A stretch of 64,000 nucleotides of DNA, from positions 2,251,813 through 2,315,812 of the forward strand of contig NZ_JAHWXM010000001.1 in NCBI RefSeq assembly GCF_023091225.1. Direction: 5' to 3'. The position numbers and the translations under genes were made by a program. The notes under the pieces were generated by a model. The model did no database searches and had not been told where the DNA came from. It saw only the letters and a list, made by a program, of their open reading frames with translations. Origin of the DNA: Microbacterium galbinum (GTDB lineage Bacteria > Actinomycetota > Actinomycetes > Actinomycetales > Microbacteriaceae). How positions within the stretch are numbered: position 1 is the stretch's first letter; each line of letters opens with the position of its first letter. Below, piece by piece: positions 1 through 64,000 of the stretch.

Positions 1-204
1 GATGCGCCGCCCGCCGTGATCGGCTTCGACGACCCGGAGTGGGCGACGGTGCTCGGGATCAGCGTCGTGACCGGCGACGTCGAAGAGCTCGGGCGGTCGG
101 CCGCACGCCTGGCGCTCGCCCGCCTCGGCGACCGGACCCGTGAGCCCGAGAGCGTGGTGGTGCCGATGCGCCTGATCGAACGGACGTCGACCCGCTCACA
201 GTGA
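1..204 (+). CDS. LacI/GalR-family transcriptional regulator, C-terminal part (cut by window start)
   Basis: Only the last 67 codons are present; the frame is open to base 1 and stops at 202-204. The visible end reads AVIGFDDPEWATVLGIS, then a stretch with ELGRSAARLAL, then LIERTSTR. This is the typical end of the periplasmic-binding-protein-like effector domain of LacI regulators: the 'GFDD' strand, the 'lG..A...L' helix and a final 'l..R.Str' strand. The DNA-binding domain and effector cannot be seen. The gene converges on ilvD, with a 58-bp palindromic repeat between them. The family call is fairly safe; the specific role is unknown. Confidence 0.8.
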   Translation, partial: DAPPAVIGFDDPEWATVLGISVVTGDVEELGRSAARLALARLGDRTREPESVVVPMRLIERTSTRSQ

Positions 205-207
205 TCG

Positions 208-265
208 TGAGGGGTCAAGACACGCCGCAGGCGTGCAGTCGCGTGCGGCGTGTTCTGACCCCTCA
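208..265. repeat. 58-bp palindromic repeat, copy 1
   Basis: Arms 208-227 (TGAGGGGTCAAGACACGCCG) and 246-265 are inverted copies with two mismatches round an 18-base variable loop. It lies between the convergent LacI-type gene and ilvD. The same 58-bp unit recurs at 3098-3155 and 3468-3525. The fold could terminate transcription here. Confidence 0.85.
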
Positions 266-274
266 GCGTCGGGT

Positions 275-2179
275 TCAGACGAGCGCGGACGCCCGGCGAA
301 CCTCCTGCTCGCGCAGGGCGTTCTCGACCGCCTCGACGTCGCGCACCGCACCGCGGTCGGCCGAGGTCGCCATGGCCGCGTAGGCGCGCAGCGCCAGGGA
401 GACGGGGCGCTGACGGTCGACGGGACGGTACCCACCGGCGTCCAACAGGCGCGCACGACGCTGCTCGAGTTCGGCCTCGCTGACCTCGAGGGTCATGCCG
501 CGGGTGGGGATGTCGATCGAGATGATGTCGCCGTCCTCGACGAGCGCGATGACGCCGCCGGATGCCGCCTCGGGCGAGACGTGCCCGATCGACAGACCCG
601 AGGTGCCGCCCGAGAAGCGGCCATCGGTGATCAGGGCGCACACCTTGCCCAGTCCGCGGCCCTTGAGGAACGACGTCGGGTGCAGCATCTCCTGCATGCC
701 CGGGCCGCCCTTGGGACCCTCGTAGCGGATGACGACCACGTCGCCCGGCTGGATCTTCTTGCCGAGGATCTTCGCGACCGCCTCCTCCTGCGACTCGCAC
801 ACCACCGCCGGGCCCGAGAAGACCAGGATCGACGGGTCGACGCCCGCGGTCTTCACCACGGCGCCGTCGACGGCCAGGTTGCCGCGCAGCACGGCCAGAC
901 CACCGTCGACCGAGTAGGCGTGGTCGACATCGCGGATGCATCCGTTCTCGCCGTCCTCGTCGAGAGCCGCCCAGCGCTCCGACTGCGAGAACGCGCTCGA
1001 CGAGCGCACGCCACCGGGAGCCGCGAACCACAGATCCTTCGCGACGTCGGTCGCCTTTCCGCCACGGATGTCCCAGTCGTCGAGCCAGGCCGCGAACGAC
1101 TCCGAGTGGATGGTGCTCACGTCTTCCTTCAGCAGACCGCCACGACGCAGCTCGCCGAGCACGGCGGGGATGCCGCCCGCGCGGTGCACGTCCTCCATGT
1201 AGTACATGCGGCCGTAGGCCGGGTTCGGGGCGATCTTGGCGAGGCAGGGCACGCGACGCGAGATCGCATCGATCTCGTCGAGGCCGAAGTCGATCCCGGC
1301 CTCGTGGGCGGCGGCGAGCAGGTGCAGGATCGTGTTCGTCGATCCGCCCATCGCGATGTCGAGCGCCATCGCGTTCTCGAACGCGGCGAAGCTCGCGACC
1401 TCGCGCGGCAGCACCGAACGGTCGTCCTCGTCGTAGAAGCGACGGGTGATCTGCACCGCGACCTCGCCGGCCTTCTCGTACAGCGCGCGACGAGCGGTAT
1501 GGGTGGCGAGCACCGAACCGTTGCCCGGCAGGGCGAGGCCCAGCGCCTCGACGAGGCAGTTCATCGAATTGGCGGTGAACATGCCCGAGCACGATCCGCA
1601 GGTCGGGCAGGCGTTCTCCTCGATGCGCTGGATGTCGGCATCCGACACCGTGTCGTTCGCCGCCTCGGAGATCGCGTCGACCAGGTCGAGGGTGCGCACC
1701 GATCCGTCGACCAGCGTCGCGCGACCGGCCTCCATCGGACCGCCCGACACGAACACCGTGGGGATGTTCAGGCGCAGCGCGGCCATGAGCATGCCGGGGG
1801 TGATCTTGTCGCAGTTCGAGATGCACACGAGCGCGTCGGCCTGGTGCGCGTTGACCATGTACTCGACCGAGTCGGCGATCAGGTCGCGCGAGGGCAGCGA
1901 GTAGAGCATGCCGCCGTGACCCATGGCGATGCCATCGTCGACGGCGATCGTGTTGAACTCGCGGGGGATGCCGCCCGCCGCCGAGATCGCGTCGGAGACG
2001 ATGCGTCCGACCGGCTGCAGGTGCGTGTGGCCGGGCACGAACTCGGTGAAGCTGTTCGCCACGGCGATCATCGGCTTGCCGAAGTCGGCGGCGTTGACGC
2101 CGGCGGCGCGGAAGAGGGCGCGGGCTCCGGCGGCGTTGCGGCCATGCGTGACGGTGCGGGAACGAAGAGGGGTGGGCAT
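275..2179 (-). CDS. ilvD: dihydroxy-acid dehydratase
   Basis: Dehydrates 2,3-dihydroxy-isovalerate and 2,3-dihydroxy-3-methylvalerate to the 2-keto acids of valine and isoleucine synthesis in the cytoplasm. The 634-aa product begins [22 protein letters not shown]. It carries the IlvD/Edd motifs [30 protein letters not shown] and, near the C-terminus, [15 protein letters not shown]. The cysteines in the first two motifs are the expected Fe-S ligands. The length fits the long IlvD subgroup. No other ilv gene is adjacent. It is divergent from the HTH regulator starting at 2256, with 76 bases between the two starts, so a shared control region is possible, but there is no direct sign that the regulator acts on ilvD. 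Confidence 0.97.
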
Positions 2180-2231
2180 GGTTCCACTTTCGTGGGACGG
2201 GACGGATGCCGGAAGACGGCGCTGACACTAG

Positions 2232-2245
2232 TAGTGAGAGCACTA
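2232..2245. promoter_or_regulatory. candidate operator: inverted repeat TAGTG-AGAG-CACTA
   Basis: A perfect 5-bp inverted repeat with a 4-base spacer, 10 bases before the GTG start of the HTH regulator and in the ilvD-regulator divergent region. Position suggests autoregulation. Inferred only. Confidence 0.45.
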
Positions 2246-2255
2246 GGTTTGTTCT

Positions 2256-3086
2256 GTGGCCGTGGACGAGGAGCAGCGCAGAGAACTGGGCGCGTTCCTC
2301 CGTGCCCGGCGCGAGCAGCTCGACCGCGGCGCCTACGGCCTGCCGCCCGCGGGGCGCGGCCGCACGATCGGTCTGCGCCGTGAGGAGATCTCGTACCTCT
2401 CGGGCGTCAGCGTCACCTGGTACACCTGGCTCGAGCAGGGGCGTGACATCAATCCCTCGCGGCAGGTGCTGGATGCCGTCGCCACGGCGCTGCACCTGAC
2501 CGTGGCCGAGCACGACTACGCGCTGCGCCTGGCCGGGTTCGCACCCGCACGGCCCGGCACGGGTGAGGCGGTCGAGACCGCACCGGCCCACGTTCAGCGC
2601 TTCCTCGATGCGCTGGAGGAGCACCCGGCCTACGCACTCGCGCCCGACTGGGGCGTCGCCGGGTGGAACGCCGCTTACGAGGCGCTCTATCCGAACGTCG
2701 CCACCACACCGCCCGAGAAGCGCAACCTGCTCTGGCTGATCTTCACCGACCCCGCCGTGCGCGACCTGCTCGACGACTGGGACGACACCAGCCGCCGCTT
2801 CCTCGCCGAGTTCCGCGCCGAGGCGGGGCCGCGACTCGGTGACCCGCGCTATCGCGACCTCGTCGGGCGGCTGATGGAGGCGAGCCCGGAGTTCCGCGAA
2901 CGCTGGGAGAGCCACGACGTGCGGGGGTTCGAATCGCGCGAACGCGTGTTCCGGCATCCGTCACTGGGCAGGCTCGTGTTCGAGCATCACCAGCTGCGGC
3001 CGTCCGACCAGACCGACATCCAGCTGGTCGTCTACACCCCGGCGGATGCCGCCGCCCGCGCGAGGTTCTTCCGCCGGAGGGACTGA
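2256..3086 (+). CDS. helix-turn-helix regulator with MmyB-like ligand-binding domain
   Basis: The 276-aa protein starts at a GTG. Residues about 1-90 form an XRE-type HTH (ELGAFLRARREQLDR, then LRREEISYLSGVSVTWYTWLEQG). This N-terminus, with WYTWLEQGR, is characteristic of actinobacterial regulators whose second half is an MmyB-like PAS-related pocket. That half is seen here from about residue 100 (PAYALAPDWGVAGWNAAYEALYP) to the end (HHQLRPSDQTDIQLVVYTP). Such proteins often control a neighbouring short-chain dehydrogenase, but none is adjacent; ilvD is the divergent neighbour. An inverted repeat lies just before the start codon. Family call is firm; ligand and targets are unknown. Confidence 0.88.
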   Translation: MAVDEEQRRELGAFLRARREQLDRGAYGLPPAGRGRTIGLRREEISYLSGVSVTWYTWLEQGRDINPSRQVLDAVATALHLTVAEHDYALRLAGFAPARPGTGEAVETAPAHVQRFLDALEEHPAYALAPDWGVAGWNAAYEALYPNVATTPPEKRNLLWLIFTDPAVRDLLDDWDDTSRRFLAEFRAEAGPRLGDPRYRDLVGRLMEASPEFRERWESHDVRGFESRERVFRHPSLGRLVFEHHQLRPSDQTDIQLVVYTPADAAARARFFRRRD

Positions 3087-3097
3087 GTTCCTATCGG

Positions 3098-3155
3098 TGA
3101 GGAGTCAAGACACGCCGTGCCGAGCCGCACGCTCGGGGCGTGTCTTGACCCCTCA
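3098..3155. repeat. 58-bp palindromic repeat, copy 2
   Basis: Arms TGAGGAGTCAAGACACGCC (3098-3116) and GGCGTGTCTTGACCCCTCA (3137-3155). It lies between two convergent gene ends (3086 and 3159). Same length and arm sequence as copies 1 and 3, with a different loop. Confidence 0.85.
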
Positions 3156-3158
3156 CGA

Positions 3159-3428
3159 TCAGGAGTCGACGGGCTTGCCCAGCAACCCGTGCTTCTCCTC
3201 GATCTCGACCTGCTCGTAGAGGCCGGCATAGTTCTCGCGGTGGTCGGGGTCGTCGGTGAGGTTCTCGCGGATGTGCATCTCCCACACCACGTTCTCGAAC
3301 TCCGTCTCGAGCATCTCCCGCACGCGGCGGTGCAGTTCGTCGAAGACCTCGGGCGGGGCGAGGAATCCGATCGAGAGCTCGGCCAGGTCGAAGGTGCTCG
3401 CGTCGGTCAGGTCGCTGTTCTCGGTCAT
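3159..3428 (-). CDS. small acidic protein of unknown function
   Basis: An 89-aa protein beginning MTENSDLTDASTFDLAELSI, rich in Asp and Glu, with a likely helical stretch (FDELHRRVREMLETEFENVVWEMH). No signal peptide, membrane segment or motif is recognised. The ATG start is followed by a strong GC3 bias in this frame, supporting a real gene. It is flanked on both sides by copies of the 58-bp repeat, which may mean a repeat-mediated duplication or insertion unit. No function is proposed. Confidence 0.6.
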   Translation of the reverse strand: MTENSDLTDASTFDLAELSIGFLAPPEVFDELHRRVREMLETEFENVVWEMHIRENLTDDPDHRENYAGLYEQVEIEEKHGLLGKPVDS

Positions 3429-3467
3429 GCGCGCCAGGCTAGTCGCGGTACCTGCGTGTCGTCCTCG

Positions 3468-3525
3468 CGAGAGGTCAGAACACGCCGTGCCCGAGCGGAC
3501 GATGACGGCGTGTCTTGACCCCTCA
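3468..3525. repeat. 58-bp palindromic repeat, copy 3
   Basis: Arms CGAGAGGTCAGAACACGCCG (3468-3487) and CGGCGTGTCTTGACCCCTCA (3506-3525). It lies upstream of both flanking genes (starts at 3428 minus and 3599 plus), so termination cannot be its only role. Confidence 0.85.
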
Positions 3526-3598
3526 GGCGCTGTGCACGGCTTCGCACCCGCGCGTCAAGTCCCTTCATCTCCGAGGGAACCGCGCGCAGAGTGACTCC

Positions 3599-4096
3599 AT
3601 GTCCACCTCCACCGACCACCGCACCGAGCCCGAGCGCACGCCGGACGGCCACCACTTCGTGATCGACGGACGGCGTTGGCGGGCGACGGATCCGTCGATC
3701 CCCGACTCGTTCCGGCAGGAGCTGGTCGACGAACTGATGGCCGCACGCCGCGCCGTCAAGGACGGGGAGACGGATGCTCGGGGGCGCGTCCAGGACGCGA
3801 AGGTCGCTCTCGGAGAGCGCGGACACCCGTGGTGGGAGCAGCGAACCGGCAGCGGGTTCGACGAGAGGATCGCCGCCGCCATCCGCACTCTCACGCGCCG
3901 ACGGGAGGGTTCGTCGATCTGCCCGAGCGACGTCGCCCGCACCGTGGGTGGCGACACGTGGCGCGATTCGATGGACGACGTGCGCCGGATCGCCGGAGCC
4001 CTCGCCGCGCAGGGCGACGTCGTCGTCACGCAGAAGGGCGAGCCCGTGCGCATCGATCACGTACGCGGACCGGTGCGGATCAGCGCCATCCGCTGA
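3599..4096 (+). CDS. DUF3253 domain protein
   Basis: A 165-aa cytoplasmic protein. The frame is open upstream, but ATG 3599 (MSTSTDHRTEPERTPDG) is preferred because the upstream stretch overlaps the repeat and lacks coding character. The first half (FVIDGRRWRATDPSIPDSFR) is a short 'written request'-like segment with a conserved WRA..P motif. Residues about 90-160 (ERIAAAIRTLTRRREGSSIC, then DVARTVGGDTWRDSMDDVRR, then VVVTQKGEPV) match the winged-helix-like DUF3253 fold. The biochemical role of this family is not known. It stands alone between divergent and convergent neighbours. Confidence 0.75.
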   Translation: MSTSTDHRTEPERTPDGHHFVIDGRRWRATDPSIPDSFRQELVDELMAARRAVKDGETDARGRVQDAKVALGERGHPWWEQRTGSGFDERIAAAIRTLTRRREGSSICPSDVARTVGGDTWRDSMDDVRRIAGALAAQGDVVVTQKGEPVRIDHVRGPVRISAIR

Positions 4097-4112
4097 GAAG
4101 TGCGCGGGACGG

Positions 4113-4646
4113 TCACTCGACCCGCTGGAGGGCGACGGCGTAGACGGTGGGAGCTCCGTCGAGATCGAGCATCACGCTCATCCCGGTGCCGGTGGTGGTG
4201 AGGTCGAAGGCGATGGTGGCGTTCGTGCACTCGATCGGTTCGGTGCTCGGGTCGCTGTCGAGTTCGCCCGCCTGGAGGGTGATGGTGCCGTCGCCGCGGC
4301 AGGCGATCTGCCCCTGGTACGTGCCGGCGGGCACCGACGAGAAGCTCGTCAGGTGGTGCGCGGAGGTGTGCTCACTCAGCCAGCCCGAGAACGTACCGGT
4401 GCCCTGGGCGTCGTCGGCCCAGGTGATGGCGGTGTTCGCCCAGTCCTTGATGTCGTCGACGGGAATCGGCAGCAGGGCCGCGTCGGTGTCGGCATCCGCG
4501 GTCGGAGTGGGCGTCGGGGTCGGGGCGGCCGAAGCGGATGCCGAGGGCGCAGGCGTCCCGGCATCCGTCGGCGCACCCGTGCACCCGGTGAAGGCGATGC
4601 CGACCGTCAGCAACGCACCGATGGTGAGTCCTCGTCTGATGTCCAT
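4113..4646 (-). CDS. putative lipoprotein
   Basis: Start chosen at ATG 4646, giving MDIRRGLTIGALLTVGIAFT followed by GC. This is a lipoprotein signal with lipobox FTGC, so the mature protein would begin at Cys22 and be anchored outside the membrane. An Ala/Pro/Thr/Ser-rich linker (APSASASAAPTPTPTPT) follows, then a globular part of about 120 residues with two cysteines (QIACRGDG and IECTNATI) that could form a disulphide. The 177-aa product has no recognised enzyme motif. Upstream is the tRNA-Ala terminator, so it probably has its own promoter in 4650-4830. Confidence 0.72.
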   Translation of the reverse strand: MDIRRGLTIGALLTVGIAFTGCTGAPTDAGTPAPSASASAAPTPTPTPTADADTDAALLPIPVDDIKDWANTAITWADDAQGTGTFSGWLSEHTSAHHLTSFSSVPAGTYQGQIACRGDGTITLQAGELDSDPSTEPIECTNATIAFDLTTTGTGMSVMLDLDGAPTVYAVALQRVE

Positions 4647-4837
4647 GCGTCCCACGCTACGGAGATCGACCCACGGGATCGAGTCGATCGCCCGCACTCG
4701 GAGGAGGTACGGAGGTTCGCTCCGACGCTCAGGTTGGGGGCGGAGGCGGGAACAGCGGCGATGGAATATCGGTGCTCTCAGAATCCGGCAGCAGACGCCC
4801 GAAGAGTTCTTAACAGAGTTGTTAACACCTGTGGAAA

Positions 4838-4870
4838 CGAGAAGGCCCCGCACTCGGCGGGGCCTTCTCG
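4838..4870 (-). terminator. terminator downstream of the tRNA genes
   Basis: Perfect 14-bp arms CGAGAAGGCCCCGC (4838-4851) and 4857-4870 with a 5-base loop, just past the 3' end of the minus-strand tRNA-Ala gene. Confidence 0.8.
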
Positions 4871-4888
4871 AACTGTCTCAACACAGTG

Positions 4889-4961
4889 TGGAGCCTAGGA
4901 GATTCGAACTCCTGACATCCTGCTTGCAAAGCAGGCGCTCTACCAACTGAGCTAAGGCCCC
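4889..4961 (-). tRNA. tRNA-Ala (anticodon TGC)
   Basis: 73-nt cloverleaf on the minus strand. The acceptor is GGGGCCT paired with AGGCTCC (one G-U). The D-arm is TAGCTCAGTTGGTAGAGC. The anticodon arm is CCTGC-TTTGCAA-GCAGG with TGC at positions 34-36, and the T-arm has GTTCGAATC. The 3' CCA is not encoded, so the cca product at 45302-46729 would be needed. It lies 25 bases from tRNA-Ile, probably co-transcribed. Confidence 0.96.
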
Positions 4962-4986
4962 GAGGGGTATTTCTTGAGTTGATGTG

Positions 4987-5060
4987 TGGGCCCACCAGGA
5001 CTTGAACCTGGGACCTCTTCATTATCAGTGAAGCGCTCTAACCACCTGAGCTATGGGCCC
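4987..5060 (-). tRNA. tRNA-Ile (anticodon GAT)
   Basis: 74-nt cloverleaf on the minus strand. The acceptor is GGGCCC paired with GGGCCC. The anticodon arm is CTTCA-CTGATAA-TGAAG with anticodon GAT, and the T-arm has GGTTCAAGTCC. It is followed by tRNA-Ala. An Ile-Ala tRNA pair near gyrA is the usual actinobacterial arrangement. CCA is not encoded. Confidence 0.96.
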
Positions 5061-5145
5061 GTCAACCTCCGAAACTTTACCGGAGATTCGCCGAAACTCC
5101 CAATCGAGCGCGGGGACCCGGGCGAGTCCCCGCGCTCGTGGGCGG

Positions 5146-6096
5146 TCAGCGGCCCGGACGGATCGTCACGCCACCGGCCGAGAGCGAGACCTCGATGCTG
5201 CGTCGGGCGCTCGCGGACTGCTCGACCCGAGCATCGAGGGACCCGGCGTCGACGCTCTGGGTGATGTCGTACGCGACATCCGGCACCGTGAGATCGACCG
5301 AACCCGCGCTCACCTCGACCGTCGTCCGCGTCGGGGCGGTTCCGGTCAGTTCGACATTGAGTTCTCCGGCCGAGACGCTCAGCGATGCGTCGTCGACGTC
5401 GGCGAGGACGATGTCGGCACGGCCCGCGCTCATGTCCACCGCCAGAGCGGTCGCCGACCCTTCGACATCGAGCGCCCCCGCGCTCACGTCGATGTCGAGA
5501 GCACCGAAGTCACCGACGACGTCGAGGCTTCCGGCGTCGAGCGTCAGGTCGGCGTCGATCGCGTCGGTGCGAAGAGCCTCCGGCAGGGTCAGCACGGCGA
5601 CCTCGCCCTCACGGCCCCAGTCGCCGAACCACCAGTCCCAGCGATTGTCGGGACTGCGCACCACCAGTTCGTCACCGTCGCGCTCGATGGTCCAGTCCGG
5701 GCCACGGCGGTTCGAGATGGAGAGTTCCGCCTGATCGACGTCGCCGAACTCCACACGCATGCTGCTGGCATCGGCGTCGACGGTGAGGGAGTCGATGCCG
5801 TCGACGTCGATGCCCTGCACGGTGTCACCACCCGCGTTGCTCGCGACACTGACGTTGCTCATCGCCCCGATCGCCGCCGTTCCCGCCGTACCGACGAGGG
5901 CGATTCCGCCGACCACCGCGGTGACGATCGCGATCGCGGTCACCCCGCCCGATCGTGCACCGGTACCGGCCGGCCCGCCGGGCGCGGTCGGCGGGGGTGT
6001 GGGCGGAACGGATGCCGTCGGCTGGGGCGGCGCGGATGCCGGCGGGGGAGTGAGCGGGATGTGTCCGCCCTGGTGGTCGTTCTGGTCGGTGCTCAT
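5146..6096 (-). CDS. membrane-anchored DUF4097 beta-repeat protein
   Basis: A 316-aa protein. Residues 1-45 are Pro-rich and cytoplasmic (HIPLTPPPASAPPQPTASV). One membrane segment follows (GGVTAIAIVTAVVGGIALVG, about 50-75). The long outer domain holds short beta repeats of the type LDIDVSAGALDVEGS and LSVSAGELNVELTG, typical of DUF4097 (DUF2807-like) beta-solenoids. Its start overlaps the stop of the response regulator gene by 4 bases, so it is the last gene of a histidine kinase-regulator-DUF4097 operon. Such triads are common in Gram-positives and are usually linked to envelope stress. The role here is inferred from context only. Confidence 0.82.
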   Translation of the reverse strand: MSTDQNDHQGGHIPLTPPPASAPPQPTASVPPTPPPTAPGGPAGTGARSGGVTAIAIVTAVVGGIALVGTAGTAAIGAMSNVSVASNAGGDTVQGIDVDGIDSLTVDADASSMRVEFGDVDQAELSISNRRGPDWTIERDGDELVVRSPDNRWDWWFGDWGREGEVAVLTLPEALRTDAIDADLTLDAGSLDVVGDFGALDIDVSAGALDVEGSATALAVDMSAGRADIVLADVDDASLSVSAGELNVELTGTAPTRTTVEVSAGSVDLTVPDVAYDITQSVDAGSLDARVEQSASARRSIEVSLSAGGVTIRPGR

Positions 6097-6782
6097 CGCG
6101 CCGCTCCGTTCTGGGTGGCCGGCGGGATGGGACCGCCGGTGTTCTCGATGTGGGCGAGGGCGGCGAGCACGCGGCGGTTTCCCGACTCGTCCTGCTCGAA
6201 CCCGAGCTTCTGGAAGATGGAGGTGATGTGCTTCTCGACGCTCGCCTCCGAGACGAAGAGGAGTCCGGCGATCGCCTGGTTCGACTTGCCCTCCGCGATC
6301 AACGCCAGCACGGTGCGTTCGCGCTCGGTGAGCCGCAGCATCCGATCGTCGCGATTGCGCCGCGTGAGCAGCTGCGCCACCACCTCGGGGTCGAGCACGG
6401 TCGCGCCCTCCGCGATGCGCTGCACCGACTGCAGGAACTCGGCGACATCGGCGACCCGGTCCTTGAGCAGGTAGCCCAGCGGGCCGCCCTGTGCGGCGAT
6501 CAGATCGGAGGCGTAGCGCTCCTCGACGTACTGCGAGAGCACGAGGAGGGCGAGCGACGGATGCGTCGACCGCAGTCCGAGCGCCGCACGGATGCCCTCG
6601 TCGGTGAACGTCGGGGGCAGCCGCACATCGAGGATGCAGAGTTCCGGATCCGTCGTGGCGACCGCCTCGGTGAGTCCCGAGGTGTCGGGGAGTGCCGCGA
6701 CGACCTCGTGGCCGGCGTCCTCGAGCAGACGCACGAGACCCTCGCGCAGCAGGACCGAGTCCTCGCAGATCAGGATGCGCAT
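6093..6782 (-). CDS. NarL/FixJ-type response regulator
   Basis: A 229-aa protein. The receiver domain is at residues 1-120, with acidic pocket E7/D8, phospho-acceptor D52 (CILDVRLPP) and Lys in GYLLKDRV. The LuxR-type HTH is at about 150-210 (LTERERTVLALIAEGKSNQA, then SVEKHITSIFQKLGF). It would be phosphorylated by the kinase encoded just upstream, whose frame it overlaps by 13 bases. Downstream it overlaps the DUF4097 gene by 4 bases. The regulator probably binds upstream of its own operon; no site was identified. Confidence 0.95.
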   Translation of the reverse strand: MRILICEDSVLLREGLVRLLEDAGHEVVAALPDTSGLTEAVATTDPELCILDVRLPPTFTDEGIRAALGLRSTHPSLALLVLSQYVEERYASDLIAAQGGPLGYLLKDRVADVAEFLQSVQRIAEGATVLDPEVVAQLLTRRNRDDRMLRLTERERTVLALIAEGKSNQAIAGLLFVSEASVEKHITSIFQKLGFEQDESGNRRVLAALAHIENTGGPIPPATQNGAAR

Positions 6783-8038
6783 GGCACGTTCACCTCCAGG
6801 CTGGTCGGGCCGCCCTGCGGGCTCTCGAGGCGGAAGGTGCCTCCCGCGGCGAGCACGCGGTTGGCGATCCCGTCGAGTCCGCCACCGGGCTGCACCTGCG
6901 CGCCGCCCATGCCGTTGTCCTCGACGCGGGCCCAGAGCGTGTTGCCCTCGCGGATCCGCACCGTCACTCGCGCTTCGCTGGCCCGCGAGTGCTTCGCGGC
7001 GTTGGTCAGAGACTCGGCGATCGAGAAGTACATGGCCGCCTCCGCCTCACGACTGCATCGTCCGTCCATGCGGACGTCGAGCGAGACCGGGATGTGCGAG
7101 CGACCGGCGAGTGCCGACAGGGCCGCGTCGAGTCCCCGGTCGTCGAGCACCGAGGCGTGGATGCCGCGGGCGAGCTGTCGGAGTTCGGTGATGGCGGCCT
7201 TCGTGGACGTGTGCGCCTCGGCGATCAGTTCCTTCGCCGCATCGGGATCGGTCTCGATCTTCTGCTGGGCGAGCCCGAGCGTCATGCCGACCGAGACGAG
7301 TCGCGGCTGGACGCCGTCGTGCAGGTCTCGCTCGATGCGGGTGCGTTCGACGTCGGCGGCGCGCACGGCTCCCTCACGCTGCGCGGTGGTCGTGCGCACC
7401 TGCTCGGTGAGTTCGGCCTCACGGCTGCGCACCACGATCGCGAGCGACAGTGTGCGGTGGAGAAGGGCGAGACCGATCATGCCGGCGACCGACGCGGCGA
7501 TCCCGAGGATGCCGACGAGCGGGGCCCAGGCGACGAGCAGGGCGCCACCGCCGAACGGACCGACCACCGATTCCGCGGAGGTGAGGGGCGCGAAGGAGAT
7601 CACGACCGACCACGCGAACGCGGCGGCGAGACGCAGCACGATGAAGCCCAGCACCACGGCGATCGCGAAGTTCGCGAGCGCCCGCCACATGCGTCCGTCG
7701 ATCGTCTGGCGGCCGAGAGCACGGAGCCACCCGCCGAAGCCGGGCCGTTCGCGCGGCCGCAGACGCAGCGGCGCGATCGGCGTGCGGTAGAGCGCGCTCA
7801 CCCGGGCGACCTCGAACCAACCGACGCCGAAGAGCGCGTAGACCAGGCCGACGAGGAAGACCACCCCGATGCCGAAGGCGAAGAGCAGTCCGAGGCCGGT
7901 TCCGAGTATCCCGCCGAGAGCGGAGAAGATGATGCCGCCGATGACGCCCACTCCCGCGAGATGCAGGATGGTGAGCGGGATCCTCAGCGGCGGCTTCACG
8001 GCCGTCGCCTGCGGCGGGGTCGCAGTCTGTGTCGTCAT
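6770..8038 (-). CDS. two-component sensor histidine kinase with membrane sensor domain
   Basis: Start taken at ATG 8038 (MTTQTATPPQATAV); an upstream in-frame ATG at 8074 adds 12 unlikely residues. The 422-aa protein has two pairs of hydrophobic segments in residues 20-195. This matches the putative sensor domain found before HisKA_3 kinases (pair 1 about 22-72, pair 2 about 120-195). The dimerisation/phospho-acceptor motif is ERTRIERDLHDGVQ with His240. The ATP-binding domain shows ESLTNAAKHSRA, VEDNGMGG and GGGLDGIANRV. The signal sensed is unknown. It is the first gene of the operon with the response regulator and DUF4097 protein. Confidence 0.93.
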   Translation of the reverse strand: MTTQTATPPQATAVKPPLRIPLTILHLAGVGVIGGIIFSALGGILGTGLGLLFAFGIGVVFLVGLVYALFGVGWFEVARVSALYRTPIAPLRLRPRERPGFGGWLRALGRQTIDGRMWRALANFAIAVVLGFIVLRLAAAFAWSVVISFAPLTSAESVVGPFGGGALLVAWAPLVGILGIAASVAGMIGLALLHRTLSLAIVVRSREAELTEQVRTTTAQREGAVRAADVERTRIERDLHDGVQPRLVSVGMTLGLAQQKIETDPDAAKELIAEAHTSTKAAITELRQLARGIHASVLDDRGLDAALSALAGRSHIPVSLDVRMDGRCSREAEAAMYFSIAESLTNAAKHSRASEARVTVRIREGNTLWARVEDNGMGGAQVQPGGGLDGIANRVLAAGGTFRLESPQGGPTSLEVNVPCAS

Positions 8039-8120
8039 GATTCCAAGGTACGGGCGCGCAGATCGCGCCGACACCGAGGAACCCGGACACCTGGGTTCGG
8101 GTTTTCCCTACCCCCGCGCG

Positions 8121-8188
8121 CCCTTCGTCTCGTCGCTACGCTCCTCGCTCGGGAACCGGTCCCTGAGCGAGCGAAGAACGACGAAGGG
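8121..8188. repeat. 68-bp palindromic repeat (CCCTTCGTCTCG family), full copy
   Basis: Runs from CCCTTCGTCTCGTCGC to ACGACGAAGGG with inner GCTCG/CGAGC pairing round GGGAACCGGTCCC. A second full copy of the same 68-bp length is at 50258-50325, and half copies are at 26475 and 51004. Confidence 0.8.
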
Positions 8189-8214
8189 GCGGATGCCGCA
8201 GCATCCGCCCCTTC
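8183..8214 (-). terminator. terminator of the gyrB-gyrA-DUF3566 block
   Basis: Perfect 14-bp arms GAAGGGGCGGATGC (8183-8196) and 8201-8214 with loop CGCA, starting 12 bases past the DUF3566 stop codon. It partly overlaps the 68-bp repeat. Confidence 0.75.
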
Positions 8215-8225
8215 ATGAAAATCGG

Positions 8226-8630
8226 TCAGTTCGACATGAAGCCGACGAGCAGGCCGCCGGTGACCTTCACCGCGAGGTTGTAGATACCCGCGATCACGGC
8301 GCCGAGCACCGTGAAGACGATGAGGTTGAGGATCGCGACGACGGCAGCGAAGGCCATCACCTGCGGAAGTCCGACGACCTCGGTGAGCTTGAACGCGTTG
8401 TCGGTGATGCCCGCGAGGAACGAATCGGCCGTGGTCAGCACGTTCGTCGCCTGCAGCACGAGGTAGATCAGGAAGAACGACACCATCGTGACGACCGCGA
8501 GGGCCACAGCTCCGAGGAAGGAGAGCTTCACGGCCGACCAGAAGTCGACGTAGACCAGGCGCAGGCGAACCTGCTTGCCACCGGTCTTACGGGTGGATTT
8601 CTTCGCGAGCTTGTCGGCTACCGTGCTCAT
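8226..8630 (-). CDS. DUF3566 membrane protein
   Basis: A 134-aa protein. The N-terminus is short and basic ([20 protein letters not shown]). The conserved patch [19 protein letters not shown] is followed by two hydrophobic segments (about 36-62 and 100-130). This matches DUF3566, which sits directly after gyrA across Actinobacteria (Rv0007-like in Mycobacterium). Its ATG overlaps the gyrA stop by 4 bases, so translation is probably coupled. The molecular function is not established; the neighbourhood implies a link to envelope or cell-cycle functions. Confidence 0.9.
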
Positions 8631-11185
8631 GCGTCCGTGCTCTCCTCGGGGGTCTCTGTCGTCTCGGTGACGTCTGCTGCGGCATCCGCCTCATCCGTGT
8701 CGTCTTCGTCGGAGAGGCCACGTTCGCCGTTGCGGGCGATCGCGAGGATCCGGTCGGCTTCCGTCGTCCGGGCGAACACCACTCCCATGGTGTCTCGGCC
8801 CTTGGCGGGCACCTCGGCCACGGCAGAGCGTACCACCTTGCCGCTGGACAGAACCACAAGGACCTCGTCGTCTGCGGAGACGATCAGACCACCCGCGAGA
8901 GTGCCCCGATCGTCGTGCAGCTTGGCCACCTTGATGCCGAATCCGCCGCGTCCCTGGACGCGGTATTCCTCGACGGCCGTGCGCTTCGCGTACCCGCCGT
9001 CGGTGACGACGAACACGAATCGGCCGGGGGCGGCGACGGATGCCGAGAGCAGACTGTCGCCCTCGCGGAACTTCATGCCCTTCACACCCGCGGTCGCTCG
9101 ACCCATCGGACGCAGTGCCTCATCGGTGGCCTGGAAGCGCACCGACATTCCCTTGCGGCTGATGAGGAGGATGTCGTCCTCGGCATCGACCAGCAGAGCG
9201 CCGACCAGTGCATCGTCGTCGTTCAGGCGGATCGCGATGACGCCGCCCTGACGGTTGGTGTCGTACGCCTCGAGGCGGGTCTTCTTGACGAGACCGTTGT
9301 GCGTGGCGAGCACCAGGTACTCGGCGACCGCGTAGTCGCGGATGTCGAGGATCTGAGCGATGCTCTCGTCGGGCTGCATCGCCAGCAGGTTCGCGACGTG
9401 CGTGCCCTTCGCGTCGCGGCCGGCCTCGGGCACCTCGTAGGTCTTGGCGCGGTACACGCGACCCTTGTCGGTGAAGAACAGCAGCCAGTGGTGCGTCGTC
9501 GTGACGAAGAAGTGCTCGACGATGTCATCCGCTCGCAACTGGGCGCCCTTGATGCCCTTGCCGCCGCGGTGCTGGGAGCGGTAGTTGTCGCTGCGCGTGC
9601 GCTTGATGTAGCCGTCGCGCGTGACGGTGACGACCATCTCCTCCTCGGCGATGAGGTCTTCCATCGAGACGTCGCCGTCGTAGCCGTGCAGGATGTGCGT
9701 GCGGCGCTCGTCGCCGAACTTGTCGACGATGCCGGTGAGCTCTTCGCGGATGATCGTGCGCTGGCGGCCCTCGTCGGCGAGGATCGCCTTGTAGTCGGTG
9801 ATGAGCGCTTCGAGCTCGTTCGCCTGATCGATGATCTTCTGACGCTCGAGCGCGGCGAGGCGACGGAGCTGCATCTGCAGGATCGCCTCGGCCTGGATCT
9901 CGTCGATGTCGAGGAGCTTCTGGAGTCCCTCGTTCGCCTCCTGCGTGGTCTGCGACCGGCGGATGAGCGCGATGACCTCGTCGAGAGCGTCGAGCGCCTT
10001 CAGATACCCGCGCAGGATGTGCATCCGCTTCTCGGCCTCGTTGAGGCGGAACTGCGTGCGACGCACGATCACTTCGATCTGGTGCGCGATCCAGTGGCTG
10101 ATGAACCCGTCGATCGCGAGGGTGCGGGGCACGCCGTCGACGATCGCGAGCATGTTCGCGCCGAAGTTCTCCTGCAGCTGCGTGTGCTTGTACAGGTTGT
10201 TGAGCACGACCTTGGCGACGGCATCGCGCTTGAGCACGACGACCAGTCGCTGACCCGTGCGGTCGGAGGACTCGTCGCGGATGTCGGCGATGCCCGTGAT
10301 CTTGCCGTCGCGGGCGAGATCGCCGATCTTGACCGCGACGTTGTCGGGGTTCACCTGATACGGCAGCTCGGTGATGACCAGGCAGGTACGACCCTGGATC
10401 TCCTCGACGTTGACGACGGCGCGCATCGTGATCGATCCGCGGCCGGTGCGGTACGCCTCGTGGATGCCCTTGGTGCCGAGGATCTGCGCGCCGGTCGGGA
10501 AGTCCGGGCCGGGAACGCGCTGGATCAGGCCGTCGAGCAGTTCTTCGCGGGTGATGCCGGGGTTGTCGAGGGCCCAGAGCGCGGCCTCCGACACCTCGCG
10601 CAGGTTGTGCGGCGGGATGTTCGTGGCCATACCGACCGCGATACCGACCGAGCCGTTGACGAGGAGGTTCGGGAACCGGGCCGGGAGGACCGTCGGCTCC
10701 TGGGTCTGACCGTCGTAGTTGTCGGTGAAGTCGACCGTGTCCTCTTCGATGTCGCGCACCATCTCGAGCGCGAGCGGGGCCATCTTGGTCTCGGTGTATC
10801 GCGGGGCGGCGGCTCCCATGTTGCCGGGCGACCCGAAGTTGCCCTGGCCGAGTGCCAGCGGGTACCGCAGCGACCACGGCTGCACGAGACGGACGAGGGC
10901 GTCGTAGATCGCCGAGTCGCCGTGCGGGTGGTACTGACCCATGACCTCGCCGACGACACGGGCGCACTTCGAGAACGACTTGTCGGGGCGGAACCCGCCG
11001 TCGTACATGCCGTAGATCACGCGGCGGTGCACCGGCTTGAGGCCGTCGCGCACATCCGGCAGCGCGCGGCCGACGATCACGGCCATCGCGTAGTCGAGGT
11101 AGCTGCGCTGCATCTCCGACTGCAGGTCGACCTGGTCGATCCGGCCGTGGTCGTGCTCGGGGACGGGGCGTTCTTCGTCAGTCAT
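8627..11185 (-). CDS. gyrA: DNA gyrase subunit A
   Basis: Breakage-reunion subunit of DNA gyrase, acting as A2B2 with GyrB. The 852-aa product has [18 protein letters not shown], then the quinolone-region helix [14 protein letters not shown] (residues about 85-98). The active-site tyrosine is in [11 protein letters not shown]. Six beta-pinwheel repeats follow from about residue 510, with GyrA box [11 protein letters not shown]. The Ser after HPHGD and the Asp of IYD are the residues expected for a quinolone-sensitive enzyme. The tail is acidic ([16 protein letters not shown]). It lies 77 bases after gyrB and overlaps DUF3566 by 4 bases. The gyrB-gyrA gap contains a CCCTTCGACAAGCTCGGGG repeat. 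Confidence 0.99.
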
Positions 11186-11230
11186 GTGGTTTTCGATTCC
11201 GGTCGTTCAGTCTTGTCGAAGCATCCGGGA

Positions 11231-11249
11231 CCCTTCGACAAGCTCGGGG
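11231..11249. repeat. short repeat CCCTTCGACAAGCTCGGGG
   Basis: Between gyrB and gyrA. Near-identical short imperfect palindromes (CCTTCGACARGCTCAGGG or its complement) are at 50326-50343 and 61601-61619, with a degraded copy near 62377-62394. Confidence 0.6.
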
Positions 11250-11262
11250 ACCCAGGGTGGCG

Positions 11263-13386
<2,124 letters not shown>

Positions 13387-13465
13387 CTAGCCGGGTTTTC
13401 GCTCGAAATATCGCTCAACGGCCGCGTGTGGGCCTCTGAGAGGTTTTACCCCCTTGCATGGTGCC

Positions 13466-13993
13466 CTACCCGTAGGTATCGCGCGGGCCCCGCCCTGGAA
13501 CGACTCTGGGACCCCATTTCCAGGAGGGGACGTCCGGTCCGATGAAGCGGAGGTTCTCGACGCCGGCATCCGGATACCGTCGTCCGATCTCGGTGAGGAT
13601 GGTCGCCCGCATGTACTGCAGGTTCTTCGCCCACGCGGTGGAATCGCACTTCACCGTCAGCAGCCCGCGCTCCAGCGAGACCGGTTCCGAGTGCTTCGCG
13701 GTATCGGCACCGGCGAGATCGGCCCATTGCCGCACGAGGTCCTCCCGGGCGAGGGTGATCTGCCAACCGGAGTCGCGGCTGAGCTTGTCGAGCACGGCGC
13801 CGAGGGCACCGGGGTCGCGGCCGGGAGCGAACGGGGCGTTCTCGTCGTCGATCGAGACGCGCTTCTTCTTGCGCCAGTTCTTGGCGCTGGGCTTGAGTCC
13901 TCGCAGACGCAGGTAGGTCGCCACCGTCTCGGGCGCTTCGGGGGCCGGTACCTCGGATGCCGGAAGGGATGCCGGATTCACGATGTCGTTCAT
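13466..13993 (-). CDS. DUF721 protein, DciA-like
   Basis: A 175-aa protein starting at ATG 13993 (MNDIVNPASLPASEV). Residues 22-60 form a charged linker with LRGLKPSAKNWRKKKR. Residues about 75-160 contain the DUF721 core: LDKLSRDSGW, LVRQWADLAGADTAKHSEPV, LTVKCDSTAWAKNLQYM and GRRYPDAGVENLRFIGP. DUF721 proteins include DciA, the helicase loader/operator in bacteria without DnaC, and lie next to recF in Actinobacteria. The start overlaps the recF stop by 4 bases. DciA activity is inferred from family and place. Confidence 0.85.
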   Translation of the reverse strand: MNDIVNPASLPASEVPAPEAPETVATYLRLRGLKPSAKNWRKKKRVSIDDENAPFAPGRDPGALGAVLDKLSRDSGWQITLAREDLVRQWADLAGADTAKHSEPVSLERGLLTVKCDSTAWAKNLQYMRATILTEIGRRYPDAGVENLRFIGPDVPSWKWGPRVVPGRGPRDTYG

Positions 13994-15168
13994 TCGTCGC
14001 CCCCCGACCGCTCGTCGCTGATGGTTCCCGCGGTGATCCGCACGACGTGCGCATGCAGCACCTCGGGGATATCCTCCTCCACGGCCGCGGTCACCACCAC
14101 CTGCTCGTAGCCCGCGGTGAGCGCAGCGAGCCGCTGACGACGGTCGGCATCGAGCTCGGCGAAGACGTCGTCGAGGATCAGCACCGGGTCGCCGGCCGGG
14201 GATTCGCTGCGCAGCAGCTCGGCCGAGGCGAGACGCAGCGCGAGCGCGACGGACCAGGATTCGCCGTGCGAGGCGTAGCCCTTCACCGGGAGCGAGCGGA
14301 CGCGCAGCACCAGATCGTCTCGATGCGGACCCGTCAGCGTCAGTCCCCGGTCGAGCTCGTTCGAGCGCTTCGACGCGAGCGACGCGCGGAACTGCTCGGC
14401 GACGGCCGCCGGCGTCACGGCATCCTCGGGCGCGGTGGCGGCATCGTCTTCGTCTTCTTCGGGATCCCCGCCGCGGATCGACAGCGCCCACTCGAGCTGG
14501 GGTCGATGATCGGCGCCCGCGATCGCGGCGTACGCATCGGCGACCGGCTGCTGCAGGTCGTTGGCCAGGCGCTGGCGCGCGACGATGATCTCGGAGCCGA
14601 GCGCGACCAGCTTGTCGTCCCAGACGTCGAGAGTGCTCAGGCCCTCACCTCGGATGCCGCGGGCCCGGGCCGACTTCAGCAGCGCGTTGCGCTGCTTGAG
14701 CACACGGTCGTAGTCCGCGAGCACGGCGGCGAGGCGAGGCGTGCGCTGGATGAGCAGCTGGTCGACGAAACGGCGGCGCGACGACGGGTCGCCACGCACG
14801 ATCTGAAGATCCTCCGGGGCGAAGAGCACGACGTGCGCGTAACGCGGCAGCTCGTTGGTCTTCGACGGGGATCCGTTGATGCGCGCCTTGTTCGAGCCCT
14901 GCCGATTCACCTGGACCTCGGCGAGCACCTTACGCTCCCCGTGCGAGAGTCGCGCGCGGATGATCGCGAACTCCTGTCCGTCGCGCACCATGGGGGCGTC
15001 GGACGAGACCCGGTGCGAGCCCAGCGTGGCGAGGAAGACCACGGCTTCGGCGAGATTCGTCTTTCCCTGCCCGTTCCGGCCGACCAGGACGTTCGGTCCG
15101 CGGTGCAGAGCGAGTTCGGCGGTCGCGTAATTGCGGAAATCCACCAGACTCAGATGCTCCACGATCAC
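13990..15168 (-). CDS. recF: DNA replication and repair protein RecF
   Basis: SMC-like ATPase that helps load RecA at gaps with RecOR. The 392-aa protein begins MIVEHLSLVDFRNYATAEL, with Walker A GRNGQGKTNLAEAV at residues about 33-46. The signature region is YASHGESWSVALALRLA, and the Walker B/D-loop is ILDDVFAELDADRR. The end is Gly/Asp-rich. It overlaps the DUF721 gene by 4 bases. Upstream, instead of dnaN directly, lie the amidase and cohesin genes in the same direction, so recF may be read from a promoter in 15169-15258 or by read-through. Confidence 0.97.
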   Translation of the reverse strand: MIVEHLSLVDFRNYATAELALHRGPNVLVGRNGQGKTNLAEAVVFLATLGSHRVSSDAPMVRDGQEFAIIRARLSHGERKVLAEVQVNRQGSNKARINGSPSKTNELPRYAHVVLFAPEDLQIVRGDPSSRRRFVDQLLIQRTPRLAAVLADYDRVLKQRNALLKSARARGIRGEGLSTLDVWDDKLVALGSEIIVARQRLANDLQQPVADAYAAIAGADHRPQLEWALSIRGGDPEEDEDDAATAPEDAVTPAAVAEQFRASLASKRSNELDRGLTLTGPHRDDLVLRVRSLPVKGYASHGESWSVALALRLASAELLRSESPAGDPVLILDDVFAELDADRRQRLAALTAGYEQVVVTAAVEEDIPEVLHAHVVRITAGTISDERSGGDE

Positions 15169-15258
15169 GGAGTCAGCCTACCTTCGGGGTCGGACATCTT
15201 CCCCGGCGGAGCCGGACCGGCGACTGCCCGAGCTGTTCGAGCAGTCGCCGGTCGTGGA

Positions 15259-17124
15259 TCACGGCAGCGGGCCGTAGAGCGACGGCGCCGTGCGGGCATC
15301 CGTCGCCTGCTCGAACGCGTACGCCAGACCGAGGAGGGTTCCCTCGTCGAAGTCGCGTCCGAGGAACTCGAGGTTCACGCCGCTGCCGGGCAGCGTCTCA
15401 CCCGCGATCGTCTGCCCCATCGGCACGGTGACCGACGGCATCCCGGTGTTCGGGCTCAGCCGCATGTTGGTCCCCTGGGTCCCGTAGGCGTTCGTGCTCG
15501 GATAGACGATCGCGTCGAGGTCGAGATCCTCCATCATCTGCGTCACGAGCGTCTTGCCGGCCGCGAGCTGCACGGTGTGCGTACCGGTCTCGCCCGCCCA
15601 GCCCTGGTAGGTCGCTTCGGTGACCGCATTGCGCGCGACGTAGATCGACCGCCGCGAGGTGACGAAGCTGTTCGTCGCGAGGATGTCGGTGAGAGTGCGC
15701 GCCTCGACATCGGGGCCGAGATGCGTGGCGATGTACTCGTCGAGATCGTGGAGGAACTCGTTCGTCGACCCGGAGCCCTCGTTCAGAACGGCGGAGAACC
15801 CGGACGGAGGAGTGATCGGCACCACGGTCGCGCCCTGCGCGGTCAGCGCTGCGGTCGCCTCGGAGAAGAGTCGCACGGTGCCGGCGTTGGTTCCCACCAT
15901 CGACGAGACGTAGCCGATCCGCGCGCCCTGGAGCGCATCCGTGTCGAGGAACGAGGTGTACGACTCGGGCACGAGGCCCTCCTGTCGTGCGGTGACGGGA
16001 TCGGCGTCATCGACTCCCACCACCGCATCCAGAGCGACGGCGGCATCGATGACGGAGCGAGCCATCGGCCCACCGGTGTCCTGCGAGAGAGCCAGCGGGA
16101 TGATGCCGTCGCGGCTGGCCAGACCCACCGTGGGGCGGACACCGACGAGCTGGTTGTACGACGACGGGACACGGATCGACCCGCCCGTGTCGGTGCCGAA
16201 GCCGATGCCCGCGAGGTTCGCGGAGATCGCGGCTCCCGTGCCACCGCTGGATCCGCCGGCCGTCCGGGTCGTGTCGTACGGGCTCGCCACGAGTGACGTC
16301 GCTCCCGGCTCCTGGAACGAGGAGAACTCCGAGACGAATCCGTAGGCGAACTCGTCGAGGCTGGCCTTCGCGAGGATCACGGCGCCGTCGCTGCGGAGTC
16401 CGCGCACCATCGACGCGTCGGTCGCGGTCTGGTTCTCGTTCCAGCAGGCGCATCCACCGGTGGTGACCATGTCGACCGTGTCGTAGTTGTCCTTCAGCGC
16501 GATCGGCACGCCCAGCAGCATGCTCGTCATGCCGTCGGATGCTCGGATCTCGTCGGCCGCAGCCGCATCGGCGAGGGCCTTCTGGTTCACCGTGATGATC
16601 GAGTTGAGCGGACGGCTTCCGCCGGGCACGACCGTGCGGTCGTACGCGGCGATCCGGTCGAGGTATTCCTGCGTGATGCTCTGGGAGGTCGCGACTCCCG
16701 CATTCATCGCCGCCTGCATGTCGATCACGGATGCTTCGACGAGCTCGAAGGGACCGTCGTCGTAGATGATCCGCTGCGAGAGATCGGCGAGATCGAGGAT
16801 CGTGAGCTCGCCGTCGGCATCGGTATCGAGGACGGCCACTCGGGACCAGTCCGGCGACGACGCCGTGAGGCCGAGGGATTCGGCGGCGACGGACAGATCC
16901 GCGGCCGTCACCATCTCGTCACCGGTCACGTCGAGCTCGCTGTAGTACGGCGGGAGGCTGACGGTCGCCGGTGCCGCCGCCGTCGCTGCTCCGCTCGCCA
17001 TCCCGGCCGCGACGATCGTGGAACCCACGACCGAGACGGCGGCGACGATCCGCAGGGTGGTCTTCTTCACAGTGGTGTCTCTCCTGGTTCTCGGCTTCTC
17101 TGCTCGGGTGTCGTGCGCGGTCAT
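15259..17124 (-). CDS. secreted amidase-signature enzyme with N-terminal dockerin-like module
   Basis: A 621-aa protein with a hydrophobic export segment at about 23-50 (TLRIVAAVSVVGSTIVAAGM). Residues 64-120 hold two Ca-binding dockerin-type loops: D65-T67-D69-D76 and D100-D102-D104-D111, each followed by a helix (LSVAAESLGL, LADLSQRII). The amidase-signature domain runs from about 125 to 615. Its catalytic triad is intact: Lys211 in VPIALKDN, cis-Ser292 in AGGSSGGTG and nucleophile Ser316 in TDTGGSIRVP. The 24-residue spacing of the serines is as in known amidases. It is not GatA: it is exported, has a dockerin and lacks gatB/gatC neighbours. Its ATG overlaps the stop of the cohesin gene by 4 bases, so the two are co-translated. 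The substrate is unknown; amides of wall peptides or plant/soil compounds are possible. Confidence 0.88.
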   Translation of the reverse strand: MTAHDTRAEKPRTRRDTTVKKTTLRIVAAVSVVGSTIVAAGMASGAATAAAPATVSLPPYYSELDVTGDEMVTAADLSVAAESLGLTASSPDWSRVAVLDTDADGELTILDLADLSQRIIYDDGPFELVEASVIDMQAAMNAGVATSQSITQEYLDRIAAYDRTVVPGGSRPLNSIITVNQKALADAAAADEIRASDGMTSMLLGVPIALKDNYDTVDMVTTGGCACWNENQTATDASMVRGLRSDGAVILAKASLDEFAYGFVSEFSSFQEPGATSLVASPYDTTRTAGGSSGGTGAAISANLAGIGFGTDTGGSIRVPSSYNQLVGVRPTVGLASRDGIIPLALSQDTGGPMARSVIDAAVALDAVVGVDDADPVTARQEGLVPESYTSFLDTDALQGARIGYVSSMVGTNAGTVRLFSEATAALTAQGATVVPITPPSGFSAVLNEGSGSTNEFLHDLDEYIATHLGPDVEARTLTDILATNSFVTSRRSIYVARNAVTEATYQGWAGETGTHTVQLAAGKTLVTQMMEDLDLDAIVYPSTNAYGTQGTNMRLSPNTGMPSVTVPMGQTIAGETLPGSGVNLEFLGRDFDEGTLLGLAYAFEQATDARTAPSLYGPLP

Positions 17125-17885
17125 CGGGTCCTCCGTCGAACGGCGATGACGGTGCCCGACGCGATGGCGGCGATGGCTCCCGCACCGAGGATCAGCCAGG
17201 GTGCGGCATCCGCGCCCGTGACGGCGAGCGAGCCGTCCGTCGTCGTGCCCGATCCGGAACCGGAACCCGAACCCGATCCGGTGTCGGGATCGCCGCCATC
17301 GGAGCCACCATCGGAGCCTCCGTCACCGGGCCCCGGCTCGGTGTCCTCATCGGCGGTGATCTCCACCGTCGTCGACGTGCCCGGCGCGTCGGAATCGACC
17401 GTCGACGATGCGGTGCTCGAGTCGACGATGCGTCCGTTCGCGATGTCGAGCGAGGCGTCGCCCGCCTCGAGTGCGGTGAAGGTGAGTGTGACCAGGGTCT
17501 GCGTGCCGGTCAGACCGGGTGAGGTGCCGAGCCGGGTCGCGGCGACCGCGATCTCACTGCCCGAGTCGGTCGCCGATCCGAAGCCGCCGGTCGGGAGGAT
17601 CTCGCTGTCGGCGACGAACGCGAGGAGGTCGGGGTCGTAGGCGATGTCGAGCTCGTACGCGTAGGCGTCGACCAGGCCGGTGAACACCGCGCTGACGGTG
17701 ATCGTGTCACCGACGGACACCGACGTCGGAGCGGCGGTGAGGGTGGCGGTTTCGTAGGAGTCGGGCACCACCACGGCCGAGGCGGGTGATGCCGCACCGA
17801 ACGCGAGGAGCGTCGCGGCCGTGAATGCGACGCCGGATGCGAGCGCTCGCAACCGGCGGAATCGGGCAGGGGGGATCTCGGGCAT
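17121..17885 (-). CDS. wall-anchored cohesin-domain protein
   Basis: A 254-aa protein. The signal peptide is at 1-37 (basic MPEIPPARFRRLR, hydrophobic core, cut after ASPASA). Residues about 45-175 have cohesin features: VSVGDTITVSAVFTG, YAYELDIAYDPDLLAFVADS, VAATRLGTSPGLTG and LVTLTFTALEAGDASLDI. A Gly/Ser/Asp linker (GDGGSDGGSDGG, then GSGSGSGSGSG) leads to a sortase-type signal: LAVTG at 220-224, a membrane span and RRRTR. The domain would be displayed on the cell surface. It is the first gene of a two-gene unit with the dockerin amidase and starts 159 bases after the dnaN stop. It would hold the amidase on the wall by cohesin-dockerin pairing; this is inferred, since no binding is shown by sequence alone. 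Confidence 0.86.
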   Translation of the reverse strand: MPEIPPARFRRLRALASGVAFTAATLLAFGAASPASAVVVPDSYETATLTAAPTSVSVGDTITVSAVFTGLVDAYAYELDIAYDPDLLAFVADSEILPTGGFGSATDSGSEIAVAATRLGTSPGLTGTQTLVTLTFTALEAGDASLDIANGRIVDSSTASSTVDSDAPGTSTTVEITADEDTEPGPGDGGSDGGSDGGDPDTGSGSGSGSGSGTTTDGSLAVTGADAAPWLILGAGAIAAIASGTVIAVRRRTR

Positions 17886-18001
17886 GCGGAGCGTCTTTCG
17901 TCTGGAGAGACGAGCTCGGCTGCACGGCTACGCGGAGCAGCCGTGCTCAGGGGGTACGGCTGACTCTCGCAGTCGGGTGTTTCGCATTCTGAGCGCTATG
18001 G

Positions 18002-18024
18002 TTTCCGGCGCGTAACGGCCGGAA
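18002..18024 (-). terminator. hairpin after dnaN
   Basis: Arms TTCCGGC (18003-18009) and GCCGGAA (18018-18024), 21 bases past the dnaN stop and ahead of the cohesin gene. The stem is short and there is no T-run, so strength is uncertain. Confidence 0.45.
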
Positions 18025-18044
18025 CCGGGGCTCAGCGCAGGGGC

Positions 18045-19190
18045 TCAGCGCAGCAGGAGGTTCGGCTGCAGGAGGTACTTGAACGAGTCGAGACCCGCCT
18101 GGTCGACCGAGGTCTGGCTCGTGATCAGCACCGGGCTGAGCTTGTTGGCGTTGTCGCTCGAGGTGAACGTGACGCGCACGAACTCGCTCTTCACGGCTCC
18201 GAGCGCCTCGATCAGGTACTGCGGGTTGAGGCCGAGCACGACCTCTTCGCCACCGGAGAGGATCGCGTCGACCGACTCGGAGGCGCGAGCGTGCTCGCTG
18301 CCCGAGGCATCCATCGTCACGCTGTCGCTCGAGAACGTGAACCGCAGCGGAGCCGCGCGATCGAGCACGAGGGCGACACGACGCACGGCCTCGATGAGGT
18401 CGGCGGTGTTGACGACCGCGTAGTGGTCGGTCTGCTCGGGGAACAGGCGGCGCACGGGCGGGAAGTTGCCCTTGATCAGCAACGAGGTGACGGTCTTGTT
18501 CCCCGCGGTGAACGCGATGATCTCGCGGTCGCCGGCACCCGAGAACGCGATCTGGATGGTTCCGGCGTGGCCGAAGGTCTTCCCGACCTCGACGAGCGTG
18601 CGGGCGGGGACGAGCGCGGTCTGATCCCCAGCGGATTCGCCGTCCCACGGCACGTCGCGGAGCGATACGCGGTAGCGGTCGGTCGCGACGAGACTCAGAC
18701 TCTGGCCCGATACCTCGAGCTGCACACCCGTGAGAACCGGGGTGACGTCGTCACGCGAAGCGGCGAAGCCGACCTGGGCGATCGCCGTGCCGAAGTCGTC
18801 GGCCGGGACGACACCGGAGGAGCCGGCGACCTCGGGGATCGACGGGTACTCCTCGACGGGCATGGCCGCGAGGGTGAATCGGGCGGATCCGCAGGTGACC
18901 GTGATGCCGCCGTCTTCCTCGACCGCGATCTCGATCGGAGCGTTCGGCAGACGGCTGGCGATGTCGGAGAGCAGACGGCCGTGCACGAGGATCGTGCCGG
19001 GGGTGTCGACGGTGGCCTCGATCGTGGTGCGTGCGGATGCCTCGTAGTCGAAGGCCGAGAGGGTCAGCCCTGAACCGTCCGCCTCGATCAGCACTCCGGC
19101 GAGGATCGGCTGCGGGTTGCGCTGCGGCAGAAGCTTGACGACGAACGACACTGCCTCGCTGAAGACATCGCGGTTGACCTGAAACCTCAC
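18045..19190 (-). CDS. dnaN: DNA polymerase III beta subunit (sliding clamp)
   Basis: Ring-shaped processivity clamp. The 381-aa protein starts MRFQVNRDVFSEAVSFVVKL and has three DnaN domains. Recognisable parts are LLPQRNPQPILAGVLIEADG, GGITVTCGSARFTL, DRYRVSLRD and the C-terminal KYLLQPNLLLR strand that lines the peptide-binding pocket. It lies downstream of dnaA across the oriC region, both on the minus strand, in the usual dnaA-oriC-dnaN order. Confidence 0.98.
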   Translation of the reverse strand: MRFQVNRDVFSEAVSFVVKLLPQRNPQPILAGVLIEADGSGLTLSAFDYEASARTTIEATVDTPGTILVHGRLLSDIASRLPNAPIEIAVEEDGGITVTCGSARFTLAAMPVEEYPSIPEVAGSSGVVPADDFGTAIAQVGFAASRDDVTPVLTGVQLEVSGQSLSLVATDRYRVSLRDVPWDGESAGDQTALVPARTLVEVGKTFGHAGTIQIAFSGAGDREIIAFTAGNKTVTSLLIKGNFPPVRRLFPEQTDHYAVVNTADLIEAVRRVALVLDRAAPLRFTFSSDSVTMDASGSEHARASESVDAILSGGEEVVLGLNPQYLIEALGAVKSEFVRVTFTSSDNANKLSPVLITSQTSVDQAGLDSFKYLLQPNLLLR

Positions 19191-19705
19191 GGGTGCTCCC
19201 TTGTCGTCGATCTAGGACGGTGTCGTCGGTACTGCTGCGAGGTGGGCCCACCGCAGGGCTTCCCATGCTAGCCCCAGAGACCTTCGGATCCCTACGCCGA
19301 CGGGAATCTGTCGTTCGGGGTGGTTCTCCCCACCGTCTGGTGATCGGATCGCGCCTTAACCGGGTTAACTCCTTAACGGTGTTAACAGCTGTGGATACTG
19401 TGGATAACTCGGTGGATAGTAGTCGCGAGTAGGGAACTACACGCTTGTCAGTTGTGGAATCCCTGAGGAAACCGCGGGTTCGAGGCATCCGACCGTCCGG
19501 TCCGTCCCCCGAAGTTATCCACAGGTTTGGGTCTTCGGACCTCATTCATCCCGATGTGATTCACAACCATCCACAAGTTATCCACATGTGCATAGAGGCA
19601 TTTATCGGATGCCGCGGATCGTCGTCAAGTCCGAAAAAAGGGGGACACGACCCGCGAACGGATGCCGTGTCCCCCTTCTCGAGGCGCTGACTGCGGTGCG
19701 AGCGG
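19191..19705. other. oriC: replication origin region oriC (dnaA-dnaN intergenic)
   Basis: A 515-base gene-free interval. Perfect DnaA boxes TTATCCACA are at 19515-19523 and 19578-19586, with the complement TGTGGATAA at 19399-19407. Near-boxes are TGTGGATAC (19390-19398) and CCATCCACA (19567-19575). The section 19358-19390 has AT-richer GTTAAC-type repeats (ttaaccgggttaactccttaa) that could melt. Position between dnaA and dnaN is the standard origin place in Actinobacteria. Confidence 0.9.
19634..19677 (-). terminator. rho-independent terminator of dnaA
   Basis: Arms AAGGGGGACACG (19638-19649) and CGTGTCCCCCTT (19666-19677). On the minus strand the hairpin is followed by a run of T (complement of 19634-19639). 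Confidence 0.85.
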
Positions 19706-21097
19706 TCAGCGACGACCGAGCTGCGTGGTGATCTCGGTCACCTGGTTGTAGATGGAGCGACGCTCTTTCATGAGGTCGCTGATCTTCTTGTAGGCGTACA
19801 TCACCGTGGTGTGGTCGCGGTTGCCGAACAGCTGACCGATCTTCGGCAGCGAGAGGCTCGTGCGTTCCCGGCAGAGGTACATGGCGATCTGACGCGCCGT
19901 CGCGATCTGCTGCGAGCGACTCGATCCGTACAGGTCGTCGACGGTGAGCTTGAAGTACTGAGCGGTCGCCGTGATGATGTCGGTCGGCGAGATGATGTTG
20001 TCCTCCGCCGTGTCGACGATGTCTCGCAGCACCGTCTGGGCGAGGGAGATGTCGAGCGCCGAGCGGTTCAGGCTCGCGAAGGCCGAGACACGGATGAGTG
20101 CGCCCTCGAGTTCGCGGATGTTCGACGACACCACGGTCGCGATGTACTCGAGCACCTCGTCGGGGATGTGGAGGGCCTCGCTCTGCGCCTTCTTGCGCAG
20201 GATGGCGATACGCGTCTCGAGGTCGGGCGCCTGCACGTCGGTGATCAGACCCCACTCGAATCGGCTGCGCATGCGGTCCTCGAAGCCGGTGAGGTGTTTC
20301 GGCGCGACATCGCTCGTGATCACGACTTGCTTGTTGTGATCGTGGAGGGTGTTGAAGGTGTGGAAGAACGCTTCCTGCGTCTCGGCGCGACCCTGCAGGA
20401 ACTGGATGTCGTCGATGAGCAGGATGTCGACCTCGCGGTAGCGCGCCTGGAACGCGGCGCCGCGGTTGTTCGCGATCGAGTTGATGAAGTCGTTCGTGAA
20501 CTCCTCGCTCGAGACGTAGCGCACCTTGACTCCCGCGTAGAGGGACTGGGCGTAGTCGCCGATCGCGTGGAGGAGGTGGGTCTTACCCAGCCCCGAGTCG
20601 CCGTAGATGAAGAGGGGGTTGTACGCCTTGGCCGGCGCCTCGGCCACGGCGACCGCCGCCGCGTGCGCGAAACGGTTGGACTGACCGATGACGAAGTTGT
20701 CGAACGTGTACTTGGGGTTGAGGCGCGACTCGTGGCGCAGCGGCGTCGGCTGCTCCATCGGCGACTCGACGCGCACGTTCTCCTGTCGCCCGAAGTCGGC
20801 CACGGCGATGGGGGCGGTGGGCTGCTCGGCGAGCTCGTGGTTGACCACGACGCGGAAAGAGGTGACCTCTTCACCGATGTGGGTGAGGGCCTCCATGATC
20901 GGCAACCGCAGACGCTTGTTGATCTGTGCGGCGGTGAGGTCGTTGGGCACCTCGAGATAGAGGGTGGCCGACATGACCCCTGCCGGGACGGCGAGACTCA
21001 GGAAGCCCTGCAGCTGCGGCGTGACCCGATCGTCATCGACCAGCAACTCCTGCACCGTGGTCCAGATCGGGACGTCGGGCTGGGCAGGTGAGGACAT
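19706..21097 (-). CDS. dnaA: chromosomal replication initiator protein DnaA
   Basis: AAA+ initiator that binds the DnaA boxes and opens oriC. Start set at ATG 21097 (MSSPAQPDVPIWTTVQELL), giving 463 aa that begin in domain I as usual. The frame is open to 21274, but that extension covers a DnaA box and has no homology feature. Walker A is YGDSGLGKTHLLHAIG, Walker B is ILLIDDIQFLQG, and the C-terminal DNA-binding helix is the DnaA signature FGNRDHTTVMYAYKKIS. The interdomain linker is short compared with Streptomyces. It has its own terminator at 19634-19677; DnaA boxes on its upstream side suggest autoregulation. Confidence 0.98.
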   Translation of the reverse strand: MSSPAQPDVPIWTTVQELLVDDDRVTPQLQGFLSLAVPAGVMSATLYLEVPNDLTAAQINKRLRLPIMEALTHIGEEVTSFRVVVNHELAEQPTAPIAVADFGRQENVRVESPMEQPTPLRHESRLNPKYTFDNFVIGQSNRFAHAAAVAVAEAPAKAYNPLFIYGDSGLGKTHLLHAIGDYAQSLYAGVKVRYVSSEEFTNDFINSIANNRGAAFQARYREVDILLIDDIQFLQGRAETQEAFFHTFNTLHDHNKQVVITSDVAPKHLTGFEDRMRSRFEWGLITDVQAPDLETRIAILRKKAQSEALHIPDEVLEYIATVVSSNIRELEGALIRVSAFASLNRSALDISLAQTVLRDIVDTAEDNIISPTDIITATAQYFKLTVDDLYGSSRSQQIATARQIAMYLCRERTSLSLPKIGQLFGNRDHTTVMYAYKKISDLMKERRSIYNQVTEITTQLGRR

Positions 21098-21417
21098 GAC
21101 GCTCCGGGCGGGGATCGGTGAGGGGCTGCGAGACGCGGGTCGCCCCTGTGGATAACTACGGATGCCAACGGTAGTCATCGCAGCCGGGAACGGCAACCTG
21201 CCCTGGAAAATCAACGCGCGTGTTGTGTCACGCCCGGCGTTCGAGGTTGTGGATAATGGCTGTGCGGTACTCACCGATCCACCGCGGCGAAGCGCGCAGA
21301 TTTGCTCTGTGCGCCGCCGCGACGTACCCTTAGTCGGTTGACTTATGCCTTTTCGGCAGTTCCCAAAATTGTCTCCGGTCGCAGTGAATCCGGTGGCAGC
21401 ATTCCCGGAGTGATCTT
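21098..21417. other. dnaA-rpmH divergent intergenic region with two further DnaA boxes
   Basis: 320 bases without a gene. TGTGGATAA is at 21147-21155 and 21248-21256. It must hold the dnaA promoter (minus) and the rpmH promoter (plus). The boxes suit DnaA autoregulation or a bipartite origin. Confidence 0.75.
21302..21330 (+). promoter_or_regulatory. candidate promoter of rpmH-rnpA-yidD-yidC
   Basis: A -35-like TTGCTC (21302-21307), 17-base spacer and -10-like TACCCT (21325-21330), giving a leader of about 80 bases before rpmH. A second TTGACT is at 21338, without a clear -10. Confidence 0.45.
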
Positions 21418-21555
21418 ATGAGCAAGCGCACCTTCCAGCCCAACAACCGTCGTCGCGCCAAGAAGCACGGCTTCCGCGCCCGTATGCGTACCCGTGCGGG
21501 TCGTGGCATCCTCGCCGCGCGTCGTGCGAAGGGCCGCACCGAGCTCTCCGCGTAA
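21418..21555 (+). CDS. rpmH: 50S ribosomal protein L34
   Basis: A 45-aa highly basic protein: [20 protein letters not shown], then [20 protein letters not shown] and a TELSA end. This is the standard L34 pattern. It is the first gene after the dnaA-rpmH divergent region and 6 bases before rnpA, the order conserved in nearly all bacteria. Confidence 0.98.
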
Positions 21556-21561
21556 TCCGCT

Positions 21562-21909
21562 GTGCTCGCCCGCGCCTATCGGCTGACCCGCGGGAGCGAC
21601 TACCGGTTGGTCGTTCGTCGCGGTTCACGCTGTGGCGGGGCGCGCGTCATCACCTCGATGATGACGACGGATGAGAGCAGGGCCGCGCGTTTCGGCTTCA
21701 TCATCAGCAAGCAGGTCGGCGGGGCGGTGGTTCGAAACACCGTGCGGCGTCGACTCAAAGCTGTGTGCGCCGAAGCGCTGTCGCGCGTACCCCAGGGCAC
21801 GGATGTCGTCATCCGTGCCCTTCCGTCGTCCGCGACCGCGACCTACGCCGAGCTCCAGGCCGATGTCGAGCGCTGCTTCTCCCGACTCGCACCGACGGAC
21901 GCGCGATGA
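21562..21909 (+). CDS. rnpA: ribonuclease P protein component
   Basis: A 115-aa basic protein starting at GTG 21562 (MLARAYRLTRGSDYRLVVRR). It binds RNase P RNA and helps 5' processing of pre-tRNA. The family motif is RFGFIISKQVGGAVVRNTVRRRLK, seen at residues about 36-60, whose conserved RNxxRRxLR helix contacts the RNA. It overlaps yidD by 4 bases. Confidence 0.96.
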   Translation: MLARAYRLTRGSDYRLVVRRGSRCGGARVITSMMTTDESRAARFGFIISKQVGGAVVRNTVRRRLKAVCAEALSRVPQGTDVVIRALPSSATATYAELQADVERCFSRLAPTDAR

Positions 21910-22256
21910 CCGCGCTGCCGGCATCCTCCATCGGGACGGGACACCTGCACACGGGTGACCTGATGCGCAGCATCCCGTTGATCCCGCGCAATCTCGTGCT
22001 CGGGTTCCTCACCGGGTACCGCAAGGTGATCTCCCCGATGTACGGAGATGTCTGTGCGTACTACCCGTCCTGTTCGGCTTACGCTGTAGGTGCGGTGCAA
22101 CAGCACGGTGCCGTGCGGGGAACACTGCTCTCGGCATGGCGCATCCTCCGTTGCAATCCCTGGACCCGCGGGGGCGTCGACGACGTGAAACCGCACGAAC
22201 ACTTCCGCCACGACCTGACCGCCCATGGTTTCGTCGTTCCCGCTCGAAAGGACTGA
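21906..22256 (+). CDS. yidD: membrane protein insertion efficiency factor YidD
   Basis: A 116-aa protein whose ATG overlaps the rnpA stop. The conserved core begins at MRSIPLIPRNLVLGFLTGYR (about residue 20) and contains the YidD motif SPMYGDVCAYYPSCSAYAVGAV, with its invariant cysteines, and CNPWTRGGVDDV. The first 19 residues are an unusual extension; an alternative start in front of the core is possible. It aids YidC-dependent insertion at the membrane. The next gene, yidC, starts 3 bases later. Confidence 0.93.
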   Translation: MTALPASSIGTGHLHTGDLMRSIPLIPRNLVLGFLTGYRKVISPMYGDVCAYYPSCSAYAVGAVQQHGAVRGTLLSAWRILRCNPWTRGGVDDVKPHEHFRHDLTAHGFVVPARKD

Positions 22257-22259
22257 CCG

Positions 22260-23324
22260 GTGGGTCTCGACCTTCTGCTCGCCAGCGTCTCACCGTCGCC
22301 GGCCCCCTCCTCCGGAGGTTTCGATCTGATCGGAACCATCCTCTGGCCGCTCAAGTGGCTGGTCGAGCTGGTGCTCGTCGCCTGGCACTGGCTGTTGACC
22401 GCCGTCGGCCTGCCGGCAGCGTCGGGGATCACCTGGGTCCTGTCGATCGTCGGTCTCGTCATCGTGGTGCGTGCTGCTCTGATCCCGCTCTTCGTGAAGC
22501 AGATCAAGAGCCAGCGAAAGATGATGGAAATCGCTCCTGAACTGCGGAAAGTCCAGGAGAAGTACAAGGGCAAGCGCGACCAGCTCAGCCGTGAGGCCAT
22601 GAGTCGCGAGACGATGGCCCTGTACAAGAAGCACGGCACGACGCCGATGTCGAGCTGTCTCCCGCTCCTCGTGCAGATGCCGGTCTTCTTCTCGCTCTTC
22701 AGCGTGCTCAGCGATGTCACCAAGCACCACGCGGCCGGCATCGGCGGTGTGGGCCTGCTCAACGCCGAGCTCACGGAGCAGTTCTACGACGCGAAGCTCT
22801 TCGGCGTCGCCTCGCTGCACGAGACGCTGGGCAACGCGGTCGACGCCGGCAACACCACGGCGATCATCATCCTGGTCACGCTCGTGGTGCTCATGATCGG
22901 TTCGCAGTTCTTCACCCAGCTGCAGATCATCTCGAAGAACCTGTCGCCCGAGGCCAAGACCGGCCAGGCGTACCAGATGCAGAAGATCATGCTCTACGTT
23001 CTGCCGCTGGGCTTCATCTTCTCGGGTATCTTCTTCCCGCTCGGCGTCGTCGTGTACTGGTTCATCTCGAACCTGTGGACGATGGGGCAGCAGTTCCTCG
23101 TCATCCGCGAGATGCCGACCCCCGGATCCGAAGCAGCCAAGGCCCGCGAGGAGCGCCTCGCTCGCAAGGGCAAGGCGATCGACTCCTCGGGCAAGGTCGT
23201 TCCGATGGCCGCTTACGAGGCCGAGCAGAAGCGTCTGTTCGACGAGGCGGAGAAGGCCAAGGCCGAAGCCCCGAAGCGTCAGCAGCCGGTGGGTAAGAAG
23301 CGCGCGAAGAAGAAGGGCTCCTGA
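22260..23324 (+). CDS. yidC: membrane protein insertase YidC
   Basis: A 354-aa Oxa1/YidC/Alb3 insertase with GTG start. It has no large periplasmic P1 domain, as usual in Gram-positives. Membrane spans lie at about 25-50 and 58-80, then a cytoplasmic helical hairpin (EIAPELRKVQEKYKGKRDQL), then PMSSCLPLLVQMPVFFSLFS and further spans to about 275. The Arg of the groove is in VRAALIPLFVKQ. The basic tail KRQQPVGKKRAKKKGS can bind ribosomes. It overlaps jag by one base. Confidence 0.97.
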   Translation: MGLDLLLASVSPSPAPSSGGFDLIGTILWPLKWLVELVLVAWHWLLTAVGLPAASGITWVLSIVGLVIVVRAALIPLFVKQIKSQRKMMEIAPELRKVQEKYKGKRDQLSREAMSRETMALYKKHGTTPMSSCLPLLVQMPVFFSLFSVLSDVTKHHAAGIGGVGLLNAELTEQFYDAKLFGVASLHETLGNAVDAGNTTAIIILVTLVVLMIGSQFFTQLQIISKNLSPEAKTGQAYQMQKIMLYVLPLGFIFSGIFFPLGVVVYWFISNLWTMGQQFLVIREMPTPGSEAAKAREERLARKGKAIDSSGKVVPMAAYEAEQKRLFDEAEKAKAEAPKRQQPVGKKRAKKKGS

Positions 23325-23815
23325 TGAGCGAGAGCGTGACCGAGAACGTCGAGCCCACGGTGGCCGAGCTCGAGAACGAGGGCGACATCGCCGCGGACTA
23401 CCTCGAAGAGCTGCTCGACATCGCCGACATCGACGGTGACCTGAATCTCGATGTTCGTCAGGGACGTGCGTACGTCTCGGTCGAGGCGGAGGGCGACGGC
23501 CTCACCCTCCTGTCGGCTCCCGACACGGTTCAGGCGCTGCAGGAGCTCACGCGCCTCGCCGTGCAGAGCAAGACCGGATCGTTCTCCCGCCTGATCCTCG
23601 ACATCGGCGGTTCGCGCGACACGCGTCGTCGTCAGCTCGAGACGCTGGTGGATGCCGCTGCAGCGAAGCTCGATGAGGGTGCGTCTCAGGCGTCGCTGCC
23701 CTCGATGTCGAGCTACGAGCGGAAGCTCGTGCACGACATCGCGGCGGAACGCGGACTCGTCTCCGAGTCGTACGGCGAGGGCGCGGACCGTCACACGGTT
23801 CTGCGCCGTCGCTGA
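23324..23815 (+). CDS. khpB: Jag/KhpB RNA-binding protein (KH and R3H domains)
   Basis: A 163-aa protein. Residues about 25-85 form the Jag-type KH domain (YLEELLDIADIDGDLNLDVR, RAYVSVEAEGDGLTLLSAP). Residues about 100-163 form an R3H domain (LPSMSSYERKLVHDIAAERG, ending GADRHTVLRRR). The Jag_N domain found in Firmicutes is absent. The gene lies between yidC and rsmG as in most Actinobacteria. Its partner KhpA is not in this window. Confidence 0.93.
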   Translation: MSESVTENVEPTVAELENEGDIAADYLEELLDIADIDGDLNLDVRQGRAYVSVEAEGDGLTLLSAPDTVQALQELTRLAVQSKTGSFSRLILDIGGSRDTRRRQLETLVDAAAAKLDEGASQASLPSMSSYERKLVHDIAAERGLVSESYGEGADRHTVLRRR

Positions 23816-23828
23816 CATCGAACGATCG

Positions 23829-24473
23829 ATGTCGGATGTACTCGGCATGAGTGGGCTCGAGGTGGAACCAGCCGTTGCGGCCACGCTCTTCGGTGATCGG
23901 ATCGACACCGCACGTGCCTTCACCGACGCCCTCGCCCGTGAAGGAGAACAGCGTGGTCTGATCGGCCCGTTGGAACTGCCGCGACTGTGGACGCGTCACA
24001 TTCTGAACAGCGCGATCGCCGCACCTCTCTTCCACGGCCGTGTCGCCGACATCGGCTCTGGAGCGGGACTTCCGGGTCTGGTGCTGGCGATCGCCCGACC
24101 GGATGTGCACTGGACCCTCATCGAGCCCATGGAACGACGCGTGACGTGGTTGACCGAGCAGGTCGACGAGCTCGGCCTCGAGAACGTGGAGATCCTGCGC
24201 GCTCGCGCCGAGGATGTGGGCCGACCCGGCGCCTTCGACGTGGTCACCGCGCGTGCCGTCAGCGCTCTGCGCACACTGCTCCCTCTCACTGCCCCGCTCG
24301 TGCGCGATGGGGGAGAGGTGACACTCCTCAAGGGGATGAACGCGGCGAACGAGATCGACGCCGCGCAGAAGCAGATCAAGAAGTACAAGCTCAGCGACGT
24401 GCGAGTGGAGGTGCTCGGTGAGGGCGTTCTCCCGGAGATCACCCGCGTGATCCGGGCCTTCGTACGCGCCTGA
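23829..24473 (+). CDS. rsmG: 16S rRNA (guanine-527-N7) methyltransferase
   Basis: A 214-aa Rossmann methyltransferase that puts m7G on 16S rRNA position 527. Start at ATG 23829 (MSDVLGMSGLEVEPAVAATL); ATG 23847 is an alternative. The SAM motif I is VADIGSGAGLPGLVLAIARP, followed by TLIEPMERRVTWL, VTARAVSALRTLLPL and LLKGMNA. The TRHILNSA motif before motif I is typical of GidB. The first parS site begins 8 bases after its stop codon. Confidence 0.96.
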   Translation: MSDVLGMSGLEVEPAVAATLFGDRIDTARAFTDALAREGEQRGLIGPLELPRLWTRHILNSAIAAPLFHGRVADIGSGAGLPGLVLAIARPDVHWTLIEPMERRVTWLTEQVDELGLENVEILRARAEDVGRPGAFDVVTARAVSALRTLLPLTAPLVRDGGEVTLLKGMNAANEIDAAQKQIKKYKLSDVRVEVLGEGVLPEITRVIRAFVRA

Positions 24474-24481
24474 GCGCGGAT

Positions 24482-24495
24482 GTTTCACGTGAAAC
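24482..24495. promoter_or_regulatory. parS site 1
   Basis: Perfect palindrome GTTTCACGTGAAAC, the ParB nucleation site; 8 bases after the rsmG stop codon. Confidence 0.95.
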
Positions 24496-24536
24496 ATCGC
24501 ATCGCCGAGGGAGGGGTCACGCCTGAGGTCGACGAT

Positions 24537-24550
24537 GTTTCACGTGAAAC
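24537..24550. promoter_or_regulatory. parS site 2
   Basis: Perfect GTTTCACGTGAAAC, 55 bases from site 1; upstream of the GNAT gene. Confidence 0.95.
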
Positions 24551-24602
24551 GTCGCGCGGATTCGCTTTAGATCAGAGTGTTCGCGGTCGGGAGGGTATCG
24601 AC

Positions 24603-25046
24603 ATGGGCTGGACGTTGCGCACGAGCACATCGACCGATGCGGCGTGGATGGCCGAGCTGCGCGCCGTGGTGATGCGTCCGGATCTCGAGCGACTCGACAG
24701 GTACGACCCGACCTGGGTGCGTGAACGCTTCCTGAGGGCTTTCGTGCCGGAGAACACCTGGGTCATCGTCCTCGATGGGCGCGACGTGGGATCCGTTGCC
24801 GTTCGCGACGAGCCGGATGCCGTATGGATCGAGCACTTCTATCTGGACCCGAACGTGCAGGGCAAGGGTGTGGGGACTGCGGTGCTCACTCACCTTCTCG
24901 AGAAGCATGACACCGGGCTCCCTTTGCGCCTCAACGTGCTGCAGGGGAGTGCCGCTCGGCGTCTCTATGAGCGTCATGGGTTCAGGCTCGAGAGCGAGGA
25001 TGCCGTGGACGTCTTCATGGTTCGTGGGGGAGTGGAGTCCTCGTAG
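24603..25046 (+). CDS. GNAT-family N-acetyltransferase
   Basis: A 147-aa protein starting at ATG 24603 (MGWTLRTSTSTDAAWMAELR) after a purine-rich GGGAGGG ribosome site. The acetyl-CoA binding motif A is DPNVQGKGVGTAVLTHLLE (about 85-103), and motif B ends LYERHGFRLES. The acceptor cannot be told from sequence. It is the only gene within the parS cluster before parA; parS sites 1-2 lie upstream and site 3 starts 8 bases after its stop. Confidence 0.88.
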   Translation: MGWTLRTSTSTDAAWMAELRAVVMRPDLERLDRYDPTWVRERFLRAFVPENTWVIVLDGRDVGSVAVRDEPDAVWIEHFYLDPNVQGKGVGTAVLTHLLEKHDTGLPLRLNVLQGSAARRLYERHGFRLESEDAVDVFMVRGGVESS

Positions 25047-25053
25047 TTCTGCT

Positions 25054-25067
25054 GTTTCACGTGAAAC
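25054..25067. promoter_or_regulatory. parS site 3
   Basis: Perfect GTTTCACGTGAAAC just after the GNAT gene. Confidence 0.95.
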
Positions 25068-25098
25068 GTCGGTGACTGCTTTCGTGCGTTTCTTGTGG

Positions 25099-25197
25099 GT
25101 GTGGAGGCGGCGTACTCCCTTCGTTCGCAGAGCGGGGACCCTCCCGCTTCGCGGGCCCCTCCCGATGCTCACTCCCGGGAGTACGCCACCTCCACAC
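25099..25197. repeat. 99-bp palindromic element, copy 1
   Basis: Outer arms GTGTGGAGGCGGCGTACTCC and the inverted GGAGTACGCCACCTCCACAC; inner block GAGCGGGGACCCTCCCGCTT. Copy 2 of the same length lies at 26906-27004 in the opposite orientation. Confidence 0.85.
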
Positions 25198-25258
25198 GGT
25201 GGCTTGTAGGCCTGTGCGAGCAGGGAGGAGCGGGCGCTGACGGCCTCTGGACATCTGT

Positions 25259-25272
25259 GTTTCACGTGAAAC
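25259..25272. promoter_or_regulatory. parS site 4
   Basis: Perfect GTTTCACGTGAAAC; 205 bases after site 3. Confidence 0.95.
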
Positions 25273-25507
25273 ATCGTTCTCGATGAAGATCGTTATCTCC
25301 AGTGCGAAGACGTAGGGAGCGGCAGGGTTGGTCGGTTGGGTTGCGGCTCTCGAGTACTTCTCGCTCGTGCGAGGAGCGCTTGAGGCGTTGCTACCCCGCG
25401 AGTTCGTGTCGATGCTCAGGTGAGGGAGCGCACTAAGCTCGCTCAATCTGATGCAGCAGCGCGCGGAGGGCGAGTGCGTTGAGGGGCTGCTGGTGTCGGA
25501 TGGCTTT

Positions 25508-25521
25508 GTTTCACGTGAAAC
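25508..25521. promoter_or_regulatory. parS site 5
   Basis: Perfect GTTTCACGTGAAAC; 249 bases after site 4. Confidence 0.95.
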
Positions 25522-25757
25522 ATCTGGTTAGAAAGCCCGATCAGAGGGTTTGAGGCAGCTGGTGCGCAGTGGTGGTGTTCCCTTCGCTTGTGACTTCGTT
25601 CGCTTCTTCTTGTTTCATGTGGCCCACTCGCGCAGTGATGGCGGGGGTCGCTGGGCCGCGGGTCGCGCGACGATAGGTCCTGGAGCACCCAGTCACCTCT
25701 GCGGTCCACGTCACCTGTCGTTGCGCGTTGCGCCGTTCCCGGGGCTCTGAGGGCGAT

Positions 25758-25771
25758 GTTCCACGTGAAAC
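25758..25771. promoter_or_regulatory. parS site 6 (one mismatch)
   Basis: GTTCCACGTGAAAC; one base differs from the perfect site. 250 bases after site 5. Confidence 0.85.
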
Positions 25772-26257
25772 ATGTGGTGCTGCGGCCGGGATAGCGACGA
25801 ACAGTGGACGGAGTGTGGGGGAGGTGCGGGGACCGGTGGCGCTCGTTTCGGCCCTTCGCCTTTCGGCCCGTCGCCTTGCGCCGCGCCACTTCGCGCCCTC
25901 CGCCCCTCCCCCCGTAGGAGAGCTCGGTGAACCGGAACGAAACGCGGCAAGCCGGCACGAAACGAGGCATGGGGATGCGAAGCGCGGCAAAGCGGGATGA
26001 CGCGAAGCGGGATCGCTCAAAGCAAGACGCAGCGAGGCGAAGCGGGACGAGGGGGACGCCGGGGGGACGCGGGGAAGGGCACGGCGGGAGGCGGCGGGGC
26101 GGCGGTACGGCACGGGTGGACGGGACGGGGCGGGGTGGGGCGGGCGCCGCGTCGCGGGCTACCGCTGCCGGCTGGTGGAGTGCCTCACTTCCGTTCGGCG
26201 GAAGCAATCGGTGATGATCAGAGCTCGAAGCGCCGCAGCTTGGGGCCATCTGACCTT

Positions 26258-26271
26258 GTTTCACGTGAAAC
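26258..26271. promoter_or_regulatory. parS site 7
   Basis: Perfect GTTTCACGTGAAAC; 500 bases after site 6. Confidence 0.95.
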
Positions 26272-26474
26272 ATACGATTCCTCATCGCCGAGACGGCGGC
26301 CGGGGACTGGCGAGGAGCGCGGGGAACGTGGCGAGGAGTGCGGAGCACGTGGCGAGAGAGGCGGGGAGCGTGGCGAGGGGAGGGGAGAGGGGAGAGGGGA
26401 GTGGGGAACGCGGGATGGAGATGACGAGGGAGGTACTGCGCGGGGGCGCGTAGCTGACTGTTCCTCGCTGGCGG

Positions 26475-26503
26475 CCCTTCGTCTCGCTTCGCTCGCTCAG
26501 GGA
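26475..26503. repeat. half copy of the 68-bp CCCTTCGTCTCG repeat
   Basis: CCCTTCGTCTCGCTTCGCTC followed by GCTCAGGGA; only the left half of the palindrome is present. Confidence 0.65.
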
Positions 26504-26550
26504 CCGTGGGTTTCGCCCACCCCGGGCCCGCTAGACACTCATCCCCCTGT

Positions 26551-26564
26551 GTTTCACGTGAAAC
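26551..26564. promoter_or_regulatory. parS site 8
   Basis: Perfect GTTTCACGTGAAAC; 293 bases after site 7. Confidence 0.95.
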
Positions 26565-26843
26565 ACGCATTCAGCCGAGGCGGCTAACACTGCGCCTGTG
26601 CGACTCCGAGCAGTAGGCAACCAACTGACTGGTCCGCTAAGCGAGTCCCCACTACGGCTCCAGAGGAGCGCACCCGCACCTTGAGGCGGAGGTCCGGCAC
26701 GTCAGCTGCAAGAGGTGCATGTCGATGAGGGCGACTCCGGATTGAGGGCACCAACTCCGACAGACGCCAGCCCGGTAGATCGCGAAGTTTGCGAGGGGTC
26801 GCCGGACCCCTGGCCACCGGTGCTCCTCCCGCCGCGCAGCAGT

Positions 26844-26857
26844 GTTTCACGTGAAAC
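26844..26857. promoter_or_regulatory. parS site 9
   Basis: Perfect GTTTCACGTGAAAC; 293 bases after site 8. Confidence 0.95.
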
Positions 26858-26905
26858 GTTGTAGAGATGCCGACACCAACCTCGACTGATTGACGCGATC
26901 GAGCC

Positions 26906-27004
26906 GTGTGGAGGTGAAGTACTCCCGGGAGTGAGCATCGGGAGGGGGCCGCGAAGCGGGAGGGTCCCCGTTCTGCGAACGAAGGGAGCGCTTCACCTCC
27001 ACAC
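26906..27004. repeat. 99-bp palindromic element, copy 2
   Basis: Starts GTGTGGAGGTGAAGTACTCC, ends CTTCACCTCCACAC, inverted relative to copy 1 at 25099. The inner block CGAAGCGGGAGGGTCCCCGT is shared with copy 1 and with the core copy at 31565-31612. Confidence 0.85.
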
Positions 27005-27148
27005 CCCCAGGGGCTACTGCACCCCCACACCCCAAAGAGCACCCAGAAAACCCGAGATACAGCCCCCGGACAGCCCGAGGAACCCCACCCTCGGCGTTCC
27101 GACGTCGGTCCAAGCGATTAGAGTGGAACGCGGCCCCGAAAGGAGTGG

Positions 27149-28072
27149 ATGTTTCACGTGAAACAGTCCGAGAAGGCATCCCCGAGTGAATCATTCGGGA
27201 TGGATACACCGCTCGCGCGGGAGCTCGCCGACCTGTCAGCTCGACGTCGTGCTCTGGAGTCCACGAAGGTGGAGTTCTCCGGAGAGACGCGGGTGATGAC
27301 GGTCTCCAACCAGAAGGGTGGGGTCGGTAAGACCACGACTGCGGTGAACGTGGCTTCGGCCCTCGCCGGACTGGGGGCGAAGGTCCTCGTGATCGACCTC
27401 GATCCGCAGGGAAACGCGTCGACGGCGCTCGGAGTTCCACACAATGCGGAGACCGCGAGCATCTACGACGTCCTGATCGAGGGCACGCCCCTCGCTGAGA
27501 TCGTCCAGCAGAGCCCCGAAGATGAGAACCTCTTCTGCGCGCCGAGCACGATTCACCTCGCCGGCGCCGAGATCGAGCTCGTGGCGCAGGTCGCGCGCGA
27601 GCATCGACTGCGCACAGCACTCGACGAGTACCTCAAGAGCACGCCGATGGACTTCGTGATCATCGACTGCCCGCCGTCGCTCGGTCTCCTCACGATCAAC
27701 GCGTTCACCGCGGCATCCGAGGTCTTCATTCCCATTCAGTGCGAGTACTACGCGCTGGAGGGTCTGAGCCAACTGCTCGGCAGCATCCAGATGATCCAGA
27801 AGCACCTGAACCCGGGTCTCCACCTCTCGACGATCCTGTTGACGATGTACGACGGGCGTACCCGCCTGGCGCAGCAGGTGGCCGAAGAGGTGCGCGGTCA
27901 TTTCCCCGAGCAGGTGCTCGAGACGATGATCCCGCGGTCGGTGCGCGTGTCGGAAGCCCCGAGTTTCGGCCAGACGGTGATCGCCTACGACGGTCAGTCC
28001 GCCGGCGCGATCGCGTATCGTGAGGCCGCTGTCGAAATCGCGTCGCGTGCGGCGCAGAGCAAGGAGAAATGA
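27149..28072 (+). CDS. parA: chromosome partitioning ATPase ParA
   Basis: Deviant-Walker ATPase that binds DNA non-specifically and moves ParB-parS complexes. Start at ATG 27149, supported by AAAGGAG 6-12 bases upstream; the first codons (MFHVKQ) are read through parS site 10. Of the 307 aa, residues 7-48 form a variable extension. The Walker A is KGGVGKTTT (56-64) and is preceded by VMTVSNQ. Other marks are VLVIDLDPQGNAST, IIDCPPSLGLLTINA and PSFGQTVIAYD. It overlaps parB by 4 bases. Confidence 0.97.
   Translation: MFHVKQSEKASPSESFGMDTPLARELADLSARRRALESTKVEFSGETRVMTVSNQKGGVGKTTTAVNVASALAGLGAKVLVIDLDPQGNASTALGVPHNAETASIYDVLIEGTPLAEIVQQSPEDENLFCAPSTIHLAGAEIELVAQVAREHRLRTALDEYLKSTPMDFVIIDCPPSLGLLTINAFTAASEVFIPIQCEYYALEGLSQLLGSIQMIQKHLNPGLHLSTILLTMYDGRTRLAQQVAEEVRGHFPEQVLETMIPRSVRVSEAPSFGQTVIAYDGQSAGAIAYREAAVEIASRAAQSKEK
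27151..27164. promoter_or_regulatory. parS site 10, inside the parA start
   Basis: Perfect GTTTCACGTGAAAC that begins at the third base of the parA ATG and encodes residues 2-5 (FHVK). 307 bases after site 9. ParB binding here would block parA translation initiation or transcription. Confidence 0.95.
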
Positions 28073-29049
28073 TGGCGAAGCGCACTGGTCTGGGCCGCGG
28101 AATCGGCGCACTCATCCCCACGGCCGATCAGACGGAGCGTCCGGTCGACGTGTTCTTCCCCGGCGCGAGCATCCGTCCGTCGGAGTCGACGACCACGACC
28201 GAGGCACCGGCCGAGGGCGCGGATGCTGCGGACCTCACCGTCGTGCCGGGAATCCACCTCGTGCAGGTCGACCCGAACAAGATCGTCGCCAACCCGCGCC
28301 AGCCGCGCACCCACTTCGACGCCGATGATCTCGCCGAGCTGGTGCACAGCGTGCGGGAGTTCGGCGTGCTGCAGCCCGTCGTCGTGCGCACCAACTCCGA
28401 GGGCGACTACGAGCTGATCATGGGGGAGCGGCGCACGCGCGCCGCTCGGGAGGCCGGCCTCACCGCCATCCCCGCGATCGTGCGCGAGACCGCCGATGAG
28501 AATCTCCTGCGCGACGCGCTGCTCGAGAACCTCCACCGTTCCGAGCTCAACCCTCTGGAAGAGGCATCCGCCTACCAGCAGCTGCTCGAGGACTTCGGCA
28601 TCACGCAGGAGGAACTCGCGACGCGCATCGGTCGTTCCCGTCCTCAGATCAGCAACACGATCCGTCTGCTCAAGCTGCCGGTGCCCGTGCAGCAGCGTGT
28701 CGCGGCGGGCGTGCTGACCGCGGGCCACGCTCGCGCGATCCTCAGCCTCGAGACGCCCGAATCGATGCAGCGCCTCGCCGACAAGGTCGTGAACGAAGAC
28801 CTCTCGGTGCGCGCGACCGAGGAGGCCGCGAAGACGCAGTGGAGCAGTGGCACCAAGACGACGAAGGCGACGCCGGGAGCGCGCCGCGCCTACCTCGACG
28901 AGGTCGCCGGCAAGCTCGGGGATCGCCTCAACACGCGGGTCAAGATCTCCCTCGGATCGCGCAAAGGCCAGGTCACGATCGATTTCGCCTCGATCCAGGA
29001 TCTCAACCGCATCCTCAGTGAACTCGGCGAGGAGAGCTACGGCAACTGA
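28069..29049 (+). CDS. parB: chromosome partitioning protein ParB (parS-binding CTPase)
   Basis: A 326-aa protein starting at ATG 28069 or the adjacent ATG 28072 (MAKRTGLGRGIGALIP), after AAGGAG. The ParA-stimulating N-terminal LGRGIGALIP is present. The N-terminal CTP-binding domain shows NPRQPRTHFD and GERRTRAAREAG. The HTH region is FGITQEELATRIGRSRPQIS. The C-terminal dimer domain begins near KLGDRLNTRVKISLGSRKGQ. It binds the parS cluster upstream of parA, spreads as a clamp, and recruits SMC. A terminator follows. Confidence 0.97.
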   Translation: MMAKRTGLGRGIGALIPTADQTERPVDVFFPGASIRPSESTTTTEAPAEGADAADLTVVPGIHLVQVDPNKIVANPRQPRTHFDADDLAELVHSVREFGVLQPVVVRTNSEGDYELIMGERRTRAAREAGLTAIPAIVRETADENLLRDALLENLHRSELNPLEEASAYQQLLEDFGITQEELATRIGRSRPQISNTIRLLKLPVPVQQRVAAGVLTAGHARAILSLETPESMQRLADKVVNEDLSVRATEEAAKTQWSSGTKTTKATPGARRAYLDEVAGKLGDRLNTRVKISLGSRKGQVTIDFASIQDLNRILSELGEESYGN

Positions 29050-29075
29050 GCCGGATCCACCGCAGAGAACCGCGT

Positions 29076-29110
29076 CCGACCCCCTGAATCACGGGGAGTC
29101 GGGCGCTTTT
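29076..29110 (+). terminator. terminator after parB
   Basis: Stem CCGACCCCC / GGGG-A-GTCGG with loop TGAATCAC, then GCGCTTTT. It starts 27 bases past the parB stop. Confidence 0.8.
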
Positions 29111-29195
29111 CTCGTCGACGGCCCTCGATGTCAAGCACCCCCGCGAGATTCTCCGGAGTTCTAGACTCGCTGAGGACGACCCATGGGAGGGCAAC

Positions 29196-30644
29196 ATGTC
29201 AGCGACAGCATCCGGATCCGGCATCAAGGGGAAGGTGATCGCGATCAGCATCGCCGCGGCCCTCGGCGGATTCCTCTTCGGATTCGACACAGCGGTCATC
29301 AACGGCGCGGTGGATGCTCTCGCCGGCAACCAGTCGGGCTTCGACCTCGGCGCCGGCCTCAAGGGCTTCGCCGTTTCGTCGGCCCTCATCGGTTGTGCGG
29401 TCGGCGCGTGGTTCGCCGGTCCGCTGGCGAACCGGTACGGACGCATCCCCATCATGGTCGCGGCTGCGGTCCTCTTCCTGGTGTCGTCGATCGGTTCCGG
29501 CCTGGCGTTCAGCGTCGTCGACCTGATCATCTGGCGCATCGTCGGTGGCCTGGGTGTCGGCGCGGCATCCGTCATCGCGCCGGCGTACATCGCCGAGGTC
29601 TCTCCCGCCAGCATGCGCGGTCGACTCGGCTCGCTGCAGCAGCTCGCGATCGTGAGCGGTATCTTCGTCGCCCTGTTGTCGGACGCCCTGCTCGCCGAGG
29701 TCGCCGGCGGCGCCGCCGAGTCGCTCTGGGGTCTGTACGCCTGGCGATGGATGTTCATCGCGGAGGCGATCCCGGCGACCGTCTACGGCATCATGGCGCT
29801 GAAACTCCCCGAATCCCCGCGCTATCTCGTGCGCAAGGGCGACATCGAGAAGGCATCCGAGGTGCTCACGACCGTCACGGGCACGGTCGATGTGAAGGCC
29901 AAGATCTCCGAGATCACCGGCACGATCGACACGGAGAAGAAGGAATCCCTGCGCGACCTGCGCGGCAACCGCTTCGGCCTCAAGCCGATCGTCTGGGTCG
30001 GCATCCTGCTGTCGGTCTTCCAGCAGTTCGTCGGCATCAACGTCATCTTCTACTACTCGACGACGCTGTGGCAGTCGGTCGGCTTCGGTGAGTCCGAGGC
30101 GCTGCTGATCACGGTGATCACTTCCGTCACGAACATCGTGGTGACGATCGTCGCGATCCTGCTCGTCGACAAGGTCGGCCGCCGCATCATGCTGCTCGTC
30201 GGATCGGTGGGCATGACGATCTCTCTCGGCCTCATGGCTCTCGCGTTCTCGTTCGGCACCCTCGATTCCGCCGGTGCCGTCACGCTGCCCGAGCCCTGGT
30301 CGACCGTGGCGCTGATCTGCGCCAACGCGTTCGTCGTGTTCTTCGGTGCCACCTGGGGCCCGCTCGTGTGGGTGCTGCTGGGCGAGATGTTCCCGAACTC
30401 GATCCGCGCGGGCGCTCTCGCGGTCGCAGCGGCGGCGCAGTGGGCGGCGAACTTCTTCATCTCGACGACGTTCCCCGCGTTCGCCAACATCGGCCTGCCG
30501 TCCGCCTACGGTTTCTACGCGTTCTTCGCACTGCTGTCGTTCTTCTTCGTGTACTTCAAGGTCGCCGAGACCAAGGGCAAGGAGCTCGAGGACATGAGCG
30601 AAGATGTGAAGGTCGAGCGCCGACCCCGTCGCGCACGCGCGTAG
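29196..30644 (+). CDS. MFS sugar:proton symporter
   Basis: A 482-aa protein with 12 predicted membrane spans. Sugar-porter signatures are seen: GFLFGFDTAVINGAV in the first span, GPLANRYGRIPIM in the first loop, PESPRYLVRKGD before the central loop, QQFVGINVIFYYS in span 7, VDKVGRRIMLL, and the C-terminal VAETKGKELEDM. This is the pattern of XylE/GlcP/IolT-like importers; substrate (glucose, xylose or inositol) cannot be assigned. It is a single-gene unit: the parB terminator is upstream and a small unknown gene starts 10 bases downstream. Confidence 0.92.
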   Translation: MSATASGSGIKGKVIAISIAAALGGFLFGFDTAVINGAVDALAGNQSGFDLGAGLKGFAVSSALIGCAVGAWFAGPLANRYGRIPIMVAAAVLFLVSSIGSGLAFSVVDLIIWRIVGGLGVGAASVIAPAYIAEVSPASMRGRLGSLQQLAIVSGIFVALLSDALLAEVAGGAAESLWGLYAWRWMFIAEAIPATVYGIMALKLPESPRYLVRKGDIEKASEVLTTVTGTVDVKAKISEITGTIDTEKKESLRDLRGNRFGLKPIVWVGILLSVFQQFVGINVIFYYSTTLWQSVGFGESEALLITVITSVTNIVVTIVAILLVDKVGRRIMLLVGSVGMTISLGLMALAFSFGTLDSAGAVTLPEPWSTVALICANAFVVFFGATWGPLVWVLLGEMFPNSIRAGALAVAAAAQWAANFFISTTFPAFANIGLPSAYGFYAFFALLSFFFVYFKVAETKGKELEDMSEDVKVERRPRRARA

Positions 30645-30654
30645 GCTGGAAGGC

Positions 30655-30990
30655 ATGAGCGAGTCCGTCCCCCGTCGCGCCAGCCTGGAAGTACTGCGTG
30701 CCGAGGCATCCGACGAACTCGCCGTGATCGTGCAGGAGCGGTTGCTGGGCGGGGAGGACCCGTGGGAGTTCATGGAGGAGCTCCCCAGCATCGATGAGCT
30801 CGTCGTCTACCTGCTGCGCGCCGACAACATCAGCGCGAACGACGGCGTGCGGCCGAACGAAGCCCGGCACTACCGGGTGCTGCGGCAGATCGCCCTCGAG
30901 TACCCGGAGCTGACGCCGGCCGTGTGGGGCCTGCTCGACGAGAAGCAGCGCTACCGCCGGTGGGACCCGACGGTCGCGGACGCCTCCTGA
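30655..30990 (+). CDS. conserved small protein of unknown function
   Basis: A 111-aa protein with no signal or membrane segment. It starts MSESVPRRASLEVLRAEASD and has ELAVIVQERLLGGEDPWEFM and DELVVYLLRADNISANDG, then a basic end (LLDEKQRYRRWDP). It appears mainly alpha-helical. It starts 10 bases after the MFS gene and ends 2 bases before the GrpB gene, so the three may be co-transcribed. I do not recognise a characterised family. Confidence 0.6.
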   Translation: MSESVPRRASLEVLRAEASDELAVIVQERLLGGEDPWEFMEELPSIDELVVYLLRADNISANDGVRPNEARHYRVLRQIALEYPELTPAVWGLLDEKQRYRRWDPTVADAS

Positions 30991-30992
30991 CG

Positions 30993-31520
30993 ATGCCACG
31001 GATGCTCGTCGCCTACGACCCGTCGTGGCCCGAGCAGTTCGCGGATGCTGCCGCCCTGTTGCGCTCGCACGGCGACCCGGACTGGGTCATCGAGCACATC
31101 GGTTCGACCGCGATCCCCGGCATGCGCGCGAAGCCCATCATCGACCTCGCGGTGCGGGTTGCGGATCCTGCGGACTTCGAGCGGCATCGGAGTGCGCTCG
31201 AGAGGTCGGGCTGGCGGCGGGGGAGCGCGGTGCGCAGTCACCCGGTGATGCTCCGTGAGAGGGACGGCGTGCGCACGCATATCGCGCACTTCTTCACCGC
31301 GGCAGACTGGGATGCCGTGAACCAGAGGATCCTGCGGGACTGGCTGCTCGAGCACCCCGCGGATGCCGATCGCTACCGGCACGCGAAGTGCGATGCCGTG
31401 GCCGCCGCTGCCCGCGGTACCTCGAGCTACAGCGCCGCGAAGACCCCGGTGATCCAGGAGATCGTGGATCGCGCGCGCACGGCCCGGGGGTTGCCGCGGA
31501 TCGAGGTGTCGGACAAGTAG
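30993..31520 (+). CDS. GrpB/UPF0157 family protein
   Basis: A 175-aa protein; ATG 30993 gives MPRMLVAYDPSWPEQFADAA. The family motifs are YDPSWPEQF, EHIGSTAIPGMRAKPIIDLA and the middle RDGVRTHIAHFF. Conserved Tyr/His/Lys appear near the end (RYRHAKCDA). GrpB proteins belong to the nucleotidyltransferase superfamily (HIGST and IIDL strands resemble the GS..DxD region), but no substrate is established. It is the last gene of a possible three-gene set. Confidence 0.88.
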   Translation: MPRMLVAYDPSWPEQFADAAALLRSHGDPDWVIEHIGSTAIPGMRAKPIIDLAVRVADPADFERHRSALERSGWRRGSAVRSHPVMLRERDGVRTHIAHFFTAADWDAVNQRILRDWLLEHPADADRYRHAKCDAVAAAARGTSSYSAAKTPVIQEIVDRARTARGLPRIEVSDK

Positions 31521-31564
31521 CCGCGGGGTGGGGCCTTGCACAAGCCCAGGGACCCAGCTTCTGT

Positions 31565-31612
31565 CGGGAGGGGCCCGCGAAGCGGGAGGGTCCCCGTTCT
31601 GCGAGAGAGGGG
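31565..31612. repeat. core-only copy of the 99-bp element
   Basis: CGGGAGGGGCCCGCGAAGCG, then GGAGGGTCCCCGTTCTGCG, matching 26939-26987; the outer arms are missing. Confidence 0.7.
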
Positions 31613-31662
31613 AACATCCCGGAGCCCGTCACCGAAAGCATCCGTAGAACAACGGCAAGAAC

Positions 31663-31698
31663 GAGAAAGGCCGCCACCCTCCGAAGAGAGTGACGGCC
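31663..31698 (-). terminator. terminator of trxA
   Basis: On the minus strand GGCCGTCAC pairs with GTGGCGGCC (one G-U) round an 11-12-base loop, followed by TTTCTC. It lies 16 bases past the trxA stop. Confidence 0.75.
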
Positions 31699-31713
31699 CG
31701 AAACTTCTCAGAC

Positions 31714-32037
31714 TCAGCCGATGAAGGCCGCGAGGTCCTTCTCGAGGGCCGGCTTCGGCTTCGCGCCGATGATGGTCGTCTTGACCTCACCGCCCTGGAA
31801 CACCTTCATCGCCGGGATCGACGTGATCTGGTACTTCATCGCCAGCTCGGGGTTCTCGTCGACGTTGAGCTTGAGGATGGTGATCTTGTCGGGGTTGTCG
31901 GCCTGGATCTGGTCCAGGACCGGGGCGACCATACGACACGGTCCGCACCATTCGGCCCAGAAGTCCACGAGAATGGGACCTTCGGCCTGCAGTACGTCCT
32001 GCTCCCAGGTCGCCTGGCTCGTAGCCTGTGCACTCAT
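31714..32037 (-). CDS. trxA: thioredoxin
   Basis: A 107-aa thioredoxin. Start at ATG 32037 (MSAQATSQATWEQDVLQAEG), preceded by AAGGAG; an in-frame ATG 36 bases upstream would add an untypical leader. The active site is AEWCGPCRMVAP with Cys31 and Cys34. The cis-proline is in TSIPAMKVFQ. Reduced by the trxB product encoded just upstream on the same strand (66-base gap, enough for a separate promoter). Confidence 0.96.
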   Translation of the reverse strand: MSAQATSQATWEQDVLQAEGPILVDFWAEWCGPCRMVAPVLDQIQADNPDKITILKLNVDENPELAMKYQITSIPAMKVFQGGEVKTTIIGAKPKPALEKDLAAFIG

Positions 32038-32103
32038 CAGAGTTTCTCCTTGTTCGAGGTTCGTCGGATACAACAGCCGACCGGAGGAAAGTGTTCCCGT
32101 AGG

Positions 32104-33078
32104 TCAGGCGGTGATGATCTCGGCCGCTTCGGCGGCCGGGAACTCGACGGAGGCGTCTTCGAGGTCGGCGAGGAAGTGCTCGGCGTCGAGGGCGGCGACC
32201 GTTCCGGAACCGGCAGCGGTGATGGCCTGACGGTAGGTGGGGTCGATCACGTCGCCGGCGGCGAAGACACCGGGAACCGAGGTGACCGAGGAGCGGCCGT
32301 CGACCCAGATCGTGCCCTCGGCGGTGAGCTTCAGCTTGTCGTGCACGAGGTGCGTGCGCGGGTCGTTACCGATCGCGACGAAGAGACCGTCGAGGGGCAG
32401 TTCGCGCAGCGTGCCGTCTTCGGTGGAGCGCAGCTGCACGCCCTCGACCGAGTCCTTGCCGAGGATCTCGGCGACTTCGCTGTTCCAGATGAACTCGATC
32501 TTCTCGTTCGCGAAGGCGCGCTCCTGCATGATCTTCGACGCGCGGAGGGTGTCCTTGCGGTGGATCACGTAGACCTTGTCGGCGAAGCGGGTGAGGAACG
32601 TGGCCTCTTCCATCGCCGAGTCGCCGCCGCCGACGACCGCGATCGTCTTCTCGCGGAAGAAGAAGCCGTCGCAGGTGGCGCACCACGAGACGCCGTAGCC
32701 GGAGAGGCGCTCTTCGCCTTCGATGCCGAGCTTGCGGTACGCCGAGCCCGTCGCGTAGATGAGGGTCTGGGTCTCGTGCACCGTGCCGCTGCCGAGGGTG
32801 ACCTTCTTGACCGGTCCGTCGAGCTCGAGCGACGCGACGTCGTCGTAGACGACCTCGGTGCCGAACTTCTCGGCCTGCTCCTGGAACTTGGCCATGAGCT
32901 CGGGGCCCTGGATGCCATCGGGGAAGCCGGGGTAGTTCTCGACCTCGGTGGTGTTCATCAGCTCACCGCCGACCTCGACCGAGCTCGCGATGAGCAGCGG
33001 CTCGAGGTTCGCGCGCGCCGCGTATATGGCGGCGGTGAAACCGGCGGGGCCGGAGCCGATGATGACGACCTGACGCAT
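32104..33078 (-). CDS. trxB: thioredoxin-disulphide reductase
   Basis: A 324-aa flavoprotein starting at ATG 33078 (MRQVVIIGSGPAGFTAAIYA) after an AGGGAG site. FAD binding is shown by GSGPAGFTAA and GVFAAGDVIDP. The redox pair is CATC (Cys133 and Cys136). The NADPH domain has VVGGGDSAMEEATFL. It reduces TrxA with NADPH in the cytoplasm. The cluster murJ-trxB-trxA-parB in this order is conserved in Actinobacteria; here an MFS gene and two small genes are inserted between trxA and parB. Confidence 0.97.
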   Translation of the reverse strand: MRQVVIIGSGPAGFTAAIYAARANLEPLLIASSVEVGGELMNTTEVENYPGFPDGIQGPELMAKFQEQAEKFGTEVVYDDVASLELDGPVKKVTLGSGTVHETQTLIYATGSAYRKLGIEGEERLSGYGVSWCATCDGFFFREKTIAVVGGGDSAMEEATFLTRFADKVYVIHRKDTLRASKIMQERAFANEKIEFIWNSEVAEILGKDSVEGVQLRSTEDGTLRELPLDGLFVAIGNDPRTHLVHDKLKLTAEGTIWVDGRSSVTSVPGVFAAGDVIDPTYRQAITAAGSGTVAALDAEHFLADLEDASVEFPAAEAAEIITA

Positions 33079-33171
33079 GAAATGCTCCCTGTGAGAACTG
33101 CAATGCCATCGAATGATGTCCGACAGCTTCAACCCATGGTAACCGCGCGGCATTCCCGCGACGGGAGACGC

Positions 33172-34788
33172 TCAGCGACCGGGCAGGAAGCGCCGGGCGA
33201 GGGCTCCGGCGGCCTTCAGTTCGGGAGCGCGGAGCAGGGCGAGGATGCCGAGGTAGACGACCACGACGACGAGTCCGACGATCGCGGTACCGAGGGCGCC
33301 CTGGAACTTGTCGGCCATCGTCCAGCCGTCGACACCGCCCAGCAGCACGAAGGCGCCCCATCCGGCGAAGCCCGCGGGGATGCCGGCGAGTGCGAAGCGG
33401 CCGATCGCGGCCATCCAGGAGCGGATCTGCAGGCCGCCGATCTTGCGGTGCAGCAGCCAGGTGGCGACGATCGTCTGCACAATGCTCGCGATCGATTGGC
33501 CGAGGGCCACGGCGGCGGCGAGCGAGGTCAGCGGGATGATGCCCGCCTCACGCAGGCCGAGAGCCCCGAGGGCCGTGCCGACGATGAGCACGCACTGGAA
33601 GATCGTGAACCAGAACGGCGTGCGGGTGTCGTCGTAGGCGTAGAAGGTGCGCTGCACGATGAACAGGATCGTGAGCGGGATGAGGCCGAACAGATAGGCG
33701 ATCAGCACGAGGGCGGCCGCCTGGGCGTCGTCGGCGTTGTCGGTGAAGACGCGGGACGCGGGGATCGCGGCCGCGGCGACGGCGGCGGTGGCGGCGACGA
33801 TGAAGAACAGCAGGGTGCGGATGCTCTGCGCGATGTCCGCGCGAACCTCGTCGTCTCGTCCGGCTGCCGCGTGCGCGCTGATCTGCGTGAAGTACGGGGT
33901 GCCGATCGAGAGCACGATCACCGAGTAGGGGAGCATGAAGATGAGCCAGGCGTTGGCGGTCACGGTGGCCGAGGCCCCGAGGCCCGACACCTCGCTCACG
34001 AGATAGCCCTGGTACATGCCGGCCGCAAGGCTCGCGAACGCCATGAGGAACGTCCATCCGGCGAGCCGGCCGACGTTGCCGAGACCCACACCGCGCCAGC
34101 GGAAGTCGGGCTTGAGGGCGAGTCCGGTGCGGCGCCAGAACACGAGCAGCACGAGGGCCTGCAGCGCGATGCCGAGCGTGGCGGTGCCGCCGAGCACGGT
34201 GATCATCTCGGGCGTCCAGTCGGCCGCCTTGGTGGAGACCGGGCCGAAGAGGGCGCCGAGCGCGAGGAAGCCGGCGATCGAGACGATGTTGTTGACGACG
34301 GGGGCCCACGTGAAGGGACCGAAGATCTTGCGCGCGTTGAGCGCCTCGCCCAGCATCGCGTACAGGCCGTAGAGCAGGATCTGCGGCAGGCACCAGTAGG
34401 CGAGAGCGGTGGCCAGCGCCAGCGCATCATCGCTCGCCTTGCCGGCCACGAGGTGCACGAGCCAGGGCGCGGCCGCGGTGGCGATCGCGGTCACGACCAC
34501 GAGCACGACGGTGCCCAGGGTGAAGAGCTTCGAGATGAAGGCGTTGCCGCCGTCGGCATCCGCGGTGGCCTTCACGATCTGAGGGACGATCACCGCGGTG
34601 AGGATGCCGACCGAGATCAGGGAGAAGACGCTGTTCGGCAGCTGGTTCGCGTAGGTGAAGGCGTCCGCCGCCTCGGAGGCGACCGATCCCAGCACTCCGA
34701 CGAGCACGATGCTGCGGAGCAGCCCCGTGATGCGGGAGACGAGGGTGCCGGCGCCGATGATCGCGCTCGCGCGCCCGAGACTGCTCAC
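33172..34788 (-). CDS. murJ: lipid II flippase MurJ/MviN
   Basis: A 538-aa MOP-superfamily flippase that moves lipid II across the membrane for peptidoglycan synthesis. GTG start (MSSLGRASAIIGAGTLVSRI). About 14 hydrophobic spans are spread over residues 5-520. Family parts include SRITGLLRSIVLVGVLG, PNSVFSLISVGILTAVIVP and LPYSVIVLSIGTPYFTQISA. It lacks the C-terminal kinase-like extension of mycobacterial MviN. Its start overlaps the stop of the DUF6049-type gene by 4 bases. Confidence 0.95.
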   Translation of the reverse strand: MSSLGRASAIIGAGTLVSRITGLLRSIVLVGVLGSVASEAADAFTYANQLPNSVFSLISVGILTAVIVPQIVKATADADGGNAFISKLFTLGTVVLVVVTAIATAAAPWLVHLVAGKASDDALALATALAYWCLPQILLYGLYAMLGEALNARKIFGPFTWAPVVNNIVSIAGFLALGALFGPVSTKAADWTPEMITVLGGTATLGIALQALVLLVFWRRTGLALKPDFRWRGVGLGNVGRLAGWTFLMAFASLAAGMYQGYLVSEVSGLGASATVTANAWLIFMLPYSVIVLSIGTPYFTQISAHAAAGRDDEVRADIAQSIRTLLFFIVAATAAVAAAAIPASRVFTDNADDAQAAALVLIAYLFGLIPLTILFIVQRTFYAYDDTRTPFWFTIFQCVLIVGTALGALGLREAGIIPLTSLAAAVALGQSIASIVQTIVATWLLHRKIGGLQIRSWMAAIGRFALAGIPAGFAGWGAFVLLGGVDGWTMADKFQGALGTAIVGLVVVVVYLGILALLRAPELKAAGALARRFLPGR

Positions 34789-36941
34789 GTGGTTTCTTTC
34801 TCTCCGGATTCGTCGAGGGCCTCAGTATCCGCCGCGGCATCCGTCTCGCCACCCTCGACCGACGACTCCCGACGTCGACGGAGCACCGTGCGGATCACGC
34901 CGCCGACGATCAGCAGCACGGCGAGACCGCCGAAGATGACGAGACCGATCGTCTCCCACTCGGCGCGCACCGCGACGCGCACCGTCTGCGGACCGTCGAT
35001 CAGTGCGCCGGTGGGGCTGTAGAGGTTCAGGCGCAGATCGAGCTCGCCGCTGCCGACGCGCGCAGAGACGGGAACCTTCACCCGGGCGCTGGAGTTCGCC
35101 TGCACGACGACCTCGTTGCTGCCCTGCACCTCGAGGCGGGGGTCGGTGGGCGCGACCGTCAGGCGCAGATTGACCGGCCACGGCAGGTCGTTGCGCACGC
35201 TGAACGGGAGGTCGGCGTTGGCGCTGAGCAGCTGGATCGTGCTCGACGGGGGGATGCTGACGGCGTGGAGCGTGTCGTTCGTCGCCGCACGGTGCACGGC
35301 GACGTTGGTGCTGAACTTCGTCTCGGGCACGCCGACCGCGATCTCGCGCAGCACGCGGATGCGCTCCCGGCCGAGCAGCACCTGCGGGTCGTCGAGGATC
35401 GTGGCGAAGGTGGCGAGCGTGCCCTCGTCGACCAGCATGTTCTGGAGAGCGCTGACGCGGAGGTCGTCGACGGCACCCGTGAGCGCGACGCCCGCGGCAG
35501 GAGCCGAACGCACCGACGACAGGTCGAAGCCGGGGGAGTCGACCGCGGCGATCGCCTCACGAAGCGCTGCGGCGTCTCGGGTCTCGTCGCGGTCGAGGCC
35601 GACCAGGAGCGGGCCCTGCGGCGCCGCCTGCCCGGCGAAGTAGAGCTGTGCACTCGCTGCGGCGAGCCAGCGCTGCCGGGCGCCCGAAGCCGATTCGCCC
35701 GCGGCACCGGAGATCGCGGCGGAGATCGCCTCGTCGACGACGAGCAGGTCGTGCCCGTCGGTCGTCGCGTGCGCGGTGTCGACGGCATCCGTCGCGGACG
35801 ACGAGACGATCGTCGTGACCTCGCCGCCGAAGTAGGAGGTGAAAGTCGCGAGGTCTTCGGAGCGGGCGCCCGCCAACGGCCAGACGATTCCCTCGATGGC
35901 GTCGTCGATGGTCGTGAGCGCCTCGTCGTCGGGCAGCACGGGCGCGTCGGTCGCGGAGGGCGTCGGAGACGGCGTGGAGGTGCCGGGGGTCGGCGTGGCC
36001 GTCGCCGGGTTGCTCGGGAAGTTCAGGGGGTTCACGAAGGGCGCGAGGGTCGTGGGCTGCAGCAGCTCCGGCAGCTGCGCCTGCGCCTGCACCGTCGCAT
36101 CGGCGTCGCCGAACTGCAGGGCGAAGCGCTCGTTGGGGAGATCGTCGAAGCGCTCGAGCCAATCGGTCGCGTTCGCCGGCGCCGAGGTGCCGAGCACCCG
36201 GATCGCCGCGACGATCGCGGGGTCGATGGCGATCACGGCCGCCGTGCCCGAGACGCCCTCGAGAGCAGCCGTGAGAGCCCCGTCGGCCGCCGTGAGCTCG
36301 GCGAGCTCGTCGGCCGTGAGCAGCACGCCGTCGGCAGGAGTCGCGGTGATGGGCACGATCACCCCGACCTGCACGGCATCGGCGGTCACGACGAGCACGC
36401 TGTCGGCCGAGACGTTGCGCGACACGAAGTCATCGCTGCCGACCGTGCCGGTGCTCGCTCCGCTCAGTCCCGCCCGGATCGGATAGACACCGGGAGCGAG
36501 CTCGGCGAGGGACTCCGGCGGGATGTCGACCGAGACGCGATCGGAGCCGCCCGCCTCGACGGCATCCGTCGCCTTCGATCCGAGCGTCTCGAACTCTCCG
36601 GGCGCCGACGTCTCATCGAGCCAGGTCGAGACGGCCGTGCCGTCGGAGAGCGGAGTGCGGTTGATCTCGACCGTGACGGTGCCGGTCGACAGGCGGGCAT
36701 CGGTGTCGTTCTGCAGCGAGAGGGATGCCGTGGCCGACGCACCCGGGGTGATCCTGCCGTGCGAGCCGATCGCGACGGAGAGCTCGACGATGCCGGCATC
36801 CGTCGTCTCGTCGTCGCCGTCGGCCGCCATCGCCGGAGACGCGAGCGCGCCGAGACCGGCCGCGAGGGTGAACGCGGCCGCCGCGCTCGTGAGTCGCCGA
36901 AGACGCGCACGGAGGCGTCTGTCGGGGGTGCTCGCGGTCAT
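34785..36941 (-). CDS. large exported DUF6049-type protein, partner of murJ
   Basis: A 718-aa protein. Start at ATG 36941 (MTASTPDRRLRARLRRLTSA), giving a signal peptide to about residue 44 (SPAMA-ADGDD); the much longer open frame upstream is rejected. The exported part is 45-660 with beta-rich sections, a TPTPGTSTPSPTPSATD linker near 310, and one membrane span close to the C-terminus (LVIFGGLAVLLIVGGVI) followed by RRRRESS and an acidic tail inside the cell. This matches the protein encoded between cca and murJ in Actinobacteria (Rv3909-like, DUF6049). Its function is unknown; gene coupling to murJ suggests a wall-synthesis role. Confidence 0.82.
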   Translation of the reverse strand: MTASTPDRRLRARLRRLTSAAAAFTLAAGLGALASPAMAADGDDETTDAGIVELSVAIGSHGRITPGASATASLSLQNDTDARLSTGTVTVEINRTPLSDGTAVSTWLDETSAPGEFETLGSKATDAVEAGGSDRVSVDIPPESLAELAPGVYPIRAGLSGASTGTVGSDDFVSRNVSADSVLVVTADAVQVGVIVPITATPADGVLLTADELAELTAADGALTAALEGVSGTAAVIAIDPAIVAAIRVLGTSAPANATDWLERFDDLPNERFALQFGDADATVQAQAQLPELLQPTTLAPFVNPLNFPSNPATATPTPGTSTPSPTPSATDAPVLPDDEALTTIDDAIEGIVWPLAGARSEDLATFTSYFGGEVTTIVSSSATDAVDTAHATTDGHDLLVVDEAISAAISGAAGESASGARQRWLAAASAQLYFAGQAAPQGPLLVGLDRDETRDAAALREAIAAVDSPGFDLSSVRSAPAAGVALTGAVDDLRVSALQNMLVDEGTLATFATILDDPQVLLGRERIRVLREIAVGVPETKFSTNVAVHRAATNDTLHAVSIPPSSTIQLLSANADLPFSVRNDLPWPVNLRLTVAPTDPRLEVQGSNEVVVQANSSARVKVPVSARVGSGELDLRLNLYSPTGALIDGPQTVRVAVRAEWETIGLVIFGGLAVLLIVGGVIRTVLRRRRESSVEGGETDAAADTEALDESGEKETT

Positions 36942-37040
36942 GAAGGTCTTCCTCGAACGCCCGGGAAGAGGGCGGAATCGTGAGTACTGACCTTGTGATT
37001 CTAGAAGGCGCGCCGGAGGAGAACCCTGAAGACGCGTAGA

Positions 37041-38546
37041 GTGACGGCCGTGTCCGCCTCTGCCATGCCCGTTCCCGACCCGCTCGGATGCGCTTCGCTC
37101 GCCGCCGACCTCGACGCCGCCGACCTGCGCTCCGCACCGTTGCGCCGCCTGTGGGGCGAAGAGGCCGACGACGCCCTGGCCCGCGGCATGCGCGAGCCCA
37201 TCCTGCGCGCGATCGAGGGTGACGAGAGAACTCTCGCGACCCTGGGGCGCTTCTTCGTGCTCGGGATGCCGCAGCCGCGACGCTCCGTCGAGGAGGCGCT
37301 TCCACGTCTCGGCGTCGACGGGCTGACGGCTCTCGGTCTCGCCACGGCATCCGACACCGTCGTCACGCCCACCGCGCTCCTGCGCCCGCAGTCGTTCGTC
37401 GACGCGGACGGGGTCGGGGAGTGGTGGATCGCGAGCGACCTCGACGAGGTCGCGCTCGGCACCGCGCTGCCCGCCGACCACGTGCTCGGAGTGGGCGGCG
37501 CCTCGCGCACCCTCGCCGAGATCGTCGTGCCGATCGAGGTGGAGCGCGCGCTCGACCTCGGCACCGGATGCGGCATCCAGGCGCTGCTCGTATCGCGCCG
37601 TGCCGGACGGGTCGTCGCGACCGACATCTCCTCTCGGGCCCTGGCCTACGCCGAGCTCAACGCACGACTGAACGGGATCGGCAACATCGAGTTCCGTCTG
37701 GGCAGCATGTTCGAGCCCGTCGCGGGGGAGGCTTTCGACCTGATCGTCTCGAACCCGCCCTTCGTCATCACGCCGCGCACCGAGGGCGTGCCCGAGTACG
37801 AGTACCGCGACGGCGGACTCATCGGAGACGCGCTCGTCGAACAGTTCGTGCGCACCGCACCCGCCTTCCTCACCGCGGGCGGAAGCGCCCAGCTGCTCGG
37901 CAACTGGGAGTCGCGCGACGGGGTGAAGGGCCTGGCGCGGTTGGACGCCTGGGTGCCGGGCGACCTCGACCTCTGGGTCGTCGAGCGGGAGGAGCTCTCG
38001 CCCCTCGCCTACGCCGAGCTGTGGATCCGCGACGGCGGCACCACCCCGCGCGATGCGGAGTTCACGCCGCTGCTCACCGCCTGGCTCGACGACTTCGCCG
38101 CACGCGGGGTGACCGCGATCGGCTTCGGATACGTGCTCATCCGTCGCGGAGACGCCCCCGTGCTCCGACGCAGCGAGCACGTCGGCCAGGCCGTGTCGGG
38201 TGTGGGCGAGGCGCTGGGCCGCGGACTCGTGGCGCACGACCTGCTCGCGAGCGGAATTCCCGCGACCCTCGTCACGGCATCCGATGTCACCGAGGCCCGG
38301 CACCTGCTGCCCGGCAACGACGACCCCAGCGTGATCGAACTGCGTCAGGGCGGCGGCTTCGGACGCACGGTGAACGTCGACCCGGCGCTCGCCGCATTCG
38401 TGGGCGCCTGCGACGGCGAGCTGACGGTCGGGCAGATCGCCGCGGCCCTCGCCGACCTCTTCGACGTTCCGCTCGCCGATCTCTGGGCCGAGCTGGAGCC
38501 GCGCATCCGGGCGCTGCTGATCGACGGGTTCCTCGCGGCGGAATAA
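37041..38546 (+). CDS. class I SAM-dependent methyltransferase (HemK/RlmG-like)
   Basis: A 501-aa protein starting at a GTG (37041; 37050 and ATG 37065 are alternatives). Residues about 1-150 form an N-terminal domain with no motif I can name. The catalytic Rossmann domain is at about 150-330, with motif I ALDLGTGCGIQALLVSRRAG, the acidic ATDISSRALAYAELNARLNG, and the substrate motif SNPPFVITP (NPPF, typical for N-methylation of Gln or base nitrogens). Residues about 340-501 form a C-terminal domain ending in a winged-helix-like section. Target unknown; rRNA or a protein glutamine is likely from the NPPF motif. Confidence 0.85.
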   Translation: MTAVSASAMPVPDPLGCASLAADLDAADLRSAPLRRLWGEEADDALARGMREPILRAIEGDERTLATLGRFFVLGMPQPRRSVEEALPRLGVDGLTALGLATASDTVVTPTALLRPQSFVDADGVGEWWIASDLDEVALGTALPADHVLGVGGASRTLAEIVVPIEVERALDLGTGCGIQALLVSRRAGRVVATDISSRALAYAELNARLNGIGNIEFRLGSMFEPVAGEAFDLIVSNPPFVITPRTEGVPEYEYRDGGLIGDALVEQFVRTAPAFLTAGGSAQLLGNWESRDGVKGLARLDAWVPGDLDLWVVEREELSPLAYAELWIRDGGTTPRDAEFTPLLTAWLDDFAARGVTAIGFGYVLIRRGDAPVLRRSEHVGQAVSGVGEALGRGLVAHDLLASGIPATLVTASDVTEARHLLPGNDDPSVIELRQGGGFGRTVNVDPALAAFVGACDGELTVGQIAAALADLFDVPLADLWAELEPRIRALLIDGFLAAE

Positions 38547-38575
38547 CCCGCGGCATCCATGCGTTCGAATACACC

Positions 38576-39634
38576 ATGAAGGCTTTCGGATTCCTCTCGT
38601 TCGGTCACTACGCCGATGTCCAGGGTTCGGCGACCCGCACCGCGGGCGACATGCTGAAGCAGACCATCGAGATCGCCGAGGGCGCCGATGAGATCGGGGT
38701 GAACGGCGCCTACGTGCGCGTGCACCACTGGGCCCGCCAGGCCGCCTCGCCCATGCCGCTGCTGTCGGCGATGGCCGCGCGCACGAAGCGCATCGAGGTC
38801 GGCACCGGCGTGATCGACATGCGCTACGAGAACCCGTTCCAGTTCGCCGAGGAGGCGGCCGCCCTCGACCTGATCGCCGACGGACGCATCGCGCTCGGCG
38901 TGAGCCGTGGGTCACCCGAGACGGCTCTGCGCGGCTACGAGACGTTCGGCTTCCACGACGAGGAGGATCCCGAGCGCGGCGGTGTGATGGCCCGCGAGAA
39001 GTTCGACCTCTTCCTGCGCGCGATCGACGGCGAGGGCCTCGCCCCGGGCGACCCTCGGATGGTCGGCGCCGGACGCTACCTGCAGATCGAGCCGCAGTCG
39101 CCCACGCTCCGCGACCACATCTGGTGGGGCTCGGGATCGCGGGCCACCGCCGAGGAAACCGGGCGCAAGGGCCTCAACATGATGAGTTCGACGCTGCTCA
39201 CCGAGGCCACGGGCGTGCCGTTCCACGAACTCCAGAGCGAGCAGATCGCGCTGTTCCGTGCGGCCTACAAGGAGGCCGGTCACACCGGCTCGCCGCGCGT
39301 CTCGGTGAGCCGCAGCGTCTTCCCGCTGATCACCGACATGGACCGGGCGTACTTCGGTCTGCGCAGCGAGGACAGCGGCGACCAGATCGGCATCATCGAC
39401 GGTTACCGGTCGACCTTCGGCAAGACCTACGCCGCCGAACCCGACGTGCTCATCGAGCAGCTGAAGAACGACTCGGCCGTCATGGCCGCCGACACCCTGC
39501 TGCTCACGATCCCGAACCAGCTCGGCCCCGCATACAACCTGCACGTGCTCGAGTCGTTCGCGAAGCACGTCGCGCCGGCGCTCGGCTGGAAGCCGAACAC
39601 CGAGGGCCCGGTGCAGGGCGACCCCGTCGTCTGA
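38576..39634 (+). CDS. LLM-class flavin-dependent oxidoreductase
   Basis: A 352-aa protein starting at ATG 38576 (MKAFGFLSFGHYADVQGSAT). It has the luciferase-like TIM barrel marks: FLSFGHY, MAARTKRIEVGTGVI, NPFQFAEEAAALDLIADGRI, ALGVSRGSPE and IWWGSGSRATAEETGRKGLN. These enzymes use FMN or F420; no F420-specific motif is clear. The gene starts 30 bases after the methyltransferase. Substrate unknown. Confidence 0.9.
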   Translation: MKAFGFLSFGHYADVQGSATRTAGDMLKQTIEIAEGADEIGVNGAYVRVHHWARQAASPMPLLSAMAARTKRIEVGTGVIDMRYENPFQFAEEAAALDLIADGRIALGVSRGSPETALRGYETFGFHDEEDPERGGVMAREKFDLFLRAIDGEGLAPGDPRMVGAGRYLQIEPQSPTLRDHIWWGSGSRATAEETGRKGLNMMSSTLLTEATGVPFHELQSEQIALFRAAYKEAGHTGSPRVSVSRSVFPLITDMDRAYFGLRSEDSGDQIGIIDGYRSTFGKTYAAEPDVLIEQLKNDSAVMAADTLLLTIPNQLGPAYNLHVLESFAKHVAPALGWKPNTEGPVQGDPVV

Positions 39635-39788
39635 GACGCGGCGGGCGCGGCATCCGTTCCCGGTTCGGCGTCTCGAGGGCGGGCGTTCGCCGGGGCCGGC
39701 CGGCCGTTGACACGGCGCGCGGGATGGTCGACAGTGGGTTCGCCGTGTCGGATGCCGCGGCATCCGCTCCTCGGACATCGGAGAACCC

Positions 39789-40439
39789 ATGACCCGCGTT
39801 CGCGTCGATCTCAACATCTCTCTCGACGGCTTCGCCACGACCACCGACCAGACCCCGGAGAACCCGTTCGGCGAGGACTGGGGTCGTCTCACGGCGGCGT
39901 ATGCCGCGACGCGCACGTTCCGTGAGCGGGTGTTCCACGACACGAGCGGTGCGGGCACGACCGGGGTCGACGAGAAGTACGCCGCACGCTATTTCGAGAA
40001 CATCGGCGCCGAGGTCATGGGCGCCGGGATGTTCGGTCTGCACGCGAACCCCGACGACCCCGACTGGCGCGGCTGGTGGGGCGACGAGCCGCCCTTCCAC
40101 GCGGCGGTGTTCGTGCTCACGCACACTCCGCGCGAGCGCATCGAGTTCGCGAACGGCACGTCGTTCGAGTTCATCGACGCGGCGCCCGAAGAGGCGTTGC
40201 GACGCGCGGTCGAGGCTGCGGAGGGTGCAGACGTGCGGGTGGGCGGCGGAGCGACGACCGTGCGCGAATACCTGCGCGCGGGTCTCGTCGACGAGCTGCA
40301 CGTCGGCATCACCCCGATCCTCATCGGCAGCGGCATCCGCTTGTGGGACGACCTGCGCGGACTCGAGTCCGGATACTCCGTCGCGTCGGAGACGGCCGAG
40401 TCGGGGGTCGTGCACCTGACGTTCTCGCGCGCGAACTGA
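39789..40439 (+). CDS. dihydrofolate-reductase-like protein (RibD C-terminal domain)
   Basis: A 216-aa protein. The start is MTRVRVDLNISLDGFATTTD, the first strand of RibD_C/DHFR-like folds ('iaaSLDGy'). Further marks are GAEVMGAGMFGL, VFVLTHTPRER, ADVRVGGGATTVREYLRAGL and DELHVGITPILIGSGIRLWD. It is an NADPH-dependent reductase fold, but the partner deaminase is missing, so it is not a full RibD. Such stand-alone proteins are usually of unknown substrate. Confidence 0.9.
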   Translation: MTRVRVDLNISLDGFATTTDQTPENPFGEDWGRLTAAYAATRTFRERVFHDTSGAGTTGVDEKYAARYFENIGAEVMGAGMFGLHANPDDPDWRGWWGDEPPFHAAVFVLTHTPRERIEFANGTSFEFIDAAPEEALRRAVEAAEGADVRVGGGATTVREYLRAGLVDELHVGITPILIGSGIRLWDDLRGLESGYSVASETAESGVVHLTFSRAN

Positions 40440-40498
40440 CCGCCGATCAGGCGGAAGTTCTTCTTCGCCTCGCTGGTATACCGATGTAGCCTGGCGCC

Positions 40499-42511
40499 AT
40501 GCGCGCGAAGCGAAGCAGCATCGTCATCGGAGTCCTGGCCCTGGTGGCTGCCGTCGCGGTGGTCGCGAGCCCCGCGTCGGCCGCGACCACGACCCAGTGG
40601 GCGACCTGGCAGCCACTGACCGGCACGAGCGGTGCGTATGCGACCTCGGTGCAGATCACTCCCGACCCGTCCATGGTCGCGATCGTCACCAGTACCTCGC
40701 GCTCCGGCCAGGTCGGCGTGATCTCGGGCGCATCGACGTGGCTCTCGCAGGGCACCCCCGTCGGCGCGAAGTACGGATCCAGCCGGGACCAGCCCTATCT
40801 GAACCTGCGCCCGCAGGCCGACACCCCCACCGGATCGTCGACGACGACGTACTCCTTCCTCGACCCGACACCCACCGCAGGCTGGACCTTCGTGCTCGGC
40901 GACATCGACGCCGACTCCGTGCGCATCCAGGCCACCGGTCCCGACGGACAGGCGCTCACCGCCGACGAGCTCGGGTTCCGCGGCGGCTTCAACTACTGCG
41001 CTCCCGGCGTGGTCGGCAAGCCGTCATGCACCGGATCGGCCACCGATGTGCCCACCTGGGACGACACGACCCTCACGCTGACCGGCAACGCCGGTGCGGT
41101 CGACACCTCGGGTGCGGCGGCCTGGTTCGAACCCTCCGCTCCCATCACGACCCTGAGCTTCGTCTTCACCCGCCGCTCGGGTCTGCCGGTGTACCAGACG
41201 TGGTTCGCCTCGCTCGCGCGCGACGTCAGCGGAACCGTCGTCGACGACGCCGATGCACCGCAAGCGGATGTGGATCTCATACTGACCGATGCGAACGGTC
41301 GGGTCGTCGCCTCGACGACGACCGGCGCCGATGGCACCTATTCCTTCCCCGGCATCCAAGGCAGCGGCGGGTACACCGTGCGAGTGAGCGCACCCGAGGG
41401 AAAGATCGCGGAAGGCCCCTCGACCCGACCCGTCGACCTCAGTGAGACGGATGCCGTCGGCGTCGACTTCGTCGTGCGCGACATCGTGCCGGTCGCGGTC
41501 TCCGGACGGGTGGTCGACGAGAGCGGCAACGGTGTCGGCGGGGTCACCGTGGTCGTCGACGGGACCGAGCTCACCGCGATCACGGAGTCGGACGGGCGGT
41601 ACCTCTTCGACACCGTGCCCGTCGGTGACCACGTGGTGCGCGTCATCCCACCGGGCGGCTTCTCGACCGCCGCCGACACGCGCTCGATCTCGGTGCCGGA
41701 GGACAGTGAGGAACCGATCACCATCCCGCCGGAAGAAGACTTCGTGCTGCTGACGAACGCCGATCTGAGTGGCGTCGTCACATCGCCGGCGACGGGTATC
41801 GGCGTGAGCGGGGCGGTGGTGACCGTCACCGACCCCGACGGGAACATCGTCGCGACGACCGTGACCCGCCCGCTCGGGGAGTACACGATCCCGCGCCTTC
41901 CCCCGGGTGACTACACGGTCACGATCGCGCCGCCGAGCGGCTATGCGCCACTCGGACCCACCAGCGCGACGGTCGAGCTCGGCAGTGAGTCGCTGACCGA
42001 CGTGAACTTCGAGCTCGCGCTGCTGGGGAGCTTCTCGGGAACCGTGCGGGATGCATCGGGTGCCCCGGTCGCCGGGGTCGCCCTCACGCTCGAGGGTCCG
42101 GGGGGAACGCGGCAGCTCGTGTCGGCGGAAGACGGCTCCTACAGCCTCGGCGGTCTCGCGCCGGGAGACTACGTCCTGACGGTCGTCCCGCCCGAGGGCA
42201 CGCAGGCGGTCGACTTCGCGCGCCGCTCGTTCGGTTTCCTGCCACAGGGCGGCGGCACCGTCATCGCCCAGGACTTCGTGCTCGCCGCGGTCGTGGTCGA
42301 GCCCAGCCCGTCGCCCGATCCTGACCCGCCGACGACGCCCGTCGTACCGCCGGCGCCGGGCACGGGTGGTGCGGGCACCGGAACCCTCCCCGGAACGGGC
42401 CTCGGCCCCGAGACCTTCGCGTGGGCGGCCGGCGGAGCAGTCGTGCTGCTGCTCGGTGCGACGCTGCTCATCGTGTCGCGTCGGCGGGCGCGCGGTCGCG
42501 ACGAGGGGTGA
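40499..42511 (+). CDS. sortase-anchored surface protein with carboxypeptidase-regulatory/Cna-B-like repeats
   Basis: A 670-aa exported protein. The signal peptide is at 1-30 (IVIGVLALVAAVAVVASPAS). Residues about 31-240 are a large globular head with one Cys pair (NYCAPGVVGKPSCTG). Four beta-sandwich repeats follow, each starting SGTVVDD.., SGRVVDESG.., SGVVTSP.. or SGTVRDASG.. and containing a DG-Y-F/L motif (ADGTYSFPGIQG, SDGRYLFDTVPVG, EDGSYSLGGLAPGDY). A Pro/Thr linker (PSPSPDPDPPTTPVVPP) leads to LPGTG, a membrane span and RRRARGRDEG. It would be a wall-linked stalk protein. No catalytic residues were seen. Confidence 0.88.
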   Translation: MRAKRSSIVIGVLALVAAVAVVASPASAATTTQWATWQPLTGTSGAYATSVQITPDPSMVAIVTSTSRSGQVGVISGASTWLSQGTPVGAKYGSSRDQPYLNLRPQADTPTGSSTTTYSFLDPTPTAGWTFVLGDIDADSVRIQATGPDGQALTADELGFRGGFNYCAPGVVGKPSCTGSATDVPTWDDTTLTLTGNAGAVDTSGAAAWFEPSAPITTLSFVFTRRSGLPVYQTWFASLARDVSGTVVDDADAPQADVDLILTDANGRVVASTTTGADGTYSFPGIQGSGGYTVRVSAPEGKIAEGPSTRPVDLSETDAVGVDFVVRDIVPVAVSGRVVDESGNGVGGVTVVVDGTELTAITESDGRYLFDTVPVGDHVVRVIPPGGFSTAADTRSISVPEDSEEPITIPPEEDFVLLTNADLSGVVTSPATGIGVSGAVVTVTDPDGNIVATTVTRPLGEYTIPRLPPGDYTVTIAPPSGYAPLGPTSATVELGSESLTDVNFELALLGSFSGTVRDASGAPVAGVALTLEGPGGTRQLVSAEDGSYSLGGLAPGDYVLTVVPPEGTQAVDFARRSFGFLPQGGGTVIAQDFVLAAVVVEPSPSPDPDPPTTPVVPPAPGTGGAGTGTLPGTGLGPETFAWAAGGAVVLLLGATLLIVSRRRARGRDEG

Positions 42512-42527
42512 GGCATCCGTTCTTCGC

Positions 42528-42612
42528 GTTCACAACTCCTGAGAATTTGGGCGTTCAAGGCCGGATTCGATGTGTTCGGAGTGCTGAAGCAGTTTTCTCC
42601 GGAGTTATGGAC
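42528..42612. repeat. 85-bp element with inverted ends, copy 1
   Basis: Left end GTTCACAACTCCTGAGAA (42528-42545) and inverted right end TTCTCCGGAGTTATGGAC (42595-42612) with 3 of 18 mismatches. It lies between convergent genes and supplies the stop codon of the ASCH gene. Related elements: 62476-62563 and 63200-63284. Confidence 0.7.
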
Positions 42613-43081
42613 GCCCGGCCGGGTGCACCAGCCGGAACAGCTCGCACACGACCGGCATATCCGGCGCGAAACCCCGCGGATTCTCGGAGTGCGCGCGCCA
42701 GTACCGCTCGTGCGCGGCGCGCCAGTACTCGAGCGTGCGGTCGCCCTCGCCCTCGGCGTGGGCATGCGCGGCCTCGACCTCGTCGAAGGGGACGATGCGG
42801 ATGCTCGTCGTCTCGATCACCGCGCGCGGTGCTCCGGTGCCGTCGAGGATGATGCTCAGCTCGCCCTCGACGGGGAGTGGATCGCCTGCGGCTTCGTAGT
42901 CCCAGACCGACGAGGCGGTCCCCGTCTTGATGCCCTCGAGCACCAGGGCCAGCAGGTCATCCGCGTGCGCGGGGGTCGCGCCGAAGGCCCAGGCCAGGGG
43001 CACGGCGGTGGGAAGCTCCGGATGCTCCGACCGCACCTCTTCCCAGAACGAGGCGAGGGCGGTGGGGTCGGCGGTGATCAT
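42605..43081 (-). CDS. ASCH-domain protein
   Basis: A 158-aa cytoplasmic protein. ASCH (PUA-like) marks are PLAWAFGATPAHADDLLALV, GIKTGTASSVWDYE (the GxKxxT RNA-contact motif), PVEGELSIILDGTG and RIVPFDEVEAAHAHAEGEGD with a late WRAAHERYW. The fold binds RNA or modified nucleosides; some relatives are N4-acetylcytidine hydrolases or RNases. The last codon lies inside an 85-bp repeat element, so its C-terminus may be recently altered. Confidence 0.86.
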   Translation of the reverse strand: MITADPTALASFWEEVRSEHPELPTAVPLAWAFGATPAHADDLLALVLEGIKTGTASSVWDYEAAGDPLPVEGELSIILDGTGAPRAVIETTSIRIVPFDEVEAAHAHAEGEGDRTLEYWRAAHERYWRAHSENPRGFAPDMPVVCELFRLVHPAGRP

Positions 43082-43102
43082 GACCTCAGCCTAGGCATCC
43101 GA

Positions 43103-44899
43103 TCAGGAGGCGGGCGGCCCGAACAGCTCCTCGCCGTGCTCGTGCAGCAGACGGTAGGCATCGGCGAACGTCTCGGGGTCGGGCTCTCCGGGCTTCCCGT
43201 AGCGCGACAGCAGCAGTCCGAGGAGTCCCCGCGCGGGCGGTGTGAGGGGCTTCATGCCGGAGGGGTCTCCCGGCTTCGGCTCGAGCTCTTCGGGGTTCGG
43301 CGGCGTGTAGGCGGGAGTCGTGACGGGCCAGTCCGAAGGATGCCGCGGCTGATCGAGGTTGATGGCCTCGAACAGCGTGTTCGCCGAGGCGTCGCGGTCG
43401 TTGAGAGGCTTCAATCCGTGGAGCCGCGAGAGAGTGGCGGTGACGGTGCCGTGATGCATCTCGTCGTGCACGATCGTGCCGCGCTTCGTGTACGCCGACA
43501 CGGCGATCGCGGGAACGCGGCATCCGAGGCGGTCGAAGGTGAACCCCATCTCGCCGGCACCGGTGTCGGCGGTCGGCTTGGTCGCGGCGGGCGGCGGCAC
43601 GTGGTCGTAGCATCCGCCGTGCTCATCGAAGGTGATGAGCAGCAGGGTGTTGACCGCGTTCGACCCCTTCGGTGAGGCGCTCGTGCGCACGGCCTCGTAG
43701 ATGTCGTGGATGAGCCGGTCGCCGGCGCGCACGTCGGAGATCGCACTGTCGTAGACCGGCTCTCCGTCGACCGTGCTCTCGCGGGGCGAGCCGAACGGCG
43801 GGTGGAAGTCGTTGTGGTCGTAGACCATGCGCGGCTCGATGAACGCGTAGGCGGGGAGGGTGCCGTTCTTCGTGTCGGCGTAGAAGTCCTCCATGGTGCC
43901 GAAGTGGTCGGTGCGCCAGTACTTCTCGAGCACGGCGGCATGCAGCATCCCGGTGAACGAGACGAGCTGCAGCTTGTCGATGTAGATCTTCCAGCTCAGC
44001 TTCTTCTCTTCGAGCCGGTTGAAGACGGTCGGGGCGGCGGGCGCATCGAGCCACTTCTTGTAGCCGCCGCCTGCCTGGTTGGTGACGAAGCCGTGCGAGG
44101 TCGACGCGTGGAAGAAGGAGCGGTTGCAGAAGGTCTGCGAGGGCACGCCGGCGTACCAGTGGTCGAAGACCGCGAACTCGCTCGCGAGGGTCGAGAGCAC
44201 CGGCAGCATCTCGGGCGAGAACGAGCCCATGATGCGCGCGGCCTCTTCGGGCTTCGGCTCCGTGCCCTTGCGCAGGCGACGGAAGTTGATGATGTAGTCC
44301 TCGAGGAACCCCGACATCGTGGCCTTCTCACCGTGCGTCGGGGCGTTGAACGGGGCGGTCATCTCGTCGACGAACAGATCGGCGTTTCCCTTCGGGTCGA
44401 CCGTGCCGAAGATCTGCGTGTTGACGTGCGGGTATTCCTCGCCCGGGTCGGGATCGGGCAGGCTCATGATGCGATCGGTGTCGCCGGTGTACACGTGGGC
44501 GTCGACGACGGTGCCATCGGATGCCGTGTTGCTGTGCTTCCCGAACGCGAGCCCCTCGAACGTCTCGCCGGCCGGCAGCGTCTGCTGCGAGTACAGGTAG
44601 CCGAGCAGGTTGTCGAAGGAGCGGTTCTCGCCCATGACGACGACGAGGTGGTCGAACCCGGGTTCGCTGCGCGGGGTGAGGGCGGCGAAGGGGTCGGGTT
44701 CGGACGCGAACCCGTTACGGGAATTCTGCGCGGCGACGGATGCGCCGATGGCCGCTCCGGCCGCACCGCCGACGACGGCGCCGGCGAACGCGGCCCCACC
44801 CATCTTGAGGAACCCGCGCCGCGACGGGGTGCGGGCGGCGTGGGGATTCCGGTCGGATGCCGGATCGGATGCCGGGGGAGGGGTGCTGTCGTCGGCCAT
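43103..44899 (-). CDS. Tat-exported phospholipase C / acid phosphatase-like phosphoesterase
   Basis: A 598-aa protein. The twin-arginine signal is TPSRRGFLKMGGAAFAGAV at residues about 24-43. The phosphoesterase family (PlcC, AcpA) is shown by FDHLVVVMGENRSFDNLLGY near residue 80, the metal/nucleophile region, and later YDHNDFHPPFG, LLLITFDEHGGCYDHVPPP and VPAIAVSAYTKRGTIVHDEM. The ENRSFDN motif holds the predicted catalytic Asn and ligands. It would act outside the cell on phospholipids or phosphate esters. No phosphate-control site was recognised upstream. Substrate choice cannot be made from sequence. Confidence 0.9.
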   Translation of the reverse strand: MADDSTPPPASDPASDRNPHAARTPSRRGFLKMGGAAFAGAVVGGAAGAAIGASVAAQNSRNGFASEPDPFAALTPRSEPGFDHLVVVMGENRSFDNLLGYLYSQQTLPAGETFEGLAFGKHSNTASDGTVVDAHVYTGDTDRIMSLPDPDPGEEYPHVNTQIFGTVDPKGNADLFVDEMTAPFNAPTHGEKATMSGFLEDYIINFRRLRKGTEPKPEEAARIMGSFSPEMLPVLSTLASEFAVFDHWYAGVPSQTFCNRSFFHASTSHGFVTNQAGGGYKKWLDAPAAPTVFNRLEEKKLSWKIYIDKLQLVSFTGMLHAAVLEKYWRTDHFGTMEDFYADTKNGTLPAYAFIEPRMVYDHNDFHPPFGSPRESTVDGEPVYDSAISDVRAGDRLIHDIYEAVRTSASPKGSNAVNTLLLITFDEHGGCYDHVPPPAATKPTADTGAGEMGFTFDRLGCRVPAIAVSAYTKRGTIVHDEMHHGTVTATLSRLHGLKPLNDRDASANTLFEAINLDQPRHPSDWPVTTPAYTPPNPEELEPKPGDPSGMKPLTPPARGLLGLLLSRYGKPGEPDPETFADAYRLLHEHGEELFGPPAS

Positions 44900-44972
44900 G
44901 GGGTGATCCTATGGCGGGGACGTCGGCGGCGGAATGCTGGAACGCATCCCGTCGCATCGGTACCGTGGATGC

Positions 44973-45266
44973 ATGAGCCACGCGGGAGACTCCTCTGTCG
45001 ATGCACGGGTCAGAGCCGTCGAGAAGGACTACCTCTCGCGCCAGACCCGCCTCTTCATCACGTTCGCGCTGATCGAGGGGCCGGTCCTGCTTCTCGGAGC
45101 AGTGCTCATCTACGGGTTCGAGCTCATCGACCCCGAGGTCGGCATCTGGTTCCTCGTCGCGGTGGCCGTGATCGGCGGCGGCGTGCTGAGCATGATGCTG
45201 CTGCGCCTCATCCAGGGCCGGGTGCAGGCGATCGACCGGGCGCGGGGCGAGAACCCGCTGTTCTGA
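44973..45266 (+). CDS. small membrane protein with two spans
   Basis: A 97-aa protein with ATG 44973 (MSHAGDSSVDARVRAVEKDY). Two hydrophobic spans (LFITFALIEGPVLLLGAVLI and IWFLVAVAVIGGGVLSMMLL) are joined by a short acidic loop. The end is basic. It ends 35 bases before cca. Family and function are not recognised. Confidence 0.7.
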   Translation: MSHAGDSSVDARVRAVEKDYLSRQTRLFITFALIEGPVLLLGAVLIYGFELIDPEVGIWFLVAVAVIGGGVLSMMLLRLIQGRVQAIDRARGENPLF

Positions 45267-45301
45267 GGGCACGACCACACCGCCCGACTACGCTGGAACC
45301 C

Positions 45302-46729
45302 ATGCTCAACATGGCCGAAGGCCTCGACCGTCTCGGCGCGCTCGCCGCGCATCCGGTGGTGCGCACCCTCGCCACGGCGTTCGCGGATGCCGGGTTCGAC
45401 CTGGCCGTCGTCGGCGGTCCCGTGCGCGATGCGCTGCTGGGGCGTCCGACCCACGACCTCGACTTCACGACCGATGCTCGGCCCGACGACATCCTGCGCA
45501 TCGTCACCCCGATCTCGACCGCGCAGTGGGACATCGGCCGCGCGTTCGGCACGATCGGTGCGCGCGTGCAGAAGGAGCAGGTCGAGATCACGACCTACCG
45601 CGCCGACAGCTACGACGGGGTGACGCGCAAGCCCACCGTCGAGTTCGGCGACACGATCGACGCCGACCTGGTGCGCCGAGACTTCACGGTCAACGCGATG
45701 GCGCTGCAGGTGCCCTCGGTGAAGCTCGTCGACCCGACCGGCGGGGTCGAAGACCTCATCGCGGGAGTGCTCCGCACCCCGACCGACCCCGACGTCTCGT
45801 TCAGTGACGACCCGCTGCGCATGCTGCGGGCCGCCCGGTTCAGCGCACAGCTCGGCTTCCGCATCGACGACGACACCGCCGACGCGATCACGCGGCTGCG
45901 GGCGACGCTCGAGATCGTCAGCCCCGAGCGCATCCAGTCCGAGCTCGTGCGCCTCATGCAGACCGACGACCCGGTGCGCGGCATCCGCGCTCTCGTCGAG
46001 ACCGGACTGATCGATGAGTTCCTGCCCGAGGTGAGCGCCCTCAAGCTCGAGGTCGACGAGCACCACCACCACAAGGACGTCTACGAGCACTCCCTGACGG
46101 TGCTGCGCCAGGCGATCTCGCTCGAGCACTCCCGGCATCCGGGTGCCGAGCCCGACGTGGCGCTGCGCATCGCGGCTCTGCTGCACGACATCGGCAAGCC
46201 CCGCACCCGCAAGCTCGAAGACGGCGGAGCGGTCACGTTCCACCACCACGACATCGTCGGCGCCCGCATGGCGCGCAAGCGCCTGCAGGCCCTGCGGTTC
46301 GACACCGCCACGACGGATGCCGTCGCCACCCTCATCGAGCTGCACCTGAGGTTCTTCGGCTACGCCGAGGGCGCCTGGACGGATGCCGCGGTGCGCCGTT
46401 ACGTGCGCGATGCGGGCCCCCTGCTCGAACGCCTGCACATCCTCACCCGTGCGGATGTGACCACGCGCAACAAGCGCAAGGCGGCGCGACTGTCGTCGGC
46501 GTACGACGACATCGAGTCGCGCATCGCGGCGCTCGCCGAACAGGAGCAGCTCGACGCGATGCGTCCGGAACTCGACGGCAATCGCATCCAGGAGGTGCTC
46601 GGCATCCGTCCCGGTCGCGAGGTCGGCGAGGCCTACAAGTTCCTGCTCGACCTGCGCCTCGACGAGGGCGTGCTCGGTCCGGAGGTCGCCGAGGAGCGTC
46701 TGCGCGCCTGGTGGGCGGCGCGCGCCTGA
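45302..46729 (+). CDS. cca: CCA tRNA nucleotidyltransferase
   Basis: Adds or repairs the 3' CCA of tRNA. The 475-aa protein starts at ATG 45302 (MLNMAEGLDRLGAL). The class II nucleotidyltransferase motifs are AVVGGPVRDALLGR and the metal-binding THDLDFTTDA (DxD). The template motif region is VRRDFTVNAMAL, with DPLRMLRAARFSAQLGF. A C-terminal HD domain shows HHHHKDVYEHSL and ALLHDIGKPRTR. It is needed here because the two tRNAs in the window do not encode CCA. In most Actinobacteria cca is divergent from the DUF6049-murJ unit; here about 8 kb lies between them. Confidence 0.95.
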   Translation: MLNMAEGLDRLGALAAHPVVRTLATAFADAGFDLAVVGGPVRDALLGRPTHDLDFTTDARPDDILRIVTPISTAQWDIGRAFGTIGARVQKEQVEITTYRADSYDGVTRKPTVEFGDTIDADLVRRDFTVNAMALQVPSVKLVDPTGGVEDLIAGVLRTPTDPDVSFSDDPLRMLRAARFSAQLGFRIDDDTADAITRLRATLEIVSPERIQSELVRLMQTDDPVRGIRALVETGLIDEFLPEVSALKLEVDEHHHHKDVYEHSLTVLRQAISLEHSRHPGAEPDVALRIAALLHDIGKPRTRKLEDGGAVTFHHHDIVGARMARKRLQALRFDTATTDAVATLIELHLRFFGYAEGAWTDAAVRRYVRDAGPLLERLHILTRADVTTRNKRKAARLSSAYDDIESRIAALAEQEQLDAMRPELDGNRIQEVLGIRPGREVGEAYKFLLDLRLDEGVLGPEVAEERLRAWWAARA

Positions 46730-46873
46730 GCCGCCGAGGCGGGCGGTGGTGGCGGCGGCGGACGGTCTTTCGCCTCGCGGCAGAACCTCCTCGATCACCC
46801 GTGGGAGGGTTCCCACGGGCGACCTCGGCTCCTACACTGGGAGCACGCTCCACCCCCGAGGAACGGAGTCCCT

Positions 46874-48196
46874 GTGCCGTCGCAGTGGCAGTCTTCGCCT
46901 GAGGCCTCTCGCCTGATCATCGAGCGTGCGCACGAAGAGCTGCTCGCCGGCAACCTCGATGACCAGCGCCTGCAGCAGGTGCGCCCGCTCGTGCGGGCGT
47001 CGTGGGAGCGGTCGTGGCGCGGACGCGTCGGCCCCGAGAGCCCGCCCGCGCTCGAACTCGGCCTCGACGAGCTCGAGGAGTATCGGCGTGCGCACCCGCT
47101 CGCCGCCGTCATGGACACGATCCGCGGCCTGCTGCTGCCGGGCACTCCGGAAGACGCGGGAGTGGTGATCGCGATCGGCGACCAGGCCGGTCGACTGCTG
47201 TGGATCGAGGGAGACCGCCAGCTGCAGAGCCTCACCGACGACATGGGTTTCGTCGCGGGCGCGAACTGGGCGGAGGATGCCGTCGGCACGACCGCCCCGG
47301 GCACCGCGCTCGCCCTCGGACAGCCGGTGCAGATCCGCGGCGCCGAGCACTACAACCGCCTGGTGCACCCGTGGTCGTGCACGGCGGCACCGGTGCGCGA
47401 CCCCGAGACGCAGCGCGTGCTCGGAGTGATCGACATCACGGGTGGTTCGGAGGTCGTGACCCCGCAGGCGCGACTGCTCGTGGATGCAACCGCCCGTGCC
47501 GTCGAGTCCGAACTGCTGATCACCCGCCTGCGCGCCCGGGCCGAGGTGGCGCCCCGGGTGCACCCTGCGCCGACGCGCACCCGCGCCGCGGCGCGCGCGA
47601 CCCTGCACGTGCTCGGGCGCGACAGGGCGCGGCTCGAGACGGCATCCGATCATGAGGAATCGGTCATCGAGCTCAACGCCCGCCACGCGGCCATCCTGCT
47701 GATGCTCGCCGTCCACCGGCAGGGGCTGTCGGCCGAGCGCCTCACCGAGCTCGTCTACGGCGCCGACGTCTCGCCCGACACGCTGCGCCCCGAGATGGTG
47801 CGGCTGCGCAAGGTGCTCGAGCAGCGGATGCCGGAGCTGGTGCCCGAGTCGAGACCGTACCGTTTGCCCGTGACCCTCGACACCGACGCACAGGACGTGA
47901 TGTCGCTGCTCGACCGCGGCGCGCACCGGGTCGCGCTCACCGCCTACCGGGGTCCGGTGCTGCCCGAGTCGGCCTCGCCCGGGGTCGAGGAGTTCCGTGA
48001 GACGGTGCGGGCGGCGCTGCGGGAGGCGATGCTGTCGGAGGCGAGCCTCGACGTGCTGCTCTCGTACGCCGAGATCCCCGAGGGGCAGTCGGATGCCGAG
48101 GCGCTGCGCCTCGCGCTCGAGATGCTGCCGGCACGCTCGCCGAAGCGGCCCGGACTGGTCGCCCGGATCGAGCGACTCGAGCGCGCGCAGGCCTGA
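46874..48196 (+). CDS. GAF-domain transcriptional regulator for the aldehyde dehydrogenase unit
   Basis: A 440-aa protein with GTG start. Residues about 10-45 are helical. The GAF domain lies at about 75-215, with MGFVAGANWAEDAVGTTAPG and HPWSCTAAPVRDPETQRVLG, as in AcoR/PoxR-like activators. Residues about 260-345 form a winged-helix DNA-binding region (LNARHAAILLMLAVHRQGLS, RPEMVRLRKVLEQRMPEL) unlike the Fis-HTH/AAA parts of true sigma54 activators. The ALDH gene follows after 108 bases that contain two palindromes; this protein is the likely ligand. The effector may be an aldehyde or alcohol product. Confidence 0.82.
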   Translation: MPSQWQSSPEASRLIIERAHEELLAGNLDDQRLQQVRPLVRASWERSWRGRVGPESPPALELGLDELEEYRRAHPLAAVMDTIRGLLLPGTPEDAGVVIAIGDQAGRLLWIEGDRQLQSLTDDMGFVAGANWAEDAVGTTAPGTALALGQPVQIRGAEHYNRLVHPWSCTAAPVRDPETQRVLGVIDITGGSEVVTPQARLLVDATARAVESELLITRLRARAEVAPRVHPAPTRTRAAARATLHVLGRDRARLETASDHEESVIELNARHAAILLMLAVHRQGLSAERLTELVYGADVSPDTLRPEMVRLRKVLEQRMPELVPESRPYRLPVTLDTDAQDVMSLLDRGAHRVALTAYRGPVLPESASPGVEEFRETVRAALREAMLSEASLDVLLSYAEIPEGQSDAEALRLALEMLPARSPKRPGLVARIERLERAQA

Positions 48197-48213
48197 GGAG
48201 CATCCGCAACCGG

Positions 48214-48247
48214 GCGCAACGTTGCGCACCCGGGTGCAACGTCGCGC
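48214..48247. promoter_or_regulatory. twin palindromic operator before the aldehyde dehydrogenase gene
   Basis: Perfect palindrome GCGCAACGTTGCGC at 48214-48227 and an imperfect copy GTGCAACGTCGCGC at 48234-48247, centred 20 bp apart (about two DNA turns). It lies between the GAF regulator stop and the dehydrogenase start. Confidence 0.65.
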
Positions 48248-48304
48248 GACCTACCTTCGGAGGACAGCCGCGCACCGAGGCGCGGCCCAGCCCGAGGAGT
48301 CACG

Positions 48305-49854
<1,550 letters not shown>

Positions 49855-49855
<1 letters not shown>

Positions 49856-50244
49856 TGGTCGACATCGGCACCTACCAGCGGGTCGCGGTGACGGATGCTG
49901 CGGCATCCCTCATCCGCGACCTCACGGCGCAGCACGGCCCGCTCATGTTCCATCAGTCGGGCGGATGCTGCGACGGCTCGTCGCCCATGTGCTACCCGGT
50001 GGGGATGTTCCTCACCGGGCCGGGCGACGTGCAGCTCGGGAGTCTCGACGTCGGGCTGGACGCAGAGGTCGAGGTCTTCATGTCGGAGTCGCAGTTCGAG
50101 TACTGGAAGTACACGCACCTCACCATCGACGTCGTGCCGGGGCGCGGTGCGGGGTTCTCGGTGGAGGGGCCGACCGGGATGCGGTTCCTGATCCGGTCGC
50201 GGATGCTCGACGACGCCGAGCTGGAGTACTTCGGGTTGGCGTGA
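49855..50244 (+). CDS. DUF779 protein
   Basis: A 129-aa protein whose ATG overlaps the dehydrogenase stop. The conserved HQSGGCCDGSSPMCYP (about residues 33-48) has three cysteines and a His that could bind a metal. Further parts are LGSLDVGLDAEVEVFMSESQ and FEYWKYTHLTIDVVPGRGAG, ending with an SRMLDDAEL helix. DUF779 genes are regularly paired with ExaC/AcoD dehydrogenases, but no activity is proven. A metal chaperone or accessory role is an inference. Confidence 0.9.
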
Positions 50245-50257
50245 GGTTCGCGGACGT

Positions 50258-50325
50258 CCCTTAGTCTCGTCGCTGCGCTCCTCGCTCAGGAACCGGTTCC
50301 TGAGCGAGCGAAGCGAGACGAAGGG
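50258..50325. repeat. 68-bp palindromic repeat (CCCTTCGTCTCG family), full copy
   Basis: From CCCTTAGTCTCGTCGC to GCGAGACGAAGGG round GGAACCGGTTCC; same length as the copy at 8121-8188. Followed directly by CCTTCGACAGGCTCAGGG (50326-50343), the short repeat type. Confidence 0.8.
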
Positions 50326-50337
50326 CCTTCGACAGGC

Positions 50338-50979
50338 TCAGGGCCCCGGGCTCTTGCGACGGACGAGACGGAAGCGACTCGCGAGCCAGACCAGTGCGCC
50401 GAGGGCGAGCAGGGCGGCGAGGAGCCCGGCGACATGCGCCGCGAGCACGGCGGGGCCGTGCGACGGCAGGAGGAATCCGTACGGCACCCAGCCGTCGGTC
50501 GCGCCGCGGATGAGCACGACGACGATCCACACGAGCGGGTAAACCGTGACGACCCAGAGGTGTCGCCAGGCCAGCGACGGGCGGTCGCGGATCAGCAGCC
50601 AGTCGAGCGCGACGAGCAGCGGGAAGACGGCGTGCAGCACCGCGCTCACCCACGCCGGCGCCGATCCGGTGCCCGGCACGATCAGGTTGTAGATCACGGC
50701 CACGAGCAGCATGCAGGTGACGGCGACTCCGCGCGCGTACGACAACCAGAGCGGATGCCGTCGACCGCGCAGCGCGAGCGCTCCGGACGCGAGGAGCAGG
50801 GCGCTCGTGAGCAGGCTCGTGAGGTTCGTGAAGTATCCGAAGTAGTCGATCAGGCTCGTGCGCCCGGCGCTGATGCCCAGCAGATAGGTGTGGACGAGCA
50901 CGGTGATGACGGAGAGCCCGACGACGATTCGGGTGAGGCCGACGGCGCGCGAGGGGACGGGTGCGGGTGCGTCGGGCAT
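50338..50979 (-). CDS. Pr6Pr-type integral membrane protein
   Basis: A 213-aa protein starting at ATG 50979 (MPDAPAPVPSRAVGLTRIVV). Six hydrophobic spans run from about residue 15 to 200. The loop YFGYFTNLTSLLTSALLLAS and the late PLVWIVVVLIRGATDGWVPY (W.PY) match the Pr6Pr family. The last residues (RKSPGP) and stop are read from a short repeat (50326-50343), so the native tail may be lost. Function unknown. Confidence 0.8.
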   Translation of the reverse strand: MPDAPAPVPSRAVGLTRIVVGLSVITVLVHTYLLGISAGRTSLIDYFGYFTNLTSLLTSALLLASGALALRGRRHPLWLSYARGVAVTCMLLVAVIYNLIVPGTGSAPAWVSAVLHAVFPLLVALDWLLIRDRPSLAWRHLWVVTVYPLVWIVVVLIRGATDGWVPYGFLLPSHGPAVLAAHVAGLLAALLALGALVWLASRFRLVRRKSPGP

Positions 50980-51286
50980 GACGTTCACCCTAGTGAGGGT
51001 GGGCCCTTCGTCTCGCTGCGCTCGCTCAGGAACCGCGTGGAGCGCGGACGCGACCGACTGTTCGTGAAGACTGAATAACTGTGCAACGAAATGCAACGTG
51101 GCCCGGCATACCATTTTCACAAGCGCCGATATACCGCTTGTCCCCAGCAGGCGAAGGCGTTGACGGCAAAGGCCGTCTGCAGAGGGAGAGTCGAACTTCT
51201 TCTGATCCCGAGGGGGGATGGGGTGGGCGCTGGTCCCCAGAACGGCACCCACCCCCACACTCGATACCGGCGTCCGCCGAACCGGG
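50980..51286. other. 307-base gene-free gap
   Basis: Holds a half copy of the 68-bp repeat (51004-51031, CCCTTCGTCTCGCTGCGCTC), then 51080-51270 with no clear signal apart from two GCAACG words and a C-rich stretch. No RNA gene was recognised. Confidence 0.5.
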
Positions 51287-52414
51287 TCAGCGCATCGACA
51301 TGAACGCGTACGCGACGCCGATGAGGATCACGATGACGAGCGGGATCCACGTCACCCGGCGCTTCAGTCGTCGGCCCTGCGGGGCGACGCCCGGTGGGGG
51401 AGTGAGCAGCCCGGCCGGCGGCGCGAACGGCAGGGGTGCGGATGCCGCGGCACCCGGCGCGACGGCATCCGATATCTGCCGATGCTGCGCACGCAGGCGG
51501 TCGTCGCGCCAGCGCGCCCACTGGTCGAACTTCGTCATCAGCGCACCGACGACGCCGAACAACCAGGCCCACGTCGCCGGGTCGAGCGTCGACGCCTGGC
51601 GCCTCGTGTAGAGGAACATCCAGTCGTCGACGATCTCGACATCGAGCTGGGCGGCATGGTCGATGAACCGCGCCATGATGTCGGGCGTGAAGAGGTAGAG
51701 GGCGTCCTGCTCATACCCCTCGGGGCAGTACAGCGTGAAGTGCCGGTCGAAGTCTCCCTCGAGCGACAGGCGCTGCGCGCGCTGGAACGACGCCGGCAGG
51801 TTCGAGCCGAAACCGTTGTTGCCGAGCGCGTCGAGCACGATGTTCGGCAGCGGCACGTCGAGTTTCACGGCGATGTAGCCCCAGCGGTACGTGGTCGAGC
51901 TCTTGCCGTGCTTGACCGTGTACTGGTAGTTGCCGAACTCGACGAACCGCGGCTGCGTTCCGCGCACCAGGTCGGTCGCCAGCCGCCCCGAGCCGAGGCT
52001 GAAGATCATGCCCGGCAGCGGCGGGTTCGCGATGCGCTCGGTGTAGCTCATGCCGTTCGCCTGAGCGAACATGCCGATCCGATAGCGGCGGATGCGGTTG
52101 GCGCGCACCGTGAAGAACGTGATCACGGCGGCGGCGCCCAGGGCGAGCACCAGGAGCACGGCGAAGATCGAGGCGCCCGTCGACCCTCCCGTGCGCAGGG
52201 TGCTGGTGACGACTCCGCCGAGCACGACGACGCCCACGAGAGCGGCGAATCCGAGCGCGATGACGCCGATCACCGTTCCGGCGATCGTGCCGGCGGACGC
52301 CGGAGCGCGTCGTGCCTTGAGGTCGGCCGTGAACGCCCCGACCGCCCGCGGATCGACCGGGCCGGTCAGTGCGCGGGCGTCGAAGGCGGATGCCGGATGC
52401 TGCGGCGAACTCAT
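51287..52414 (-). CDS. DUF3137-like membrane protein
   Basis: A 375-aa protein. Two spans lie at about 42-65 and 78-105. A cytoplasmic domain has FGNYQYTVKHGKSSTTYRWG, VPLPNIVLDALGNNGFGSN, LPASFQRAQRLSLEGDFDRH and FTLYCPEGYEQDALYLFTPD, the DUF3137 pattern. One C-terminal span (VTWIPLVIVILIGVAYAFMS) follows a Pro/Ala linker. Its ATG overlaps the stop of the upstream gene by 4 bases. Role unknown. Confidence 0.8.
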   Translation of the reverse strand: MSSPQHPASAFDARALTGPVDPRAVGAFTADLKARRAPASAGTIAGTVIGVIALGFAALVGVVVLGGVVTSTLRTGGSTGASIFAVLLVLALGAAAVITFFTVRANRIRRYRIGMFAQANGMSYTERIANPPLPGMIFSLGSGRLATDLVRGTQPRFVEFGNYQYTVKHGKSSTTYRWGYIAVKLDVPLPNIVLDALGNNGFGSNLPASFQRAQRLSLEGDFDRHFTLYCPEGYEQDALYLFTPDIMARFIDHAAQLDVEIVDDWMFLYTRRQASTLDPATWAWLFGVVGALMTKFDQWARWRDDRLRAQHRQISDAVAPGAAASAPLPFAPPAGLLTPPPGVAPQGRRLKRRVTWIPLVIVILIGVAYAFMSMR

Positions 52415-53385
52415 CGATTCACCTCGTCGGAATCCCAGGTCAGCGCAGAACCCTCACCCAGCGGGAGGGCCTCGATGCGGTCGTCGGTGCACAGCGCGCG
52501 GATGAGGTCGCCGGACCCGGCGATGACGGTCGAGTCGGCGTCGATCTCGGTGACCATCACCCAGGCCCGGTCCTCGGGCCAGATCAGATTCGGACTCTGC
52601 GCGTAGGCGGGGAAGCCGTCCTGTTCGGACGGGCGGTCGCGCCACGGCGCGTCGAGCACCCAGTCCGGGTCGGCGAACGCGCGCGGCCCGGCGGAGAAGA
52701 GCACGTGGGCACGGTCGGGCAACTCCAGCCGCGGTCCTTCGGAGACCTCGCGGGGCAGCAGACCCTCCTGCCAGGTCGGCTTGCGGAAGACGTTGTTGAA
52801 CGGATCGTGCGTGCTGCGTCCGAGCATCGCCTGGTGGTGCGGGTCGTCGCCTCCGGACGGACCGAACAGGCCCGGATTCGCGGGCATGCCGAGGTGGCCC
52901 ACGAGGTTGCCCCACCCCTCCCAGAGCGCTGCGAACCCGGCATCCGGCGTCGAGGTGTGCGCGGCGAGCACGTCGGCCACCACGGGCAGGAGCGACGGAT
53001 CGAGCTCGCCCTCGGTCGGGGCGTCGAACTCGCGGCCGTCCGGGGCGATGCGCGTGCGCCAGTCGCCGGCCATCGGAGTGCGCACGAGGCGATGCCACTG
53101 CGCGAGCGCATGCATCGTCGTGCCGAACGCCGCAGCGGTCTCGGCCCAGGTGACCTCGGCGTCGACGAACTCGCCCTGCAGGCGCTCGCGCTCGGCGTTC
53201 GGCATCCGTTCCCACTCCTCGGGAGCGGGGACCGCCCGACCGGGGAGTGACCGGGTGAAGCCCCGATGGAACACGCGCGCATAGGCCTCGAACCCGTGCG
53301 GGACCGCGGCGTGCATGGTTCCCGTGCGAGTGTCGAGCCGCGCCCGCAGCCAGTCGCCGACGGTCGGGTTCGCGATCCACTCCAT
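52411..53385 (-). CDS. protein of unknown function, coupled to the DUF3137 gene
   Basis: A 324-aa soluble protein; start at ATG 53385 (MEWIANPTVGDWLRARLDTR). Features are HGFEAYARVFHRG, PSGGDDPHHQAMLGRSTHDP, ANPGLFGPSG and a late DRAWVMVTEIDADSTVIAGS. Many Trp and His residues. No enzyme motif is known to me. The 4-base overlap with the DUF3137 gene means co-translation. Confidence 0.72.
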   Translation of the reverse strand: MEWIANPTVGDWLRARLDTRTGTMHAAVPHGFEAYARVFHRGFTRSLPGRAVPAPEEWERMPNAERERLQGEFVDAEVTWAETAAAFGTTMHALAQWHRLVRTPMAGDWRTRIAPDGREFDAPTEGELDPSLLPVVADVLAAHTSTPDAGFAALWEGWGNLVGHLGMPANPGLFGPSGGDDPHHQAMLGRSTHDPFNNVFRKPTWQEGLLPREVSEGPRLELPDRAHVLFSAGPRAFADPDWVLDAPWRDRPSEQDGFPAYAQSPNLIWPEDRAWVMVTEIDADSTVIAGSGDLIRALCTDDRIEALPLGEGSALTWDSDEVNR

Positions 53386-53432
53386 GCGACCACGGTACCC
53401 GGGAGGTGTGATGCGCCCGCCATAATCGAAGG

Positions 53433-53789
53433 GTGACTGCGACTGCAACCCTTCCCTCGCTCGATGGCCGCCGCTTCCGGATGATCTCGTCCACGACCTC
53501 GGCGGTCGACCCCGAGGCTCCGAGCATCTTCGAGTATTTCGAGAAGGACGGTGCGATCTGGGGCGGGTACACCGGCGACACGGTGACCTTCGGCAAGTTC
53601 GTGGGGACCCGCACCGCCGACACGATCTGGGTGTCGTTCGTGCACGTGCTCGTGGCCGACGGCCAGGTCGTCACGGGCGACGGGGAGAGCGAGCTCGAGC
53701 TCACCGACGACGGACTCATCCGCCTCGTCGAGCACTACGAGATGCACGGCCTGCCGCAGCTGAGCGTGTGCGAGGAGATCCCCGCCTGA
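53433..53789 (+). CDS. small beta-rich protein of unknown function
   Basis: A 118-aa protein with GTG start. It has alternating short strands (RRFRMISSTTSAVDPEAPSI, GAIWGGYTGDTVTFGKFVG, TIWVSFVHVLVADGQVVTGD), consistent with a small barrel of the lipocalin-like type. No signal peptide. A CATAAT box 6 bases before the GTG suggests a leaderless transcript. It converges on the Lrp-type gene. Function unknown. Confidence 0.65.
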   Translation: MTATATLPSLDGRRFRMISSTTSAVDPEAPSIFEYFEKDGAIWGGYTGDTVTFGKFVGTRTADTIWVSFVHVLVADGQVVTGDGESELELTDDGLIRLVEHYEMHGLPQLSVCEEIPA

Positions 53790-53794
53790 CCGGG

Positions 53795-54382
53795 TCAGCG
53801 GGGCGGTAGCGCGTCGCGCCCGGGGGATGCCGGCGTCCAGCGCGTCATGCCGAGGGGGATCTCGGCGTGACGCTCGGGGATGTCGGAGGGCAGCAGGTAG
53901 GGCCGACGGATGACCTCGTCGAGCACCACGACGCTGACGACGGTGCGCACCTCGGGCAGCTGCGCGATGACCCCGGTCGAGAACTCGTGCACGCCGCTGA
54001 CGTCGACGGCGCGGATGAGCAGCATGGCATCGTGCTCGCCGGTCGTGATCGCGCACCACTCGACGTCGGGCATCTCGCTCACGCGATCACGGAACGACGC
54101 CCAGGCCTGCGGCAGCACCGTGACGAAGACGAGGGCGCCGATGGAGAGACCCGCCTTGGCCTGATCGACCCGGGCGCTGAACCCGGTGATCACGCCGTCG
54201 CTCACCAATGATTCGACTCGCGAATAAGCGCTGGCGCGGGATATCCCCACCCTGTCGGCGAGTGCGGCGATCGAGATGCGACCGTTATCACGGAGCACTT
54301 CGAGAATCTTGTATGCGATCTCGTCCAACCCGGTGGCACTTCGTCCAGAATGCTTCGATGCTTCAGCATCCTTGCTGGACAT
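53795..54382 (-). CDS. Lrp/AsnC-family regulator, divergent from the ABC importer
   Basis: A 195-aa protein with ATG 54382 (MSSKDAEASKHSGRSATGLD) after GGGAG. Start chosen because the N-terminal part before it is non-conserved. HTH: DEIAYKILEVLRDNGRISIA, LADRVGISRASAYSRVESLV. The effector domain (RAM) starts near FVTVLPQAWASF and includes VEWCAITTGEHDAMLLIRAV. It is divergent from the peptide importer and probably controls it; three CTGGACA repeats lie between them. Confidence 0.9.
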   Translation of the reverse strand: MSSKDAEASKHSGRSATGLDEIAYKILEVLRDNGRISIAALADRVGISRASAYSRVESLVSDGVITGFSARVDQAKAGLSIGALVFVTVLPQAWASFRDRVSEMPDVEWCAITTGEHDAMLLIRAVDVSGVHEFSTGVIAQLPEVRTVVSVVVLDEVIRRPYLLPSDIPERHAEIPLGMTRWTPASPGRDALPPR

Positions 54383-54464
54383 ATTGCTCCCCACGGTTGA
54401 TGATCTGGACAGACCGTGTCGGTCATCCCGACACTTGCTGGACACATCGTCGCATATGATGCGA
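54375..54464. promoter_or_regulatory. candidate Lrp-type operator array
   Basis: CTGGACA at 54375-54381, 54405-54411 and 54438-54444, spaced 30 and 33 bp (about three turns). Then TCGCAT-ATG-ATGCGA at 54450-54464. All are in the 152-base divergent region. Confidence 0.55.
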
Positions 54465-54534
54465 ATCTGATCCACGGTCGTCCACACCAGTGGCGGCCGA
54501 CACCCGAATGTACTCCTCGCCCTTGGAGGCTCAC

Positions 54535-56118
54535 ATGTCGTCACGCCGCACTCTGCCTGCGCTCGCGTTCGGAGCGGTCGCGCTCCTCGCGCTCGCCGGT
54601 TGCTCGGGAGGAAACTCCGCCAACAACGGCGATGACTCGTCGGGCTCCGGCTCGCTGGTCATCGACACCGCGTTCTCGATCGAGACGACCGACCCGGGTC
54701 ACACCTACGACCCGACCGGCAACATGATCGCCAAGGCGATCTACGAGACCCTCGTCGACTTCGAGGGCTCCGACGTCTCGACCCCGGTTCCCGGACTCGC
54801 CTCCTGGGAGCAGAACGACACCGCGACCGAGTTCACGTTCACGCTCGAGGGCGACCGCGTCTTCTCCGACGGCACCCCGATCGAGGCGAAGGACGTCGTC
54901 TTCTCGCTGCAGCGCATCCAGGGCATGGAGGACGCCAAGCCCAACTTCCTGCTCGCCGGCATCACGATCACCGAGGTCGACGACAAGACGATCACCTTCA
55001 CGTCCGAGACCCCGCTGCTGCAGCTGCCCGCGATCCTCGCGAACCCGGCGCTCGGCATCGTCAACTCCGACGTCGTGATCGAGAACGGCGGCGCGACCGA
55101 CGGCTCCGACAGCGCGCAGAGCTTCCTCGACGGCGAGTCGGCGGGCTCCGGTCCGTTCGTGCTCGACACCCTCGACCTCTCGTCGCAGGTCGTGCTCACC
55201 AAGAACGACGAGTACAACGGCGACGAGGAGTCGGCCTACGACCGCGTCGTCGTGCGCAACGTCTCGGAGAGCGCCACGCAGCTCGCCAACCTCAAGGGCG
55301 GCGACTCGATGGTCGCGATGGACCTGAACGGCGACCAGGTCGCGGGCCTCGGCGATGACCTCACGGTCGACTCCGTGCCCTCGGGCCAGACGATCTTCCT
55401 GCTGCTCAACCAGGGCGAGGCGGGAGGCGACCTCGCGAACGTCAAGATCGCCGAGGCGATCCGCTACGCGCTCGACTACGACGCGCTGCTCGAACTGGCC
55501 GGTGCCGGCGCGGTGCAGGCGACCGGCGTCATCCCGCCCGGATTCGAGGGCTCGCTCGACGGCGGCGTCTCGCAGGACCTCGACGCGGCGAAGGCCGCTC
55601 TCGCCGAGGCCGGCTACACGGGCCAGACCCTGAAGCTGCAGTTCCCGAACGACTACCCGGTCGGCGGCGTGGAGTTCACCCCGCTCGCCGAGCGCATCCA
55701 GGCGCAGCTCGAGGATGCCGGCATCGCGGTGGAGCTCGCCCCGGCGCCGTTCGCCACCGAGCTCGACGCCTACGTCAACGGCACCGAGGGCTTCGGCCTG
55801 TGGTTCTGGGGTCCGGACTACGCGGACTCCGCGAACTTCCTGCCGTTCGGCCCGGGCCTGAAGGTCGGCCTCCGTGCCGGCTGGGCAGCCGAGGCGAACC
55901 CCGAGATCGCCGAGATCGCCGCGAACGCGGCCAGTGCGACGGATGCCGACGAGCGCACCGCCCTGTTCACCGAGTTCGCCGAGGCCATGCAGGCCGAGGG
56001 CCCGTTCGTGCCGCTCATCGTTCCGGGTCGCAACATCGCCTCGGCATCCGCCGTCTCGGGCGCCGTGTACAACTCGGTGTGGGAGATGGACATCGCCGAG
56101 ATCACCCCGGCCGGCTGA
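54535..56118 (+). CDS. ABC transporter solute-binding lipoprotein (peptide/nickel class, SBP_bac_5)
   Basis: A 527-aa lipoprotein with start ATG 54535 after TTGGAGG. Signal MSSRRTLPALAFGAVALLAL then lipobox LAGC. The family signature is ETTDPGHTYDPTGNMIAKAI and YETLVDFEGSD near residue 55-80, and a later DGTPIEAKDVVFSLQRI. It has no sign of truncation. It captures the substrate for the two permeases and two ATPases that follow, 14 bases before the first permease gene. Confidence 0.95.
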   Translation: MSSRRTLPALAFGAVALLALAGCSGGNSANNGDDSSGSGSLVIDTAFSIETTDPGHTYDPTGNMIAKAIYETLVDFEGSDVSTPVPGLASWEQNDTATEFTFTLEGDRVFSDGTPIEAKDVVFSLQRIQGMEDAKPNFLLAGITITEVDDKTITFTSETPLLQLPAILANPALGIVNSDVVIENGGATDGSDSAQSFLDGESAGSGPFVLDTLDLSSQVVLTKNDEYNGDEESAYDRVVVRNVSESATQLANLKGGDSMVAMDLNGDQVAGLGDDLTVDSVPSGQTIFLLLNQGEAGGDLANVKIAEAIRYALDYDALLELAGAGAVQATGVIPPGFEGSLDGGVSQDLDAAKAALAEAGYTGQTLKLQFPNDYPVGGVEFTPLAERIQAQLEDAGIAVELAPAPFATELDAYVNGTEGFGLWFWGPDYADSANFLPFGPGLKVGLRAGWAAEANPEIAEIAANAASATDADERTALFTEFAEAMQAEGPFVPLIVPGRNIASASAVSGAVYNSVWEMDIAEITPAG

Positions 56119-56132
56119 ACGGATAACGACGC

Positions 56133-57194
56133 ATGACAACGGTGGCGGTGCAGAGACAGGCGCGCAGGCGTCGGTCTCCCCTGATCGGATACCTGCTGCG
56201 GCGGGCCGGCACCTCCCTGCTCCTGTTGGTGGGCGTGACGATCGTCACGTTCCTGCTCACCAACCTGGTGCCGGGAGACCCGGTCTCGGCCGCGCTCGGT
56301 GAGGGCGCATCGCAGAACCCGGCGACGCGAGAGGCGTTCATCCGGGAGCACGGACTCGATCAGCCGTTGATCGTGCAGTACTTCATCTATATGGGGAACC
56401 TGCTCCGCGGGGACCTCGGGACGTCGCTGGTGACCGGCCGTGCGGTCACCAGCGACCTCTCCACCGCCGTGCCGGCGACGATCGAGATCGCCATCGGCGC
56501 GATCATCCTGAGTCTGGTCGTCAGCATCGTGCTCGGCACGCTCGCCGCGTACCGTCGCGGACTCGTGACCGACCAGGTCATCCGCGTCGTCACGCTCGTC
56601 GGCCTCAGCGTGCCGACCTTCTGGCTCGCTCTGGTCAGCTTCTACGTCTTCTTCCTCGAGCTGCGCATCGCCCCCGGGTCGGGCCGCATCTCGCCGTCGA
56701 TCACCCCGCCGCCGCGCGTGACGGGTCTTTACACGGTCGACTACCTGCTCAACGGCGACGCCGTCGGCTACTTCGACGCCCTCGCCCACCTCGCCCTGCC
56801 GGTCATGGTGCTGTCGCTCGTCACCATCGGCCTGCTCACCCGCTTCATCCGCACCTCGGTGCTCGAGGTGCTGGGCAGTGACTACGTGCGCGCCGCCCGC
56901 GCCAAGGGCCTCCCCGCGATGCGCGTCATCCTCGACTACGTGCTGCGAGGAGCATCCCTCCCGATCCTCACCGTCGTCGGCGTCGCGTTCGGAACCCTGC
57001 TCTCGGGCACCGTGCTCGTCGAGTCGGTGTTCGCGTGGCCGGGCCTGGGCACCTACGCGTACAACTCCGCCGCGAACCTCGACCTGCCCGGCATCATGGG
57101 CGTCGGCCTCGTCGTCGGGTTCATCTATCTCCTCATCAACTTCGTCGTCGACATGCTCTACGGCGTCCTCGACCCGAGAGTGAGGATCGCATGA
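56133..57194 (+). CDS. ABC transporter permease (DppB-like)
   Basis: A 353-aa protein with six spans. The N-terminal span is SLLLLVGVTIVTFLLTNLVP, followed by the periplasmic GDPVSAALGEG. The EAA-type loop is VLGSDYVRAARAKGLP, which contacts the ATPases. The TM-PBP5 domain occupies residues about 95-345. The stop overlaps the next gene by 4 bases. Confidence 0.95.
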   Translation: MTTVAVQRQARRRRSPLIGYLLRRAGTSLLLLVGVTIVTFLLTNLVPGDPVSAALGEGASQNPATREAFIREHGLDQPLIVQYFIYMGNLLRGDLGTSLVTGRAVTSDLSTAVPATIEIAIGAIILSLVVSIVLGTLAAYRRGLVTDQVIRVVTLVGLSVPTFWLALVSFYVFFLELRIAPGSGRISPSITPPPRVTGLYTVDYLLNGDAVGYFDALAHLALPVMVLSLVTIGLLTRFIRTSVLEVLGSDYVRAARAKGLPAMRVILDYVLRGASLPILTVVGVAFGTLLSGTVLVESVFAWPGLGTYAYNSAANLDLPGIMGVGLVVGFIYLLINFVVDMLYGVLDPRVRIA

Positions 57195-58099
57195 GCCGCA
57201 TCGACGTCGCATCCGGGCCCTGGCGGTTCCGCTTCCGTTGGCCGCGCGCCTGGCGCACGCCCCTCGGCATCATCGGCACCGTCATCGCCGGTGCCTGGGT
57301 GATCGTCGCCTTCACCGCGCAGTGGTGGGTGCCCTACGGCCCCAACGCGCAGATCTTCCCGCGCCTGCAGGAGCCCGGGGTCGAAACCCTGCTCGGCACC
57401 GACGGCAACGGCCGCGACATCTTCTCGCGCCTCATGACGGGTGCGACCGTGAGCCTGCCGCTCGCGCTCATGCTCGTCGTCGCCGCCATGATCATCGGCA
57501 CCCTCATCGGTGCGCTCGCCGGATACTTCGGGGGCTGGGTCGACGAGACGCTCATGCGCATCACCGACCTCTTCATGGCGTTCCCGACGGTGATCCTCGC
57601 GATGGTGGTCGCGGCCTCCCTCGGACCGTCGCTGTTCAACGCGGTGATCGCGGCCATCGTCGTCTCGTGGCCGCAGTACTCGCGTGTGACCCGCAGCATC
57701 GTGCTCGGCCTCCGCGGGCAGAACTACGTCATCGCCGGACGCCTGCTCGGCCACTCGCCGCTGCGCACGCTGTTCGTCGACATCCTGCCCAACATCGCCG
57801 GTCCCGTGCTGGTGCTCGCGACGCTCGACATCGGTGCCGCCATCCTGCTGCTGTCGGGGTTGTCGTTCCTCGGCCTCGGCGCGCAGCCGCCCACGGCGGA
57901 ATGGGGTTCGATGATCTCGTCGGCCATGCAGAACTTCGACGCCTGGTGGCTCGGGGTCTTCCCGGGTCTCGCGATCCTCACGGTCGTGCTGGCGTTCAAC
58001 TTCCTCGGTGACGCGATGCGCGACATCCTCGACCCGACGGCCGAAGTGACGCACGAGAAGCAGGCCGAGAAGACGGATGCCGCGGGGGTGCCCGCATGA
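57191..58099 (+). CDS. ABC transporter permease (DppC-like)
   Basis: A 302-aa protein beginning MSRIDVASGPWRFRFRW. After one N-terminal span it has LGTDGNGRDIFSRLMTGATV, the usual DppC motif, and the EAA-like YVIAGRLLGHSPLRTLF. It forms the channel with the DppB-like partner. The start and the end each overlap the neighbour by 4 bases. Confidence 0.95.
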   Translation: MSRIDVASGPWRFRFRWPRAWRTPLGIIGTVIAGAWVIVAFTAQWWVPYGPNAQIFPRLQEPGVETLLGTDGNGRDIFSRLMTGATVSLPLALMLVVAAMIIGTLIGALAGYFGGWVDETLMRITDLFMAFPTVILAMVVAASLGPSLFNAVIAAIVVSWPQYSRVTRSIVLGLRGQNYVIAGRLLGHSPLRTLFVDILPNIAGPVLVLATLDIGAAILLLSGLSFLGLGAQPPTAEWGSMISSAMQNFDAWWLGVFPGLAILTVVLAFNFLGDAMRDILDPTAEVTHEKQAEKTDAAGVPA

Positions 58100-58884
58100 C
58101 CGCGCTGAGCATCCGCGATCTGACGATCGACATCGGCCGCCCGCTCGTGAAGGGGGTCTCGCTCGACCTCGAGGCGGGCCGCATCCACGGTCTCGCCGGC
58201 GAATCCGGCTCGGGTAAGACCCTCACCTCGCTCGCCGTGCTCGGACTGCTGCCGCGACAGGCGAAGACCGGCGGATCGATCACCCTCGCGGGCGAGGAGC
58301 TCGTCGGGCTCACGCGTCGGGCGATGAACCGCGTGCGCGGCAAGCGCATCGCGATGGTGTTCCAGGACCCCTCGGCATCGCTGCACCCGCAGCTGCCCGT
58401 CGGCCGCCAGCTCACCGACCACATGCGCGTGCACCTCGGTCTCCGCGGTGCGGCGGCCCGCGAGAAGGCCGTCGAACTGCTGCGGACCGTGCAGGTGCCG
58501 AACCCCGCCGAGGCGCTGAAGCGCTACCCGCACCAGTTCTCGGGAGGTCAGCGCCAGCGCATCGCGATCGCGTGCGCCCTGGCCTGCGACCCCGACGTGC
58601 TGCTCGCCGACGAGCCGACCACCGCGCTCGACGTCACGGTGCAGGCCGGCATCCTGCAGCTGCTGCGCGACCTCGCGATCGAGCGCCGGCTCGCCGTGCT
58701 GCTCGTGACGCACGACCTCGGCGTGATGAGCGCGATCGCCGACGAGGTCGCCGTCATGAAGGACGGCCTGATCGTCGAGAAGGCCGATCGCGAGACGCTG
58801 TTCCGCGACCCGCAGCACGAGTACACGCGGATGCTGCTCGCCGCACTGCCCGGTTCCCGCATCGAGGAGGACGCTGATGAGTGA
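58096..58884 (+). CDS. ABC transporter ATPase (DppD-like)
   Basis: A 262-aa ATPase. Walker A is GESGSGKTLTSLAVLG (about 37-52), the signature QFSGGQRQRIAIACAL, Walker B DVLLADEPTTALDVTVQAG, and the H-switch LLVTHDLGV. It ends REDA..EDADE, shorter than typical DppD (about 320-330 aa) because the C-terminal oligopeptide-transporter domain is missing. It overlaps the next ATPase gene by 8 bases. Confidence 0.93.
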   Translation: MTALSIRDLTIDIGRPLVKGVSLDLEAGRIHGLAGESGSGKTLTSLAVLGLLPRQAKTGGSITLAGEELVGLTRRAMNRVRGKRIAMVFQDPSASLHPQLPVGRQLTDHMRVHLGLRGAAAREKAVELLRTVQVPNPAEALKRYPHQFSGGQRQRIAIACALACDPDVLLADEPTTALDVTVQAGILQLLRDLAIERRLAVLLVTHDLGVMSAIADEVAVMKDGLIVEKADRETLFRDPQHEYTRMLLAALPGSRIEEDADE

Positions 58885-59716
58885 GGTCTCCGTCCTCGAC
58901 GCCCAGGACATGGTCGTGCGCTACCCGGGCAACCCGCCCGTGATCGCCGTGAACGGGGTGTCGATGACCGTCGCCGCGGGCGAGACCGTCGCCCTCGTGG
59001 GCGAGTCCGGCAGCGGCAAGTCGAGCTTCGCTCGCGCCGTCGTCGGCATCGAGAAGACCGCGGGAGGGACGGTGCTGTTCAACGGTGCACCGGTCTCGCC
59101 CCTCGGCATCCGTCGACGCTCGATCGCCCTCACCGGCATCCAGATGGTCTTCCAAGACCCGTCGACCTCGCTCAACCCGCGCCGGCGGGTGGGCGACCAG
59201 ATCTCCGACGGCATCGCCACCGCCCGAGCGCGCGGTGCCGCCGGATCCACCGTCGAGGAATGGCTCGAGCGCGTCGGCCTGCCGACCTCGGTCGCCTCGC
59301 GCTTCCCGCACCAGTTCTCGGGCGGGCAGAAGCAGCGCATCGCGATCGCCCGGGCGCTCGCCGCCCGGCCCTCGCTGCTCGTCGCCGACGAGCCGATCTC
59401 GGCCCTCGACGCGTCGACCCAGACCAGCGTCGCCGGCCTCATGCGCGACCTCGTGGCGGAGTCCGGCGCGGGGATGCTCTTCATCTCGCACGACCTCGCC
59501 GTCGTGCGACGCATCGCCGACCGCACGTTCGTCATGTACTCCGGGCGCGTGCTCGAGTCGGGGCCGACCGATCGGCTCTGGGCCGCGCCCCAGCATCCGT
59601 ACACCCAGGCGCTGCTCGCGGCGATCCCCGAGCCCGACGGGGCCGGCCGCATCCCCGACGCCCCGTCCACCGAGGACCGCGAGGTGTGGTCGGAGATCCC
59701 ACCCGTCCTGAACTGA
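58877..59716 (+). CDS. ABC transporter ATPase (DppF-like)
   Basis: A 279-aa ATPase. Walker A is GESGSGKSSFARAVVGIE, signature QFSGGQKQRIAIARAL, Walker B SLLVADEPISALDASTQTSV, and the H-switch FISHDLAVVRR. It is the last gene of the importer operon and is followed by a strong terminator. The five genes together form a complete importer. Confidence 0.94.
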   Translation: MSEVSVLDAQDMVVRYPGNPPVIAVNGVSMTVAAGETVALVGESGSGKSSFARAVVGIEKTAGGTVLFNGAPVSPLGIRRRSIALTGIQMVFQDPSTSLNPRRRVGDQISDGIATARARGAAGSTVEEWLERVGLPTSVASRFPHQFSGGQKQRIAIARALAARPSLLVADEPISALDASTQTSVAGLMRDLVAESGAGMLFISHDLAVVRRIADRTFVMYSGRVLESGPTDRLWAAPQHPYTQALLAAIPEPDGAGRIPDAPSTEDREVWSEIPPVLN

Positions 59717-59725
59717 CGCGACGCA

Positions 59726-59762
59726 GAAGGGCCCGGCATCCACCACGGATGCCGGGCCCTTC
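59726..59762. terminator. terminator after the importer operon (bidirectional)
   Basis: 16-bp perfect arms GAAGGGCCCGGCATCC and the inverted copy round ACCAC; it sits between convergent genes (59716 and 59774). Confidence 0.85.
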
Positions 59763-59773
59763 CGCGTCGCCGA

Positions 59774-60484
59774 TCAGATCGGGGCGACGATGTCCTGCTT
59801 CACGTCCCAGTCGGTGATCTCGAGGACCGACTCGATCGCCTGACCCTGCACCTCGGTCTTCGTCGAGGTCGCGAGCATGATGTAGTCCGCGGTGACCTCG
59901 AAGGTCGCGTCGACCTCGACTCCCTGCGTCTCAGCGGTGCCCGTGACGAGGTAGACCTTCTGGCCGAGGCGCTCGCCGGTGCCGGTCACGGTGAACTCGC
60001 CCGAGAGAGCGGCGGCCGCCGTGGCGGGATCGAGCGACGCGGCGTTCTGCGCGGCCGTGCTGAGCGCAGCGATCACGGGGTCGCTGGCGTTCGGGTCAGC
60101 GGCCTGCCATTCGCTGGTCGGGCTCTTCACCCAGGTGTCGTCGCCGATGATGATCATCGAGCCCATGTCGGAGATGACCTCGGTGGCGTCGTTGGCCGAG
60201 TCGTAGCGCGCGGTCGAGACCATTCCCATGGTGGTCGACGTGGCCGCATAACCGGCGGATTCCTTCATCCGGTCAGCCGAGCAGGTGCTGAGGTCGGCGA
60301 TGTCGATCGTCTCGCCCTCCTTCAGCTCGGGGCAGTCGGATGCCGTCGACGTCTCCTCCGACGACGAGGAGCTGCTTGAGCTGCTGGGCTTGCTCTCGTT
60401 GCCATTCCCGCTCGGTGCCGAGCATCCTGCCAGCAGGATCGCGGCGGCGACGACGGCTCCGGCCTTCCACATGTTGACGCGCAT
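59774..60484 (-). CDS. putative lipoprotein, LppX/LprAFG-like
   Basis: A 236-aa protein. Signal MRVNMWKAGAVVAAAILLAG then CSAPSG; lipobox LAGC. A poly-Ser linker (SSSSSSSSSEET) leads to an acidic Cys pair (DCPELKEGE, LSTCSADRM), then a beta-rich domain: SAGYAATSTTMGMVSTARYD, GDDTWVKSPTSEWQ, EFTVTGTGERLGQKVYLVTG. The layout is like lipid-binding LppX/LprG lipoproteins of Actinobacteria. Ligand unknown. Confidence 0.75.
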   Translation of the reverse strand: MRVNMWKAGAVVAAAILLAGCSAPSGNGNESKPSSSSSSSSSEETSTASDCPELKEGETIDIADLSTCSADRMKESAGYAATSTTMGMVSTARYDSANDATEVISDMGSMIIIGDDTWVKSPTSEWQAADPNASDPVIAALSTAAQNAASLDPATAAAALSGEFTVTGTGERLGQKVYLVTGTAETQGVEVDATFEVTADYIMLATSTKTEVQGQAIESVLEITDWDVKQDIVAPI

Positions 60485-60600
60485 GGCGTCCCCCCTTCAC
60501 GTGGCCGATGACGGTCACCGGCCACCGCAGACAAGCATGCCAAAGAGCGAGCGTCACGCGCGGTGGAAGCTCAGGGTTGCGTCCGCTAGACTGTGCAGGT

Positions 60601-60620
60601 TGTCTGCCTTCTGGCAGGCA
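60601..60620 (+). promoter_or_regulatory. leader hairpin before rpsF
   Basis: An 8-bp stem TGTCTGCC / GGCAGGCA with loop TTCT (one G-U), 67 bases before the rpsF start. A possible -10 box is TAGACT at 60588. An S6:S18 autoregulatory structure is possible in this position, as in other phyla; unproven here. Confidence 0.4.
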
Positions 60621-60686
60621 CGTTCACACACCCTCCTGCTTTCGAGAAATCCTCGGAAGCCGTTCTAGTCCGAAGGAGGTGGGTAA

Positions 60687-61055
60687 GTGACGCACCAGTA
60701 CGAACTCATGGTCATTCTGACCCCCGAGATCGACGAGCGCCAGGTCGCACCTACGCTCGACAAGTTCCTGAAGGTCATCACCAACGATGGTGGCTCGATT
60801 GACAAGGTCGACATCTGGGGTAAGCGCCGTCTGGCCTACGAGATCCAGAAGAAGAACGAGGGCATCTACGCCGTCGTCAACTTCACCGCTACCAGCGAGG
60901 CCACGCAGGAGCTCGACCGTCAGCTCAAGCTGAACGAGCAGATCATGCGCACCAAGGTCCTCCGCTCGGAAGAGGCTCAGGCGATGGTCGCTTCGGAAGC
61001 CAAGCGCTCCGAAGAGAAGGCTGCTCGCAAGGCCGCCAAGGCTGCGAAGGCCTAA
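60687..61055 (+). CDS. rpsF: 30S ribosomal protein S6
   Basis: A 122-aa protein with GTG start preceded by the strong AAGGAGGT at 60673-60680. Start [20 protein letters not shown]. The motif [20 protein letters not shown] is typical. A Lys/Ala-rich tail follows ([17 protein letters not shown]). First gene of the rpsF-ssb-rpsR-rplI operon; ssb starts 5 bases later. Confidence 0.98.
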
Positions 61056-61060
61056 GTCCC

Positions 61061-61567
61061 ATGGCCGGCGAAACCGTCATCACCGTTGTGGGAAACCTCA
61101 CGGCCGACCCCGAACTGCGTTACACGCAGAACGGGCTGCCGGTGGCGAACTTCACCATCGCATCGACGCCTCGGAACTTCGACCGTGCCGCGAATGAGTG
61201 GAAGGACGGCGAAGCGCTGTTCCTCCGCGCATCCGTCTGGCGTGAGTTCGCCGAGCACGTGGCAGGTTCACTGACGAAGGGCATGCGCGTCATCGCGCAG
61301 GGCCGTCTGCGTCAGCGCTCCTACCAGGACCGCGAGGGCAACCAGCGCACCGCGATCGAGCTGGAGGTCGACGAGATCGGCCCCTCGCTCCGTTACGCGA
61401 CCGCGCAGGTCACCCGTGCGGCCTCGAACGGCGGTGGCGGCGGAGGACAGTCTCGCCCCGCACAGCAGCAGCAGGTGTCGGAGGAGCCGTGGTCTACCCC
61501 CGGCTCGTCGACCAGCGCCGATGCCTGGAGCACTCCGGGCAGCTTCGGCGACGACACCCCGTTCTAA
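61061..61567 (+). CDS. ssb: single-stranded DNA-binding protein
   Basis: A 168-aa SSB. The OB fold is at residues 1-110 ([60 protein letters not shown]). A Gly/Gln/Ser linker leads to the acidic tip GSFGDDTPF that recruits partners. It lies between rpsF and rpsR as in most bacteria. A CCCTGAGCTTGTCGAAGGG repeat at 61601-61619 interrupts the gap to rpsR. Confidence 0.97.
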
Positions 61568-61600
61568 TTCTCTGGCCCTGAGCTCGTGACCCGCGTGGGT

Positions 61601-61619
61601 CCCTGAGCTTGTCGAAGGG
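61601..61619. repeat. short repeat CCCTGAGCTTGTCGAAGGG
   Basis: Between ssb and rpsR; reverse complement of the copies near 11231 and 50326. It is not an obvious terminator. Confidence 0.6.
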
Positions 61620-61642
61620 CCGCTCATAACTAAGGAAAAACC

Positions 61643-61897
61643 ATGGCTGGAAAGTCGAGCGGCGACCGCCGCAAGCCGCGGAAGGGTGGCAAGCCCACCG
61701 CTCCCGCGAAGTCGATCCGGGTCGGAGTCATCGATTACAAGGATGTCGCCACCCTTCGCAAGTTCGTCTCGGAGCGCGGCAAGATCCGTGCCCGTCGTAT
61801 CACCGGTGTCTCGGTGCAGGAGCAGCGTCTGATCGCCACGGCGATCAAGAACGCGCGCGAAATGGCGCTCCTGCCCTACGCTGGCGCCGGCCGGTAA
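61643..61897 (+). CDS. rpsR: 30S ribosomal protein S18
   Basis: An 84-aa basic protein with AAGGAAAAACC before ATG 61643. The S18 core is [20 protein letters not shown] and [20 protein letters not shown], ending in LPYAGAGR. It has no CxxC zinc motif, so it is the C-minus form. It binds S6. It ends 11 bases before rplI. Confidence 0.97.
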
Positions 61898-61908
61898 GGG
61901 GTATCGAG

Positions 61909-62361
61909 ATGGCAAAGCTGATTCTCACGAACGAGGTCGCCGGGCTGGGTAGTGCCGGTGACGTGGTCGAGGTCAAGAACGGGTACGCCCGTAACTACCT
62001 CATCCCCCAGGGCTTCGCTACGGCGTGGACCCGTGGTGGCGAAAAGCAGGTCGCATCGATCCAGGCCGCGCGTCAGGCACGCGCGATCCACGATCGTGAC
62101 GACGCTGTCGCACTGAAGAACGCCCTCGAGGGCACCAAGGTCCGTCTGGCCGTCAAGGCCGGCGCCGCTGGTCGTCTCTTCGGCTCGGTCAAGACCGAGC
62201 ACGTCGCAGACGCCGTCGCCGCTGCGGGCCTCGGCTCGATCGACAAGCGCAAGGTGCACATCACCTCGCCGATCAAGTCGACCGGTGACCACGAGGCCAC
62301 GGTTCGTCTGCACGACGACGTGACCGCAGTCATCACGCTGCAGGTCGTCGCCGCGAAGTAA
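61909..62361 (+). CDS. rplI: 50S ribosomal protein L9
   Basis: A 150-aa two-domain protein. The N-domain has [20 protein letters not shown] and [16 protein letters not shown]; a central helix is followed by a C-domain with [20 protein letters not shown]. The last gene of the operon, followed by a hairpin. Confidence 0.97.
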
Positions 62362-62397
62362 TTCCGTCTTCGCTGGGTCACTGAGCCCGTCGAAGTG

Positions 62398-62433
62398 CGA
62401 ACGCCCTCTGTCCTTCGGGACAGGGGGCGTTCG
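62398..62433 (+). terminator. terminator after rplI
   Basis: Arms CGAACGCCCTCTGTCC (62398-62413) and GGACAGGGGGCGTTCG (62418-62433) with loop TTCG and one G-U pair. Confidence 0.85.
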
Positions 62434-62475
62434 GCGTTTCTGGGGTGTGGGTGTGGGTGTGGGTGTGGGTGGGGT

Positions 62476-62563
62476 GTGCACTAACTCAGGAAAAGCGCGG
62501 GTCTGGGGCTGGTTTCGGGCTGATTCGGGGGAGTTCGGTGAGGGATTTCCTGAGTTAGTGCAC
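62476..62563. repeat. 88-bp element with inverted ends, copy 2
   Basis: Perfect 18-bp ends GTGCACTAACTCAGGAAA (62476-62493) and 62546-62563 round a 52-base middle. It lies between convergent rplI and the 62595 gene. A GGTGTG tandem run (62447-62475) precedes it. Confidence 0.8.
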
Positions 62564-62594
62564 GTGCGCGAGGAGCCGTGAAGGGTCGGTTCCG

Positions 62595-63083
62595 TCAACG
62601 GAGGCCGAGCTCGGCGGCGCGGGACGGGTGCACGGGCAGGTCCGGGTCGACGTCCACCGCCCGCGACCATCCCCCGTCACCGAGGAGCAGACCGAGATGC
62701 TGCAGCGCGCCGACGGCCTCGTCGACCGCCGAGACGAACTCCGCTCCCACCTCGTGTCCGCGCACGAGCGAGACGATGACCCGAGTCGTGGCGGCATCCT
62801 GCTCGCCCGCCCAGACCACGACCACACCGAGCGCGGATAGCGGTCCGATGCGGCGCGTGACGAGCGAGAGTCCGGTCCCTCCGAACAGCACATCGGCTGC
62901 GAGAGATCCCCGTCGGTAGTAGCGCACTGCACCCGTCGCCGTGTCGACCGAGCGAGCGCGGAAATGCGCGGCGGGAATCGCGCGGTCCAGTGCGCGAAGG
63001 ACCACCGGCACGGCGTCGGTCGGGACGGTGAAGGTGCGCGCCCCGCGCAGGGTGCCGCGGCGAATGTGCCGGTCGTCCACCAT
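62595..63083 (-). CDS. protein of unknown function
   Basis: A 162-aa soluble protein starting MVDDRHIRRGTLRGARTFTV. Features are DAVPVVLRALDRAIPAAHFR, GAVRYYRRGSLAADVLFGGT, GVVVVWAGEQDAATTRVIVS and GAEFVSAVDEAVGALQHLGL. No motif is recognised. The frame has strong GC3 bias. It is flanked on both sides by inverted-end elements. Confidence 0.55.
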   Translation of the reverse strand: MVDDRHIRRGTLRGARTFTVPTDAVPVVLRALDRAIPAAHFRARSVDTATGAVRYYRRGSLAADVLFGGTGLSLVTRRIGPLSALGVVVVWAGEQDAATTRVIVSLVRGHEVGAEFVSAVDEAVGALQHLGLLLGDGGWSRAVDVDPDLPVHPSRAAELGLR

Positions 63084-63455
63084 CGTTCACCACCTGCCCC
63101 ATTCCTGTCCGCAACCGTCGCGGAGACGTCTTCCGCCTGGAGTCTATGGCGCGCGGAGATGGTTCCGAGCGAACCGTCGGGTGGGTGGGGGCCGTCACGG
63201 TTCACAACTCCGGAGATTTCGATCGGATGCGGTCGATACGCGCCCGCGAGCTTCGATGCCTGGTCCGTTCCCGGAGTTGTGAACGGGCGCGACGGATGCC
63301 CCGCGCTGGGGGCACGGGGCATCCGCCCTTGCAGCCGCGTCGGAGGTCGACGCCGGGCTGGGGACCCGGGGGTAACTCGTCGCTCCCTCGGCGACGCGGC
63401 GCGCCGGTGGTACGGCGCCTCCTCCCTCCAGGGCGCCGGACAACCGGGGTCCGCG
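63084..63455. other. 372-base gene-free gap with inverted-end element
   Basis: Contains the 85-bp element at 63200-63284. The rest has no clear signal; a promoter for the 63083 gene (minus) should lie near 63090-63150. Confidence 0.55.
63200..63284. repeat. 85-bp element with inverted ends, copy 3
   Basis: Perfect 14-bp ends GTTCACAACTCCGG (63200-63213) and CCGGAGTTGTGAAC (63271-63284). Same length and end words as 42528-42612. Confidence 0.8.
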
Positions 63456-64000
63456 TTACGCCGTGCGGCGGCGCAGCAGGCCCGCTCCCGTCAGGAGCAG
63501 GAGAACGGCGACGAACACCGGGGCGAGCGACGCTGCGCCACCCGTGGTGGCGAGGGCGTCAGCTCCTCCGGACGAGGTCGCCATGCCCGCGGCCATCGTG
63601 CCGCCCGAGCTCGGTCCGACTCCGGCGTCCGTACCCGGCGTCACACCGGGGTCGGTTCCCGGATCCGTGCCGGGGTCGGTGCCAGGATCCGTGCCGGGGT
63701 CCGTCCCCGGGTCCGTGCCGGGGTCGGTCCCAGGATCGGTTCCCGGGTCCGTGCCGGTCGGCGTCGTCACCGTGCTGTCACCGATCACCGAGATCGCGTT
63801 GTCGCCGATCGTCACCGGCAGCGTGATCGGAAGGCCGATCTGCGTGCCGCCGAGGATGCCGTCGTCACCGGTGGTGGTGCTGCCGGTGGTGGGGGCGCCC
63901 GGGGTGGTGCCGGTGCCGTTGCCGGTGGTGCCGCTGACGTCGCTGTCTCCGGTGAGGGAGATGGCGTTGCCGGTGACGTCGATGGGTGCGGTGACGGGGG
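63456..64000 (-). CDS. chaplin-like sortase-anchored surface protein (C-terminal part, cut by window end)
   Basis: The frame is open to base 64000 and gives about 180 C-terminal residues. At least two repeats are visible: PIDVTGNAISLTGDSDVSG and LPVTIGDNAISVIGDSTVT, which resemble the chaplin core (VPVNVCGNTVSVIG) but lack its cysteines. A (TDPG)n linker of about ten repeats, then GGADALATTGGAASLAP, a membrane span (FVAVLLLLTGAGLL) and RRRTA follow; LATTG is a sortase-type signal. It would be a surface-layer or aerial-like adhesin. The N-terminus lies outside the window. Confidence 0.78.
   Translation of the reverse strand, partial: PVTAPIDVTGNAISLTGDSDVSGTTGNGTGTTPGAPTTGSTTTGDDGILGGTQIGLPITLPVTIGDNAISVIGDSTVTTPTGTDPGTDPGTDPGTDPGTDPGTDPGTDPGTDPGTDPGVTPGTDAGVGPSSGGTMAAGMATSSGGADALATTGGAASLAPVFVAVLLLLTGAGLLRRRTA

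Follow-up and report, generated by a model that had tools for sequence, protein, structure and literature searches.

Cohesin-dockerin pairs are usually discussed as parts of the cellulosomes of anaerobes, whose anchors are of the SLH type. Non-cellulosomal cohesins are represented by those of Clostridium perfringens, where, going by the record titles, glycoside hydrolases themselves carry the cohesin as a module (2vo8, 2jh2 and 2w1n). A 2024 census, which covered over 305,000 genomes, required at least two cohesins in one protein together with a dockerin-bearing glycoside hydrolase (PMC11557425), and systems of the kind described below lie outside it because such criteria exclude single-cohesin systems. 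Two genome studies report related genomes without cohesin or dockerin (PMC3544764, PMC4562250). Taken together, these published absences and the census criteria suggest that the spread of the present clamp has probably been underestimated. No description of this cohesin/dockerin-amidase pair was found in the literature searched.

The window analysed here is a stretch of 64,000 nts from Microbacterium galbinum, in which two overlapping genes encode a cohesin protein and a dockerin-bearing amidase. With a probability of roughly three in four, the pair is a one-socket, one-enzyme, translationally coupled system predicted to display the enzyme on the wall in a Ca-dependent manner. The evidence computed for it consists of the domains, the intact key residues, the gene overlap, the conservation of the pair, natural fusions and a joint model of a relative, and it supports the cohesin-dockerin display interpretation of the earlier note.

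The first gene (17121..17885, minus strand) encodes a protein of 254 aa with a signal peptide, a cohesin, a Gly/Ser/Asp-rich linker and an LAVTG sorting signal. The cohesin model PF00963 matches residues 53-174 (17364..17729, minus strand) with an E-value of 4.4e-10 and 40.4 bits, above the cut-off of 24.1, and a fold search with the model of a relative returned the beta-sandwich fold of cohesins. Hence, the assignment of residues 45-175 to the cohesins, which a placement in another family would have overturned, holds in both searches. When the cohesin protein was searched by sequence against the PDB, the matches were either to its Gly/Ser linker or weak, the best cohesin being 3l8q at an E-value of 0.2, and the search was set aside. 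The LAVTG motif (residues 220-224; 17214..17228, minus strand) is followed by a hydrophobic segment and the basic tail RRRTR, so that the layout of a sortase substrate, from predicted signal peptide to basic tail, can be read completely from the sequence. Two curated sorting-signal models scored below their cut-offs on this protein (NF058582, 19.7 bits against 27; TIGR01167, 12.6 against 15.9). The genome encodes two sortases, one of class E (232.7 bits, cut-off 160) and one of class F (169.6 bits, cut-off 166). At an E-value of 0.001 or lower, PF00963 matches 65 of 74 cohesins (the window's and those of 73 relatives) and misses nine; the amidase-adjoining cohesins of G113, G572, G360 and G561, which it also misses at this threshold, are detected by our own cohesin profile. 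The Pfam cohesin model is insensitive for these proteins.

The second gene (15259..17124, minus strand) encodes a protein of 621 aa with an export segment, a dockerin and an amidase. An alternative GTG start (17068..17070, minus strand) would give a product of 603 aa, a length shared with some NCBI-named relatives, such as P0044 among the relatives listed (120 of 310). The dockerin spans residues 65-119 (16768..16932, minus strand); Dockerin_1 (PF00404) scores 20.8 bits in the whole protein, below the cut-off of 22.9, but 24.6 on the segment and 25 in the genome search. It matches 69 of 72 dockerin segments from the window and 71 relatives at an E-value of 0.01 or lower. Two duplicated 12-residue Ca loops are present, D65-D76 (16897..16932) and D100-D111 (16792..16827), both on the minus strand. 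In an alignment of 75 proteins, made up of the window's and those of 74 of 80 named loci with a parsed amidase (L117, L166, L175, L177, L182 and L187 being left out), positions 1, 5 and 12 of loop 1 (D65, D69 and D76) and positions 1 and 12 of loop 2 (D100 and D111) are invariant, while D102 and D104 are each kept in 73/75. Ligand position 3 of loop 1 is Thr in 74/75; in dockerins this loop position is usually Asn or Asp.

The amidase domain (residues 150-549; 15478..16677, minus strand) matches PF01425 with an E-value of 4.1e-77, and its triad, K211, S292 and S316, is invariant in all 75 aligned proteins. The Ca loops and the triad lie where the earlier note had placed them. The solved structure nearest to the amidase part is 1m21, the peptide amidase PAM of Stenotrophomonas maltophilia (also 1m22 and 5ac3); the PDB match spans the amidase part only. 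As PAM is the enzyme that it most resembles, its probable activity is the deamidation of small peptides or the like. The PRK08137 amidase equivalog (NF006006) reached 359.3 bits, under its cut-off of 534. It is possible, though rather doubtful, that the same display system acts on a non-peptide amide instead, examples being indole-3-acetamide and other amides of plants or soil. A match to the PRK07488 indoleacetamide hydrolase model, though its 221.5 bits fall under the cut-off of 532, speaks for such a substrate, as does the plant association of several carrier genera. This alternative differs from the preferred explanation in substrate only, and the odds of the two overlap.

In the whole 3.57-Mb genome, PF00963 has a single match at an E-value of 0.001 or lower, in the window gene, and the search for further dockerin genes that the earlier note had called for likewise returned, at the same threshold, a single dockerin profile match, on this amidase. 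That cohesin and dockerin each occur once in the genome, and both at one locus, is more than chance. The cohesin stop and the amidase start share the four bases of an ATGA (17121..17124, minus strand), as had been noticed earlier, with a GGAGG five bases ahead of the amidase ATG. The same kind of 4-base overlap is found in 65/65 parsed loci (71 loci, six of which were left unparsed).

The pair lies between recF and dnaN, which had been taken to suggest insertion into a conserved unit. The site is empty in the relative G001: the aligned flanks stop at 15196 and resume at 18042 of the window and lie 58 bp apart in G001, which lacks the stretch 15197..18041; but recF and dnaN flank the pair in only 4 of the 80 named loci, and the position in the replication block is local, not a feature of the system. 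Just past the amidase stop lies an inverted repeat (15215..15253), a self-complementary match that has no T run and was not called a terminator. Scans of 15150-18200 yielded neither a promoter nor a terminator. When ORFs of at least 150 aa from the regions flanking the 80 loci were clustered, no cluster went beyond 13/80 loci, leaving aside the pair and the frames that overlap it; this is a weak result, as the largest cluster merges many frames and could mask a neighbour gene.

Among the 80 named dockerin-amidase loci, a cohesin gene is adjacent or fused in all 74 with readable flanks, and an LxxTG signal is present in 71/71 upstream cohesins. The pair, which was to be sought in other Microbacteriaceae, was found there and occurs in several actinobacterial families. 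Three genomes (G136, G245 and G285) carry two such pairs side by side. In seven diverged pairs a transmembrane tail replaces the LxxTG; the cohesin of Isoptericola lacks any anchor. Over 65 loci, and with phylogeny ignored, the partial correlation of cohesin with dockerin distances given the amidase is 0.23, a value reached in 0 of 2000 label permutations; that of cohesin with amidase distances given the dockerin, also with phylogeny ignored, is larger (0.53). A Fisher value from the same analysis, blind to relatedness as well, was left out of account.

A junction-profile match without cohesin was found in 5 of the 53 genomes of the genus sample. Two are 5′-truncated remnants from which the first Ca loop and any cohesin are gone (L210 in G211 and L213 in G138), one is an amidase that lacks a dockerin but ends in an LGVTG tail (L215 in G183), and two lie at contig ends (L214 in G171, and G266). 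In the order sample, G360 has a second match (L218), again an amidase that lacks a dockerin, here with an LPSTG tail, and the match of G670 lies at a contig end, with a cohesin match on another contig. Pfam cohesin matches below the cut-off in G240 (L092) and G539 (L225) were not confirmed by our own cohesin profile and were rejected.

Natural fusions exist in both module orders, the relative and fusion searches having scored only candidates that share most words. L147 and at least 12 further cohesin-dockerin-amidase fusions all have no LxxTG tail, so that anchoring by sortase cannot be what the domain pair is for in them, while L224 has the order dockerin-amidase-cohesin and its own LAVTG tail. 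Cohesin and amidase parts stand in one frame in just two natural fusions among 68 parsed loci (of 74); joined rows made by translating past the cohesin stop were therefore rejected for the alignments. The retention of both modules despite covalent joining, the redundant tether of L224 and the variation of anchors between LxxTG, transmembrane tail and none would fit a binding that mainly stabilises, orients or cross-links the enzyme, wall anchoring being secondary and confined to some lineages. We consider this unlikely, as the sorting motif is kept in all upstream cohesins of the named set and the dockerins of 3 of 12 fusions (P0160, P0165 and P0170) appear by eye to be shortened, which is expected if non-covalent binding is redundant in them.

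For a natural cohesin-linker-dockerin chain of a relative, AlphaFold2 gave a pTM of 0.77, which by our estimate would imply a placed dockerin, docking being read from pTM alone and in the relative's chain. This model, made of a natural fusion from a relative, is consistent with the cohesin-dockerin binding that the earlier note had proposed to model. In the folding alignments A3 and A4, the fused rows P0160-P0171 keep the modules in register; alignment A2, in which cohesin rows fell on the GSSGG motif of the amidase, was discarded. For the short model, one domain took up the whole VIA-align list; no dockerin chain is in it, and it is uninformative on the dockerin.

It is very improbable that the dockerin-like region merely serves the amidase as a Ca-stabilised spacer, with the cohesin as an unrelated co-expressed surface protein or adhesin. 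EF-hand models match many of the segments too (EF-hand_7, 36/72), and two Microbacterium genomes have dockerins on subtilases where the Pfam cohesin search found no cohesin, which implies that dockerins can occur without a partner; however, the pairing is constant across families and in either gene order, and the joint model, like the fusions of either module order, argues against a spacer.

In the display mechanism that we favour, the cohesin protein would be exported and then joined to the cell wall via LAVTG by a sortase, probably that of class E. The overlapping amidase gene would be translated in step with the cohesin gene, its product exported separately, and the Ca-loaded dockerin would bind the cohesin, so that the amidase may be kept at the wall non-covalently. 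Past the dockerin, a flexible hinge could let the enzyme reach its substrate, and the Ser-Ser-Lys amidase would probably deamidate small peptides or comparable compounds at the surface, the substrate being the least certain step. Several observations count against this mechanism: the Thr at ligand position 3 of loop 1, the scores of the sorting-signal and PRK08137 models below their cut-offs, the lack of an LxxTG tail in L147 and the further fusions, the transmembrane tails of the seven diverged pairs, and the anchorless Isoptericola cohesin. Here, we infer Ca-dependent binding, wall attachment and activity.

Compared with the cellulosome assemblies (1ohz, 3ul4 with OlpA, and 2b59), the locus has one cohesin and one dockerin enzyme, no glycoside hydrolase, and a sortase signal and an actinobacterial host instead. 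The genome contains a single cohesin match in place of a multi-cohesin scaffoldin, and a single dockerin match, on an amidase, in place of several dockerin enzymes including glycoside hydrolases. In contrast to C. perfringens, the cohesin here belongs to a separate protein with a sorting signal, and an amidase carries the dockerin. The 2024 census, with its 'nonSLH-anchoring' and 'single-cohesin' classes, likewise has a category for cohesin proteins bearing an LPxTG signal (PMC11557425). The same-order amidases with their own sorting signals (L218 and L215) are also secreted, with a predicted wall anchor, but carry the anchor in the same chain, have no dockerin, and no adjoining cohesin was found for them. 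Tentatively, and with somewhat less than even odds, these pairs may form a separate, old, non-cellulosomal cohesin-dockerin class, used in Micrococcales and certain other actinobacteria to attach a single enzyme by a Ca-dependent, detachable link in place of a covalent anchor; some species have two pairs, and in others the two proteins have become a single chain, with the modules in one order or the other. If the proposed mechanism is true, the coupled two-gene, one-socket version with a non-carbohydrate enzyme would be the simplest form of the clamp and a source of small, naturally occurring pairs with which to display proteins. The pair appears to be a variant of the known cohesin-dockerin clamp, recurring in several actinobacterial families.

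Two overlapping minus-strand genes lie between recF (13990-15168) and dnaN (18045-19190). The first (17121-17885) encodes a 254-aa protein with a signal peptide, judged by eye, at its N-terminus and a cohesin domain (PF00963), which a profile search placed at residues 53-174 with 40.4 bits against a cut-off of 24.1. The domain is followed by an acidic Gly/Ser-rich linker, an LAVTG signal, a hydrophobic stretch and RRRTR. The second gene (15259-17124) encodes a 621-aa protein with an N-terminal export segment; a dockerin (PF00404) at residues 65-119 precedes its amidase domain (PF01425, E 4.1e-77). The dockerin score is close to the cut-off of 22.9 bits: it is just below it for the whole protein (20.8) and slightly above it for the segment alone (24.6) and in the genome search (25). 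The earlier note had read these genes as a cohesin with a sorting signal and an overlapping dockerin-amidase, which was borne out by the coordinates, the three Pfam families, residues D65 to D111 of the dockerin and the catalytic triad. A search of the 3.57 Mb genome at E <= 0.001 revealed one cohesin match and one dockerin match, both at this locus. LAxTG signals are preferred by class E sortases, and of the two sortases of the genome, the class E enzyme scored well above its cut-off.

The locus represents a gene pair that is both widespread and coupled, consisting of a cohesin-LxxTG gene and a dockerin-amidase gene. A GTDB genome scan with the dockerin-amidase junction alignment as query returned at least 346 relatives, of which the best 80 were used; because these loci were selected via the dockerin-amidase, they are not a random sample. 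A contig edge lies just upstream of the amidase in six (L121, L126, L137, L149, L154 and L167), and a cohesin is present in all of the remaining 74: directly upstream in 71, downstream in one Isoptericola locus (L119, without sorting signal) and fused in the same chain in two, in the order cohesin-dockerin-amidase in Microbacterium sp. 2FI (L147) and dockerin-amidase-cohesin in a Nocardioides MAG (L176). Among the genera of these 74 are Microbacterium, Curtobacterium, Leifsonia, Herbiconiux, Agreia, Mycetocola, Frigoribacterium, Okibacterium, Cellulosimicrobium, Isoptericola, Cellulomonas, Oerskovia, Georgenia, Oceanitalea, Demequina and an Actinomyces MAG.

The two genes are, to judge from their arrangement, coupled. 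All 65 two-gene loci that were parsed show a 4-base overlap of the cohesin stop with an ATG (58) or GTG (7) in the amidase frame, and in the window a GGAGG stands five bases ahead of the ATG. Some relatives are annotated by NCBI as proteins of 603-605 aa (P0044 and others), matching a downstream GTG; the conserved overlap favours the upstream start. An LxxTG motif is present in every one of the 71 cohesin proteins encoded upstream of the amidase (LA 57, LP 6, LS 5, LG 1, LV 1, LT 1).

Samplings of the genus and of the order agree with this pairing. Among 295 Microbacterium genomes, 35 contain a Pfam cohesin, one per genome, which adjoins a dockerin-amidase in 34. The junction profile matched 53 of the 295; 48 of these have an adjacent or fused cohesin, and the other five are two truncated remnants, one dockerin-less amidase and two contig ends. 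Microbacterium thus shows a patchy distribution of the pair. In this sample, the cohesin match is below the cut-off in G240 and the dockerin is partly deleted in G153, where cohesin and amidase share a single frame (L088) without a sorting signal between them and the dockerin is short by about 20 residues, which may reflect decay of this copy or an error in sequencing. At the level of the order, a dockerin-amidase was found in 20 of 396 genomes (11 of 109 genera; 5 of the 20 are Microbacterium), with an adjacent or fused cohesin in 19 and a contig end in G670. These cohesins were placed by coordinates or by a cohesin profile built in this analysis; the Pfam model alone picks up 16 of the 20.

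Functional residues are strongly conserved. In an alignment of 75 proteins (the window and 74 of the 80 loci, the remaining six not being parsed), D65, D69, D76, D100, D111, K211, S292 and S316 are invariant, and D102 and D104 are each found in 73. PF00404 was recognized at E <= 0.01 in 69 of 72 dockerin segments (window plus 71), and PF00963 at E <= 0.001 in 65 of 74 cohesin cores (window plus 73). The latter set excludes L134 of Demequina sediminis, because its cohesin gene (about 5043-5851) is split across two frames, by a frameshift or a sequencing error. Alignment of this cohesin family also revealed a strongly conserved motif, TRLGTSPGLxG (window residues 117-127), a candidate dockerin contact.

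The earlier note had further proposed insertion into the replication block. The recF-dnaN site is indeed occupied in four of the 80 loci (L109 of M. galbinum, L110, L111 and L113), which group together on a single branch of the amidase tree (support 100/99), and in the Microbacterium genomes G075, G128 and G166, outside the tree. It is empty in a relative, G001, whose aligned flanks are 58 bp apart versus 2,845 bp in the window (15197-18041), reflecting either loss in G001 or gain in the window's line; G211 has a truncated remnant at this site (L210), an instance of loss. As a feature of the system, the site did not hold up, and the position is incidental. The GC contents of the two genes (0.71 and 0.68) resemble that of the window (0.68). 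In a tree of 68 amidases, taxonomic families require 7 changes against a minimum of 6, which fits mostly vertical descent, although the spread of Microbacterium over at least three branches makes ancient duplication or transfer inside the order likely as well.

Gene order and domain architecture vary. With the L147 cohesin region as query, a search restricted to proteins about as long as L147 turned up a further 12 cohesin-dockerin-amidase chains (P0160-P0171, 755-777 aa), including one of Microbacterium hominis. All 12 lack an LxxTG tail, and the dockerins of P0160, P0165 and P0170 appear shortened. The cohesin-dockerin linker of the 12 chains is strikingly conserved and basic (LPGKRHAASKA then RHxGW), seemingly more than a passive linker would need. 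L209 (G243) is another such fusion, L224 (G481) is a dockerin-amidase-cohesin chain with a C-terminal LAVTG, and in L222, L223 and L226 (the last apparently from the same genome as L119) the amidase gene comes first and the cohesin gene second. Seven loci (L102, L103, L107, L211, L212, L220 and L221) represent a diverged second type, in which a transmembrane stretch and basic tail take the place of LxxTG at the end of the cohesin protein; this type coexists with the first in G136, G245 and G285.

Among related proteins, L218 (G360) and L215 (G183) are large secreted amidases without dockerin, with their own LPSTG or LGVTG signal; a Pfam scan assigned no family to the N-terminal part of L215. 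In Microbacterium, two S8 subtilases (L105 in G290, L108 in G071), each about 1,400 aa long, end in a dockerin, which is an orphan since a Pfam search of both genomes found no cohesin. L104 (G137), a 1,241-aa frame, matches the dockerin and no other Pfam family at E <= 0.01.

The cohesin protein would be exported and then sorted to the cell wall, and the amidase, produced in step with it, would be exported and dock via its dockerin; we infer wall attachment and Ca dependence from the families. The sorting signals, together with the dockerin-less amidases carrying their own, support tethering as a probable main role, while the fusions lacking any sorting signal argue against it as the sole one. 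The fold and triad of the amidase point to amide hydrolysis, and our best guess is a specificity for peptide amides, as in PAM of Stenotrophomonas maltophilia; the PRK08137 model missed its cut-off, with 359 of the 534 bits needed.

A 2009 review by Peer and others reportedly covers non-cellulosomal cohesins and dockerins in three domains of life and may list actinobacterial cases. Among the papers listed in literature searches, judged from titles and the openings of abstracts, none on cohesins and dockerins (in actinobacteria, in non-cellulosomal settings or in C. perfringens), on sortases or on amidases was seen to describe the pair, and the passages of PMC5817068 do not treat it. According to partial texts, three Cellulomonas genomes (PMC3544764) and that of Cellulosimicrobium cellulans F16 (PMC4562250) lack dockerins and cohesins, and the census of PMC11557425 required a multi-cohesin protein and a dockerin-bearing glycoside hydrolase. 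The dockerin-amidase is present in two C. cellulans genomes other than F16, at a contig end (L126) and with a cohesin (L186). The idea of a surface-enzyme pair is supported in a wider frame, as a widespread pair and not a single locus, and the pair is a fresh variant within the known cohesin-dockerin theme.
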